DNA from: Candidatus Reidiella endopervernicosa
Lineage (GTDB): Bacteria; Pseudomonadota; Gammaproteobacteria; GCF-013343005
Direction: 5' to 3'
Assembly (NCBI RefSeq): GCF_013343005.1
Contig: NZ_CP054491.1
Coordinates: forward strand, 2,648,501 to 2,712,500
DNA length: 64,000 bases
In this document: piece after piece, positions 1-64,000 of the stretch
Layout: each line of letters begins with the position of its first letter
Position numbering within the stretch: position 1 is the first letter of the stretch
Position numbers and translations under genes: made by a program
Notes under the pieces: model-generated
What the model saw: the letters and a program-made list of their open reading frames with translations, nothing else
Told to the model about the DNA's origin: nothing
Database searches by the model: none

Positions 1-1252
1 GCGGTGTCTTGAGTTCATGATTGAGCATATCCATAAAACGACTCTGCTCTCTGCGCTGTCGCTTCTCGATTTCGAGCTGTTGTTGGCTCATTCTCAAACT
101 CTGCTGTGCCTGTTCGCTTGCGCGCATCATCTCTTTTGAGCGGCTATGCAGCAGACTAAACATCAAACCGGAGGTCACAATACCCTGAAACAGCAGCACG
201 AGAAGATATATCTTTTGAGGTTCAATCCAGCCCAGCAAGATCAGTTGCTCATCGAGCTGTGCAACGGCAATAAGAATATAAAAAAGCCTCAATGTAGCTA
301 TCTTGGGAACGGCCTCACGTTTTGCACTAAAGGCCAGATATAGAAACAGTGGTACGAACAGCAGCTTCACCAGGGCGTTAACATGGAGAGCCATTTGTGT
401 ATTGCCATAGAACATGATCCCTAATTCGATCAGGATTAATACCGCCAAGAGATCGAGCGCACGCAACGCCGGTTTCGACGGTGCATAGTCAGCAAACATC
501 GTTCGGTGAAACATCAAGGCAGTCAACGGCATGATACAGACCAGATAGTTCGTAACCACATCGGTTGCACCACTGGGTATGAAGCCAATTATTGGTACTA
601 GACGCCCTGTAATAGCGAGATGATAGAGGATGTAACAACTCTGATAGAGAACAAACCAGGCCACCACTCTCTGGCGACCCGCAACATAGTCACTGACCGC
701 CCAAAACAACAACCACAATAAGAGCCCTGCATACAGTGCCTGAAACAGGACAAATCTATAATCAAGGTTTCGTGCATCCGCTGGCTGATGAACATCGAGC
801 AACATAAACGAAGAGCTGGTAGTTTGCAGACGAAGATAATAGACCGTCTCAGGCGCGCTAGGATTAACCACGAACTCCAGCGCCACCATCGTAAAATCGT
901 AGTCATCTGTGTAACTGCGATCACCCAGCACCTGAGTTTTCCAACCATTAACTGAAGCAGGGTCTGGTTCATAGAGGACGACCTGATCCAGAATGGTCGG
1001 GTTGATACGTACCAGCAGCTCGCCTGTCTTATCTGGCGTTACAACGAATCGAATCCAGTGCACCGATTCGCTAAAGCCCTTAGACAAGAAATCACCCATT
1101 GGCTTGAAATCAGCCTTCGCGACTTCATTGATTGACATCGTACCGAAACGATCCTCAATAACTCCGCGCGATGAGACAAGCTCGCTGCCCCACACGGTCG
1201 CAGTGAGTCCAAAGCAGCAGAGAAAGATCAGATATATGAGAATCTTTTTCAT
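1..1252 (-). CDS. 7TMR-DISM sensor histidine kinase, N-terminal part (runs off window)
   Basis: A frame open from the ATG at 1252 to the window edge gives about 417 residues. It starts with a signal peptide (MKKILIYLIFL, cleavage near VWG-SE), followed by an extracellular beta-rich region (about 25-175) of the 7TMR-DISM extracellular type, several hydrophobic helices (about 185-385), a polar coiled-coil stretch, and finally HELKTP, the histidine phosphoacceptor box, at the very edge. The kinase core must therefore lie outside the window. The family senses periplasmic ligands, often carbohydrates, and signals across the inner membrane. No Shine-Dalgarno is obvious, and the frame is open further upstream, so the start rests on the signal peptide. 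A 283-bp repeat element lies 82 bp upstream of the start. The kinase domain and ligand cannot be seen. Confidence 0.82.
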   Translation of the reverse strand, partial: MKKILIYLIFLCCFGLTATVWGSELVSSRGVIEDRFGTMSINEVAKADFKPMGDFLSKGFSESVHWIRFVVTPDKTGELLVRINPTILDQVVLYEPDPASVNGWKTQVLGDRSYTDDYDFTMVALEFVVNPSAPETVYYLRLQTTSSSFMLLDVHQPADARNLDYRFVLFQALYAGLLLWLLFWAVSDYVAGRQRVVAWFVLYQSCYILYHLAITGRLVPIIGFIPSGATDVVTNYLVCIMPLTALMFHRTMFADYAPSKPALRALDLLAVLILIELGIMFYGNTQMALHVNALVKLLFVPLFLYLAFSAKREAVPKIATLRLFYILIAVAQLDEQLILLGWIEPQKIYLLVLLFQGIVTSGLMFSLLHSRSKEMMRASEQAQQSLRMSQQQLEIEKRQRREQSRFMDMLNHELKTP

Positions 1253-1334
1253 CAAATTCAGTATTAATAATCCCGCATCACGCTGGAAAATCCTGCGCTT
1301 GCCTAATCCAAGACAGGTAAAACTAGATTGCCTT

Positions 1335-1617
1335 CGCTGACCGCCATGGATAGCGAAGCGAAGGCGATTAGTCCGCGATAGTCGACGCCGTCTGCATATT
1401 CGTAGTTGAGAGCGCGAGCGGACGACGAAGAAGATGCAGCAGCGGCTTTATGTCGGCGTAGAGTCACTGAGGGAGTTGTGTAGAGCCGCGAAGAGGTGAT
1501 TACGCAACGTACGCAGAACAGTCGAGGCGCCGAAGGCATAAACGGTCGCGTTAAGTTTTGCTGTTTGCTTGGGCTTGGATGCCCAAAACAAACTTTCGCA
1601 AAATAGCGACTCCCCGA
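1335..1617 (-). repeat. Interspersed non-coding element, copy 1 (subfamily alpha)
   Basis: One of nine near-identical copies. Read on the minus strand it begins TCGGGGAGTCGC and ends GGCGGTCAGCG. It contains a hairpin around TTTTGGGC/GCCCAA near its left end and another formed by ACCGCC/GGCGGT at its right end; in this copy one base of the second stem is mutated (ATCGCC), so it may be older. It lies upstream of the sensor kinase and is the only copy not clearly inside a gene. No direct repeat flanks it. Confidence 0.9.
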
Positions 1618-1683
1618 TGCGAATTTTGACAATTGAACATATAACCAGAAATTTTACATGGCAAATTGCCCATAGGACTGGGC

Positions 1684-1725
1684 AAAAAAAAACAGGCAGT
1701 ACCGAAATACGGTAACTGCCTGTTT
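1684..1725 (-). terminator. Rho-independent terminator after tRNA-Arg
   Basis: On the minus strand, a GC-containing stem (ACAGGCAGT paired with ACTGCCTGT, extended by ACCG/CGGT) is followed by a run of nine T. It sits directly downstream of the tRNA-Arg 3' end. Confidence 0.8.
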
Positions 1726-1738
1726 GGTCTTTCCAATA

Positions 1739-1815
1739 TGGTGCGCCCGGCACGATTCGAACGTGCGACCGCCTGGTTCGTAGCCAGGTACTCTATCCAG
1801 CTGAGCTACGGGCGC
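1739..1815 (-). tRNA. tRNA-Arg (anticodon ACG)
   Basis: A 77-nt cloverleaf on the minus strand, starting GCGCCCGTAGCTCAGC and ending with an encoded CCA. The anticodon loop CTACGAA gives ACG, which decodes CGU/CGC/CGA after deamination to inosine. The TTCGAATC T-loop and seven-base acceptor pairing are visible. It is followed by a strong terminator. Confidence 0.97.
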
Positions 1816-2011
1816 TTTTTAGAGCAGCAGATTATGAAGATCTAGCCTGCTGCTGTCAAGATAAATGACTGAGAGTGAAGAATTTTCGGCTCTCTCAGTT
1901 CATTCGTTCAGAGGGTTTCCACCCTCTATCGAAACCTCCTATATATTCGAAGGATTCGAAGTACAATCTTGACGGTTATCTGCCGTCAAACATCAACAAC
2001 AGATAGGAAAA

Positions 2012-2101
2012 TGGCGGAGAGCGAGGGATTCGAACCCTCGATAGAGTTTCCCCTATACACCCTTAGCAGGGGTGCGCCTTCAGCCACTCGGCCAGCTCTC
2101 C
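2012..2101 (-). tRNA. tRNA-Ser (anticodon GCT)
   Basis: A 90-nt class II tRNA on the minus strand, starting GGAGAGCTGGCC, with a long variable arm, a GGTTCGAATCC T-arm and an encoded CCA. The anticodon loop CTGCTAA gives GCU, decoding AGC/AGU. Its position between csrA and tRNA-Arg matches the csrA-serV-argV order of gammaproteobacteria such as E. coli. Confidence 0.97.
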
Positions 2102-2170
2102 TTCTCGTCACTCGGAGGCCTTAACCCCCTCGTTTTGAGCAGGCAGTAGAATACCTGCGTCGCACCAATA

Positions 2171-2205
2171 AATAAACCCCATGATCGAAGATCATGGGGT
2201 TTATT
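2171..2205 (-). terminator. Terminator downstream of csrA
   Basis: A perfect 16-bp inverted repeat (AATAAACCCCATGATC and its complement) around a GAA/TTC loop, 26 bp after the csrA stop, with T-rich sequence following on the minus strand. The symmetry would also allow termination from the other strand. Confidence 0.85.
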
Positions 2206-2230
2206 TTGGTTTACTACTTCGCGAAACGGT

Positions 2231-2413
2231 TTAGAACGATTCGGTCTCTTTCTCGCGTTTAATACGCTCGTAGATCTCTTCGCGGTGAACGGCTACATCT
2301 TTAGGTGCGTTAACACCAATTCGGACCTGATTACCCTTAACTCCAAGTACGGTCACAGTAACTTCATCACCAACCATGAGGGTTTCACCAACCCTACGCG
2401 TTAGAATCAGCAT
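2231..2413 (-). CDS. csrA: Carbon storage regulator CsrA
   Basis: Encodes a 60-residue RNA-binding dimer that recognises GGA motifs in mRNA leaders and represses or stabilises them; it is held back by GGA-rich small RNAs. The sequence is a full-length match to the family: [10 protein letters not shown] at the start, [13 protein letters not shown] in the core, and the conserved [10 protein letters not shown] helix, including the RNA-contacting residues L4, R6, R7 and R44. It is preceded by GGAG at a good distance (in CAAGGAGATAAATAATG). It lies downstream of lysC and upstream of tRNA-Ser, as in E. coli and Pseudomonas. A probable CsrA-antagonising small RNA is present at 44219-44365, so target and antagonist are in one window. 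Confidence 0.98.
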
Positions 2414-2571
2414 TATTTATCTCCTTGCCTTGTCTCATCATCCTGAATTGCTTCCTTACTGCTCTGCATCCCACAGAGTCACAAGACAATCCAGTATCGC
2501 AAAATGTAATTATCTTTATTATTTGTTGCCATTATAGTCGGGCAGTCCTGCTATAAACAGTTCCACTACAG

Positions 2572-3795
2572 CTACTGTGGGCTTTTCTCCAGCTCGAACG
2601 CCTCATGCAGGGCTCGCACACCTAGTTCGAGGTACTTCTCATCTACCACCACAGAGATCTTGATCTCTGAGGTAGAGATCATGCGGATATTGATCCCCTC
2701 TCCAGCCAGGGTCTCAAACATCTTGCTGGCGATACCGGCATGCGAACGCATACCGACACCGACCAGCGAAATCTTGATGATCTTGTTATCACCATTTACC
2801 TCACGCGCACCGAGCTCATCGGCACTCTGCTTGAGAATATCGAGCGCCTTATCGTAGTCGTTACGATGTACGGTAAAGGTAAAGTCAGTGGTCGAATCCT
2901 CGGCGATGTTCTGCACGATCATATCGACCTCGACGTTGGCCTCTGAAATTGGCCCCAGAATCTTGTGAGCAACACCTGGCTGATCGGGCACACCCAGTAT
3001 GGTAAGCTTGGCCTCGTCGCGATTGAAGGCGATACCTGAGATCAGTGCATCTTCCATCTCTTCATCCTCATAGCTAATCAGCGTGCCTTCACCCTCTTCA
3101 AATGAGGAGAGCACGCGAAGTGGTACGTTATATTTTCCGGCAAACTCAACGGCGCGTATCTGCAGCACCTTCGAACCGAGACTGGCCATCTCCAGCATCT
3201 CTTCAAAGGTAATCTTGTTCAGACGACGTGCATCACTAACGACACGCGGGTCGGTGGTGTAAACCCCATCGACATCGGTATAGATCTGGCACTCATCGGC
3301 CTTCAGCGCAGCAGCCAGCGCTACGGCAGTAGTATCGGAACCACCTCGTCCGAGGGTGGTGATACTGCCGTGCTCATCGACACCCTGAAAACCGGCCACT
3401 ACCACAACACGACCAGCGGATAGATCCTTCTGCACGTTCTGATTATCGATATCGAGAATACGCGCCTTGCTGAAGGAGCTATCAGTCAGGATATGGACCT
3501 GAGAGCCAGTATAGGAGCGCGCAGGATAACCACGCTGCTCCAGCGCCATGCAGAGCAGTGCAATGGTCACCTGCTCGCCTGTGGAGACCAGCACATCCAT
3601 CTCACGTGGACTGGGCTTATCGGTGATATCACTCGCCAGACCGATCAGGCGATTGGTCTCGCCACTCATGGCGGAGACAACTACAACGACGTCGTTCCCC
3701 TTGTCACGCCAACCGGCTACCTTGTCGGCTACATTGCCGATCCGCTCGGTGGTACCAACAGAGGTACCCCCATATTTCTGCACAATCAAACTCAT
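2572..3795 (-). CDS. lysC: Aspartate kinase, lysine/threonine-regulated type
   Basis: Phosphorylates L-aspartate with ATP, the first step to lysine, threonine, methionine and diaminopimelate. The 407-residue product has the usual length of the monofunctional class found in Pseudomonas. KYGGTSVG lies at the N-terminus, [13 protein letters not shown] and STGEQV in the kinase domain, and [14 protein letters not shown] and [13 protein letters not shown] at the active site. Two ACT domains follow (about 265-340 and 345-405; [15 protein letters not shown] opens the second). It is 68 bp downstream of alaS on the same strand, and the pair is probably co-transcribed. The 68-bp gap is too short for a lysine riboswitch and none is seen. 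Confidence 0.96.
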
Positions 3796-3863
3796 ACACT
3801 TATCCCAATGAAAAAGCGTTTCACAAATTAGTTAAATAGGGCTTTGCCGTACGGGGCGCTTAT

Positions 3864-6497
<2,634 letters not shown>

Positions 6498-6543
6498 TCA
6501 GATTTCCAACTCATCAATCGTTTGAATCAAACACTGGGAGCGA

Positions 6544-7020
6544 CTATTCGCCCTCCAGCACCACCGCTATATGGTCGTGATCAAAACCGCGATATTGAAG
6601 GAAGCGCATCCGTTTTGCCCGCTCCTTCATATCTTCGATCGGTCGATCACCAAATTTTTTGCTATAGACCGAAGCGGCACGTTCGTACCAGTCGATCTCA
6701 CCCTGCGCCACGGCCTCTCGAAACTGCGCAGAGACCAGCGCATCGTCGACACCCCGTTCACGCAGCTCAGCGACGATACGTCTGGGGCCGTAACCTTTGC
6801 CACTTCGTTGCCGCAGATAGGCCTCAGCGAAGCGTTCATCGCTCTGTAAACGCTCATCGACAAGACGGTTTAAGACCGATTCAATCAGCTCGGGCATCAC
6901 ACCGCGCGTCTTCAGTTTGGTCTCAAGTTCGCGCTGCGAGTGTTCACGCCGCGCAAGCAGACCAACCGCCGTAGCGTAGACCTCACTCTCGGTCTGGCAG
7001 CCCGTTTCACGCTTTGCCAA
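6544..7020 (-). CDS. recX: RecA regulator RecX
   Basis: Encodes 158 residues of the RecX family, which binds and caps RecA filaments to limit strand exchange. Visible features are the helical repeats with LLARREHSQRELETKL at the N-terminus, DERFAEAYLRQRSGKGYGP in the second repeat and RRIVAELRERG, plus a basic C-terminal part (RFLQYRGFDHD). The length is typical. It lies 133 bp downstream of recA; the intervening hairpin suggests recX is made by partial readthrough, as known in E. coli. It is followed closely by alaS. Confidence 0.95.
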   Translation of the reverse strand: MAKRETGCQTESEVYATAVGLLARREHSQRELETKLKTRGVMPELIESVLNRLVDERLQSDERFAEAYLRQRSGKGYGPRRIVAELRERGVDDALVSAQFREAVAQGEIDWYERAASVYSKKFGDRPIEDMKERAKRMRFLQYRGFDHDHIAVVLEGE

Positions 7021-7079
7021 AACAGTAGCCCATCGACGAAATCGGGTAGTTTAATCAAAAGGTGGGAAAAAGGGGATAG

Positions 7080-7110
7080 CGAGACCGAAATTTGTTGGAT
7101 TTCGGCCTCG
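7080..7110 (-). terminator. Hairpin between recA and recX, probable partial terminator
   Basis: An inverted repeat of 11 bp with one mismatch (GAGACCGAAAT against ATTTCGGCCTC) around a seven-base loop. On the minus strand a run of six T follows after about ten bases, so the U-tract is not immediately adjacent. It fits a leaky terminator between recA and recX. Confidence 0.5.
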
Positions 7111-7153
7111 CTGCACTACTGCGACCCATTCTCGTGAGTCGTGCTCGGATCAA

Positions 7154-8194
7154 TTATCCCTCTGCAGCCTCCAGCGGCTCTTCCTGTGCATCACCTGCTA
7201 CCACGTCAGGAAGTAGTTCAGCGCGAATGCGTCCCTCGATATCGGCCGCCATATCGGCGTTCTCCTTGAGGAAGTTACGCACATTGTCCTTACCCTGACC
7301 GATTCGATCACCGTTATAGCTGTACCAGGCGCCCGCCTTGTCGACGATATCGAGTTTCACACCCATATCGATGATTTCACCCTCTCGCGAGATACCCTGA
7401 CCGTAGAGGATATCGAACTCGGTCTGTTTGAAGGGGGGCGCGACCTTGTTCTTCACGACCTTAACGCGTGTCTCGTTACCAACCACCTCGTCACCCCTCT
7501 TGATCGCACCGATGCGGCGAATATCGAGACGTACCGAGGAGTAGAATTTGAGCGCGTTACCACCGGTAGTGGTCTCAGGTGAACCGAACATCACACCGAT
7601 CTTCATGCGAATCTGGTTGATGAAAATCACCAGTGTATTGGAGCGTTTGATATTAGCGGTCAGCTTACGCAGCGCCTGACTCATCAGTCGTGCCTGCAGG
7701 CCAACGTGTGAGTCACCCATATCGCCCTCGATCTCAGCCTTAGGCGTCAATGCCGCCACCGAGTCGACGACGACCACATCAACCGCACTGGAGCGGACCA
7801 GCATATCGGTGATTTCAAGCGCCTGCTCACCCGTATCGGGCTGAGAAACCAGCAGATCATCAACATTCACACCCAGCTTCTCGGCGTACTGCGGATCGAG
7901 TGCATGCTCAGCATCGACGAAGGCACAGGTGCCACCAACCTTCTGCGCCTCAGCAATCACTTGCAGGGTCAGAGTCGTTTTACCCGAAGATTCAGGACCG
8001 TAGATCTCAACCACACGCCCCTTGGGCAGACCACCTATACCGAGCGCCACATCGAGCCCCAGCGAACCGGTCGAGATCGCCTCGATATTACGAATGGTGC
8101 TCTCATCACCCATACGCATGACTGAGCCTTTACCAAACTGCTTCTCAATCTGACCCAGAGCGGCTGCTAGTGCTTTTTTCTTCTGATCATCCAC
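7154..8194 (-). CDS. recA: Recombinase RecA
   Basis: Encodes the 346-residue DNA strand-exchange ATPase and LexA co-protease. The Walker A motif [10 protein letters not shown] is at about residue 66, Walker B is [10 protein letters not shown] at about 140, and the loop L1/L2 region includes [14 protein letters not shown] and [14 protein letters not shown]. The C-terminus is acidic (EEPLEAAEG), as usual. Preceded by a GGAG box (TGGAGATGACACCG). It heads the leftward recA-recX-alaS-lysC-csrA block. I did not find a canonical CTGT-N8-ACAG LexA box in the 183 bp upstream of the start, which is unusual for a gammaproteobacterium. Confidence 0.98.
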
Positions 8195-8253
8195 GGTGTC
8201 ATCTCCATAGTTTCAAATTCGTTTAACGGTTCGCATCTGCATGCTTGAGATGA

Positions 8254-8282
8254 AACCTAGACGATATATTTTTGTATGTCAA
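8254..8282 (-). promoter_or_regulatory. Possible recA promoter
   Basis: On the minus strand there is a consensus -35 hexamer TTGACA (8277-8282), and 17 nt downstream a weak -10 candidate TAGGTT (8254-8259). Surroundings are AT-rich. The -10 is poor, so this is tentative. Confidence 0.3.
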
Positions 8283-8377
8283 TATTTTTTATTACCTACG
8301 TATGTTTTACTTTCTCTCGATATATATGTAATCTCCCCTCAACAATCATAACAACCATATAGATGGAGTTTTGGCCC

Positions 8378-9280
8378 ATGGCTAAACCTGTAAAAAGTGT
8401 TGAAGAGCAACTCTCCGAACTAAAGTGGAATACCCGTCAGCGACTTCAATACATTGAAATCATGGTTTTTTATTGCGGCGTTCTGACACGAAACGATGTC
8501 GCCAGGGCTTTTGGTATTTCCGATCCCGCCGCCACCAAGGACATCAGCCTCTATGGCCGCCTCGCTCCAGAGAACCTGATCTACAAACAGGCACTGTTCG
8601 GTTATGTGCCGGGACCAAACTTCACAGCGATCGTCTCCGATCTCTCCCCGGAAGCGGTATTACCGATGATCGCCGCCAACCTGACCAGCATGAACGGCCC
8701 CTATGGTGATAGTTCGATCTTCAGCATTCCCGCCGAGAGACTGCCGATTCCCGCCAGACTTCCACACAGAACCATCACCGCCGAGGTGTTACGTGCCGTG
8801 GCGCAGAGACGAAAGGTCGGCATCACCTACCGCTCACTCTCCGACAGCGACCACGACCCAGTTCGCATCATCGAACCGCACGCGCTCTGCCATAACGGGC
8901 TGCGCTGGCACATCCGCGCCTATAGTGAACAGAGCTTCGATTTCCGTGACTTCGTACTCTCTCGAATCACCGCCGCCCAACTCCTCGACGAGGAGGCGGA
9001 GTCGGATGCTCAGTACGATGAGGATTGGGCAGAGTCGATCACCCTACTACTCACGCCCCACCCAGGACTGAGCGAGAAGAAACGCCAGAGCCTGCTAATC
9101 GACTACGGCGCGGAGGATGGAATCATTACCATTGAGGTGCGACGCGCCCTACTCGGCTACCTGCTGCAGCAGCTCTCGGTCGACACCAGCCACGACAGCT
9201 CACTCAATCCCGACGCCTATCAGCTGATAGTCGCCAATCGCGACGAGGTAGAACCGTTTGCAGAGTGGGCTTTTAGATAA
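8378..9280 (+). CDS. WYL-domain transcriptional regulator (BrxR/CapW-like)
   Basis: About 300 residues with a winged-helix N-terminus (about 15-75: RQRLQYIEIMVFYCG, LTRNDVARAFGISDPAATKD, LAPENL), a WYL domain (about 125-215: KVGITYRSLSD, EPHALCHNGLRWHIRAY, FRDFVLSRI) and a C-terminal WCX-like domain. This wHTH-WYL-WCX layout is that of BrxR and CapW, repressors of phage-defence operons (family knowledge). The ATG at 8378 has TGGAG nine bases upstream; the in-frame ATG at 8363 lacks a ribosome site, so 8378 is chosen. The next gene downstream is thpR on the opposite strand, so no defence operon is attached here. The ligand and target are unknown. Confidence 0.8.
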   Translation: MAKPVKSVEEQLSELKWNTRQRLQYIEIMVFYCGVLTRNDVARAFGISDPAATKDISLYGRLAPENLIYKQALFGYVPGPNFTAIVSDLSPEAVLPMIAANLTSMNGPYGDSSIFSIPAERLPIPARLPHRTITAEVLRAVAQRRKVGITYRSLSDSDHDPVRIIEPHALCHNGLRWHIRAYSEQSFDFRDFVLSRITAAQLLDEEAESDAQYDEDWAESITLLLTPHPGLSEKKRQSLLIDYGAEDGIITIEVRRALLGYLLQQLSVDTSHDSSLNPDAYQLIVANRDEVEPFAEWAFR

Positions 9281-9340
9281 AAGTAGACAACAGGGGATTA
9301 TCGGCCATTCACGCTATTTTTCTGCAACCTGCCACCTTTT

Positions 9341-10157
9341 TTACAGACCCCACCACCTCATCACCCGGTACTCCACCCCTTCAGAGTGGGTGACCGATTC
9401 GATCAGAACAAAGCGGTCAACAGACCAGCGGACGCTGACCGCCATGGATAGCGAAGCGAAGGCGGTTAGTCCGCGATAGTCGACGCCGTCTGCATATTCG
9501 TAGTTGAGAGCGCGAGCGGACGACGAAGAAGATGCAGCAGCGGCTTTATGTCGGCGTAGAGTCACTGAGGGAGTTGTGTAGAGCCGCGAAGAGGTGATTA
9601 CGCAACGAACGCAGGACGGTCGGGGCGCCGTAGGCATAAATGGTCGCGTTAAGTTTTTGCTGTTTGCTTGGGCTTGATGCCCAAAACAAACTTTCGCAAA
9701 ATAGCGACTCCCCGAATGGGTGAAACTGGATCGGTTCGATCGGATCACGAATCTTGCGTGCCAGGGTCATATGGGGATGGTAGGGACGCGGGTCGATCTT
9801 ATTGCCACAGGCAGCCAACGCTCTATTCAAAGTCTGAACCAATAACGTGAGTGGCTCAGGCGTAACAGTGCAACCGATCCAGGCGACACGCGCTCGTTGA
9901 AACTGCCCCACCCTGTCCAGCTCCAGCTCAAACGGCGGTGTCTTTACACCATCTGCAGCTGTACAGAGACAATCGATATCATCGAGCGGCACATTACCTA
10001 GAAAAGAGAGCGTGATATGGAGGTTTTCAGATCGGACCTGTTTGCCATGTTCATGCAGCCACCTGCGCCCCTGCTTAAAGAGGAGCGCACGCAACTTAGG
10101 CTCAGGCCAGAGAGCGAAGAAGAGACGCTTGGTTCTATTCGTTGGTGTTGAGCACAT
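9341..10157 (-). pseudogene. thpR: RNA 2',3'-cyclic phosphodiesterase ThpR, interrupted by repeat element
   Basis: Reading left from 10157, the frame gives a 2H-phosphoesterase of the LigT/ThpR family: RLFFALWPEP, first catalytic motif HITLSFLGN, second motif HPHMTLAR. After FHPF the sequence enters repeat copy 2 (9433-9715) and resumes as RWSVDRFVLIESV to a stop at 9341. Removing 9433-9715 leaves 442+92=534 nt, exactly 178 codons and a complete family-length protein of 177 residues. As it stands, translation passes out of frame inside the element and the last ~30 residues are replaced; both catalytic HxT motifs lie before the break. The start overlaps the end of pncC by 23 nt, suggesting coupling. 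Confidence 0.88.
9433..9715 (-). repeat. Interspersed element, copy 2 (subfamily alpha), inside thpR
   Basis: 283 bp, same orientation as the host gene. Left end on the minus strand is TC then GGGGAGTCGC; right end GGCGGTCAGCG. The restored target reads CAT/TCCGCTGG. Marker of subfamily alpha: CTATCGCGGACTAA near the right end. Confidence 0.95.
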
Positions 10158-10620
10158 CGATCAGCCCCGACAGGGCCAGCTCTACTGCCTGCGACCTGAC
10201 CGCATCGCGATCACCCTCAAATAGCATACTGCGCACTACCGTTGTCCACCCTCGACCCAGCCAGGCAAAACAGACCGTACCGACAGGTTTTCCGGGAACC
10301 GCACCGCCGGGACCGGCGATACCACTGATGGCGAGAGCCACATCGGCGTGACTGTTGCGACACGCCCCCTCTGCCATCTCGACTACCGTCTCTTCACTGA
10401 CGGCACCGTGCCGCTCTAGTGTCGTAGCAGCCACACCAAGCATCTCCTGCTTGGCCTCATTACTGTAGGTTACAAACCCGCGCTCAAACCAGGCCGTACT
10501 ACCTGGCAGATCGGTCATTAGCTTGGCGACCCAACCGCCGGTACACGACTCCGCCGTAGCCAGTCGTAAACCTCGCGCGGAGAGCAACTCCGCCGCCGTC
10601 TCGACCGTTTTATTAATCAC
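10135..10620 (-). CDS. pncC: Nicotinamide-nucleotide amidase (CinA C-terminal domain type)
   Basis: 161 residues; deamidates nicotinamide mononucleotide in pyridine-nucleotide salvage. Family signatures: LATAESCTGGWVAKLMTD near the N-terminus (catalytic serine/lysine region), GSTAWFERGFVTYSNEAK, LGV...LERHGAVSEETV, and ALAISGIAGPGGAVPGKPVGTV. This is the stand-alone form without the N-terminal CinA domain. It precedes thpR with a 23-nt overlap. In many gammaproteobacteria this gene lies between mutS and recA; here mutS is separated from it by the decayed signalling island. Confidence 0.95.
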   Translation of the reverse strand: MINKTVETAAELLSARGLRLATAESCTGGWVAKLMTDLPGSTAWFERGFVTYSNEAKQEMLGVAATTLERHGAVSEETVVEMAEGACRNSHADVALAISGIAGPGGAVPGKPVGTVCFAWLGRGWTTVVRSMLFEGDRDAVRSQAVELALSGLIDVLNTNE

Positions 10621-10662
10621 TCTGTGATTACCCGGCCAAGGAGGCAGTTCTGCAGCACGCGA

Positions 10663-10971
10663 CTAGCGCATCTCCAGAATCAGGGCACCGATCTCGTAGC
10701 TCTTTTCCGCTTCCATCATCTCAACACGAACCACCTCAACCTTTGCATTGAGCGGCGGCACTGCGGAGCCGTCGGGGATTACATGCAGATCGAGCTGCGA
10801 ACCGAGTTTCAGCTCCTTATCGGAACGGAACAGCACACCCCGGCCACTCAGATTAAGCGCCCGCCCTTCACTACTCGTCCCCGACTCAAGCTCGGTAAAC
10901 GAGACCTTACAATCGACCGTCATACGGAGGAAATCGCGCTTCTCACCCAATTCACTTTGATCAACCAGCAT
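10663..10971 (-). CDS. PilZ-domain c-di-GMP-binding protein
   Basis: A single-domain PilZ protein of 102 residues. Both ligand motifs are present: RDFLR (RxxxR) at about residue 12 and NLSGRG (NxSxxG) at about residue 40, so c-di-GMP binding is expected. I chose the ATG at 10971 because GGAGGT lies six bases before it; the upstream ATG at 10998 has no such site. It is the first gene left of the signalling island and transcribed with pncC and thpR in the same direction (42 bp to pncC). The partner it regulates cannot be told from the sequence. Confidence 0.88.
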   Translation of the reverse strand: MLVDQSELGEKRDFLRMTVDCKVSFTELESGTSSEGRALNLSGRGVLFRSDKELKLGSQLDLHVIPDGSAVPPLNAKVEVVRVEMMEAEKSYEIGALILEMR

Positions 10972-11389
10972 TGTGTACCTCCAGAAGTAACTGTGCACTA
11001 GTTATCAGACTATTTCGGCAGATGCAAGAAGAAACCTCGCAACCCCAACATATAGGGCAACCAGTGATCACTCACCACAATATATGCGCTTATTCTTCCC
11101 GCGATCTATTTAACAATACCCTAATATTAACCAACATTCATATCACCAAAATAGCTGCTAAAAGAGAGACTAAATAAGCAGATTTGAGGAGATAAACTAC
11201 CGACATATCAGACTCGCCAATCGCGTTGCGAGTAGCCAGTTGGCCCTTACAAATCGTAATACTAAGAACAAAACGCAGCCTCACCGGATTAGATGAGCCC
11301 GCTTACACAAGTCTCTCTGCTAGATTGCTATAGACGGAGATAAATCTTCTCCTCACCAAGCCGCACAAGGGAGGTCCTACGTCCACTAT
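10972..11389. other. Intergenic region, no gene recognised
   Basis: About 420 bp between the PilZ gene and the first island remnant. Short open frames here have no recognisable domain or ribosome site. No terminator or repeat is evident. Confidence 0.5.
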
Positions 11390-11602
11390 ATGAACCATAT
11401 AGATGGCTCCATATTGATGAGTGTAGAGCTAGCCGGGGTGGTGATCGTCGACGACGAGCCACTTCACTTCAACATGCCGAGCGAGATATTGAAGGATAAC
11501 GACGCCATTAAGGCCGCAGTGAACGTGACACAGTCGACCGTGTGTTCGTTCGAAGCCACAACTGGGCCTGATCCAGCACGCTATCCTGATACCGATCGTT
11601 AA
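11390..11602 (+). pseudogene. Response-regulator receiver remnant
   Basis: A 70-residue frame containing VVIVDDEPLHFNM and EILKDNDAIKAAVN, the first half of a receiver domain very like those at 18067 and 20308. It then loses similarity (frameshift near 11530) and stops before the phosphoacceptor region. It is about half the normal domain length. No intact downstream half was found in the 280 bp that follow. Confidence 0.6.
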
Positions 11603-11880
11603 TTAATTTCAGCAATAGTGGGTAGACACAGATCGAGGACATCCAAAGCAATAACATTCTAATCTCTGTAGGCTTTATCAAGCTCCAATATCACCATCCG
11701 CCAAGCGCGAAGAGTGCGGAATCTTGCTTCTATCTCATAGCAATAGCAGGCATCTAGACTAGACTTTGGCTTGTGGACATAGGAATATGCTCTCTAAGAT
11801 TTTGAACTTCCTAGGCGTTGTGAGTACTGCTTTATCGGAGGCCTCGAACGGCGCGTTAGGGTTGCATAAGGAGAGGTGTT
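11603..11880. other. Intergenic region within the signalling island
   Basis: About 280 bp between the receiver remnant and the PhnD-like pseudogene. Nothing recognisable except a ribosome site (AAGGAGAGG) at the right end that serves the next gene. Confidence 0.45.
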
Positions 11881-12757
11881 GTGAATCACAGCAATCAATT
11901 CCTGATGGCTCTGCTTGTTGCTTTGCTCTGCTGGCCAATAAATACCCATGCGGACCCAATCGATGAGAGCGAAAGACCTCTTGTCCTCGCCATCCACCCC
12001 TACCTTAATGCACAGGAACTTATTAAGCGCTTCACCCTCTGGCAGATTACCTGAGCGAGGCGATCTCCCGTGACGTCGTTGTTCGCGTTGGCCGCACCTA
12101 TGAAGAGCATATCCACCAGATAGGCATAGACCTGGTGGATATTGCGTACATGGGCCCCTGCCCCATATGTACTAATGGTTAAGGATTATGGTCTAAAACC
12201 GTTGCTCGTAAAACTACAGTTGAACGGCAGTTATAAATACACCGGTCTAATTATTACACGCAAAGATAGTGACATTTAGAGCCTCGACGACCTCGAAGGG
12301 AAAACCTTTGCCTTTGGTGATAAAACTCAACCATGAGCCACCTCGTGCCTCACTACATGCTGCTGCAGAGGGGCTTGAGTGAACGCAATTTGGCACATAT
12401 GCAGCACCTGAATTCACACCGCAATGTGGCACACGCTGTACTGGCCGGTGACTTTGATGCCGGAGCCATTAAGGCCGAAGTCTATAAAGAGTTTTCCAAA
12501 CAGAACCTTCGCATCCTTGCAGAGACACCCGAATACCCAACCCACACCTTTGTCACCCGAAGCAACCTGTCGAATAAGCTGGTAAAGGAGTTAAGAACTG
12601 CCATGAAATCGCTGGGTAAAAGTGAGCAGGACGTGAAATATTGCGTTCCGCTCACTCCAGTCTTGTCGCCCTGGTTCCGGCAAAAGATCAGGACTACGAG
12701 ATTATGCGTAACACACTCCAATCGCTGGACAAAGCCGGAGTGTTTGCGTACCGATGA
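11881..12757 (+). pseudogene. PhnD-like periplasmic phosphate/phosphonate-binding protein, frameshifted
   Basis: GTG at 11881 follows a good ribosome site and opens a signal peptide (FLMALLVALLCWPINTHA). Across frames one can read LVLAIHPYLNAQELIKRF, then LADYLSEAISRDVVVRVG, DLVDIAYMGPAPYVLMVKDYG, SLDDLEGKTFAFG, STMSHLVPHYML and NVAHAVLAGDFDAGA, which is the PhnD-type binding fold. Breaks: near 12035, near 12150 (extra C in a GC run), an in-frame TAG at 12277, near 12328, and near 12650. Such stand-alone PhnD domains commonly sit upstream of a sensor and deliver ligand to it. The stop overlaps the start of the next gene at 12754, so the two were probably coupled. Not functional as read. Confidence 0.75.
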
Positions 12758-15700
12758 GCCTGTTAAAAATCTATCCCCGATCAGCCTATCTACTGGCGCT
12801 GTTGTTACTGCTCTCTGCAGGAATGGCAGCGTGGCTGGTACAAACACAACACACAAAGAATCTCAGCATGAGCCATGACAACGCTGAGAGAATGATGTCC
12901 TTGATCTCCAGCAGCATTATTACAGAATTACGCAAAGGCAATTATCAGGACATTCCGGTAATCGTTAATAACTGGGAAGCAAAAGCAATAACATCATACT
13001 GCTCGAGGTTAAAAGTAAAACGGATATTTACTGGCACGCCACCAACAAAAGAAAGATTTCGATAACTTCATTCAACTGTCACACAGACAGCCGTACTCCT
13101 ATCAAGGTTTCGCAACAATCAACCTGCACATAGACATGACACCAACCTATCATTTACGGGATGTATTAGCGTATCAGCTTGCGGAATACTGCTGTTATTG
13201 TTTGTTCTAATTGATACCTAACATGGCTCAGCGCGAGTCGAAAAGAGAAAAGCATCCGACTTGGAGAACTAAACATAGAATTACTTAAGAGCGATGCAAA
13301 ATATCGTCGTCTGGTAGGTAATTTACAGGGCATCTGCTCTTTCGTTAAGTGCAAAGGGATCGTTAACTATGTCACCCCATCGATAAAGTCCTTACTGGGG
13401 TACTTGCCGGAGCAGGTATGTGAGCATCGATATGATGACTTTCTCGCTGACATACCCAGCCAGAATAAAGTCAAACAACGCATGGAGGAGACCCTGCACG
13501 GAAAACAACAAACCGTCTTTGAGGCCGAGGTTCAACACAAAGATGGCAGCACGCGAACTTTCGATATCACAGCTGTTCCGATCAATGATGAAAGTGGAAA
13601 AGTCGCCTCAGTAGAGGGTGTAGCGCACGAGATTACCTACAAAAGATGGCAGAGAAGGCACTTCAACGCCATATGGAGGATCAGGGCATTATTGCATCGA
13701 TCCTGCATATTTCACTGGAGAACCTATCGCTCGCAGAAATCCTCTCCCTGAGTCTCAACCTGGTTCTCGACAATCACAGTCTTGGATTGACCCGCAAGGG
13801 TTGCATTTTCCTGGTTGACGATACTAGCCATCAGTTGGTAATGGAGGTTGAACGGGGACTACCTGAGACGCTTATCGATAAGTTCCATAATCTTGAGTTT
13901 GGAAAGCATCTCTGCGGCATTTCAATCTCAGAAGGTACGATCAATTTTTCCAATGAGATTGATGAACTACACTCTATGGCTTACCGGAGCATGACAGATT
14001 TTGGACAATACTGTGTCCCCTGGAAAGCAAAGGTGAAGTGCTGGGCATACTCAGCCTATATGTATCTGAAGATCACTCCCGCACGAAGTCTGTTGAGATG
14101 TTTATTACCGCCGTTGCCGACACCCTTGCCGGTATTATTCGACGCAAGAAAACAGAGGACAAACTCAAACAGGCCGCGACAGTCTTTGAGAGTGCCGCAG
14201 AGGGTATTGTAATCACCGATGAGCAGGCAAGGATTACAGCCGTAAATCAGACGGTTGTTGCGATGACTGGGTACAGCGAGAACGAGATGCTAGGAAAAAC
14301 CCCAGCCTCTGGCGTTCAGAGCACCATGATCGTCACTTTTTCATAATATGTGGGCATCTTGCAGCAGGCCGGACACTGGCGTCCGGGGAGTCGCTATTTT
14401 GCGAAAGTTTGTTTTGGGCATCCAAGCCCAAGCAAACAGCAAAAACTTCACGCGACCGTTTATGCCTGCGGCGCCCCGACCGTCCTGCGTACGTTGCGTA
14501 ATCACCTCTTCGCGGCTCTACACAACTCCCTCAGTGACTCTACGCCGACATAAAGCCGCTGCTGAATCTTCTCCGTCGTTCGCTCGCGCCTCAACTACGA
14601 ATAGGCAGACGGCGTCGACTATCGGGGACTAACCGCCCTCACTTCGCTCTCCATGGCGGTCAGCGGGCGAGATATGGAATCGACGCAAGAACGGTGACAT
14701 CTTTCCATGCTGGCAGACAATTAGCGCGGTCAAGGATGAGGCCGGCAAGGTATCACATTACGTCAGCCTGATTTCAGACATCACCACTATCAAAGAGTCA
14801 CAGGCAAAGGCGGAATACCTTGCACATCACGATCCGTTAACCAAATTACCAAATCGTTTGTTATTTAATGCACGAGTTGATCATGCTATCGAACGCGCAC
14901 ACCGGAAGGGCATCATGTTTTAGTCATATTTCGACCTCGATCGGTTCAAGCACATCAATGACAGTCTGGGCCACCCAGTGGGAGACGAGGTGCTTAAACA
15001 GGTCGCATCCAGGCTTAAGCAACAGGTGCGTGAAGACGACACTATCGCCCGCCTTGGCGGGGATGAGTTCACCTTGCTGGTCGAAGAGATTGCAAACCCG
15101 ACAGATGCGGCACCATTGGCAAAAAAAAACTGGAACAATTTAATGAACCATTTGTTGTGGAAGGCAACATCCTGCATATAACGGCAAGCTTGGGATCAGC
15201 ATCTATCCAGACGATGGACTCGACATGCTTACCCTGGTCAGAAACGCTGATACCGCCATGTATCAGGCAAAAGAGAGGGTAGAAACACCTATCAATTCTA
15301 TACACGCCAGTTTACCGATTCAGCCTCTCAACGTGTTCGCCTTGAATCAAACATTAGAAATGCTTTAAAGAAGAAACAGTTTGTTGTCTATTACCAGCCT
15401 AAATACTCTTTATCAACGGATCGATCGTCGGTGCTGAAGCACTACTGAGATGGCAGCATCCTGAGAACGGCATGATGTCACCGTGCATTTCATTCCTCTG
15501 GCAGAGGAGACACGACTCATCATACCGATTGGCTCCTGGGTACTGCACGAAGCCTGCGCTCAATTTAAATCGATGCTAGAGGATGGACTTCCCTCGGTCA
15601 CATCAGCATCAATGTTGCCGGGCAGCAGATACAGGGCGGAAAGATTGTCGAAACCGTGGCGGAAGTCTTAGCAGAGACGGGGCTGGATCCGCAGTATGTG

Positions 15701-16140
15701 GAGCTGGAAATCACGGAAACATTTATTATGAAAAATGTTGAGGAAGCAATAAGCACTCTAACTGCGTTGCGCGATCTTGGTATTTCGTTGGCTATCGATG
15801 ATTTTGGTACTGGTTACTCATCCTTGAGCTACCTTAAGCGCTACCCGTTAACAAGTTAAAAATAGACAAGTCGTTTATCGATGGAATCCCGGATGACCCC
15901 GAAGATGCGGCCATAGTGAAAGCTGTAATAGCGTTGGGAAAAGGTTTAGAGATGAAGATCGTTGCAGAGGGTGTTGAAGGCGAGGATCAACGTGATTATA
16001 TCGCACGTGAAGGATGTGATGAGGTCCAGGGATATCTCTATGCTCCCCGTTACCCATGTCTGATTTCAGGGCATTACTTGAGTCAAATAAGTAATATCGA
16101 CCAGAGGGTGATCCCAGTATCCGCCCGATGGCAGGCGTGA
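12754..16140 (+). pseudogene. Membrane PAS-GAF-PAS-GGDEF-EAL sensor, frameshifted and carrying a repeat element
   Basis: In order: N-terminal membrane segment (SAYLLALLLLLSAGMAAWLV), periplasmic part, second membrane stretch near 13180, PAS (about 13290-13640), GAF (about 13670-14160), PAS (about 14180-14800, split by the element at 14383-14665), GGDEF domain with intact RLGGDEF (about 15053), and EAL domain with AEALLRW (about 15440), AIDDFGTGYSSLSYL and a C-terminal end at 16140. It would make or degrade c-di-GMP in response to the upstream PhnD-like protein. At least eight single-base breaks are evident, among them near 13020, 13210, 13650, 14030, 14930, 15130, 15480 and 15600. Removal of the element restores GHWR/GEIWNRRKNGD in the second PAS domain. 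Confidence 0.8.
14383..14665 (+). repeat. Interspersed element, copy 3 (subfamily beta), inside PAS domain
   Basis: 283 bp, same direction as the host. Left end CC then GGGGAGTCGC; right end GGCGGTCAGCG. Restored target GGCGT/GGCGAG. Subfamily beta marker: CTATCGGGGACTAA and CCCTCACTTCGCTCTCC. Confidence 0.95.
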
Positions 16141-16207
16141 TCCAACACACCGAGGGCGGTTAGAATCCGTATACTTTCACCAAAGCAAACCAGTCACGGA
16201 TCTCTCA

Positions 16208-17701
16208 ATGATGACCAAGAACCAAGCCAGGGTGTTGATAGTCGATGACGAACGACTGCCACATCACATGCTCAATGACATGCTCAATGACATGCTCAAT
16301 GACATGCTCAGGATAGTTATGCGATCAAAGTCGCATTAAATGGACAGCAGGCGATCGAACGTGCGCCTCCGATCCACAACCCGATCTGATTCTGCTCGAT
16401 ATCCAGATGCCTGAAGTGAATGGCTTTGAGGTCCTCACACAGCTACAGAGCGACTCACGTACCCGAACCATTCCCGTCATCTTCTCACCGCGATGGATGC
16501 CGAAGGCGATGAGACCCAGGGGCTGGAGCTGGGCGCGGTCGACTACATCACCAAACCCTTCTCCCCGCCATCGTCAACGCCCGTGTCAAGACCCAACTCA
16601 CCCTGCAACAGAGCATTCGCGAAAGGTCGAGGCGCGCCTTCAAGCCGATTCACTCCGAGAACAGGTCGCGCCCTAAGTCGCTGCATGAGCAGCGACGCCC
16701 TTCAGCACCCAGAGGCCTTCAGCGACATCGTCACCGAGAGCGCAGCATGTGGGCGACCTTCCACTATATGGAAGCGATCGCTAACTCGGGGAGCCGGTAT
16801 TGATTTCCGGGAGACGGGTGTTGGTAAAGAGCTTATCGCCCATGCGGCGCATCGGTTGAGCAAGCGGCCCGGTGAGCTGGTTGCCGTCAATCTGGCGGAC
16901 TCGACGATGTCGCCTTTTCAGATACGCTGTTTGGTCACAAAAGGTGCCTTTACCGGAGCCAACCAGGAGCGTAAGGGCTCATCAGCAAGGCGGAGGGTGG
17001 AACACTCTTTCTCGATGAGATTGGCGATCTGGAACCCGCCTCGCAGATCAAACTGCTACGCCTGCTACAAGAGAGACTCTACTACCCACTCGGTTCAGAT
17101 ACCCCCGTCGCCATGGATGTCACAGTCGTCGCTGCGACCAATCGCAACCTGAACAGACTGATGGAAGCGGAGGAGTTTCGTCAGGATCTATTCTTCAGAC
17201 TCTCCTCACACCAGATCAAGATTCCACCACTGCGCGAGCGCCGTGACGACATCCCCGCTCTGACCGAGCACTTTCTCGACGAAGCAGGTCAGGCGATGGC
17301 TCAACAACCACTCAAACCACCAGTAGAGCTTTTAAGCTTCTTGAGATCTACGACTTCCCCGGCAATATTCGTGAGCTGCGTGCGATGATCTTGATGCGGT
17401 CGCACAGCATCAGAGCGGCCCTGTCCTCTCGATGAAGAGCATTCAGCAGACCATTGAGGAGCGTAGAGCCACGCAGCGACAGAACACGGCAGTAGCCGAC
17501 CACCACCACGAGTCTTCCGCCCTGCGCATCGATGGAAGGCTCCCCACCCTGGAAGAGGCGGAGAATCTGCTCGTCGCAGAGGCGATGCAGCAGGCTGGGA
17601 ACAATCAGGGCATTGCTGCGTCGCTGCTTGGCATCTCACGCTCAGCCCTGAACCGTAGACTCAATCGCCACCTGCAACACCTGATCAGCTCCAACAATTA
17701 A
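16208..17701 (+). pseudogene. NtrC-family response regulator (REC-AAA+-Fis HTH), frameshifted
   Basis: Receiver domain (16208-16580: ARVLIVDDERL, PDLILLDIQMPEVNGFE in another frame, GAVDYITKPF), sigma54-interacting AAA+ domain (about 16700-17400: ETGVGKELIA as Walker A, KGAFTGA at about 16940 as the sigma54-contact loop, TLFLDEIGDLEPASQ as Walker B, VVAATNRNL, FRQDLFFRLS) and a Fis-type helix-turn-helix (17520-17701: NNQGIAASLLGISRSALNRRL). It would activate sigma54 promoters. At least six frame breaks (for example near 16320, 16370, 16490, 16560, 16970 and 17340) disrupt it. The receiver also carries a 12-bp tandem expansion. Confidence 0.82.
16268..16303 (+). repeat. 12-bp tandem repeat, three units, in receiver domain
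   Basis: ATGCTCAATGAC is repeated three times without change and followed by a partial fourth unit ATGCTCA. It encodes MLND in frame. Paralogous receivers in the island have a single unit (NMLNDIL-like), so two units look like a slippage expansion. Confidence 0.9.
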
Positions 17702-18057
17702 TCAGACCTCCATACAGGGTGCGTCAATTCGCACAGGCGCACACCCCATCCACCTCCGAAGCACCCTATCTATCTGTTTTAGATAGTAATCAGACCCTCC
17801 CCGACAAACAGGACAACAGGCTGTGCAGATTGGCACACCCCTATGCATTCCTGAAAAGAGTAATTTGAAACTCTACCCCTCTGATTAAACAGAACAATTT
17901 AGCAGACACACCTCCTTGGTCCAGATCTTGATAAGTAATGGGTGAATAGACGGCAATTTGGCCGTGATAGACAACCACCATTACAAGGACCAGAGAGAGT
18001 GCAACAGACTCGACAGACAACGCGCACGGTACCGAACGCACACCACAGCTGCATCGA
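17702..18057. other. Intergenic region within the signalling island
   Basis: About 355 bp between the NtrC-like and REC-TM-SPOR genes. No domain, tRNA, repeat or convincing terminator was recognised. Confidence 0.45.
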
Positions 18058-19865
18058 GTGCCACCGATGAGAACAAGCGAACAGCCGCGAGTTCTTATCG
18101 TCGATGATGAACGACAGAACCTCACTATCCTGCACGACCTGCTCAAGAACGATTATCAGATCAAGGTCGCCATCAACGGCAAACAGGCGCTCTGTCGTGC
18201 CAGCTCATTCCCGAGGCCCGACATCATCCTGCTCGATATCGTGATGCCGGAGATGGATGGCATCAGGTCTGTAAAAACTGCGAAATGATCCCAACACCGC
18301 CAACATCCCGGTGATTTTCATCTCAGCGAAGAACGCCAAGGCCGATGTAATCACCGGCTTAAAGGCAGGCGGCCGGGATTTCATCTCCAAACCGATCGAT
18401 CCAGACGCCGTCAGGGAACGAGTCAGTCAACTGCTAAAGCACGCCCCTGCAAAGCTCAAACACGAGCCCGTCAATGCCAAGCCGAAGCGACCCATCACCG
18501 AGATGCTCGACGAAACGAAGACAGAGAGTCCCCTCCTGCTGAGAAGCAGTTCTTCAATCAACTTCAGGCCGACCTCGCTGCTCAGGGGCTACTCGACACC
18601 CCTGATGCGGTATCGACCAAAGAGTCGGTTAACGAACCTGCGTTTACCGATCCAGGCGAAGATCCAGCCCTCACAAACTCAATGAGCAAAAAGAGTCACA
18701 CACGGGCAGGCAAACGCGCAAAACCGATCACGACATACAAGGCACCCGTACTCAATCTCGACGGATCTGAACACAAGGCCAACTTTGTTAAACCCAAGGA
18801 GGGCATCGCAACCCGCACTCCCACCGCAACAAAGAGCGCCACTGCAACAACGAGTAGCGCGGCCACCACTCCGACAGCCGTTGCATCAACCTGGACACTC
18901 TCCCTTCCAGTGACTCTCTCGTTGATGGGTCTGATAGTCGCTATTGCTGTCGGTACGGCGGGAGCCGTCTACAGCTACTACCAGAAAACGGACCATCAAT
19001 CGTCACAGCCACCCTCGGCTTCAGCAGAGACAATCAAGCGTGGCCCCAGTTCAAGCAGTGGAGTTTCAACGGCCAAAGCGGGCAATACGATTCAACGTAG
19101 ATCAACCAGTGTGAAGCGGCAGGCCTCGACTATTAAACGCTCAGCTCCATCGAACACAGCGTCACAGAAAAGAAAGAAACCGCTCCATTGCAGACGGTGT
19201 ATCTATGCGAGCCGATCAGCAGCAGATTAATCACCCTCCCTTAGAGAGCAGAGCAGCGACACGCCGCCCCTTGGAGCTAGCCAATCTGTAGAGACCACAG
19301 CAAGTAGTAGAGGTCGAGACAGCGAAGCTGTAAGAGAGGGGCAACGCCTCAAAAGCACTCACCCAATCAGGGCACGAACAGAGAGCACCCATCCACGGTA
19401 CCCGCCACAGCAAACCTAACTGAAAAGGTAGAGGCGTTTAGAGGCAGCATCTCTGTACGCATTGAATCGGAGGACGATAGCAGGGAAGAGCAAGGAAATA
19501 GTGGTACTAGCGGAGCACAGAATAGTCGCCCCAAGCAGTCAGAGCTGCGCCGCAGAAGTCGAGCTCAACGACGGCCAATCCGCTTCAACGGGTTGCCGCG
19601 AGTAGCAGTGGTCGCAAGACCGATCAAGTGAGTAAGCAGTGGAGCGTAAATCTCAACTCAGTTCGCACCCTCAAAGAGGCGCAAGCGCTGGTGCAGCGAT
19701 ACCAGAAGCTCGGGCTCGATGCCGTGCACACCACCACACAGATCGAAAAGCGCACCTGGTATCGGGTGCGTATCGAAACCTGGAGAGCCACGAAAGCGCC
19801 TCACAGTTTGCCAAAACCTCGAACGCAATCTGGGGCTGGGTAACGGCTGGGTATCCAGACAGTAG
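18058..19865 (+). pseudogene. Receiver-transmembrane-SPOR protein, frameshifted
   Basis: Starts at GTG 18058 or ATG 18067. Receiver domain: PRVLIVDDERQN, PDIILLDIVMPEMDG, VIFISAK, GGRDFISKPID (18085-18440), with a break near 18270. A second break near 18530 leads through a linker into KKSHTRAGKRAKP, then one hydrophobic helix (18894-18975: TLSLPVTLSLMGLIVAIAVG), a Ser/Thr/Lys-rich periplasmic-type linker, and a C-terminal SPOR-like domain (19628-19865: WSVNLNSVRTLKEAQALVQR, WYRVRIE, SASQFAKNLERNLGL) ending at 19865. SPOR domains bind denuded septal peptidoglycan. A receiver joined through a membrane helix to SPOR is an unusual layout. At least four breaks are seen. Confidence 0.68.
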
Positions 19866-19898
19866 TCTGCGCCGATCTACAAAAGTGAGGAGATTGAG

Positions 19899-21219
19899 AT
19901 GATGAATAGATCACCGGCGATCAAGGTAATGCTGGTCGATTATGATGCCGACTTTGTCGGTCTATTGCGGCTGATGCCCACTCGTTTGGAGATTTTGATA
20001 TCAGACCTGCAAGTAATGAAGCGGAGGCACTATATCTGCTTGAGGGTTTCAAACCGGACATTACCGTCATCGATATTGCGGCATCACACCTCGATGGCAC
20101 GCAAATCCTGCAACGCATTCGACAGCGCGATATTGATGCCCGCATTCTCATCGTCACAACGATGCAGCCAGAGAGTATCGCGGAGTACATCAATCAATCT
20201 CAACACACCGACTATCTCTGCAAGGCCAATCCTATCCCCGAAATACGCAGCGAGATTCAACGTCACATCGAAACACTGGTGCCCTCTTATCGACTCTAAA
20301 CCCAGAGTGCTGATCGTTGATGACGAGCGTCTCAACATCAACATCCTCAACGACATTCTCAGGACGACTACAGAATAAAAGTGGCCACCAACGGTGCACA
20401 GGCACTGGTGCGCGCCGCCACTCACCCACGGCCGGATATTATCCTGCTCGATATCGTCATGCCCGGACTTGATGGTTTCCATATCTGTGAGCTACTGCAG
20501 GCCGATCCCAACACCGTCGACATTCCGATCATATTTATTACCGCCAGCAGTTCAGAAACCGACGAGGTGAGAGGACTTGCTCTTGGCGGCCGAGACTTTA
20601 TCTCCAAACCGGTACGTCCCGAGATCGTCCGCGCGCGCGTGAAGAGTCAGATTATCCAGTTGATGCAGAAAAGAGCTCAAGCGTATGCATCAACAACTGC
20701 TCGAATTATCCAATACCGACGGTCTCACCAACATCTCTAACCGGCGACGTTTTGATGATTTCCTTCTTCAGGAGTGGAGTCGATCGATCCGCTCTGCAAC
20801 GCCTCTGGGACTGGTGATGCTCGATATCGACCATTTCAAACTCTACAACGACCACTACGGACATGCCGTCGGAGACGGGCGCTAAAACAGGTCGCGGGGA
20901 CACTAGCACAGCAGATCCGCAGACCACCCGACATTGTTGCACGCTACGGTGGCGAGGAGTTTGTCTGTGTACTCCCAGATACCGACCTGGAGGGCGTGGA
21001 CACGGTATGCAACTCGCTACTTAATGCCATCAATGAACTGGCGATCCCTCACCAGACATCACCCATCGCCGACACCATCACCGTCAGCATCGGTGCCACA
21101 TCCACTACCCCCAACAGGGTGATGGTGCTGAAGCACTGATCAGCAGGGCAGACACCCTGCTCTACGAATCGAAAGTAGCAGGACGCAATCGATTAACCGT
21201 TCAGAAAATGTGTGCCTGA
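19899..21219 (+). pseudogene. PleD-like REC-REC-GGDEF diguanylate cyclase, frameshifted
   Basis: First receiver: KVMLVDYDADFVGL then, after a one-base loss near 19963, FDIRPASNEAEALYLLEG, DITVIDIAASHLDGTQIL. Second receiver: RVLIVDDERLNINILNDIL (20308), PDIILLDIVMPGLDGFHI, GGRDFISKPV. GGDEF domain: LSNTDGLTNISNRRRFDDF, MLDIDHFKLYNDHYGH, ARYGGEEF (active-site motif intact, about 20945), SIGAT, ADTLLYESKVAGRN to the stop at 21219. The frame before and after the first receiver is the same, so a single REC-REC-GGDEF gene is the simplest ancestor. Breaks near 19963, 20295, 20363, 20680, 20880 and 21118. It follows the SPOR gene with 33 bp between, and has GGAG before its start. Confidence 0.78.
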
Positions 21220-21233
21220 GAAGAATAACTACG

Positions 21234-27856
<6,623 letters not shown>

Positions 27857-27867
<11 letters not shown>

Positions 27868-29030
27868 CCTACTTCCCTTCTGATTAGCCTTGGCCTGCTG
27901 TGGCCCTCACTCGCCACTGCGATCAGTGCAAGCTGCTGCTCGAGGAGTGTGGCGAGTACGCACTATCCATAACTTGGCAGAGGCGGACCATTGGTATGAC
28001 GATAGTGGTGATCGTCAACCGCTTGGCTCGTCGGCCTGAGTAATCTTACCGAGAAGGAGTCACCACCACCGTACCCAACGTCTACGCCATCAGTAACAGC
28101 GCTCGTTACCGTCTGCAGCGCACGCGACCTGACACTGGGTACGGCTTAGACGATACGCTCTCGCTCGCGATCTGGGTTCCCTACTTCGACCATCAAACCT
28201 CACAGTCGGCCACCTAACCCCGGGTATCGGCTGGGGCGGTCTCGCAGCAGCGCAACAGGCGCAGCTCATCGGTGCTACCGCCACACTCGATAATAGCGAT
28301 CCTGCTCACGCCGCACTCGGCGATATCCATCTCGGTTTCAAACAGCAGATCTATAACAGGGCAGAGAGCCCACTGCGTTTCTCTCTTGGTGGTGGTATAA
28401 ACATGCCTACCGGCCATGTCGCCGATCCACTCGATAGCAGTGATACCTCCACCGGTGATGGACAGTGGGATCTGAGTCTCTGGAGCTGGACCGACTTTAA
28501 GTTCAGCGAGAACTTTTCATCAATCTCCACACCCGCCACAGCTACGGCTTTGCCAGTGAACGCGACGCACTCTTTCCCAGCGACCCCAGCCAGAGTGCAA
28601 ATATGGAGTTCCAGCCTGCACTGCTGCACCACCTGCAGCTGGAGGCGCAGCAGAAGATCCTCTTAAACGGATGGGCACTGCTGCCCAGTCTCATGCTTAT
28701 CTACGACGCACAGGGTGAGGAGAAGCGTCAGTCGTTCAATCTGGCGGATCAAACTTTAGTGGATCGATGAACGCCGTCGAGGGAACCGACTGGGAGCGAC
28801 TGATGATCAAACCGACATTGGGTATTGGTTTCCGTCCCTTGGTATACCAGCAAGACTCTATCTCCCGTTATATCCATACCCTCTCGGGGAGAAACACTCC
28901 CGACACCGATTCGATAGAGCTACGCATGGGCTCTTTTTCAGAAGGTTTGATGGGTGATCAATTGAAAAGGACAGGCCCACCACTGCTGAGTCAACACTCT
29001 GTGCGACTGGCTTACTCGCCACTGGGGTGA
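27857..29030 (+). pseudogene. Outer-membrane beta-barrel (transporter-like) protein, frameshifted
   Basis: The ATG at 27857 overlaps the stop of the preceding kinase and opens a signal peptide split by a break (MRFSLLPF, then ISLGLLWPSLATA). Later pieces alternate polar and hydrophobic residues as beta strands do: RYRLQRTRPDTGYGLDDTLS, LAIWVPYFDHQ, GDIHLGFKQQIYN, PLRFSLGGGINMPTGHV, WDLSLWSWTDFKFSENFF, ending SVRLAYSPLG at 29030. It resembles the family of predicted outer-membrane transporters found near aromatic-degradation genes, but I cannot name it. Several breaks (near 27880, 28030, 28190, 28520, 28660, 28880). Lying coupled between two sensor kinases, it may have supplied their ligand; this is inference. 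Confidence 0.6.
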
Positions 29031-32000
29031 CCGTAGCCCTGGCTTGGCTCCTGCTTGCCCTCCTCCTACTATCTGCGCAGGCATCTGCCGCTTCCTGCCG
29101 GAATCGATCGATCTTACCCAGCCGCTACAGGGAGAGCGCGCTGCGCCTTACGTCACCTACTACGAAGACACCACACGCCAACTCGGCTTCGAGGCGCTGC
29201 TAAAGCGACAGGACCGGGGTAACACGGTTGCATTGACGCACGGTTACTCAAACCGTGGCATGAGTAGCTCGGCCTTGTGGATGGAGTTCAGTGCCAGCAA
29301 CCCTACCGACCAGCTCAAATCGTGGCTGGTTGAAGCCACCTATTCTCACATCGACTTTATCGACGTCTATCTCGTTGCCGAGGATGAAACTGTAGAGCAT
29401 CTTAAGCTGGGCGACCGGAGACCCTTCAGCAATCGTCCCATTGCGGCAGAGACCTTCGTTATTCCCATCGACACCCCTGCACACTCGTCGAGCCGTGTAC
29501 TGATTCGTATGGCCTATCAGGACATCGGCCTGCTCGATAGCAATCTGCAACTCTGGTCCCCAGAGGTTACACCTCCCACCTTGAGCAGAACAGACTGATG
29601 ATGGGCATCTATTTTGGTGGCCTGCTCTTCATGCTGATCTACAACCTCTTTCTCTACTTCTCCACCCGCATGCGCGAGTATGTCTGGTATGTACTCTATC
29701 TTCTGGCCGCCCTCGCATTCGCTCAGGCCAGTTTCGGACTCGGACAACGCTATCTCTACACCGACCAGCCGTTTTAACCAACCAACTCCACATCATCATG
29801 ATGGCTGCCACAATGGCAGCACTGATCCAGTTCAGTCGTATCTTTCTCAATACCCGCCAACACACACCACGGCTGGATCGCTTCTATAAAATAATGCTAC
29901 TTCTCTGTGCCGCATCGGTCGTGCTACTGCTTATCGACCAGAAGGTGATCACCGGTTACACACTAAAGATCATCGGTTTCAGCGTCTTGCTCTTCCCTTT
30001 CATCAGCGCCTGGATCTGGTACTCAGGTGAGCAGCGTGCCCGCTTTATACCCTCGCCTGGTTCGTCGCCGCCTTCTTCTTCTCCTTCTCCCTGGCACGCT
30101 GGTTAAGCCTGAGCGACACCCACTTCCTCACCGCCTGGGGCGGCGGATCGGTATCTGGTTCGAGGCAGCGCTCTTCTCACTGGCCCTGGCAGACCACATC
30201 AACCTGCTACGTAAGGAGAAGGAGAGTGCACTGGCCCGGGAGCAGGCGGTTCTGCGCCAGGCCAAGCATGACCTGGAGGAGAAGGTCAATGAGCGCACCC
30301 ACGGCCTGGAGCTGGCCAAGCAGCAGGCCGACGAGGCCAACGCAGCCAAGGGGCCTTCCTCACCACCATGAGTCATGAGATCCGCACACCGATGAACGGC
30401 ATTCTCGGTATGTCCTACCTGACCCTGAACACCAAGCTCACCGAGCAGCAGCGCGACTACCTCAACAAGATCCAATCCTCCACCCGCTATCTGCTGGAGA
30501 TCATCAACAACATCCTCGATTTCTCCAAGATCGAAGCGGGCAAGCTCGGTGTTGAGAGAATCGCCTTCTCGTTGAGCGAGGTGATGGAGAACGTCTCCAG
30601 CCTCTTCTCGGCCAAGGCACGCTCCTCCTATCTCGAATTCCAGATGACGATAGACGCCGAGACACCACCGGTATTAATGGGTGACCCACTGCGTCTGAAA
30701 CAGGTGCTCACCAATCTGCTCGGCAATGCGATCAAATTTACCGAATCGGGTTGGGTACGCGTCCAGGTCGACACCGTGGCTGTGACCACCGAGCATGTCG
30801 ATCTGCAGATCCTCATCCAGGATAGTGGCATCGGGATGAGCCAGGAGGAGCAGGCCACCCTGTTCCAGGAGTTCGCTCAGGCAGACTCTCCACGGCGAGA
30901 AAATATGGCGGCACCGGTCTCGGCCTGACGATCAGCCAGCGACTGGCTGATCAGATGAGTGGCAAGCTCACCGTCAGCAGTGAACTGGGCCAAGGCACCA
31001 CCTTTACCCTCACCATCCGCTTCGACCTGCCGCAAGAACAGGCCGATATCGACCGAAGTACAACCGCAATCGGGCCGAGTGAACTACTTTCACTGCAGTT
31101 TCAGCCGGCCAATATTCTGCTGGTTGAGGACAACCCGACCAATCAACAGGTCGCACGTGAACTGCTTGAGAGCACAGGACTCACGGTGACGATTGCCAGT
31201 GACGGCCTCAAGGCGATTGATGCCGTGAAACACGAACACTTCGATCTGGTGTTGATGGATGTACAGATGCCGCGGATGGATGGTTATCAGGCAACAGCGG
31301 TCATTCGTAGCGATGATCGTTTCAAGGAGCTGCCGATTATCGCCATGACCGCACACGCACTGTTCAGTGATCAGGAGAAGTGCCTGGAGGCTGGCATGAA
31401 CGACCATGTCGGCAAACCGGTCGAACCGGGCGCCTCTACCAGACCCTGAGCCGCTGGTTACCGACCAGTGAGCAGCCCTCCGCAGTACCCAACACCGAAG
31501 CCTATTATGAGCAGAGCTATATCCTGCTACCCGATACCCTGCCAGGTATCGATCTAGAGGCAGGATTACGACGTGTGCGACACAATCGTCACCTCTTCTA
31601 CAAACTGCTAATCGAATTCCATCACGACCACTGCCAGACGGCCGAGACCATTCGCGAGGCAGTGGCGCAGGCAGATGACGAAAGGCGCAGCGTCTGCTAC
31701 ACACCCTCAAAGGGGCGGCCGGAAACCTGGGGCCGAGCGACTGGCACAGAGCGCCAGCCAGCTTGAAATCGCTATCAAGAGCGGTGAAACCTCCGACATA
31801 ATTCTCGATCTCTTCCGTTCATCTTTTGAGACGGTGATGACAGCACTCACCGCACTGGAGCGACGCAGCTGGCTGGAACGACGTGGTGCAATCCAGTCGG
31901 AGAGCAACACCGAGGCGCTACGCCCACTGCTCAGGAGCTATCCGAATGCTCGCTGAGACGACTCCTCAGGCGATGGAGCTGATCCCCAGCTCGAAAAGGC

Positions 32001-32129
32001 GCTAGGCAGTGAGCAGCAGGAACGTCTGCTTGAGCTACGCAAAAAGTCGATACCTTCGAGTTTGATGAGGCGAACGAAATTTTGCAGCAGATTGCACTGG
32101 CGGTTGGTCTGGGAAACAGCTTCAGCTAA
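29027..32129 (+). pseudogene. 7TMR-DISM hybrid histidine kinase with receiver and HPt, frameshifted
   Basis: GTG at 29027 overlaps the stop of the barrel gene and opens a signal peptide (LAWLLLALLLLSAQASA). Then the DISM extracellular domain (29090-29580: WLVEATYSHIDFIDVYLV, RVLIRMAYQ), seven-helix DISM region (29590-30200), coiled coil (30210-30330), HisKA with [14 protein letters not shown] (30368), HATPase (30640-31030: NLLGNAIKFTESG, DSGIGMS, YGGTGLGL in another frame), receiver (31090-31440: ILLVEDNPTNQQVA, DLVLMDVQMPRMDGY), HPt (31560-31880) and a helical tail ending at 32129. It is related to the kinase starting at 21234 in its kinase, receiver and HPt parts. Frame breaks near 29070, 29570, 29778, 30040, 30345, 30890, 31425, 31680 and 31960. 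Confidence 0.82.
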
Positions 32130-32197
32130 AGGAAAAGTATCGCCCATAGCAACTGTGATGGGTAACAACTCTTTCAACCGATTTCAGCATAACCCTA

Positions 32198-32203
32198 TAT
32201 AAT
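32198..32203 (+). promoter_or_regulatory. Possible mutS -10 element
   Basis: A perfect TATAAT about 145 bp before the mutS start region. No good -35 hexamer is seen at 16-18 nt, so this is weak. Confidence 0.25.
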
Positions 32204-32377
32204 GTTCCGGCATCCTCTGGATGGGGTCATTCCCCTTCCTGGATTAGGCAGACTGACAATATAATAACCTGCAAGACAAAAGGCCGTTCAACAGGCACAG
32301 CTGTAGTCCAGCACGTTTTGACGTCGAATTGACCGTACACCAGATGACTAAAAACTGAATCAACAAAACACACACCT

Positions 32378-34909
32378 ATGATGCAGCAATACCTGCGCAT
32401 CAAGGCCGATCACCCCGACATCATCCTGCTCTACCGGATGGGTGATTTCTACGAACTCTTCTATGACGACGCCCGGCGCGCGGCAAAGCTGCTCGATATT
32501 ACGCTGACCGCACGCGGCCAGTCGGCCGGTGAGCCGATTCCGATGGCGGGCGTGCCGGTTCACTCCATTGAGTCCTACCTGGCCAAGCTGGTCAAACATG
32601 GCGAATCGGTGGCGATCTGTGAACAGGTTGGTGACCCCGCTACCAGCAAGGGACCGGTCGAGCGACAGGTGGTGCGCATCATCACACCCGGCACCCTTAC
32701 CGATGAGGCGCTGCTTGAGGAGCGCCGTGACAACCTGCTGCTGACCATCAACGCTCACAGGCAAACCTTTGGCATCGCCACGCTGGAGCTGGCCAGTGGT
32801 CGCTTTACCCTGCAGCAGCTAGAGGGTGAAGAGGCACTTCTGGGTGAGATCGAACGGCTGCAACCGGCTGAGATTCTGATTCCTGAGGAGATGACTCTAC
32901 CCGCGGCACTGGTTGATCGAAGCGGCCTGAGTCGTCGCCCGCCGTGGCACTTTGAGCAGGAGAGCGCGACACGCCTGCTGACCCAGCAATTCGGCACCCA
33001 CGACCTGGCCGGTTTCGGAGTTGAGGGACAGACCACTGCACTGGCTGCTGCCGGTTGTCTGTTACAACACGTAAAGGACACACAGCGCTCTGCCCTGCCC
33101 CACATCCGTTCGATTCAGGTTGAGCGCCACGATGAGAGCGTGGTGCTCGATGCCGCCAGTCGTCGTAATCTGGAGTTGGAGCAGTGCATCTCGGGCAAGA
33201 GCGAACACACCGTTGCCGGTGTACTTGATGTGAGCGCCACCGCGATGGGCAGTCGTCTGCTGCGTCGCTGGCTCAACCGTCCACTGCGCAACCACACGGT
33301 GCTACGTGCACGCCACCAGGCGATCGGGCAACTGCTTGAGTCACGCGATTACGAGGCACTGCATGAGCTGTTACACACCATCGGTGATATGGAGCGCATC
33401 CTTACCCGTATTGCACTGAAGAGCGCGCGCCCACGTGATCTGGCGGTACTCCGTGAGAGTCTGCGCACCATTCCTGAGCTGCTTCAACAGCTACAGCCCG
33501 CAAACAGCATTCGACTGCAGGCGCTGCAAGAGACAATCGATCCACACGCCGATGTCTTCGAGCTGCTACTGAGTGCTGTGATCGACAATCCACCGGTACT
33601 GATTCGTGATGGTGGTGTCATCGCACCCGGTTATAACGAAGAGCTTGATGAGCTGCGTGGATTGAGCAAGAACAGCGACGGCTATCTAATCGAGCTTGAG
33701 GCCAAGGAGCGCGAGCGCAGTGGTATCACCAATCTCAAGGTCAGTTACAACCGCGTACACGGCTACTACATCGAGGTGAGCCGTCTCCACTCCGACAAGG
33801 TGCCGGAGGATTACATCCGTCGTCAAACCCTCAAGTCGGCCGAGCGTTTCATCACCCCGGAACTCAAAGCGCTGGAAGAGAAGGTACTGAGCAGCCGCGA
33901 GCGCTCACTGGCGCTGGAGAAGTCACTCTATGACGATCTGCTCAACCGGCTGCTAGAGCAGCTCACTCCACTTCAGCAGAGTGCGGTAGCGCTCTGTGAA
34001 CTCGATGTACTGTGCACCCTGACCGAGCGCGCCGAGAGCCTTAACCTCAGTTCGCCCGAGTTGGTCGAGACACCAGGAATAGAGATCGAGGCGGGACGTC
34101 ATCTGGTAGTTGAGCAGGTGCTCGATGGCCCGTTTGTACCCAACGATCTAAAGTTTGATGAGCAGCGCCGTATGTTGATTATTACCGGCCCCAACATGGG
34201 TGGTAAGTCGACCTTCATGCGCCAGGCGGCGGTGATCACCCTGCTCGCCCATATCGGTAGTTTTGTTCCAGCCAGCCGTGCCATGATCGGTCCGATCGAT
34301 CGCATCTTCACCCGTATCGGCGCCTCTGATGATCTCGCCTCGGGGCGCTCTACCTTCATGGTGGAGATGACAGAGACGGCCAACATCCTGCATAACGCAA
34401 CCGCCAACAGCCTGGTACTGATGGATGAGATCGGTCGTGGCACCAGTACCTACGACGGTCTCTCACTCGCCTGGGCCTGTGCCGCCCATCTGGCAGAACG
34501 CTCTGCCGCCTTCACCCTCTTCGCCACCCACTACTTTGAGCTAACCACCTTGCCGGAACGCTTCCCGACCATCACCAATGTGCACCTCGATGCAGTCGAG
34601 CACGGCGACTCGATCGTCTTTCTGCATGCGGTTAAAGAGGGGCCAGCCAGCCAGAGTTATGGTCTGCAGGTGGCGCAGTTGGCCGGGGTACCGAAGGCGG
34701 TGATTGAGCAGGCGCGGCTGCGACTGGTACATCTGGAGAATAGTACCGCCGAGCAGATCGACAGTGGCCCGCCGGAACAGATGGGGCTCTTTAACGTGGC
34801 GGTGGAGCATCCGCTGCTGGAGCGGATTCGGGAAATGGATCCTGATGAGTACTCACCAAGGGCGGCACTCGATCTGCTCTATGAGCTGAAGTCAGCCCTG
34901 GAGGTGTAG
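32378..34909 (+). CDS. mutS: DNA mismatch repair protein MutS
   Basis: Mismatch-recognition ATPase. Domain I starts at once with [17 protein letters not shown] and [14 protein letters not shown], which holds the mismatch-wedge Phe/Glu (GDFYEL). The connector, core and clamp regions follow, then the ATPase with Walker [13 protein letters not shown] (about residue 606), [14 protein letters not shown], Walker [17 protein letters not shown], and the C-terminus typical of the family. Odd point: the family normally has about 10 more residues ending HTPMMQQYL. These are encoded upstream, but a frameshift separates them from the ATG at 32344: with one A fewer in the AAAAA run, the frame reads [11 protein letters not shown] directly into MMQQ. 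As it stands translation would have to begin at 32378, where no ribosome site is visible. Confidence 0.93.
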
Positions 34910-35253
34910 TTCCCCTCTCGTGCACCATCGACATCGAGCGCACAGCCAAACGGCGGCGTCTCCTTGATCATCAGTGCCAGGTTATAGGCGACCGGTGGAC
35001 GGATATTGACCACCACCATCTCGATACCGGCAATCTGGCACATGCTGTTCACCGACAGCAGCCACTCATAATAAAGCGTATCAATCAGCGGGATGCTTTT
35101 CAGATCGTAGATCAAACGCCGCGCCGAGAGCTGCTGCAGACGATCGATCATCTCCACCAGATAGGCATCTGGATCACTCGCATCGAGTCCCTCGCCCGGC
35201 TCCAGTAGTACATTGCCCTCGCCGATCGGCGTCAGGTGCATTCCTGTAATCAT
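34879..35253 (-). CDS. STAS-domain protein, RsbS-like stressosome component
   Basis: 124 residues forming a single STAS domain: [20 protein letters not shown] and [19 protein letters not shown] match RsbS, the scaffold subunit of the stressosome which, with RsbR, holds the kinase RsbT until stress. It starts six bases after the RsbR gene stops. Its last 31 nt overlap the end of mutS on the opposite strand. Last gene of the leftward operon. The usual phosphoserine position reads DT rather than DS here, so the phosphosite would be threonine if conserved. Confidence 0.8.
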
Positions 35254-35259
35254 TACTGT

Positions 35260-36434
35260 TTAGACCAGGTGGCTCGCCTGGGAGACCTCAATACCGAGCA
35301 GCTCAAACGCCTCCTTCAGCCCCTCGGAGAGGGTGGCACGGGTTGAGACCATGGAAAGATCGATATTAAGACTGGTAATAGCACGGGCAATCTCGGGACG
35401 GATACCGGTGAGGATCGCCTTGGCACCCATCAATCCCACTGCACGCACCATCTGAATCAGGTGGTGCGAGACCTGAGAGTCGATCGCCATCACTCCTGTC
35501 ACATCGAGCACCACTACCTTGGCGCGTTCCTTCTCAATACGAGATAGCAGATTCTCCATCACCGTCATGGTCCGCGATGAGTCGAGCGTACCAATAATTG
35601 GCAGGGTCAAAACACCATCCCAGATCTCTGTGATCGGTGTCGAGGTGTGTTTCAGCTCCTCCTGCTGCGCCTTGATGGTCTGCTCTTTAACTTCGAGATA
35701 GATGTGGAAGACATCGAGTACCAGCTGGTTGAAGAGTCGCGCCAGCACCAGCAATACCTCACGCGACTGTTCGAAGGTGTACTCATCACTCTCTTCCAGC
35801 TCCTCAATCAAGACACGCTGTAGCGCCTGCACATAGCGTACGAAGATATCGAGACTGCCACCACGGGCCTGAATCTGGCGGGCAAAGTTGGTAAAGAACT
35901 GCTCCAGGGCGCGAAACTCGGGGCCACGCTGTCCCATCTTCGCCCCCGACTGCAGCCACATCACAAACAGCTCGAGGAACTCGTAGCTGTACTCATGAAT
36001 ATCATCTGTGGAGAGCGTATGACTATCACCAAACAGCGCCTTGCCCTGCTCCTCGATAATCATCGACTGGGGAGTCGCTATTTTTGCGAGAGTTTGTTTT
36101 GGGCATCCAAGCCCAAGCAAACAGCAAAAACTTCACGCGACCGTTTATGCCTACGGCGCCCCGACCGTCCTGCGTACGTTGCGTAATCACCTCTTCGCGG
36201 CTCTACACAACTCCCTCAGTGACTCTACGCCGACATAAAGCCGCTGCTGCATCTTCTCCGTCGTTCGCTCGCGCTCTCAACTACGAATATACAGACGGCG
36301 TCGACTATCGGGGCTAACCGCCTTCGCTTCGCTATCCTTGGCGGTCAGCGGACGTGGCCCATATTCTCCTTTAGCTGCTCGATCAGAATATCGTTGGCTG
36401 ACGCCTCTGCGTTTTTATTCTTTTTGACTGCCAT
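35260..36434 (-). CDS. RsbR-like stressosome protein, interrupted near its N-terminus by a repeat element
   Basis: The ATG at 36434 gives MAVKKNKNAEASANDILIEQ for 28 codons and then enters repeat copy 5 (36067-36350); the rest begins SMIIEEQGKALFG and runs to 35260. Without the element it is 84+807 nt, exactly 297 codons. The N-terminal half is a helical sensor domain (ELFVMWLQSG, FFTNFARQIQARGG, LLVLARLFNQLVLDVF); the C-terminal half is a STAS domain with VVVLDVTGVMAIDSQV. RsbR and RsbS co-assemble into the stressosome. An ATG at 36063 lies four bases from the element edge in the correct frame, so a protein lacking only 29 residues could still be made. The element is antisense to this gene. 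Confidence 0.85.
36067..36350 (+). repeat. Interspersed element, copy 5 (subfamily gamma), antisense inside the rsbR-like gene
   Basis: 284 bp, opposite in direction to the host gene. Left CT then GGGGAGTCGC; right CTTGGCGGTCAGCG. Subfamily gamma marker: CTATCGGGGCTAACC and ATCCTTGG. Restored target ATCGA/GACGTGG. Confidence 0.95.
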
Positions 36435-36436
36435 AT

Positions 36437-37480
36437 CTAACTCATCCTCTTTGCCATACGTGCTACAAAAACTGATTTATCGTCACTGGTGCGACTGACC
36501 ACATTACCGAGCAGGAGCGCTATGAGCTGTGGATGGAGCGACCAGAGCCCCGGAAAACTCTTCTCACTCCAGGAGCGACGCAGCCCATCCGAGGCGGTCA
36601 CGACACAGGCCCCATCCGCCAGCTGATGCTGCCAAAGCTCACTTTTTCGATAGGCGTGACCCAACACGCCCGGTGCGAAGGTGGCACTGCGACGCTCAGC
36701 ATCGCTGATTACAGATGCCGCCATATCACCCACACCGCTCAGCATTGCCATGCCGTGCTCATCCACCTCACCCAGGATCGCTACCGCGCCACGGGTACCT
36801 TGCAGACGACGTCCGATCGTCTCGAGCAGCTCGTCCATCTCATCAATCTCATCGATCAATGCGCCGACGCCCTCAACTACCGAGGCGGCTTCGACACCAT
36901 GCCCAAGACCATCGAGGTGTATCCAACGCAATCGTCCACTCTCGCTGCGATAGGTGATTGCATCACCGTTATGAATGTCGTCGTGGTAGGCGCGTAGATG
37001 AACCCCTACCTCCGTACTGTGAGGTGCAAACTCTTTATTGTCGTAGAAACGCGCCCAGGAGGCGGTACCGTGCCACGGTGCGTCGTGCACCTCACCCCGT
37101 CTAACCGAGTAGATACCACTCTCATGAGAGAGGCGAGCTATTGCACCCAGCCCCTTGCCCATTGTGCCGGAGGTGGTGTATCCATCCTCATGCGCCACAT
37201 CGAGATCGGCGATACCCTCACCGTAATCGAGCGCAAACAGATCGAGTGACGGGTGACCGTTGCTCATCTCCCAGAGCTGGATCTGTCCACCGTTGGCATA
37301 CTTCAGCTGGTTGGTTGCCATCTCATTGCAGACCAGCTCCATGCGCTCTCTCACCGTATCGCCAAAGCCCATACGTCGCGATACCGCACGTAATTTTGAA
37401 CGTAACAACACCTGGCTACTGTCGTCTGCCACCGGCAGATCGAGTAGCAGTCTGGCGGGCATACGCTCCTGCTCAGCCAT
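36437..37480 (-). CDS. RsbT-RsbX fusion: switch kinase plus PP2C-type phosphatase
   Basis: The N-terminal half (about 10-135) is a HATPase_c fold like RsbT: NEMATNQLKYANGG (N box), DYGEGIADL (G1 box), GKGLGAIARLS (G2). The C-terminal half is a SpoIIE/PP2C-like phosphatase resembling RsbX: LDGLGHGVEAA, SGVGDMAASV, TASDGLRRSW. RsbT phosphorylates RsbR and RsbS, and RsbX resets them, so one polypeptide could both trigger and reset the stressosome. The ATG at 37480 overlaps the upstream cyclase stop (ATGGCTGA); GTG at 37492 is an alternative start. Two bases separate it from the rsbR-like gene. No sigma-B-type target is nearby, which points to an output other than an alternative sigma factor. Confidence 0.82.
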   Translation of the reverse strand: MAEQERMPARLLLDLPVADDSSQVLLRSKLRAVSRRMGFGDTVRERMELVCNEMATNQLKYANGGQIQLWEMSNGHPSLDLFALDYGEGIADLDVAHEDGYTTSGTMGKGLGAIARLSHESGIYSVRRGEVHDAPWHGTASWARFYDNKEFAPHSTEVGVHLRAYHDDIHNGDAITYRSESGRLRWIHLDGLGHGVEAASVVEGVGALIDEIDEMDELLETIGRRLQGTRGAVAILGEVDEHGMAMLSGVGDMAASVISDAERRSATFAPGVLGHAYRKSELWQHQLADGACVVTASDGLRRSWSEKSFPGLWSLHPQLIALLLGNVVSRTSDDKSVFVARMAKRMS

Positions 37481-38694
37481 CAGCGGCAGCACTCAACTGT
37501 TCTGCGGCAACGGCAAATTGACCTCGCCCTCGCCGCTTCGCTTCATAGAGTGCTTCGTCGGCACGACCTACCAGGGTATCGATGGTATCGGTTGCCAGAC
37601 ACTCGGCGATACCGATACTGACCTTGCTCTGCATGCCGTCGAGAATCTTCGTTGCGATGCGTTCGGCAATCTCAGTGCCACAGAGCGCCACCACCGCGAA
37701 TTCATCACCCCCCATACGACACGGGATATCAACATGCTCACGTACACTGGCACGCATCACATCGGCCATCCGTTTCAGGTACTCATCACCGTACTGATGA
37801 CCATGGGTATCGTTAATCTGTTTGAAGAAATCGAGATCGAGCAGCAGCAGTGAAACTACCTCTCCCTGGCGCTGGCCACGTAGGAATGCCTCCCGTAGAC
37901 GATCATCGTAGGCACCGCGATTGAGCAGCCCGGTCAAGGCATCGGTCTCCGCCTGTTTGATCGAGGCCTGTAGCTCCTCCTTCTTCTTCTCCAGCACCGC
38001 CTCCATCTCTTTCATCTGGTCGGCAGCGACCTGCATATAGCTCTCAAGCTCATCACTGATCTTCTGGTTACGGCGCATCAGCAGTTCAGGATCTGCCGAT
38101 TCACTCGCCATTCGCAGGTAGTCGATTAAAGAGTGCAGTTCATCGGAGAGTGGTTCGTGGGTCAGCTTGACCACTTCAGAGCGCTCACCCTCCCAGCCAA
38201 GACTGAGATGTAGCTTGTCGATTGTGAGTGTTACTTCGACGCCACCGTCGCTCCTAAACATCGCGTGACGCAACGACTCCAACATCGGTACAAGCGCCGC
38301 CGTGGCAACAAACTGATCACCTTTGAAGGTATCGACCGCTTGCAACACGAATCGCGACAGCCGCATACGATCGGGTTCGACAAGTAGTGACAGGGTTAAT
38401 CTGGGGAGTCGCTATTTTGCGAAAGTTTGTTTTGGGCATCGCCCAAGCAAACAGCAAAACTTCACGCGACCGTTTATGCCTACGGCGCCCCGACCGTCCT
38501 GCGTACGTTGCGTAATCACCTCTTCGCGGCTCTACACAACTCCCTCAGTGACTCTACGCCGACATAAAGCCGCTGCTGCATCTTCTCCGTCGTTCGCTCG
38601 CGCTCTCAACTACGAATATACAGACGGCGTCGACTATCGGGGGCTAACCGCCTTCGCTTCGCTATCCTTGGCGGTCAGCGAGCGATGTTGTCAT
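37473..38694 (-). CDS. Diguanylate cyclase (GGDEF) of the stressosome operon, interrupted at codon 5 by a repeat element
   Basis: Without repeat copy 6 (38401-38680) the gene is 14+928=942 nt, 314 codons, starting MTTSLLTLSLLVEPDRMRLS. An N-terminal domain of about 130 residues without recognised match (GVEVTLTIDKLHLSLGWEG) is followed by a coiled coil (ELESYMQVAADQMKEMEAVL) and a GGDEF domain: DALTGLLNRGAYDDRL, LLDLDFFKQINDTHGHQYGD, CRMGGDEFAVVAL (catalytic motif intact), KVSIGIAE, ADEALYEAKRRGR. It makes c-di-GMP from GTP. In the present sequence the ATG at 38366 (MRLSRF) is an in-frame restart losing only about 15 residues. First gene of the operon; it is plausible that c-di-GMP is the stressosome output. 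Confidence 0.85.
38401..38680 (+). repeat. Interspersed element, copy 6 (subfamily gamma), antisense inside the diguanylate cyclase gene
   Basis: 280 bp, the shortest copy because of a gap in the left hairpin (GGGCATCGCCCAAGC). Left CT then GGGGAGTCGC; right CTTGGCGGTCAGCG. Opposite in direction to the host gene. Confidence 0.95.
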
Positions 38695-38851
38695 CTATAC
38701 CGGGGTAGATTGAGTTATATGTAACGCTCAAAGGCGCCTTTATTTTTCTTCGTCCGAGCATATCCTTATGGTCTATAAAAAGATACCGCCAGCCCCTCGC
38801 CACACCGACCAATTGGCACTACCATAAGCAGCACGCATTCAGGAGGGTGAG

Positions 38852-39175
38852 ATGACCTACGTGGTGCTCGAAAACTGCATCAAGTGTAAATACACCGACT
38901 GTGTTGATGTCTGCCCGGTCGACTGTTTTCACGAGGGGCCCAACTTCCTGGTGATCGACCCGGAAGAGTGTATCGACTGCACCCTCTGCGTCCCTGAATG
39001 TCCGGCCGAGGCGATTGTGATTGATGAGGATGTACCATCCGATCAACTGCAGTTCATCGCGCTCAACGCTAAACTTGCTCAACAGTGGCCCGTCATCAGC
39101 GAGAAAAAAGAGCCGCTTGAAGATGCCGCCGATTGGGATGGCAAGACCGACAAACTCCAGTTTCTAGAACGTTAA
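38852..39175 (+). CDS. fdxA: 7Fe ferredoxin FdxA
   Basis: 107 residues, electron carrier with one [3Fe-4S] and one [4Fe-4S] cluster. Cysteine pattern: [18 protein letters not shown] in the first half and [12 protein letters not shown] in the second, with the long C-terminal extension typical of FdxA ([21 protein letters not shown]). A strong ribosome site, AGGAGGGTGAG, lies directly before the ATG. mutS and fdxA are neighbours in many gammaproteobacteria (Pseudomonas); here the stressosome operon lies between them. Confidence 0.97.
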
Positions 39176-39182
39176 CAACGGA

Positions 39183-42113
39183 TTGAACCTACGCTTGCCC
39201 AACGCACCGATCACACTACTGCCGCGCACCGAAAAGGCGCTTAGCGTTACCGCTGAGCGTATTCTTCAGAACCACCATGAACGGCTACCCGACCTGAGTT
39301 CCGTGGTCGTTATCCTGCCCGATCTACAGGCGGCACCGCGGCTGCGACGAGCCCTCCAGCAGGGCGCCGAGATACGTGGGCATAGCGCCCTGCTCGGCCC
39401 AACTATCGAGACCTTGAGTGGCTGGCTAAGTGACACGCCGATCGAGTGTGGTGAAGTTCCAGGGTCAATAGGCCGTGAGTTGATGCTGGTCGAGGCACTG
39501 CGCGAGCACAACAGTTTGTTTGGCACTGCCAGCCCCTGGTTACTCTGCGACTCTCTAATCGAGCTGTTTGATGAGCTGACACTGCAACAGCAGCCGTTGC
39601 CCGATAGTCTGGATACCTTTACCGATCAACTCACCGCAGCCTATGCCTTAACCAAGAGTTCATCATCGCTGGGGCGCGAGGCGAAACTGGTTCACACTCT
39701 CTGGCAAGCGTGGCATGAACAGCACCAGGCCGAAGGGAAGTGTGATGTCAGCCAGGCAAAGCTGCTGCAGATCGCAGCTAAGCTAACTGAAGAGAGTGGC
39801 GACCAGCACCTCTACCTGTGCGGATCAACACAGTTCAAGGCTGCAGAACTCGAATTGATTAAACAGCGACTCTTACAGGGTCAGGCTGATCTAATTCTGC
39901 AGGGTGCCCTCACTGAGGTTCGCTACCACCCCGACGCCACCGTCACCTCACTTTTGAGCCGCTTGAGTGACATCGACAGGGAGAACCGCCCCACGGAGAG
40001 TCCCTTCAGCCAGTTACTCAACACCCTCTATAACCACGGCAGCCTGCCCATCGGCCAGCGTGCTGAGCAGTTTGCTGCATCTTACCCAGAGAGCCCGGTC
40101 ACAGATCGCATTAAGATTGTCGAAGCCAATGGTAGTGAGCAGGAGGCGATAGCGGTCGATATTCAGGTGCGTCGCTGGTTACTGCACGATAAGAGAGAGT
40201 CGATTGCTGTTGTCACCGAAGATCGTCGACTCGCGCGCCGCGTTCGTGCCCTGCTCGAACGTAGTGGCATTACGATTAACGATAGCGCTGGCTGGGCACT
40301 CTCTACCACCAGTGCAGCAGCGGCACTGGAGCGTTGGCTGGAAACGGTCGAAGAGGATTTTGCCCAACAGCCCCTGATCGATCTACTCAAATCCCCTTTT
40401 GTCTTCCCAGAGCAAGCTGAAGCTGAACGACTCGCAACCCTCTACCGACTCGAGCAGGACATTATCCAGCGTGAAAATATCGCTCGAGGACTCGAGCGTT
40501 ACCGTCGTCATCTCCACTACCGTCAACGACGCCTTAACTGGAGCAACGAGATCACCACCTCGATTGAGCAACTGCTTGATCGTCTCGCCGATGCCGCCGG
40601 TCCACTGCTGAAACTGATCGATGGTCAGCGTCATAAACCTGAGCGTTATCTCGAAGCGCTTCAGGAGAGTATGAAACGGCTCGGCATGAGCAGCGCATTT
40701 GACCACGATCTGGCCGGCGCACGTGTCTCGCAGGTGATCGCCACCCTGCTTGCCGCGCTACCGGGACGCCATCTGCCGATGGAGTGGGAGGAGTTTCGTG
40801 TCTGGCTCGGGCGCAGTCTCGAAACACACAACTTCCGTCTACGTGATGGTGCGGCTCCGGTCGAACTGATCAGCCTCGCGCAGAGCACACTTGGTGAGTA
40901 TGACGGCGTGATTATCGCCGGTTGTGACCAGGAGCATCTACCCGGCAGTGGCGGCCATAGTCCCTTTTTTAATGACCAGGTCAGAAGAGAACTGGGACTC
41001 ACCACGCGTCTTGATCGCACCAACGAGCAGTTCCACCACTTCCGTAACCTGCTCGAGGCCGCCCCCGCTATCTGCCTGACACTTAGACGCGAGCAGGATG
41101 GCGAGGAGATCATCCCCAGCCCCTGGCTCGAGAGCCTACGCACCTTCCATCTCAGTGCCTATGACGATGCGCTACTCGACCAGCAACTGATGGCACTGCT
41201 GAATGAACCGCGTAACCAGATGATCCGTTGTGACACCGATGAGTCACCCGCCCCTGTAGAACGGCCTACTCCCCAGCTGCCGCGTGGAATAATGCCGGAG
41301 AGTTTCTCCGCCTCCTCACACCAGCGGTTGATCGACTGCCCCTACCGCTTCTTCGCCGCTGACGGATTACGACTCAAACCGCTGGAGGAGATCCGCGAGG
41401 CGCTTGCCAAGTCCGATTACGGTGAGCGCGTCCATCGCTGCCTGCAGGCCTTCCACGGTGATATTGAGGGACTACCCGGCCCCTATCGTGAAGCCTTTAC
41501 GAAAACTAACCGTCAACAGGCACTCGAGCTGTTGATTGCGATCTCAAACACGGTTTTCGCCAGCGACCTTGAGGACAATTTTCAGCACCGTGGCTGGTTA
41601 CGTCAGTGGCTCTCGACCATTCCCTCCTATATCGACTGGCAGATCGACCACGCCGAGCAGTGGCGTGTAAAGGGTGTCGAACAGAAGGTCGAACAGAGAA
41701 CGATGGGAGGTGTGGCGTTAAATGGTCGATTAGACCGAATCGATCAAGGCAGTGAAGGCCTCGACATCATCGACTACAAGAGCGGTGGCGCACCAAAACA
41801 GATCGATGTGGAGTCGGGCGAGGCGGTACAGCTACCAACCTACGCGATGTTGATGAGTGAACCGGTCAACCGCGTGGAGTACCTGATGCTCGATAGCAGT
41901 CGTGGCACTCGCACTGGTGCCGCACTGGAGGGCGACGATCTCACAGAGTTGGCGCTTGAGAACAGCGAACGTCTCGAGGCACTACAGGGGATGATCCTTG
42001 AAGGTCATCCACTCACCGCCTGGGGTGATAACAAAACCTGCAGTTACTGTGAGATGGATGGCATTTGCAGAAAGGCGGCCTGGAACCATTTTGAGCCAGA
42101 CAGTAGCGACTGA
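39183..42113 (+). CDS. addB: AddB-like PD-(D/E)XK exonuclease subunit
   Basis: 976 residues, partner of the AddA helicase in double-strand-break processing, replacing RecBCD. The N-terminal two thirds resemble an inactivated superfamily I helicase (VVVILPDLQAAPRLRRAL, IAVVTEDRRLARRVRALL). The C-terminus is a PD-(D/E)XK nuclease: GRLDRID, DIIDYKSGGAP, VQLPTYAML. Cysteines in DCPYRFFA (about 718) and CSYCEMDGICRK near the end form the Fe-S cluster pattern of AddB. It starts with TTG eight bases after fdxA; no better start is seen. addA lies 2.5 kb downstream, separated by a truncated sensor gene and a small RNA. Confidence 0.88.
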   Translation: MNLRLPNAPITLLPRTEKALSVTAERILQNHHERLPDLSSVVVILPDLQAAPRLRRALQQGAEIRGHSALLGPTIETLSGWLSDTPIECGEVPGSIGRELMLVEALREHNSLFGTASPWLLCDSLIELFDELTLQQQPLPDSLDTFTDQLTAAYALTKSSSSLGREAKLVHTLWQAWHEQHQAEGKCDVSQAKLLQIAAKLTEESGDQHLYLCGSTQFKAAELELIKQRLLQGQADLILQGALTEVRYHPDATVTSLLSRLSDIDRENRPTESPFSQLLNTLYNHGSLPIGQRAEQFAASYPESPVTDRIKIVEANGSEQEAIAVDIQVRRWLLHDKRESIAVVTEDRRLARRVRALLERSGITINDSAGWALSTTSAAAALERWLETVEEDFAQQPLIDLLKSPFVFPEQAEAERLATLYRLEQDIIQRENIARGLERYRRHLHYRQRRLNWSNEITTSIEQLLDRLADAAGPLLKLIDGQRHKPERYLEALQESMKRLGMSSAFDHDLAGARVSQVIATLLAALPGRHLPMEWEEFRVWLGRSLETHNFRLRDGAAPVELISLAQSTLGEYDGVIIAGCDQEHLPGSGGHSPFFNDQVRRELGLTTRLDRTNEQFHHFRNLLEAAPAICLTLRREQDGEEIIPSPWLESLRTFHLSAYDDALLDQQLMALLNEPRNQMIRCDTDESPAPVERPTPQLPRGIMPESFSASSHQRLIDCPYRFFAADGLRLKPLEEIREALAKSDYGERVHRCLQAFHGDIEGLPGPYREAFTKTNRQQALELLIAISNTVFASDLEDNFQHRGWLRQWLSTIPSYIDWQIDHAEQWRVKGVEQKVEQRTMGGVALNGRLDRIDQGSEGLDIIDYKSGGAPKQIDVESGEAVQLPTYAMLMSEPVNRVEYLMLDSSRGTRTGAALEGDDLTELALENSERLEALQGMILEGHPLTAWGDNKTCSYCEMDGICRKAAWNHFEPDSSD

Positions 42114-42378
42114 TAGTTGAAACAATACCGGTTTATATTCATGAAAAGCTAAGTACGCTACTTTTCAGCATTGAGTAGTGAATCTACTCCAAGAGCGTAA
42201 TCGCATATGCGTAATTTGTTATTTAGGTGTCTGAAAAAGCATGGGTGAGAGTGACGACTTTGAAGGCAAGTCACAACCGATTAAGTGGAATAAAAGCCTG
42301 CTTTTAAAACTGCCATTATTGTTCGCCTTACTATTGGTTACTGTCCTAATATCCACTCAGCTCATTCTCGAAAACATT

Positions 42379-42662
42379 CCGGGGAGTCGCTATTTTTGCG
42401 AAAGTTTGTTTTGGGCATCCAAGCCCAAGCAAACAGCAAAACTTCACGCGACCGTTTATGCCTGCGGCGCCTCGACCGTCCTGCGTTCGTTGCGTAATCA
42501 CCTCTTCGCGGCTCTACACAACTCCCTCAGTGACTCTACGCCGACATAAAGCCGCTGCTGCATCTTCTCCGTCGTTCGCTCGCGCTCTCAACTACGAATA
42601 TACAGACGGCGTCGACTATCGGGGACTAACCGCCCTCACTTCGCTCTCCATGGCGGTCAGCG
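42379..42662 (+). repeat. Interspersed element, copy 7 (subfamily beta), inside the dCache sensor
   Basis: 284 bp, same direction as the host. Left CC then GGGGAGTCGC; right GGCGGTCAGCG. Removing it joins LILENI to VEPTLDKQAD in frame. Restored target AACATT/GTGGAA. Confidence 0.95.
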
Positions 42663-43337
42663 GTGGAACCAACCTTGGACAAACAGGCTGACAACTTGAT
42701 GGAACAGGTCGGCAGCTCAATCGTACTTGAGCTGGAGTCACGCATTGCCCATACCGAAGCACTGACCAAGGCCATCGCCGGTGCCGGTGAGATCCTGCCG
42801 CAAGATGAGAGTGCCCATAAACACTCCCTACTCCACCTCGTAGACCAACCAGGCACCGCCAGTTATGTCGCTGGTGGCGGAGTCTGGCCAGAACCCTACC
42901 TATTTGATGACCATGTAGAGCGCCGAAGTTTTTTCTGGGGTCGTAATGCTGAGGGTAAACTCGATTACTACGAGGACTATAACGACCCAGAAGGGCCCGG
43001 TTATCACCACGAAGAGTGGTACGTACCGGCGAAGATGTTACAACGTGGCGAGGTCTACTGGTCGCGCTCCTATTTCGACCCCTACTCAGGACAAGCGATG
43101 GTGACATGTACCGCGCCTATGTTCCGTGAAGGACGATTTTATGGAGTTAGTACTATTGATCTAAAACTGAAGGGGTTAAATGAACTACTGGAGGAGAAGT
43201 CATCCGTTCTGGGTGGTTATGTCTTTGTGCTGGATCGTTTCGGTGCATTTATCTCATTCCCAGAGGAGAGTATGTTCAAAAAAAGCGTAACCAACGCTGC
43301 GGGTGAAGAGCATGAAGAGCTCCTAAACTACAGTGAT

Positions 43338-43620
43338 CCGGGGAGTCGCTATTTTTGCGAAAGTTTGTTTTGGGCATCAAGCCCAAGCAAACAGCAAAAC
43401 TTAACGCGACCGTTTATGCCTACGGCGCCCCGACCGTCCTGCGTACGTTGCGTAATCACCTCTTCGCGGCTCTACACAACTCCCTCAGTGACTCTACGCC
43501 GACATAAAGCCGCTGCTGCATCTTCTCCGTCGTTCGCTCGCGCTCTCAACTACGAATAGGCAGACGGCGTCGACTATCGGGGACTAACCGCCCTCACTTC
43601 GCTCTCCATGGCGGTCAGCG
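43338..43620 (+). repeat. Interspersed element, copy 8 (subfamily beta), inside the same dCache sensor
   Basis: 283 bp, same direction as the host and as copy 7, 675 bp further on. Left CC then GGGGAGTCGC; right GGCGGTCAGCG. Removing it joins LLNYSD to LAANNAHF in frame. Confidence 0.95.
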
Positions 43621-44218
43621 CTGGCAGCGAATAATGCGCACTTTCAACCTATCGCAAAAACCATCGATCTACTTCAGGCCGATCTTGTTAACAATGCCAT
43701 ACAGACTGGTAATTTTAGCGAGGAGTTAGTCGAATATTTAAGTAAGGAGAGTTATCAGATCTCGACCTCTGATGCCCGTATATTAGCTGCCACCCTGTCT
43801 GACACACGACACGCAGAGGACTCTTCCCCTCTGTTATTGAAGACATTCAGTATCGAAAACGACCTATTGCTTGGCGAGGCGTCCCAGGTTGGAGTGTTCC
43901 ACGTACCTGGTACCTACTGGAAAATTGTAACCGTTGCACCAGAGAGCCGGGGCTTCAATGCCCTTAGCTCAATGCGTCTACCGCTATTCACCGCCGTGGC
44001 CGCCATCACTATCGTACTTGCCATCGGCTTTGTCTTTCTGCTTCGTCTATTTTCCATCCGCCTCAGTGCTTAACCAAGCCGCTTAAAGTGGTTGCGAAAG
44101 AGTAAATCCTAAACATATACACCGTGCGAATCGACAAGAAATAGTTGGAGTCGATCTATTTCGAAGATAACTACTCAGGAGTGAGGCGAATGACCCGTTT
44201 AGTTATCCGTTCAGACAC

Positions 44219-44242
44219 AAAAAAGGCGACCTGTCGGTCGCC
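44219..44242 (-). terminator. Terminator of the RsmZ-like RNA
   Basis: A perfect 7-bp GC-rich stem (GGCGACC/GGTCGCC) with a four-base loop, followed on the minus strand by six T. Four T also follow on the plus strand. Confidence 0.9.
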
Positions 44243-44365
44243 TTTTATCATCCCTGGTGAGCGCCGGTCCCCCCTGCGCTCCGACATCAATCCCGATGTC
44301 GTCCTGAAGTCCTTCTAGCGGCCTACCTTGGCCCACTGCATCTCCGTGATTCCCTGTCCTTGTGA
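44219..44365 (-). ncRNA. Candidate CsrA/RsmA-sequestering small RNA (RsmZ/CsrB-like)
   Basis: The minus strand from about 44365 to the terminator carries nine GGA motifs in about 150 nt (AAGGAC, AGGGAA, ACGGAG, AAGGAC, CAGGAC, CGGGAT, TCGGAG, GGGGAC, AGGGAT). Two are displayed in hairpin loops: GACATC-GGGATT-GATGTC, and GAGCGC/GCGCTC around a G-rich loop ending GGGGGGACCG. The 3' end is an intrinsic terminator with six T. A sigma70-type promoter and a GacA box lie upstream. These are the defining features of CsrB/RsmY/RsmZ RNAs, which bind many CsrA dimers and relieve repression. No credible protein is encoded here. The 5' end is estimated from the promoter. Confidence 0.82.
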
Positions 44366-44371
44366 TAGGTA

Positions 44372-44400
44372 GATTTAAGCATCTTGTGGAATTAGTGCAA
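44372..44400 (-). promoter_or_regulatory. Promoter of the RsmZ-like RNA
   Basis: On the minus strand TTGCAC (44395-44400) and TAAATC (44372-44377) are separated by exactly 17 nt, acceptable sigma70 hexamers. Transcription would start near 44365, just before the first GGA motif. Confidence 0.6.
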
Positions 44401-44549
44401 CCTATGAACACGCCTCAAAACAGCGCATCAATCCGGGACAAGCATGAAGTTTTATTCTGTTTTTACATGGAGTTACACACACACCTACCATTTAACGACT
44501 ACAAACACACACAATATTTAAGGTTCTTTTCGGGCTTATCCTACAGATT

Positions 44550-44567
44550 TGTCAGCTTATGCTTACA
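44550..44567 (-). promoter_or_regulatory. GacA-binding upstream activating sequence
   Basis: On the minus strand TGTAAG-CATAAG-CTGACA matches the GacA box TGTAAG-N6-CTTACA at 11 of 12 positions. It lies roughly 185-200 nt upstream of the predicted start of the small RNA, close to the distance known for rsmZ in Pseudomonas. The gacS/gacA genes are not in the window. It is also close upstream of addA on the other strand. Confidence 0.78.
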
Positions 44568-44630
44568 TGTTAAATCGTGATTAGAGAGATCGCTCTTACT
44601 GTTCTTGAAAAGAGTCGGTATCCTGCCGCT

Positions 44631-47600
44631 ATGGAAACGATCCTTGACGCCATCAATCCCAATGCAAACGCTACTGTCAGCGCCTCCGCCGGCACCGGAA
44701 AAACATGGCTTCTCGTTTCGCGCACCATACGACTTCTACTCGATGGTTACCCCGCAGGTGGCATCCTGGCAGTCACCTTCACCCGTAAGGCGGCCGCTGA
44801 GATGGAGAGTCGCTTGATTGAGCGCCTGCGTGAGTATGTGGATCTCAGCGACTCAGCGCTTGATGACGCTCTCCATATGATCGGCATCAGCACAGATGAA
44901 CAGATCAGAGAGCGGGCCCGCACGCTATACGAAAGGCTGCTCTTTTCTGAACACCCTATCCGCATTACCACCTTCCATGCCTTCTGTCAGGAGATGCTGC
45001 GAAGTTTTCCGCTCGAGGCCGATGTTCCTCCTGGTTTCGAGTTACTCGAATCGAGTGGCTTACTGGAGGATGAGGCGTGGGCAGCCCTCTACGAGGAGGC
45101 GAGTCGCAACCCCGATGCAGCACTTGCCCAGGCCCTCGACAACCTGTTTGAGCAGTGCAACGGTATTAATAGTAGTCACACGGCACTGAACAGCTTTCTT
45201 CAACACCGAGGTGACTGGTGGGCCTATACAGAAGCATGCAAAGACCCGATTGATACCGCCAGACAACGACTCCTCGATCTCCTCCAGATCGACCCAGATC
45301 TGCAGCCACTCGATCAACTCTTTAACCAGCCGACGATGGATGCACTGCAGCACTACACCGAATTACTGGTGATGCACGATACCAAAACCAATCTGAGTGC
45401 AGCAGCAAAGCTTGCTGATATCCGTGATGAAACCAACCCGGTAACTCAACGCCACCAACTACTGTGCGAGGTTCTGCTCACGGCCAAGGGCGAGCCGCGT
45501 GCATGTAAACCGAGCAAGGCACGGGCGAAGAAGATGGGGGAGGATGGCGAGGATCGTTTCATCGCACTCACCACTCAACTGACCCAGCAGCTACTCGCCT
45601 GCAACGACACACTGGCACGCATAAAGAGCTACCGGCTCAGTTCGGCCTGGTATCTTGCCGGTAGTCGACTACTCGATCACTACCAACGACTCAAACGAGA
45701 ACAGCGTCTGCTCGACTTCACCGACCTGGAGTGGAAGAGCTACCAGTTACTCAACAACCATGAGCAGAGCGAGTGGGTTCAGTACAAACTCGATCAACGA
45801 ATCGAACACCTGCTTATCGATGAGTTTCAGGACACCAATCCGACTCAGTGGCAGCTGATCTTGCCACTCCTGCAGGAGATGGCGGCCGGGAGCAGCGAAC
45901 GTGGACGGAGCGTTTTTCTGGTCGGTGATAAAAAACAGTCGATCTACCGTTTTCGTCGGGCCGAGCCACGGTTGATGGAGAGTGCTGCAGAGTGGCTTGA
46001 GCAAAACCTCGCAGCCCACGCCTTTACCATGGATGCATCGCGCCGTTCAGCACCGGCAATCATCAACTGCGTCAACCATATCTTTGAAGAGACCCATCTC
46101 AAGCAGCGCATTCCCTCTTTCAGCAGCCACCAGACTCATCACACCGAGCTCTGGGGACGCGTGGAACTGCTACCACTACCGCAGATCGAACCCCCCGTCG
46201 AAATCGAACGACTCGGTTTGCGTAACCCGCTACTGGCCCCCCGGCCAGAGCAGCTGGCGATACGTCATCTTGAAGAGGGGCGGCAGATCGCCGCACGAAT
46301 TAAACAACTGGTAGAGGAGCAGATACCAGTAGGTGCTAAGGATGAAGCACACCCGCTAGGCCACGGCGATATCCTCATCCTGCTACGCAATCGCACCCAC
46401 ATACACGCCTACGAAGAGGCCTTACGCGAGGCGGAGATTCCCTATATCGGCGATCAACGCGGCACTCTGCTGGAGAGCCTCGAGATCCGCGACATGGTGA
46501 CACTGCTGGAGACGCTGATCACCCCGTTTGGCAACCTCTCTCTAGCCCAGATACTTCGCTCACCGCTGTTTGCCGCCAGTGATGACGATCTGATCACACT
46601 GGCCAGCAGTAACAACTGGATGCAGCAGCTAACAACGCTCGCTCCGACACTCGAACCGGGCACACCACTGGCTCGTGCTCACCACTGGCTCAGTCACTGG
46701 CGAGCACTGGTAGGTCGTCTGCCAGTGCATGATCTGCTCGACCGCATCTATAGTGAAGGCAACGTCATCGCTCGTTATGAGTCGGCCTTTCCGGAGACCC
46801 TACGTCCCCGGGTGCGAGCCAACCTGACCCGTTTTATCGAACTGGCCCTTGAAATCGACAGTGGTCGTTACCCAAGTCTCTCCGCCTTTCTCGCTCGTCT
46901 ACGCTCACTACGAAGCCGCTCCAGTGAGGCACCCGATGAGGCACCTTCGGGTGGAGGAGAGCCACGTGTGCGCCTGATGACTATTCACGGATCAAAAGGA
47001 CTTGAGGCACCGCTGGTGATTCTGGCCGATACAATCAACAGGCCGAGTAGTCGCAACGCCTACCAGCCAATCGTCAACTGGCCAGCGGGTGAAGTCCGTC
47101 CCAGTCAATTTTTGTTATCGGGTAAAAGTGACCGTCTCGACTCGATCTCTAAAACGCTACTCGAGAGTGAATCAGAGGCCGAGCTGCGTGAAGAGGCAAA
47201 CCTGCTCTATGTCGCACTCACCCGAGCGCGTCAGCAACTCCTTGTCTCGGGCACGCCACCGAATAGAGGTGATGATCTGGGTTGGTACGGAATGATCCGT
47301 ACTGCCTTAGAGCCACACGCCGATGTCGATGATGAGGGGCGGTTGATACTGAGCAGCGGAGAGCAGCCAAACCTTGCTAAACCCGGTAGTAACAAACTCT
47401 CACAGAAGTCTGTTTTTGATCCACTCCTCAACCACCCCATACGGTGGACAAACAGTCTGGTTGAGATCGCCCCAAGCAGAGCGACTGCTGCGCGATCCCT
47501 CTCGAGTGATGGCGATGAGGATGGTCGCGATCGCGGTCTATTGATCCATCGAATGTTGGAACTGCTGACTCAGGCTCGCGTAAATAGTGTGGAAGTGAAA

Positions 47601-48002
47601 AACCGGATCTGTAGTGAGTTCGACATGGAACCTCAGGATGAGATTCTGCAACAGAGTTTCGATGAGGCACAGGCGGTCGTTGATGCCGCTGAACACCGTG
47701 CGTTCTTCAATTCACAAAACTACCTGCACGCCTACAGTGAGGCACCGATCAGCTTCAAAGACGATGGAGTGATGGTCTATGGGATTATCGACCGCCTAGT
47801 GGTCACTGAAACGGAAGTGATTGTGATCGACTACAAGAGCCACCGCTCAGCCACCGTTGAGGAAGATAGCCTGGTCGAACACTATCGACCTCAGATCCAC
47901 CTCTACTGCAAAGGGGTTGGCAAACTCTTCCCCGACAAGCGGGTTAGAGGCGGTCTGCTCTTCACCGCCGCTAACCGCTTCAGAGAACTGACACTCGAAT
48001 GA
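44631..48002 (+). CDS. addA: AddA-like UvrD-family helicase/exonuclease
   Basis: About 1,120 residues; ATP-dependent helicase with a C-terminal nuclease, partner of AddB. Walker A is SASAGTGKTWLL near the N-terminus; then AVTFTRKAAAEM, Walker B LLIDEFQDTNPTQW, VGDKKQSIYRFRRAEP, TIHGSKGLEAPLVILAD, LYVALTRARQQL, and nuclease motif VIVIDYKSH with RPQIHLYCKGV at the end. The start is uncertain: the frame opens at GTG 44577, but the ATG at 44631 gives the N-terminal length usual in the family and leaves the GacA box clear of the start; neither has a good ribosome site. Separated from addB by 2.5 kb holding a sensor pseudogene and the small RNA. Confidence 0.9.
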   Translation: METILDAINPNANATVSASAGTGKTWLLVSRTIRLLLDGYPAGGILAVTFTRKAAAEMESRLIERLREYVDLSDSALDDALHMIGISTDEQIRERARTLYERLLFSEHPIRITTFHAFCQEMLRSFPLEADVPPGFELLESSGLLEDEAWAALYEEASRNPDAALAQALDNLFEQCNGINSSHTALNSFLQHRGDWWAYTEACKDPIDTARQRLLDLLQIDPDLQPLDQLFNQPTMDALQHYTELLVMHDTKTNLSAAAKLADIRDETNPVTQRHQLLCEVLLTAKGEPRACKPSKARAKKMGEDGEDRFIALTTQLTQQLLACNDTLARIKSYRLSSAWYLAGSRLLDHYQRLKREQRLLDFTDLEWKSYQLLNNHEQSEWVQYKLDQRIEHLLIDEFQDTNPTQWQLILPLLQEMAAGSSERGRSVFLVGDKKQSIYRFRRAEPRLMESAAEWLEQNLAAHAFTMDASRRSAPAIINCVNHIFEETHLKQRIPSFSSHQTHHTELWGRVELLPLPQIEPPVEIERLGLRNPLLAPRPEQLAIRHLEEGRQIAARIKQLVEEQIPVGAKDEAHPLGHGDILILLRNRTHIHAYEEALREAEIPYIGDQRGTLLESLEIRDMVTLLETLITPFGNLSLAQILRSPLFAASDDDLITLASSNNWMQQLTTLAPTLEPGTPLARAHHWLSHWRALVGRLPVHDLLDRIYSEGNVIARYESAFPETLRPRVRANLTRFIELALEIDSGRYPSLSAFLARLRSLRSRSSEAPDEAPSGGGEPRVRLMTIHGSKGLEAPLVILADTINRPSSRNAYQPIVNWPAGEVRPSQFLLSGKSDRLDSISKTLLESESEAELREEANLLYVALTRARQQLLVSGTPPNRGDDLGWYGMIRTALEPHADVDDEGRLILSSGEQPNLAKPGSNKLSQKSVFDPLLNHPIRWTNSLVEIAPSRATAARSLSSDGDEDGRDRGLLIHRMLELLTQARVNSVEVKNRICSEFDMEPQDEILQQSFDEAQAVVDAAEHRAFFNSQNYLHAYSEAPISFKDDGVMVYGIIDRLVVTETEVIVIDYKSHRSATVEEDSLVEHYRPQIHLYCKGVGKLFPDKRVRGGLLFTAANRFRELTLE

Positions 48003-48012
48003 GCGCCTGGGA

Positions 48013-48735
48013 CTATTTGTCCTGGGCCAACACCTGCAACAGACGATCGCTGGGCAGGTAACCCGGTAGCTTACGACCCGATGGAGTAAAGATGGTCGGC
48101 GTACCGGTAATGCCCAGATCGGCAACCATTGCCAAATGTTTGATGATCGGATTCTCGCAATCGCCCTTTTCAACCGGCTTGCCATTTTTGGCATCAGTCA
48201 GCGCCGCATTTCGATCCTTGGCACACCAGACATTAACGGTCTTTTTATAGCTAACCGAACCGACACCTGCTCGCGGGAAAAATAGATAACGCACGGCAAC
48301 ACCCGCCTCGTTCAACTGCGGAATCTCCGTATGGAATTTGCGGCAGTAGGAGCAATCGATATCGGTAAAGACGGTGATGGTCTGTTTCACTTTCTCCGGT
48401 GCATAGATAATCGTGCTTTTGTCATCAATCTTGTTCAGCACCTTAAGCCACATACCGGCAAGGCGCTGCTCGGTCAGATCGACCTTGGTCTTCATATCGA
48501 CCAGGTTGCCCTGAATCATGTAGCGGCCATCACCGCTCACATAGACCACCTCACCAGCGGTGGTAATCACTTCAAAAAGACCGCCGATCTCAGACTCGGC
48601 AATCTTCTCAATCTCAACACCTGGCGCAATGCGTTTCACCGCAGCGGAGACAACGCTCTCAGTACTATCAGCAGCATGTGCCGCTGCCATCGTGAACAGA
48701 ACGGGAATGATAAATAATTTCTTAAGCAGTGACAT
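48013..48735 (-). CDS. dsbC: Periplasmic disulfide isomerase DsbC
   Basis: 240 residues. Signal peptide MSLLKKLFIIPVLFTMAAAHA, an N-terminal dimerisation domain (RIAPGVEIEKIAESEIGGLF, YVSGDGRYMIQGNLVDM) and a thioredoxin-like domain with redox-active CSYC (DIDCSYCRKFH) and the cis-proline region GITGTPTIF. It reshuffles wrong disulfides in secreted proteins and is kept reduced by DsbD. It follows xerD on the same strand, as in E. coli (xerD-dsbC-recJ). It converges with addA with 10 bp between. Confidence 0.96.
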   Translation of the reverse strand: MSLLKKLFIIPVLFTMAAAHAADSTESVVSAAVKRIAPGVEIEKIAESEIGGLFEVITTAGEVVYVSGDGRYMIQGNLVDMKTKVDLTEQRLAGMWLKVLNKIDDKSTIIYAPEKVKQTITVFTDIDCSYCRKFHTEIPQLNEAGVAVRYLFFPRAGVGSVSYKKTVNVWCAKDRNAALTDAKNGKPVEKGDCENPIIKHLAMVADLGITGTPTIFTPSGRKLPGYLPSDRLLQVLAQDK

Positions 48736-48864
48736 CGTGATTAACCTTCACAAAATAGATAGTTAGAAATAGGAGGCGCCAAGCGCAAAATCGGCTCACA
48801 CCATAACACCCTAACCCGTGATCGGCCATTGAGTTCCCCACAGTTTCAACACCCTTTACTCACA

Positions 48865-49782
48865 CTAACCACGCGGATGATGTTCCGCATGCAGCGACTT
48901 CAATCTTTCACGTGCCACATGGGTGTAGATCTGGGTGGTAGAGAGGTCACTGTGACCGAGCAACATCTGCACCACTCGCAGGTCAGCGCCGTGATTTAGC
49001 AAATGGGTGGCGAAGGAGTGTCGCAGCGTGTGGGGTGAGAGCGCCTTGTCGATACCCGCCTTTAGCGCATAACGTTTTATCAGCTGCCAGAATGCCTGAC
49101 GCGACATCGCTGAACCTCTTCGGCTGGGAAAGAGCGCATCGTTGACCTGCCCCTTCATCAACATTGGCCGCGCCTCTATCAGGTAGCGATCAAGCCAGCC
49201 GAGCGCCTCCTCACCCAAAGGCACCAAGCGCTCCTTGTTACCTTTGCCCATCACCCGTACCAGTCCCTGACGACTATTTAGCTGCAGCATCGTGAGATTG
49301 ACCAGTTCTGAGACACGCAGACCACTGGCGTAGAGCACCTCCAACATCGCTCGGTCACGCAGACCCATTGGCTCGTCTATGTCAGGGGCATCAAGTAGAG
49401 CCTCTACATCGGTTTCGGTGAGTGATTTGGGCAGTGGACGTCCAAGCTTCGGTGCCTCGATCTGAGCCGTGGGATCTACTGAGAGACGTCCCTCTCGGAG
49501 CTGCTGCTGATAGAAGCGGCGCATTGATGAGAGCAGTCTTGCTGTGGTTCGAGGAGTGGCCCCCTTAGAGACACGCCATGAGAGATGCGCTAACAGTTCA
49601 CTACGTTGAGCTGCGTTGAGATCACTCCCCTTTGCTGCCAACCAGCCCGCCACACCACTCAGATCGGAGCGGTAGGCGGAGAGGGTGTTATCACTCAGAC
49701 CGCGTTCCATCCAGAGCGCATCGATGAACTGTTCAATCAATGCACGATCGGCATCGGACGGTGATCGCCGCTGCTCTTTCAT
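48865..49782 (-). CDS. xerD: Site-specific tyrosine recombinase XerD
   Basis: 305 residues. With XerC it resolves chromosome dimers at dif under FtsK control. Core-binding N-terminal SAM-like domain (FIDALWMERGLSDNTLSAYR), then the catalytic domain with YASGLRVSELV (Arg), VMGKGNKERLVPL (Lys), LSPHTLRHSFATHLLNHG (His/Arg), MLLGHSDLSTTQIYTHV (His and the nucleophilic Tyr). DLRVVQ and a short C-terminal tail (LHAEHHPRG) match XerD rather than XerC. Located upstream of dsbC. Confidence 0.96.
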   Translation of the reverse strand: MKEQRRSPSDADRALIEQFIDALWMERGLSDNTLSAYRSDLSGVAGWLAAKGSDLNAAQRSELLAHLSWRVSKGATPRTTARLLSSMRRFYQQQLREGRLSVDPTAQIEAPKLGRPLPKSLTETDVEALLDAPDIDEPMGLRDRAMLEVLYASGLRVSELVNLTMLQLNSRQGLVRVMGKGNKERLVPLGEEALGWLDRYLIEARPMLMKGQVNDALFPSRRGSAMSRQAFWQLIKRYALKAGIDKALSPHTLRHSFATHLLNHGADLRVVQMLLGHSDLSTTQIYTHVARERLKSLHAEHHPRG

Positions 49783-49949
49783 TGCTGCCCTCTATCTCCT
49801 GCGATTGATTGTCTGAAAACCGGTTAAAACCCACACAAAAAATACCACCTCTGCACCTGATTTCGCAGACATTTATCTAAATAGCGTGTGATAGGATAAA
49901 CCACTTCAGAAAACATCGTACGCAGTCATAAAGAGCCATACCCTAATCC

Positions 49950-50531
49950 ATGGTAACCGAGAAGATCACCGCCGTAATTCTTGCAGGTGGACGTGCCAGC
50001 CGCATGGGCGGTAACGACAAGGGATTACTACCATTTAAAGACAGACCTCTGATCGAACATATTCTCTCCGCCATTGAGGGAAAGGTCGATAACATCATCA
50101 TCAATGCCAATCGCAACCTCGATCAATATCGTCGCTATGGATATCCGGTCGTCAGTGACGAGATTGCCGACTTTGCCGGACCGCTTGCGGGCATTCTCGC
50201 CTCAATGCGGGCAGCGACGACCGACGCTATCATCACCCTTCCCTGCGACACCCCCTTCATCAGTAGCGACTATATTGAGCGCATGCATCACGCATCGACC
50301 GGCGCCTCGGGCGCTATCGCCTGCCACGATGGAGAGATCGAACCACTGTTTGTGTTACTACCCTGCAGGCTCGAAATCTCACTCAGTGAATATCTCGCCA
50401 GTGGCCGAAGAAAGGCGCGTGACTGGATGGCGAGCATCGATTCTGCAGAGGTCGACTTTTCGGACCAAATAGAGATGTTTAAAAACTTCAACACTCCTGA
50501 CGAGCTCAACAGCACCGGAGCAGCCTCATGA
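49950..50531 (+). CDS. mobA: Molybdenum cofactor guanylyltransferase MobA
   Basis: 193 residues. Attaches GMP to molybdopterin to give the bis-MGD cofactor used by DMSO-reductase-family enzymes. N-terminal nucleotide-binding loop AVILAGGRASRMGGNDKGLL, then VVSDEIADFAGPLAGILAS, TLPCDTPF with the metal-binding Asp, and the C-terminal FKNFNTPDEL. Overlaps mobB by four bases (ATGA), and moeA follows: a molybdenum-cofactor operon. Confidence 0.96.
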   Translation: MVTEKITAVILAGGRASRMGGNDKGLLPFKDRPLIEHILSAIEGKVDNIIINANRNLDQYRRYGYPVVSDEIADFAGPLAGILASMRAATTDAIITLPCDTPFISSDYIERMHHASTGASGAIACHDGEIEPLFVLLPCRLEISLSEYLASGRRKARDWMASIDSAEVDFSDQIEMFKNFNTPDELNSTGAAS

Positions 50532-51061
50532 AGCGCCCCCCTGTACTCGGCTTTGCTGCATTCAGCGGTACTGGTAAAACCACGCTGTTAAAGAAGATCA
50601 TTCCTCAATTGAATGATCGGGGCGTTCGCATTGCATTAATCAAACATGCACATCACAATTTTGATATCGACACTCCCGGTAAGGATAGTTACGAGCTGCG
50701 CAAGGCGGGGGCAGGACAGGTCCTGATCTCATCCGACAAACGCTCAGCACTGATCACTGAAAAACCACAGACCGAAGAGCCGAGACTTGAGGATATGATT
50801 GTGCAACTCGATCATATGCAGACCGATCTGATTCTGGTCGAAGGATTCAGACACCTCCCCTTTACCAAAATCGAACTCCACCGGCCGTCTCGGGAAAAAC
50901 CTCTGCTTGCACGAGAGGATAGTTCCATTATCGCGATTGCCTCCGATAGTCCAATAGCCTCTGCGCCAGATCTGCCCCACCTCGATCTTAATAATAGTGC
51001 CGAGATCGCCGAATTTATTTACGCCTGGTACACCAACCAGTCGAATAGAACTGAACAATAA
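50528..51061 (+). CDS. mobB: MobB, molybdopterin-guanine dinucleotide biosynthesis adaptor
   Basis: 177 residues. GTP-binding protein that assists MobA. Walker A is FAAFSGTGKTTLLKK at the N-terminus; KHAHHNFDIDTPGKDSYELR and GAGQVLISSDKR are the family signatures; DLILVEGFRHLPFTKIELHR is the Walker B region. The start overlaps the mobA stop. Confidence 0.95.
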   Translation: MKRPPVLGFAAFSGTGKTTLLKKIIPQLNDRGVRIALIKHAHHNFDIDTPGKDSYELRKAGAGQVLISSDKRSALITEKPQTEEPRLEDMIVQLDHMQTDLILVEGFRHLPFTKIELHRPSREKPLLAREDSSIIAIASDSPIASAPDLPHLDLNNSAEIAEFIYAWYTNQSNRTEQ

Positions 51062-51080
51062 CTGCTTAAGAGAGATAGAG

Positions 51081-52337
51081 ATGAGCGACAAACTGAATAT
51101 CGATTGTTGTAGCCAACCGAGTGGCCTGTTGAGTGTGGAAGCCGCACGTCAACGTATCCTTGAACCGATCAATCCCGTCACAGAGAACGAGACCCTTGAA
51201 CTACGTCACGCACTGGGGCGCACCCTGGCCGAGGCGGTCACATCAAGCCTCGATGTTCCCTCCTACAAAAACTCTGCCATGGATGGTTATGCGTTGCATA
51301 GTCGTGATTTACCAAACAGTGGTAGCGCCAACCTACAGCTCATTGGCACCTCACTGGCAGGCCACCCCTACGATGGTAGCATTGAGCCAGGCAGTGCGAT
51401 TCGCATTATGACCGGTGCTGCAGTCCCAGATGATTACGACACCGTGATCATGCAGGAACAGGTTGAACGTAGCGATGAGATAATCACTATTTCGAGTGAT
51501 CACTGTGCGGGTGAGAATGTACGTTACCCCGGTGAAGACATTAAGAGTGGCGATATCGCTGGCGACATCGGCCTGACCATTCGCCCCGCAGAGCTGGGTC
51601 TACTTGCATCACTGGGGATTAGTGATGTCAGCGTAAAGCGCCGTCCCAAGGTCGTCTTCTTCTCCACCGGCGATGAGCTGCGCGAGGCGGGGGATAAGCT
51701 GGAAGCGGGGCAGATCTACGACAGTAATCGTTACACCCTCTACGGTATGTTAAACAAACTCGATGTAGAGATGGAGGATCTGGGCATCATTCCCGACCAA
51801 CCCGAGGCGATCGAACGGGCATTCAGGGAGGCGGGAGAGCGTGCCGATATCGTCATCACCTCTGGTGGCGTCTCAGTCGGCGATGCCGACTATGTTAAGC
51901 AGACCCTGGAGCAGTTCGGTTCTATCGATTTCTGGAAAATCGCGATGAAACCAGGCAAACCACTCGCCTTTGGTGCACTGGGTAAGAGTGTCTTTTTTGG
52001 TCTCCCCGGCAATCCGGTCTCGACCATGGCAACCTTTTACCAGTTCGTCATTCCGGCGATCAGAAAACTCAAGGGTGAAACCGCCGAGAAGATCTGGACC
52101 CTGAAGGTTCCCTGTCACTCAAAACTAAATAAACGCCCAGGGCGTACCGATTTTCAGCGTGGCGTATTGCAGAGTAGTGCCGATGGTTCACTCTCGGTCC
52201 ACACCACCGGACTACAGGGATCGCATGTGCTCTCTTCGATGAGTAAGGCGAACTGCTTTATCGTTCTACCCGCTGAGAGCGGAAATATTGAAGCGGGCTC
52301 GATGGTCGAGGTGCAACCGTTTGAATCGATGCTCTAA
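51081..52337 (+). CDS. moeA: Molybdopterin molybdenumtransferase MoeA
   Basis: 418 residues. Inserts molybdate into adenylylated molybdopterin. Motifs: SLDVPSYKNSAMDGYAL near residue 70, GSAIRIMTGAAVP, VVFFSTGDEL, QIYDSNRYTL, VITSGGVSVGDADYV (MoCF-binding fold), MKPGKPLAFG and FFGLPGNPVSTM. I place the start at 51081 (MSDKLN), 20 nt after mobB with AGAGAG before it, since upstream codons overlap mobB and have no counterpart in the family. Last gene of mobA-mobB-moeA. Confidence 0.95.
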   Translation: MSDKLNIDCCSQPSGLLSVEAARQRILEPINPVTENETLELRHALGRTLAEAVTSSLDVPSYKNSAMDGYALHSRDLPNSGSANLQLIGTSLAGHPYDGSIEPGSAIRIMTGAAVPDDYDTVIMQEQVERSDEIITISSDHCAGENVRYPGEDIKSGDIAGDIGLTIRPAELGLLASLGISDVSVKRRPKVVFFSTGDELREAGDKLEAGQIYDSNRYTLYGMLNKLDVEMEDLGIIPDQPEAIERAFREAGERADIVITSGGVSVGDADYVKQTLEQFGSIDFWKIAMKPGKPLAFGALGKSVFFGLPGNPVSTMATFYQFVIPAIRKLKGETAEKIWTLKVPCHSKLNKRPGRTDFQRGVLQSSADGSLSVHTTGLQGSHVLSSMSKANCFIVLPAESGNIEAGSMVEVQPFESML

Positions 52338-52350
52338 ATCGAGAGACAAA

Positions 52351-52378
52351 AAAAGGGGTGCTAATCAGCACCCCTTTT
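52351..52378. terminator. Bidirectional terminator between moeA and the AT-hook gene
   Basis: An 8-bp GC-rich stem (GGGGTGCT/AGCACCCC) with an AATC loop, flanked by A7 and T5, so it can work in both directions for these two converging genes. Confidence 0.9.
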
Positions 52379-52400
52379 TATTGCGCTAACGCGCTTGTGG

Positions 52401-53033
52401 TTACGCCTTTTTCTTGGCGGGACGACCACGGCGTTTCTTCGGTGCTGTTGCACCCACCTTCTTGGTCACATCAGTCATAAAGCGCTTTTCCCACTTCTTG
52501 CTGTAGCTATCAACCGCCTTGTCACGCGACTCAAGAATTGACTCCAGCGCCTTCTCCAGAACGGCCACACGCTTCTCAGCAGCTTTCTGCGCAGCTGTAG
52601 CACTCTTAGCTGCATCCTGTGCCTCTTTGGCACTCTGACGCCAACGCTCTTTGAGCTCTACCTGCTTATTCAGTGCAGCGCGTACCGTTGAACCGGTGCG
52701 TTTCTTGGTTGAAGCCTTTGCAGCAGCGCCCTTGTTGAGCGGTGGACGACCACGACGTTTCTTAGGTGCAACGGCTGTAGTCGCTGCGGCGGTGGTTGCA
52801 GTCGTTTCACTCTTTGGTGGACGACCGCGGCGTTTCTTTGGAGCTGCCGTCGGAGCTTTAGCAGTTGCAGCAGCCGCACTCTTTGGTGGACGGCCACGAC
52901 GTTTTTTGGGAGCCGCTGCTACTTCACTTTTTGCAACGGGTGCCTTTTTCGCAGCAACCTTCTTCTTTGCTACTGCTTTTTTCTTCGGTGCTGCCGTCCT
53001 TTTTGCAGCTGCCTTTTTCTTGACTCTAGCCAT
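52401..53033 (-). CDS. Histone H1-like AT-hook protein
   Basis: 210 residues, rich in Lys, Ala and Arg. Four AT-hook cores KKRRGRP (about residues 42, 67, 90 and 200) separated by Ala/Thr/Lys linkers, with a lysine-alanine N-terminal tail of histone H1 type. Between the third and fourth hooks lies a predicted coiled coil (KERWRQSAKEAQDAAKSATA, EKRVAVLEKALESIL). AT-hooks bind the minor groove of AT-rich DNA; comparable proteins such as AlgP act as nucleoid-associated regulators. Low-complexity composition makes orthology uncertain. Shares the terminator with moeA. Confidence 0.85.
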   Translation of the reverse strand: MARVKKKAAAKRTAAPKKKAVAKKKVAAKKAPVAKSEVAAAPKKRRGRPPKSAAAATAKAPTAAPKKRRGRPPKSETTATTAAATTAVAPKKRRGRPPLNKGAAAKASTKKRTGSTVRAALNKQVELKERWRQSAKEAQDAAKSATAAQKAAEKRVAVLEKALESILESRDKAVDSYSKKWEKRFMTDVTKKVGATAPKKRRGRPAKKKA

Positions 53034-53362
53034 TATTAACTCCGAAATTCAAATATTCACAAATAATTATACGAGCAATTCCATTTTATTCAAATTTCTC
53101 AATTAATTATCTCGTTTTTGACAATGACTCGCGTAACTATTCACTAACACTTTAGGTAAAATTTATATGTCTAGATACAATATTTCACAAATAATGGCTT
53201 GCAGAAAATGTGCATTTCATCGTTATGCGCTCAATAATCTGAACTATATAGCGACTCACCGCGTAAGATCCTATATTTAGATTGAACAGCCGAGATTGAA
53301 TTATTACGATTCGATTCGACTCAACATCACTAATTCTCATTCACGACGTAACCGGGTAGAAA
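53034..53362. other. AT-rich intergenic region upstream of lon
   Basis: About 330 bp between two divergent starts (AT-hook gene and lon). Clearly more AT-rich than its surroundings, with many A/T runs. No gene and no unambiguous promoter hexamers were recognised. It must hold both promoters, and its composition would suit binding by AT-hook proteins (inference). Confidence 0.5.
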
Positions 53363-55753
53363 ATGGCACGTAAAAGAAGCAAAAAAGAGACAAAAGTAGA
53401 GACCGAGACACAGGGAGAATCTGGGCTGATACTGCATAATGACGTGCTACCAACCACGCTCTATCTATTGCCCATTCATGATCGCCCCTTTTTTCCCGCC
53501 CAGACCATGCCGATTTTGATGGACGAGCAGCCTTGGCTCGACACCGTGCAGCGGATTGGTGAGCTGCCACAATACATGGTCGGACTACTGCTGACACGAA
53601 ATAAATTCGACACGCACCCCAACCGAGATGATTTTTTCGAGATCGGCAGTACTGCGCGTATGCACCACCCGGTTCACTCTGATGAAAAAATTCAGTTTAT
53701 CGCTGAGGGTCTGCAGCGATTTCGCGTTATCAAATGGCTCTCTGAGCAACCGCCATTCCTAGTAAAAGTCGAATATATTGATGACAGTTATGAAAACACC
53801 GACCAACTCAAGGCCTACGCAATGGCGGTCATCAATACGATTAAAGAGCTGATCCCCCTTAACCCGCTCTACAGTGAAGAGCTGAAATATTTTCTCAACC
53901 GGTTTAGTCCTAACGAACCCTCGCCGCTGGTCGATTTTGCTGCCAGCCTGACTACCGCCGAGGCGCACCCTCTACAGGAGATTCTCGAGACCATCCCCGT
54001 CTTCACCCGCATGAAAAAGGTGTTGGTGCTCCTGAAAAAAGAGCTGGAGGTTGCCAAGCTTCAGTATCAGATCAGTGAGCGTGTCGAGGAGAAGATGACC
54101 GATCAACAGCGGCAGTTTTTCCTACGTGAGCAGCTCAAGGCGATACAGAAAGAGTTGGGGCTAGCCAAGGATGATCGCACCGCCGATATCGACCGTTTTA
54201 ATGAACGACTCGAGAAGCTGCACCTCAGTGATCAGGCACAACGTCGAGTCGATGATGAGATGCAAAAACTCTCAATCCTTGAATCAGGGTCGCCCGAGTA
54301 TGGTGTTACCCGAAACTACCTCGACTGGATCACCACCCTACCCTGGGGTAATTATTCAAAAGACACCTTCAATCTGAAAAATGCGCGCCAAATCCTTGAT
54401 CGCGACCACGACAGCCTGGACGACGTCAAAGAGCGCATCATCGAATTTCTTGCCGTCGGCAAACTCAAGGGAGAGATTGCCGGTTCGATAATTCTGCTAG
54501 TTGGTCCACCCGGCGTAGGCAAGACATCCATCGGTCAGTCGATCGCCAACACACTCGACCGCAAGTTCTATCGGTTTAGTCTGGGCGGCATGCGTGACGA
54601 GGCAGAGATCAAAGGACACCGTCGCACCTATATCGGAGCGATGCCTGGAAAATTCGTTCAAGCCATCAAGGAGTGTGAGACCGCCAACCCCGTCATCATG
54701 CTCGATGAGATCGACAAGGTCGGTGCCTCCTACCACGGTGATCCCGCCTCAGCACTGCTCGAAGTGCTCGATCCTGAACAGAACAGCGATTTCCTAGACC
54801 ACTATCTGGATGTTCGATTTGATCTCTCCAAGGTGCTCTTCATCTGCACCGCCAATCAACTCGACACTATTCCCGGGCCATTACTCGACCGCATGGAGAT
54901 TATCCGCCTCTCCGGCTACATCACCTCTGAGAAGGTCAACATTGCCAAGCACCATCTCTGGCCACGCACACTCGATCGTGTTGGCCTGCTGAAAAAGCAG
55001 CTCAACATCAGCGATGCCGCACTTCGTCATCTAATCGATGGGTATGCACGGGAAGCCGGGGTACGAAATCTGGAGAAGCAGCTGAAACGGATTGCCCGCA
55101 AGGCTGCGGTAAAGATCGTCAAACGCAACAAGACACCCATTCGTGTTGGCATCAAAGAGGTTGAACACTATCTTGGCAAACCCTTTTTCAAACAGGTCAA
55201 GCCCCTCAGTGGAGTCGGCGTGGTTACCGGGCTCGCCTGGACCTCTATGGGTGGCGCGACACTCGATATCGAGGCGAGTCGCATCCACACCAAAAACCGA
55301 GGATTTAAACTGACCGGAAAATTGGGTGAAGTGATGCGTGAATCCGCTGAAATTGCCTACAGCTTCATCTCCTCTCACCTCAAGAGCTATGAGGGTGACG
55401 CCGCCTTTTTTGATGCCGCCTTTGTCCATCTGCATGTACCCGAAGGCGCCACGCCAAAGGATGGCCCCAGCGCGGGCATCACTATGGCGACAGCACTACT
55501 CTCGTTGGCACGCAATCAACGCATTAAACGCAAACTGGCCATGACCGGAGAATTAACCCTGACTGGCCACGTGTTGGCGGTCGGCGGAATACGGGAGAAG
55601 GTCATATCGGCACGACGCAACAAGATCGTAGAACTGATACTTCCTGAGGCAAATCGCTACGACTATGAGGATGTCCCTGAGCACATTCGCGCGGGTATGA
55701 CTGCCCATTTTGTCGCCCATTACGATGACGTAAAGGCAATAATCTTCGATTAG
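53363..55753 (+). CDS. lon: ATP-dependent protease Lon
   Basis: 796 residues. Degrades misfolded and regulatory proteins. N-terminal substrate domain (LPIHDRPFFPAQTMPI; ARMHHPVH), helical domain (QRQFFLREQLKAIQKELG), AAA+ with Walker A GPPGVGKTSIGQ (about 382), Walker B VIMLDEIDKVG, and the Ser-Lys protease domain with PKDGPSAGITM (catalytic Ser about 702) and GGIREKVISARR (catalytic Lys about 745). The basic N-terminal start (MARKRSKKETKVE) is longer than the E. coli form, as in the second Lon type of Pseudomonas. It is a solitary gene that converges with epmA, with 22 bp between. Confidence 0.97.
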   Translation: MARKRSKKETKVETETQGESGLILHNDVLPTTLYLLPIHDRPFFPAQTMPILMDEQPWLDTVQRIGELPQYMVGLLLTRNKFDTHPNRDDFFEIGSTARMHHPVHSDEKIQFIAEGLQRFRVIKWLSEQPPFLVKVEYIDDSYENTDQLKAYAMAVINTIKELIPLNPLYSEELKYFLNRFSPNEPSPLVDFAASLTTAEAHPLQEILETIPVFTRMKKVLVLLKKELEVAKLQYQISERVEEKMTDQQRQFFLREQLKAIQKELGLAKDDRTADIDRFNERLEKLHLSDQAQRRVDDEMQKLSILESGSPEYGVTRNYLDWITTLPWGNYSKDTFNLKNARQILDRDHDSLDDVKERIIEFLAVGKLKGEIAGSIILLVGPPGVGKTSIGQSIANTLDRKFYRFSLGGMRDEAEIKGHRRTYIGAMPGKFVQAIKECETANPVIMLDEIDKVGASYHGDPASALLEVLDPEQNSDFLDHYLDVRFDLSKVLFICTANQLDTIPGPLLDRMEIIRLSGYITSEKVNIAKHHLWPRTLDRVGLLKKQLNISDAALRHLIDGYAREAGVRNLEKQLKRIARKAAVKIVKRNKTPIRVGIKEVEHYLGKPFFKQVKPLSGVGVVTGLAWTSMGGATLDIEASRIHTKNRGFKLTGKLGEVMRESAEIAYSFISSHLKSYEGDAAFFDAAFVHLHVPEGATPKDGPSAGITMATALLSLARNQRIKRKLAMTGELTLTGHVLAVGGIREKVISARRNKIVELILPEANRYDYEDVPEHIRAGMTAHFVAHYDDVKAIIFD

Positions 55754-55775
55754 AGCAATTCAGGCCGACCGTTAA

Positions 55776-56756
55776 TCAGGCACGAGCGATGGGGAATGTA
55801 ATCACCTCATCGATCGTTTTTACTCCTGTTACAGCCATTATCAGACGATCAAATCCAAGTGCTACCCCTGCAGAATCGGGTAAGCCACTACTCAAAGCCG
55901 CGAGCAATCGCTCATCGAGTGCTGCCTGTTCGAGTCCAGTCTTCCCTCTCGCATCCAGATCAGCGCTGAATCGACGCCGCTGCTCTTCAGCATCGGTCAA
56001 TTCATGAAATCCGTTTGCCAGTTCAACACCATCCAGATAGAGCTCAAAGCGCTCTGCCACAGCTGGGTCACCCGACACCCTGGCCAGTGAAGCCTGGCTC
56101 GCGGGGTAGTCATGGATAAAGTCGGGGCCATTGATTCCCAGACGAGGTTCGATGAGATGACTCATCAACAGATCGAGCCACTCATCACACCCCATCTGCT
56201 TGGCCACAATCTCAATACCATTTCTCTCAGCACAGAGTTCCAACACTTCTTCAGAGGCGTTGAAGGGATCGATATTGAGTTCACGTTGAAACAGCTCTCG
56301 GTAGCTTGTACGGCGCGTTGTAGCCAGGTCACGCTGCCCATCCATCAGATAGCGCAACAGCGCGTCGACCTCATCCATCAGCTGATGGTGATCAAAGCCC
56401 GGCCGATACCACTCCAGCATGGTGAACTCGGGATTGTGCAGGCGTCCCGATTCACCATTACGAAAGGTTTTGCAGAGCTGATAGATCGGGCCACTACCTG
56501 CAGCCAACAACCGTTTCATCGCAAATTCGGGAGAGGTGTGTAGATAGAGGTGCGAGTTATCCAGATCGCCTACCCCACGATAGCGGCTGGCGAAGCTCTC
56601 AATATGTGGATCGCTGTTAGCTGCTGAGGAGAGCAGTGGCGTCTCGACCTCGAGCACGCCCCTATCGAGAAAGAATTGTCGAAGCCGCCGTAGAAGATGC
56701 GCCCGCAGACGTATCATCTCTAGGCTCGCACTGGGTCGCCACTCTTGCTCGTGCAT
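55776..56756 (-). CDS. epmA: EF-P--(R)-beta-lysine ligase EpmA
   Basis: 326 residues, a truncated class II lysyl-tRNA synthetase without the anticodon-binding domain. It attaches (R)-beta-lysine to EF-P. Class II motifs: FFLDRGVLEVETPLLS (motif 1), FRNGESGRLHNPEFTMLEWY (motif 2), SAGVALGFDRLIM (motif 3). The length fits EpmA (GenX/PoxA) and not full LysRS. It lies next to efp, its substrate, and near epmB, which makes the beta-lysine. Confidence 0.96.
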   Translation of the reverse strand: MHEQEWRPSASLEMIRLRAHLLRRLRQFFLDRGVLEVETPLLSSAANSDPHIESFASRYRGVGDLDNSHLYLHTSPEFAMKRLLAAGSGPIYQLCKTFRNGESGRLHNPEFTMLEWYRPGFDHHQLMDEVDALLRYLMDGQRDLATTRRTSYRELFQRELNIDPFNASEEVLELCAERNGIEIVAKQMGCDEWLDLLMSHLIEPRLGINGPDFIHDYPASQASLARVSGDPAVAERFELYLDGVELANGFHELTDAEEQRRRFSADLDARGKTGLEQAALDERLLAALSSGLPDSAGVALGFDRLIMAVTGVKTIDEVITFPIARA

Positions 56757-56824
56757 ATTTTTTTCGGGAAGGTGTACCGGTCTCAGTTTAGTGAAACCGG
56801 TTCAGATAGTGATCTGATTCGGCA

Positions 56825-57394
56825 TTATTCCTTGGCACGACCGACATATTCGCCACTGCGAGTATCGACCTTGAGGATGTCACCGATCTCAATAAAAAGC
56901 GGCACCATAACCACAGCACCCGTCTCCATGGTGGCCGGTTTGGTGCCGCCCTGAGCAGTATCACCACGGACACCGGGGTCGGTCTCAGTAACGTTCAACA
57001 CAACGTGATTGGGTGGAGTAATGCTGATCGGTGAGCCGTTCCAGAGCGTAACCACACAGATATCCTGCTCCTTGAGCCACTTTTTATCATCGCCGACGGC
57101 TGCCTCATCGGCACCCAACTGCTCGAAGGTTTCAGGATCCATGAAATACCAGGCATCGCCATCGTTGTAGAGATACTGCATATCGGTGTCCATAACATCG
57201 GCCGCCTCAACACTTTCACCCGATTTATAGGTCCGTTCAACGACTCGCCCAGTCTTAAGATTACGGATTTTGACGCGATTAAACGCCTGCCCCTTGCCTG
57301 GTTTAACGAACTCATTCTCAACGATTGAGCAGGGATCACCATCGATCATCAGTTTAAGGCCGCGTTTGAACTGGTTAGTGCTATAGGTTGCCAT
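56825..57394 (-). CDS. efp: Elongation factor P
   Basis: 189 residues. Relieves ribosome stalling at polyproline. Three beta-barrel domains; the modified lysine is K34 in [11 protein letters not shown], matching the lysine-type EF-P that needs EpmA and EpmB. C-terminal [16 protein letters not shown] is the family signature. Divergent from epmB with only 46 bp between the start codons, so the two promoters overlap. Confidence 0.98.
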
Positions 57395-57440
57395 TGTGCT
57401 TCACCGTCTAAATCTGGTTTATGTGATAATTAGGCGCAAC

Positions 57441-58499
57441 ATGATACCCCGAACCGTCCCATCATGGCAGCGAGAGCTGTCCCAATCGATCCGCGACCCC
57501 GCTGAACTACTGCTGCGTCTAAAACTTGGTAGCGAGCTGCTCGAGGATGCACGCCACGCGGCCAAGCTATTTGGACTCTACGTCTCTCCCGCCTACCTAT
57601 CGCGAATCGAGGTTGGCAACCTATCCGACCCCCTCCTTCGTCAGGTACTGCCATTGAGCGATGAGCTGATCGAACAGAGGGGATTCAGTATGGACCCAGT
57701 GGATGAGTTTGAAAGCTTCAAAGCTCCCGGACTACTGCAGAAATATCATGGACGTGCGCTGTTGATAACCACAGCGGCCTGCGCAATCAACTGTCGCTAC
57801 TGTTTCAGACGCCACTTCCCCTATCAGGGTTCAGCCCCCACCGAGAGTAACTGGCAAGAGGTACTCAAGTCGCTCCGCGAGGATGATTCGATTAGTGAGC
57901 TCATCCTTAGTGGCGGCGACCCACTGCTGATCACCAATGAGCGCCTTGCCGGCTTTCTAGATGACCTTGAGACCATCACTCACCTTAAGCGCGTAAGAAT
58001 TCACAGCCGTATTCCGATCGTGCTACCAAGTCGCATTGATGCAGAACTGTGTCAAATATTGGCCTCTAGCAGACTCTTCAGTGTAGTCATCATCCATGCC
58101 AACCATTCTAATGAGATCGACGATGAGGTTAGTTCCGCACTACGTAGACTGCGACCAGTCGCTACACTGCTCAACCAGTCGGTTCTTCTTAAAGGTGTCA
58201 ACGACAGTGCCGCTACTCTTAGCGAACTGAGCGAACAACTTTTTGCCAATGGTGTACTACCCTACTACCTACACCAGCTCGACCGGGTACAGGGGGCGGC
58301 GCATTTTGAGGTCACTGACGGCGAAGCACTTACAATTCACCAGACGATGTCAGAGTCACTACCCGGTTACCTGCTGCCAAAACTGGTTAGAGAGGTAGCC
58401 GGAAAACAGAGCAAAACACCACTCATCGAACTGTTTAGCACGACATTTTCTGACACTGACACCGAGGGTATTTTTTCGCTAACATCAATGGGTTATTAA
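57441..58499 (+). CDS. epmB: EF-P-specific lysine 2,3-aminomutase EpmB
   Basis: 352 residues, radical-SAM enzyme converting (S)-alpha-lysine to (R)-beta-lysine. The cluster-binding CAINCRYCFRRHFPY (CxxxCxxC) is at about residue 117; SELILSGGDPLLI and VLLKGVNDS are PLP/SAM region motifs; LPYYLHQLDRVQGAAHF follows. I start at ATG 57441 (MIPRTVPSWQ), which matches the family N-terminus; the upstream codons to 57396 run into the efp start. EpmC, the hydroxylase, is not in the window. Confidence 0.95.
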   Translation: MIPRTVPSWQRELSQSIRDPAELLLRLKLGSELLEDARHAAKLFGLYVSPAYLSRIEVGNLSDPLLRQVLPLSDELIEQRGFSMDPVDEFESFKAPGLLQKYHGRALLITTAACAINCRYCFRRHFPYQGSAPTESNWQEVLKSLREDDSISELILSGGDPLLITNERLAGFLDDLETITHLKRVRIHSRIPIVLPSRIDAELCQILASSRLFSVVIIHANHSNEIDDEVSSALRRLRPVATLLNQSVLLKGVNDSAATLSELSEQLFANGVLPYYLHQLDRVQGAAHFEVTDGEALTIHQTMSESLPGYLLPKLVREVAGKQSKTPLIELFSTTFSDTDTEGIFSLTSMGY

Positions 58500-58624
58500 C
58501 ATCACATTATTATTGTGGTATTAATCACAGAGACAATCATTCACATCTATGATTATGGCAAAACTGCCAATCAACTCGACAAGCGTCGCCGGCATGCGAC
58601 AAAGGAATTCAGGGATTTTAACCG

Positions 58625-60751
58625 GTGAGCAGTAACGATTCATCCATCTATGCGATACCCGTCCAGCACGCGCCCGACGAGCTGAGCTTTGACCTGCGCC
58701 CTAAGAAGGTTAAAGAGTGGTTCGATGCACTACCGATGGCCAATCTGGATGAGGTCACACGGTTGGTTTCCGAAGCGCTCAGCGATATCAGCACCCTGCA
58801 GATCAAACCCAGTGAACGGTACAAACTGCTCGAGCAGTTTCACCCGCTTATTCAGATAATTTCTGAAACACTACAGCGAAAATTCGTCGGCAGGCCGCTA
58901 CCGCTGAGTGATGTCAGTAACCGTGCTTACTCACTGTTACAGGAGATCAATATCCTGATGGCCGTGGGTTATAAGACAGTCATCGTTCAGACGCTAACCC
59001 AGACCGGTAAACGCATCGACATATCGATGATTACCTACGCAACCCATCGCAACATGCGCTACCTCAGCACCATCCTGATGCATGCCTACCAGATATACGG
59101 CAGCTACCCAACCAATACCTGGAAAGATATCCACCAGCTCTACAGCTTTGCCACTCAGAACAAGATCAGCGAAACCCCAGTTAAAGATCAGATGCTCAAA
59201 CGCAGAACCACCTGCACCGTTGAGGACATGATTAAACGCACCATGCTTCTTTCACTCGCCTGCCCCTACCGTCTCCATCAGGGGGAGGTCGACCGTGTAT
59301 ATCAGATGCTTGAACAGTGGGTTAGAAACACAAAGATTGGGGGTACTAGCGATGCCGTGGAAGAGAATGGTATTTTTGTCACCCAACTCGATCTCGATGC
59401 TCCACCAACTTACCGCGCTCTACACAAGGCGAGTGGCGACCCAAGTCAGATTCGGATTCTCGATACCACCGAACTAGCAGACGATCTGCAACTTCAGGTA
59501 ACCGAGAACGGAGAGGACAACCGCGTGGTTATCGGTGAGACCAAACTCAGCCACGACCTGCTACGTCGTCTGGCTCTTGCCTGGGGTATCGTACCCAAAC
59601 GGGGTGAGAACCGACTCAACATCAGCACCAACGTTGAGATCACTAGCGGCATCAATGCAATCTACTACCACATCAGTGGCATCAATCCTGACAAAAATCA
59701 TCGTTATGGATTTGGTGCTCCACCACCACCTTCACCGACCAAAGATGAGCCGATAGGAATCCCGAGTTCGTCCATCCCTTCCGATTTAACCGTCATCGAT
59801 TTTGAGATGAGCAGTGAAGAGCGTGAAAAGATCGGGCTTCCGGCTGGCCTGCGCCCCGACATTGACGAAAGCAGTGATTCAACTCCGGCCGCGCCTGCAG
59901 CAGATAGTCCCTATCCGACTCAGAACTGGAATATGGTCAACGTGAGTGCAGGAGGCTACTGCCTACTCTGGAATGATGAACACGCCTCTACCGCCAAGGT
60001 TGGGGAATTGATCGGCATCCACAATACCGGTGAAGAGGACATCCACTATTGGGGCATCGGCGTCGTGCGATGGATGCGCTGTGAAGAGAGCGAAGGGCTC
60101 AAGGTAGGCGTTCAGATGCTCTCCCCCAGCGTCATTTCTCTGTCGGGGAGTCGCTATTTTTGCGGAAGCTTGTTTTGGGCATCCAAGCCCAAGCAAACAG
60201 CAAAAACTTCACGCGACCGTTTATGCCTGCGGCGCCCCGACCGTCCTGCGTTCGTTGCGTAATCACCTCTTCGCGGCTCTACACAACTCCCTCAGTGACT
60301 CTACGCCGACATAAAGCCGCTGCTGCATCTTCTTCGTCGTTCGCTCGCGCTCTCAACTACGAATAGGCAGACGGCGTCGACTATCGCGGACTAACCGCCT
60401 TCGCTTCGCTATCCATGGCGGTCAGCGCTTGTCGAGCTTGGCGAGGAGCTGACCGACCCAACGGGGCACTGGTTACTGATTCCCGAAAACCCTGCAAGTG
60501 AAATAGCCTCTTCGCTCATATTGCCCGCCTATCCACTCAGAGCTGGACAGAAGGTGATGATCAAACAGCAGGACAAAGATCTCTATGTCGAATTGGCTGA
60601 GATGACTGAGAATACCGGCTCATTTGCCCAGTACCATTTCAATCCGCTCGGCACATCTGCACAACCCAAGAGCAAACGAAACGGCAACGAAAACAGCTCG
60701 CCAAAACAGCAACAGAACAACGGTGAAGCGTTAGACTGGAAGCTCATCTAG
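58625..60751 (+). pseudogene. Conserved protein with PilZ-like C-terminal domain, interrupted by a repeat element
   Basis: Without copy 9 (60143-60427) the frame is 1518+324 nt, exactly 614 codons. The N-terminal 300 residues are helical (FDALPMANLDEVTRLVSEAL, NRAYSLLQEINILMAVGYK, MRYLSTILMHAYQIYGSYP); a Pro/Ser linker (about 375-435) follows; the C-terminal part reads WNMVNVSAGGYCLLWNDE, KVGELIGIHN, YWGIGVVRWM, KVGVQMLSPSVISL and, after the element, LVELGEELTD. The NVSAGG and VGVVRW-like pattern resembles a PilZ domain, though no RxxxR is evident. As read, the protein ends inside the element and loses about 107 residues. It starts GTG. It lies directly upstream of fimX on the same strand, which suggests a role in c-di-GMP-controlled surface behaviour. 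No firm family name. Confidence 0.75.
60143..60427 (+). repeat. Interspersed element, copy 9 (subfamily alpha), inside the PilZ-like gene
   Basis: 285 bp, same direction as the host. Left TC then GGGGAGTCGC; right CATGGCGGTCAGCG. Subfamily alpha marker CTATCGCGGACTAA. Removing it joins VISL to LVELGEE in frame. Confidence 0.95.
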
Positions 60752-61009
60752 TTTTCAGTTACCCGCTGATCTCACACTGGATTCCCTCAGCCGCTTCGAG
60801 ACCATATCTCCCCTTCTGACATTAGCGAGACCGGCACGGTTTCCCACAGTTGTGATTTACGCTACGATTATCCGTGGAGATCGTAAGAAAATGACCAACT
60901 TTCGGCTAATTAGCGATCAATCTTAATAAATACCATCACCTCTTAGAGGGATATCAGCAGGTGCGGCAGATTCGGTTCAGTCGTCATGGCTTGAAGGAAT
61001 AACAAGAAG

Positions 61010-63094
61010 ATGGATGGAGAGAAACGCCTTCACCTACTAATCGGTGAAAGCTCTTTTAATGTTGCAGACGATTATGTCAGCGCCATTCGCGACGCTGGCT
61101 TTGCCGTTCGTGAAAAACGTGTCGAGGATCTCGAGGATCTCGAGGAGGCGCTCAATACACAGCGCCCCGATTTAATCCTCTGTTCAACGGGCATGGATGA
61201 ACTCTCACCGAGAGAGATCATTACGGCCCTCTCCGCTCACAACATCGAACTCCCACTGATCATGGTCGACCCCGATCCCACCCCAGCCGCACGTGTCGAA
61301 GCAATGCGTGCCGGTGCCACAGATTTGATCATCAAGGGCGATATCGCCCATCTGCAACTTGTAGTCAGTCGCGAATATCGCAACCTGATCAACTATAGAG
61401 AGATGGTCAGCTGTAAGAGTGCCTTTGGCGAGAGTGAACGTCGCTGTCACGGCCTGCTCGACAACTCTCGTGACGCCATCGCCTATATCCATGAAGGCAT
61501 GCATATCTATGCCAACTCAGCCTACCTCGAACGCTTCGGCTACGACGATAGCGAAGAGCTAGAGGGCATGCCGGTGATGGATATGGTCGATACTGAAGAC
61601 CAGGCAAAATTCAAAGACTACCTGCGCGCCCATGCCAAGGGTAAGAGCAAAGAGAGTGAACTCGACCTGCAACTTGTCACTCTCGACGGCAAGGGTTTTC
61701 AGGGAAAGCTCGAGTTCTCCCCCGCCACCATCGATGGCGAACCCTGTACCCAGATCATCATCAGAGATCATCGTGCCAGCAAGGATCTTGAAGAGAAGCT
61801 CCAGTATCTGAGTAAACAGGACCTTCTCACCGGTCTCTATAACCGCCAATATTTCCTCGATGAGCTTGAAGTCGCCGTAGAGAAGGCTCGCAGTGGCACC
61901 GCAGAAACGGCTCTCATTTACATCGATCTCGACAACTTCAAAGAGATCAAGGAGCAGGTCGGTATTGCCGGCAGCGATCTGGTCCTGACCGATGTCGCAA
62001 AGATGCTCAGCAGCAAGGTGGCTGAAAACGACACCCTTGCCCGTTTTGGTGATAGCACCTTTACCGTATTGAGCTATAACAAACAGGCTCTGGGCGCAGA
62101 GATGCTTGCCGAGGAGCTACGCCACGCCGTTACTGATGTCATTTCGGAAGTTGGAGTTCAATCGATAACCACCACCTGTAGCATCGGTATCAGCACCATC
62201 GACAGCAGAAGTGTTGATGCCCACGAGGTGATCTCACAGGCCGATCTTGCCTGTGAGGTGGCTAAGAAGGGTGAAGGTAACAAGACCCATATCCATGACC
62301 CTGTCGCCGATCAGGAGGCGGGAGATCAGCGAGATGAAGACTGGGTTGAGCGTATCAAACTGGCACTCAAAGAGAATCGCTTCCGCCTCGTCTTCCAACC
62401 GATCGTCAGCCTGCACGGCGACTCCCGAGAGAACTATGAGGTACTGGTTCGTATGATCGACACCCATGGTGATGTCATCATGCCGGGGCAGTTCATCCAG
62501 GCGGCCGAGCAGGCCAATCTACTGGCAATTATCGACCGCTGGGTCATCGTGCATGCCATTTCAGTCATTGCGGATCAGCGCCGTAGCGGTCGCAACACCC
62601 ACTTCTTTATCAAGATGTCAGGCGCATCGGTCGTTGATGAAGGCACCCTTGGCTGGATCCGCGAGTGTCTACAAAAACATCGTCTGGAAGGAGACGCCAT
62701 TACCTTCGAGGTTCATGAGGAGGATGCCACCCACCATTTGAAGACTGCCAAGGTGCTCTTCGAAGGGTTGAAGCAGCTACACTGCAGCGTGGCCCTGGAA
62801 CACTTTGGTAAGGGTGCAAAGTCATTCAATATCCTCAAACATCTGCCGGTCGACATGCTCAAGATCGATGGCTCCTTTATTCACCATCTAGGAGGCAATC
62901 GAGAGAATCAGGCGATGGTCAAATCGATTACCGATATGGCCAAATCTCTGGAGAAGAAGACCATTGCCGAATTCGTCGAGGACGCTAACAGCCTCTCGGT
63001 ACTCTGGACCTGCGGTGTAAACTACATCCAGGGATACTTCCTGCAGGGCCCCGAAGAGGTACTGGAGTTCGACTTCGTTAACGAGGGCGTCTAA
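61010..63094 (+). CDS. fimX: FimX-like degenerate REC-PAS-GGDEF-EAL protein
   Basis: 694 residues. Order: receiver-like (1-125; the phosphoacceptor position in LILCSTGMDEL is not Asp), PAS (about 145-260: RRCHGLLDNSRDAIAYIHEG), GGDEF (about 270-425, motif degenerate to FGDSTF), EAL (about 440-690, motif degenerate to EVL in YEVLVRMID; LEHFGKGAKSFNIL replaces the catalytic DDFGTG). These same losses characterise FimX of Pseudomonas and Xanthomonas, a c-di-GMP receptor without enzyme activity that controls type IV pilus assembly at the pole. LKIDGSFIHHL and EFVEDANSL are retained. Start ATG 61010 is preceded by GAAGGAATAACAAGAAG. Ends before a bidirectional terminator. Confidence 0.88.
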   Translation: MDGEKRLHLLIGESSFNVADDYVSAIRDAGFAVREKRVEDLEDLEEALNTQRPDLILCSTGMDELSPREIITALSAHNIELPLIMVDPDPTPAARVEAMRAGATDLIIKGDIAHLQLVVSREYRNLINYREMVSCKSAFGESERRCHGLLDNSRDAIAYIHEGMHIYANSAYLERFGYDDSEELEGMPVMDMVDTEDQAKFKDYLRAHAKGKSKESELDLQLVTLDGKGFQGKLEFSPATIDGEPCTQIIIRDHRASKDLEEKLQYLSKQDLLTGLYNRQYFLDELEVAVEKARSGTAETALIYIDLDNFKEIKEQVGIAGSDLVLTDVAKMLSSKVAENDTLARFGDSTFTVLSYNKQALGAEMLAEELRHAVTDVISEVGVQSITTTCSIGISTIDSRSVDAHEVISQADLACEVAKKGEGNKTHIHDPVADQEAGDQRDEDWVERIKLALKENRFRLVFQPIVSLHGDSRENYEVLVRMIDTHGDVIMPGQFIQAAEQANLLAIIDRWVIVHAISVIADQRRSGRNTHFFIKMSGASVVDEGTLGWIRECLQKHRLEGDAITFEVHEEDATHHLKTAKVLFEGLKQLHCSVALEHFGKGAKSFNILKHLPVDMLKIDGSFIHHLGGNRENQAMVKSITDMAKSLEKKTIAEFVEDANSLSVLWTCGVNYIQGYFLQGPEEVLEFDFVNEGV

Positions 63095-63120
63095 CCTCCT
63101 CTAGAATCCCAACTAATAAA

Positions 63121-63155
63121 AAAAGCCGCTGCTACGATCTGTAGCAGCGGCTTTT
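63121..63155. terminator. Bidirectional terminator between fimX and the DUF1015 gene
   Basis: A perfect 15-bp stem (AAAAGCCGCTGCTAC and its complement) with a five-base loop, flanked by A and T runs on both sides, between two converging genes. Confidence 0.93.
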
Positions 63156-63174
63156 TTGTTTCACTGGCTCGTGT

Positions 63175-64000
63175 TTAATCGAGTACGTGTGAGACCAGGC
63201 CATCGGCCAGCTTCGGCTCAAACCAGGTCGACTTGGGAGGCATAACCTCATTGGCATCAGCAACAGCCATCAGATCAGCCATACCGGTCGCAAAAAGTGA
63301 GAAGGCCAGTGTCATCTCACCGGAATCGACACGCTTCTCAAGCCCATCCATGCCGCGGATACCACCGACGAAGTCGATACGTTTGTCACGACGTGGATCG
63401 CTGATACCGAGCAGCGGTTCGATCAGATTATTCTGCAGCAGACTCACATCGAGCTGTCCGACCGGATCATTGGCTGGTACCAAATCACTGTTTATCGTCA
63501 GACGATACCACTGCTCCTGCAGATACATACCGAACTCCTGCGGTTTACCCGGTTTCACCTGTCCAGTTTCAGCCGTCACAGTAAACGACTCAGCCGCCTT
63601 GGAGAGGAACGTCTCCCTATCGAGACCATTCATATCTGCAACGACACGATTATAATCGAGAATCTGCATCTCGTTATCGGGGAAGATCACGGTGAGGAAG
63701 TAGTTATAACTCTCCTCACCACTATGATTACTATTGTCCGTCTTACGGCTGGCACAGACGCGCGAAGCAGCAGCCGAGCGGTGGTGACCGTCTGCCACAT
63801 AGATACAGGGCATTGCATCGAAAAGTTCGGTCAGACGTGCCGTCTTCGCCGCATCATCCATCACCCAGAGGGTGTGGCGAATGCCATCATCTGCGGTCAG
63901 ATTATAGAGTGGCTCACCGGCAGTCGCCTCGCGCACCATCGTCTCAACCTCTGCCTGGTATTTGTGCACCAGAAAGACCGGACCGGTCTGTGCGTTAAGT
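63175..64000 (-). CDS. DUF1015 family protein, C-terminal part (runs off window)
   Basis: About 275 residues are visible and the frame is open to the window edge (QTGPVFLVHKYQAEVETMV), so the N-terminal third is missing; the family is usually about 400 residues. Signatures: YVADGHHRSAAASRV, NYFLTVIFPDNEMQILDYNR, RIDFVGGIRGMDGLEKRVD, MPPKSTWFEPKLADGLVSH. The DGHHR motif is absolutely characteristic. The function is not established; these genes often sit next to serine or phosphoglycerate metabolism genes. Confidence 0.92.
   Translation of the reverse strand, partial: LNAQTGPVFLVHKYQAEVETMVREATAGEPLYNLTADDGIRHTLWVMDDAAKTARLTELFDAMPCIYVADGHHRSAAASRVCASRKTDNSNHSGEESYNYFLTVIFPDNEMQILDYNRVVADMNGLDRETFLSKAAESFTVTAETGQVKPGKPQEFGMYLQEQWYRLTINSDLVPANDPVGQLDVSLLQNNLIEPLLGISDPRRDKRIDFVGGIRGMDGLEKRVDSGEMTLAFSLFATGMADLMAVADANEVMPPKSTWFEPKLADGLVSHVLD

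Follow-up and report, generated by a model that had tools for sequence, protein, structure and literature searches.

What kind of element occupies the minus strand just upstream of addA in the window, the 64-kb stretch of DNA analysed here? With a probability of roughly 0.9, we read it as encoding a small RNA of the Csr/Rsm type that would sequester CsrA and stand under BarA/UvrY (GacS/GacA) control. Of the readings considered, this one fits the sequence best by a wide margin: many unrelated genomes whose element sequences can hardly be aligned have an element of the same build in the equivalent position, and the UvrY box, with a third half-site resembling the one at E. coli csrB, is kept at the csrB distance.

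The predicted RNA (Table 1) runs from an inferred 5' end to a 3' end set by its terminator. The first G of each of its nine GGA motifs lies at 44359, 44353, 44345, 44312, 44304, 44293, 44282, 44270 and 44253 on the minus strand, and five of the nine are ANGGA motifs. No 150-nt segment of the window, whichever strand is read, holds more GGA than this one, and the whole-RNA fold reaches -56.6 kcal/mol (z = -4.3 versus shuffles). The initial annotation had named nine GGA in about 150 nt, two hairpins exposing GGA in their loops, and a clean terminator; the motifs and the terminator are present, and the fold recovers both hairpins. Taken singly, such features are indecisive, since nine or more GGA turn up in 500 of 20,000 shuffled versions of it (p ~0.025). 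GGA in perfect hairpin loops of the window element alone number 2 versus 1.57 expected, which is not significant. The parts are weak one by one but not weak in combination. Under a mechanical composite test that asks for a terminator preceded by at least six GGA within 150 nt, the element at 44366-44219 is the only one to pass in 128 kb of window.

Table 1. Features discussed in the text, with positions numbered along the window.
Feature	Position	Strand	Basis or remark
Csr/Rsm-type small RNA (predicted, 148 nt)	44219..44366	-	GGA motifs, fold, terminator, addA-linked equivalents
Hairpin CGACAUCG-GGAU-UGAUGUCG, GGA in loop, likely CsrA site	44282..44301	-	Fold
Hairpin GAGCGC-A-GG-GGGGA-CC-G-GCGCUC, GGA in loop, likely CsrA site	44259..44281	-	Fold
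Intrinsic terminator AAAAGGCGACC-GACA-GGTCGCCTTTT plus T run, 11 pairs	44221..44246	-	
Candidate -10, TTAAAT (4/6, spacing 16) or TAAATC (3/6, spacing 17)	44373..44378	-	Direct reading
Candidate -35, TTGCAC (3/6)	44395..44400	-	Direct reading
Third half-site TGTAGG, 4 bp after inverted repeat	44540..44545	-	Completes tripartite box, 18/18
UvrY/GacA inverted repeat TGTAAGCATAAGCTGACA (predicted)	44550..44567	-	Centre -192 from predicted 5' end
addA, divergent neighbour, GTG ORF	44577..48002	+	NCBIfam addA_alphas 616 bits, below cut-off 861; homologs
addB	39183..42113	+	NCBIfam addB_alphas 211 bits, below cut-off 486
csrA, predicted target protein	2231..2413	-	NCBIfam CsrA 116.5 bits, cut-off 73
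~283-bp repeat, copies 1-5	1333-1616, 9433-9714, 14383-14665, 24924-25206, 36065-36350		
~283-bp repeat, copies 6-9	38403-38681, 42379-42662, 43338-43620, 60144-60427		

A 66-aa ORF (44411-44211) also spans the element, which could thus be a short coding gene whose GGA motifs resemble ribosome-binding sites. However, the start of this ORF precedes the predicted 5' end, and its frame continues across the terminator hairpin; the equivalent elements described below, ~107-321 nt long, vary widely in length and sequence among lineages. We find a coding gene hardly credible.

The small RNA had also been assigned a promoter with 17-nt spacing. TTGCAC-N17-TAAATC is indeed there, but both hexamers match consensus at three of six positions, no better than chance, and a consensus scan did not pick them. 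The TGTAAG-N6-CTGACA box claimed farther upstream does lie at 44567-44550, with its centre 192 nt before the predicted 5' end; nowhere else does the 3.45-Mb genome match TGTAAGN6CTKACA exactly. To this we add the TGTAGG half-site at 44545-44540, absent from the initial annotation, which makes the box tripartite. In Escherichia coli csrB, a UvrY inverted repeat centred at -182 is likewise joined by an extra TGTAGG half-site, across a 5-nt spacer (PMC4682653) in contrast to 4 nt in the window box; with that spacer, the csrB box scores 17/18 on the tripartite pattern.

The full pattern, TGTARG-N6-CYKAYA-N4-TGTARG, was derived by reading loci. Class-wide, exact copies occur in 9 of 369 genomes, the window copy being the sole exact one in its own genome, and the reversed control pattern in none of the 369. 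Four of the nine exact boxes (those of the window, L026, L105 and L106) precede a GGA-rich RNA with a terminator, two of them away from addA, and the box can therefore be said to predict the RNA; the other five have no such RNA downstream. No GGA-rich RNA was found downstream of the other tripartite-box sites in the window's own genome. The predicted RNAs of L105 and L106, at loci other than addA, are clearly of Csr type, with a radA-like gene downstream of the one in L105. In L104, an exact tripartite box directly precedes a vgrG-like gene (type VI secretion system; identity judged by eye). A possible second GGA-rich RNA with a strong terminator was seen at ~1545-1760 on the plus strand of L004 (G000:C1 ~209.3 kb); this candidate has 6 GGA in ~210 nt, and its one-mismatch UvrY box sits close to the RNA, not at -190.

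Homologs of addA, ~50% identical, served to locate the equivalent site in other genomes. At four complete loci (L011-L014), addA has on its upstream side, in divergent orientation, a GGA-rich element with a terminator and the box TGTAGG-N6-CCTATA. Among 369 gammaproteobacterial genomes, the element stands upstream of addA in ~18 of the 66 that bear addA, across 12 families, a count made partly by eye in which the L086 and L093 cases are weak and L014 and L035 represent one genome; three further MAG contigs have the same arrangement upstream of addA. What these loci share is a GGA-rich RNA, a terminator and usually a box 100-203 nt upstream, all divergent from addA. About two thirds of addA-bearing genomes are without the element, in many cases because addB abuts addA. 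Between addA and addB of L026 there are two tandem GGA-rich RNAs with one box each.

On the element's strand (94 kb), the composite test picked out 20 elements upstream of addA, spread over 18 of the 67 regions; the other strand (94 kb) gave none, and neither did the rest of the same addA loci (275 kb). One of the 18 regions is L042, which we read as GGA-containing repeats and left out of the genome count. Strict boxes follow the same distribution, with 10 upstream of addA on the element's strand, none in the 275 kb of remaining sequence and none for the reversed control. Graded by score, 13 elements reach 15-18 of 18 for the tripartite box, where shuffles average ~11.6: 18/18 in the window, L011, L012 and L026; 17/18 in L013, L014, L026b and L029; 16/18 in L046 and L048; and 15/18 in L032, L053 and L086. 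L090 has a single, perfect palindrome, and the elements of L025, L045, L047, L050, L068, L081 and L093 lack a convincing box.

These distributions bear on the proposal that there is no RNA gene here, the box serving addA and the GGA-rich stretch being due to chance or to the 3' region of a convergent gene. The true start of addA may be an ATG at ~44631, because homology begins at about residue 12-27, and the box would then stand ~64-81 bp upstream of this likely start; a weak promoter and a GGA count of only p ~0.025 when taken alone would also suit the proposal. However, GGA-rich elements with terminators occur on one strand only, 20 versus 0, and at L105 and L106 the box points to a GGA-rich RNA away from addA as well. 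An absent RNA gene is, in our judgment, highly improbable.

Conservation among these elements lies in architecture. Over 22 elements, stems of five or more pairs carry 47 of 194 GGA in their loops; in 500 shuffles that kept GGA in place, the corresponding number averaged 12.7 and never exceeded 25. Most elements end in the same 3' order, namely a GGA-loop hairpin, then GGA or GGGA, then the terminator. MAFFT left the variable loops of these 3' modules unaligned, and RNAalifold returned five spurious pairs only. A DNA search of 56 relatives with the window element gave no match outside its own genome, because the RNA diverges too fast; a second match within that genome (27.8 kb, L002) proved to be only a terminator resembling this one, after fba.

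The GGA motifs would be incidental if the RNA were Hfq-dependent or acted by base pairing in some other way, and the element does have weak Rfam similarity to the Hfq RNAs STnc250 (25.1 bits) and MicX (19.3 bits). Both scores are far below the cut-offs (42 and 75 bits) and mostly terminator-based, however, and repeated loop GGA kept across families with unalignable sequence would be unexpected for such an RNA. We judge this explanation very unlikely and retain the CsrA sponge.

As to which sponge, the initial annotation had called the element an RsmZ/CsrB-type small RNA and named the covariance models of RsmY, RsmZ and CsrB as one check. The functional kind stands; the family likeness does not. 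None of these models matched at its gathering cut-off in the window, and CsrB, RsmY and PrrB_RsmZ gave no match around the element even at E up to 1. Because none reaches the cut-off, the element is not RsmZ, RsmY or CsrB in the sense of an Rfam family. An Rfam search of 17 relative loci returned tRNAs only. Among the elements, L068 alone gives an RsmZ match, a sub-threshold one at the equivalent place (25.7 of 44 bits). In the window's own genome, the best RF00166 matches fall away from the element, the very best (L016) lying inside a coiled-coil coding gene. Since no Rfam family matches it, the element would belong to a separate, undescribed family, and it is apparently an undescribed addition to the Csr/Rsm sponge-RNA class. 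We propose an addA-linked Csr RNA family, defined by GGA richness, a terminator and divergence from addA, all of which the window element has. Kulkarni and colleagues reportedly predicted Csr RNAs genome-wide in 2006; our literature search, which covered a minor part of the subscription literature, found no paper on Csr RNAs linked to addA or addB.

The protein side of a Csr circuit is encoded in the same genome. csrA, whose product is a typical CsrA, lies in the window where the initial annotation had placed it, with a score above its cut-off (Table 1), and UvrY is found at 2.02 Mb as an equivalog (305.9 bits over a cut-off of 280) with uvrC downstream. The best BarA candidate adjoins pdxJ-recO-era. 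Its kinase ORF and REC-HPT ORF are separated by a 283-bp repeat, which interrupts barA/gacS between the pseudo-receiver and REC-HPT parts (L064 3158-6136; G000:C1 ~2278157-2281135), and the activating signal may therefore be weaker in this strain. The split gene has an AAGGA shortly before a GTG, which could restart translation.

Box, GGA hairpins, terminator and addA-side position are thus features of the locus that many lineages keep, in a genome with csrA and uvrY. From them we infer transcription, UvrY binding, CsrA binding and a regulatory outcome, as follows. Phosphorylated UvrY (GacA) would bind the tripartite box at 44567-44540 and turn on the weak promoter ~190 bp downstream. The RNA would present several GGA, in hairpin loops and in unpaired segments, with one CsrA dimer held by every two of them. 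CsrA would leave its mRNA targets because the GGA pairs of an abundant RNA hold its dimers.

The element had been placed between addB and addA, and addA does adjoin it; on the other flank, toward addB, the nearest ORF is instead a broken one for a cache-type sensor (42241-44058), interrupted by two copies of the ~283-bp interspersed repeat that also splits barA (CGGGGAGTCGCTATTTTTGCG...CTCTCCATGGCGGTCAGCG). The window holds nine copies, 94-99% identical. A genome scan gave 364 first-look candidates, 40 of which were scored and yielded 41 matches, all at least 95% identical. It is conceivable, and we think unlikely, that the addA-linked Csr RNA locus is ancient in deep-branching gammaproteobacteria and that a single UvrY box there serves both the sponge RNA and addA; if true, the shared box would tie the Csr lifestyle switch to recombinational repair.

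Csr/Rsm RNAs control a global switch between growth and stationary lifestyles, and family models miss them because their sequences diverge so fast. A conserved neighbour, addA, together with the tripartite UvrY box can detect Csr RNAs across families in which Rfam finds none. For many poorly studied gammaproteobacteria, this would provide the sponge RNA that has been missing from their Csr circuit.

Pseudomonas RsmZ and RsmY are RNAs of ~110-150 nt with several GGA motifs, under GacA control. Pseudomonas Rsm RNAs are described as having several GGA motifs and a palindromic upstream sequence and as sequestering RsmA (PMC2375449). The window element differs from RsmZ (RF00166, PrrB_RsmZ) and RsmY in having no match at the Rfam cut-off and resembles them in size and in its several GGA motifs. 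E. coli CsrC, also a CsrA-sponge RNA with an upstream UvrY site, has a weaker box (best 15/18), is 246 nt long with 14 GGA and lies between yihA and yihI. E. coli CsrB is larger, with 22 GGA in 369 nt versus 9 in 148 nt, and adjoins syd/yqcC rather than addA; its Rfam model does not match the window element. With CsrB, the window element nevertheless shares multiple loop GGA, an intrinsic terminator, a UvrY repeat ~180-190 bp upstream and the extra TGTAGG.
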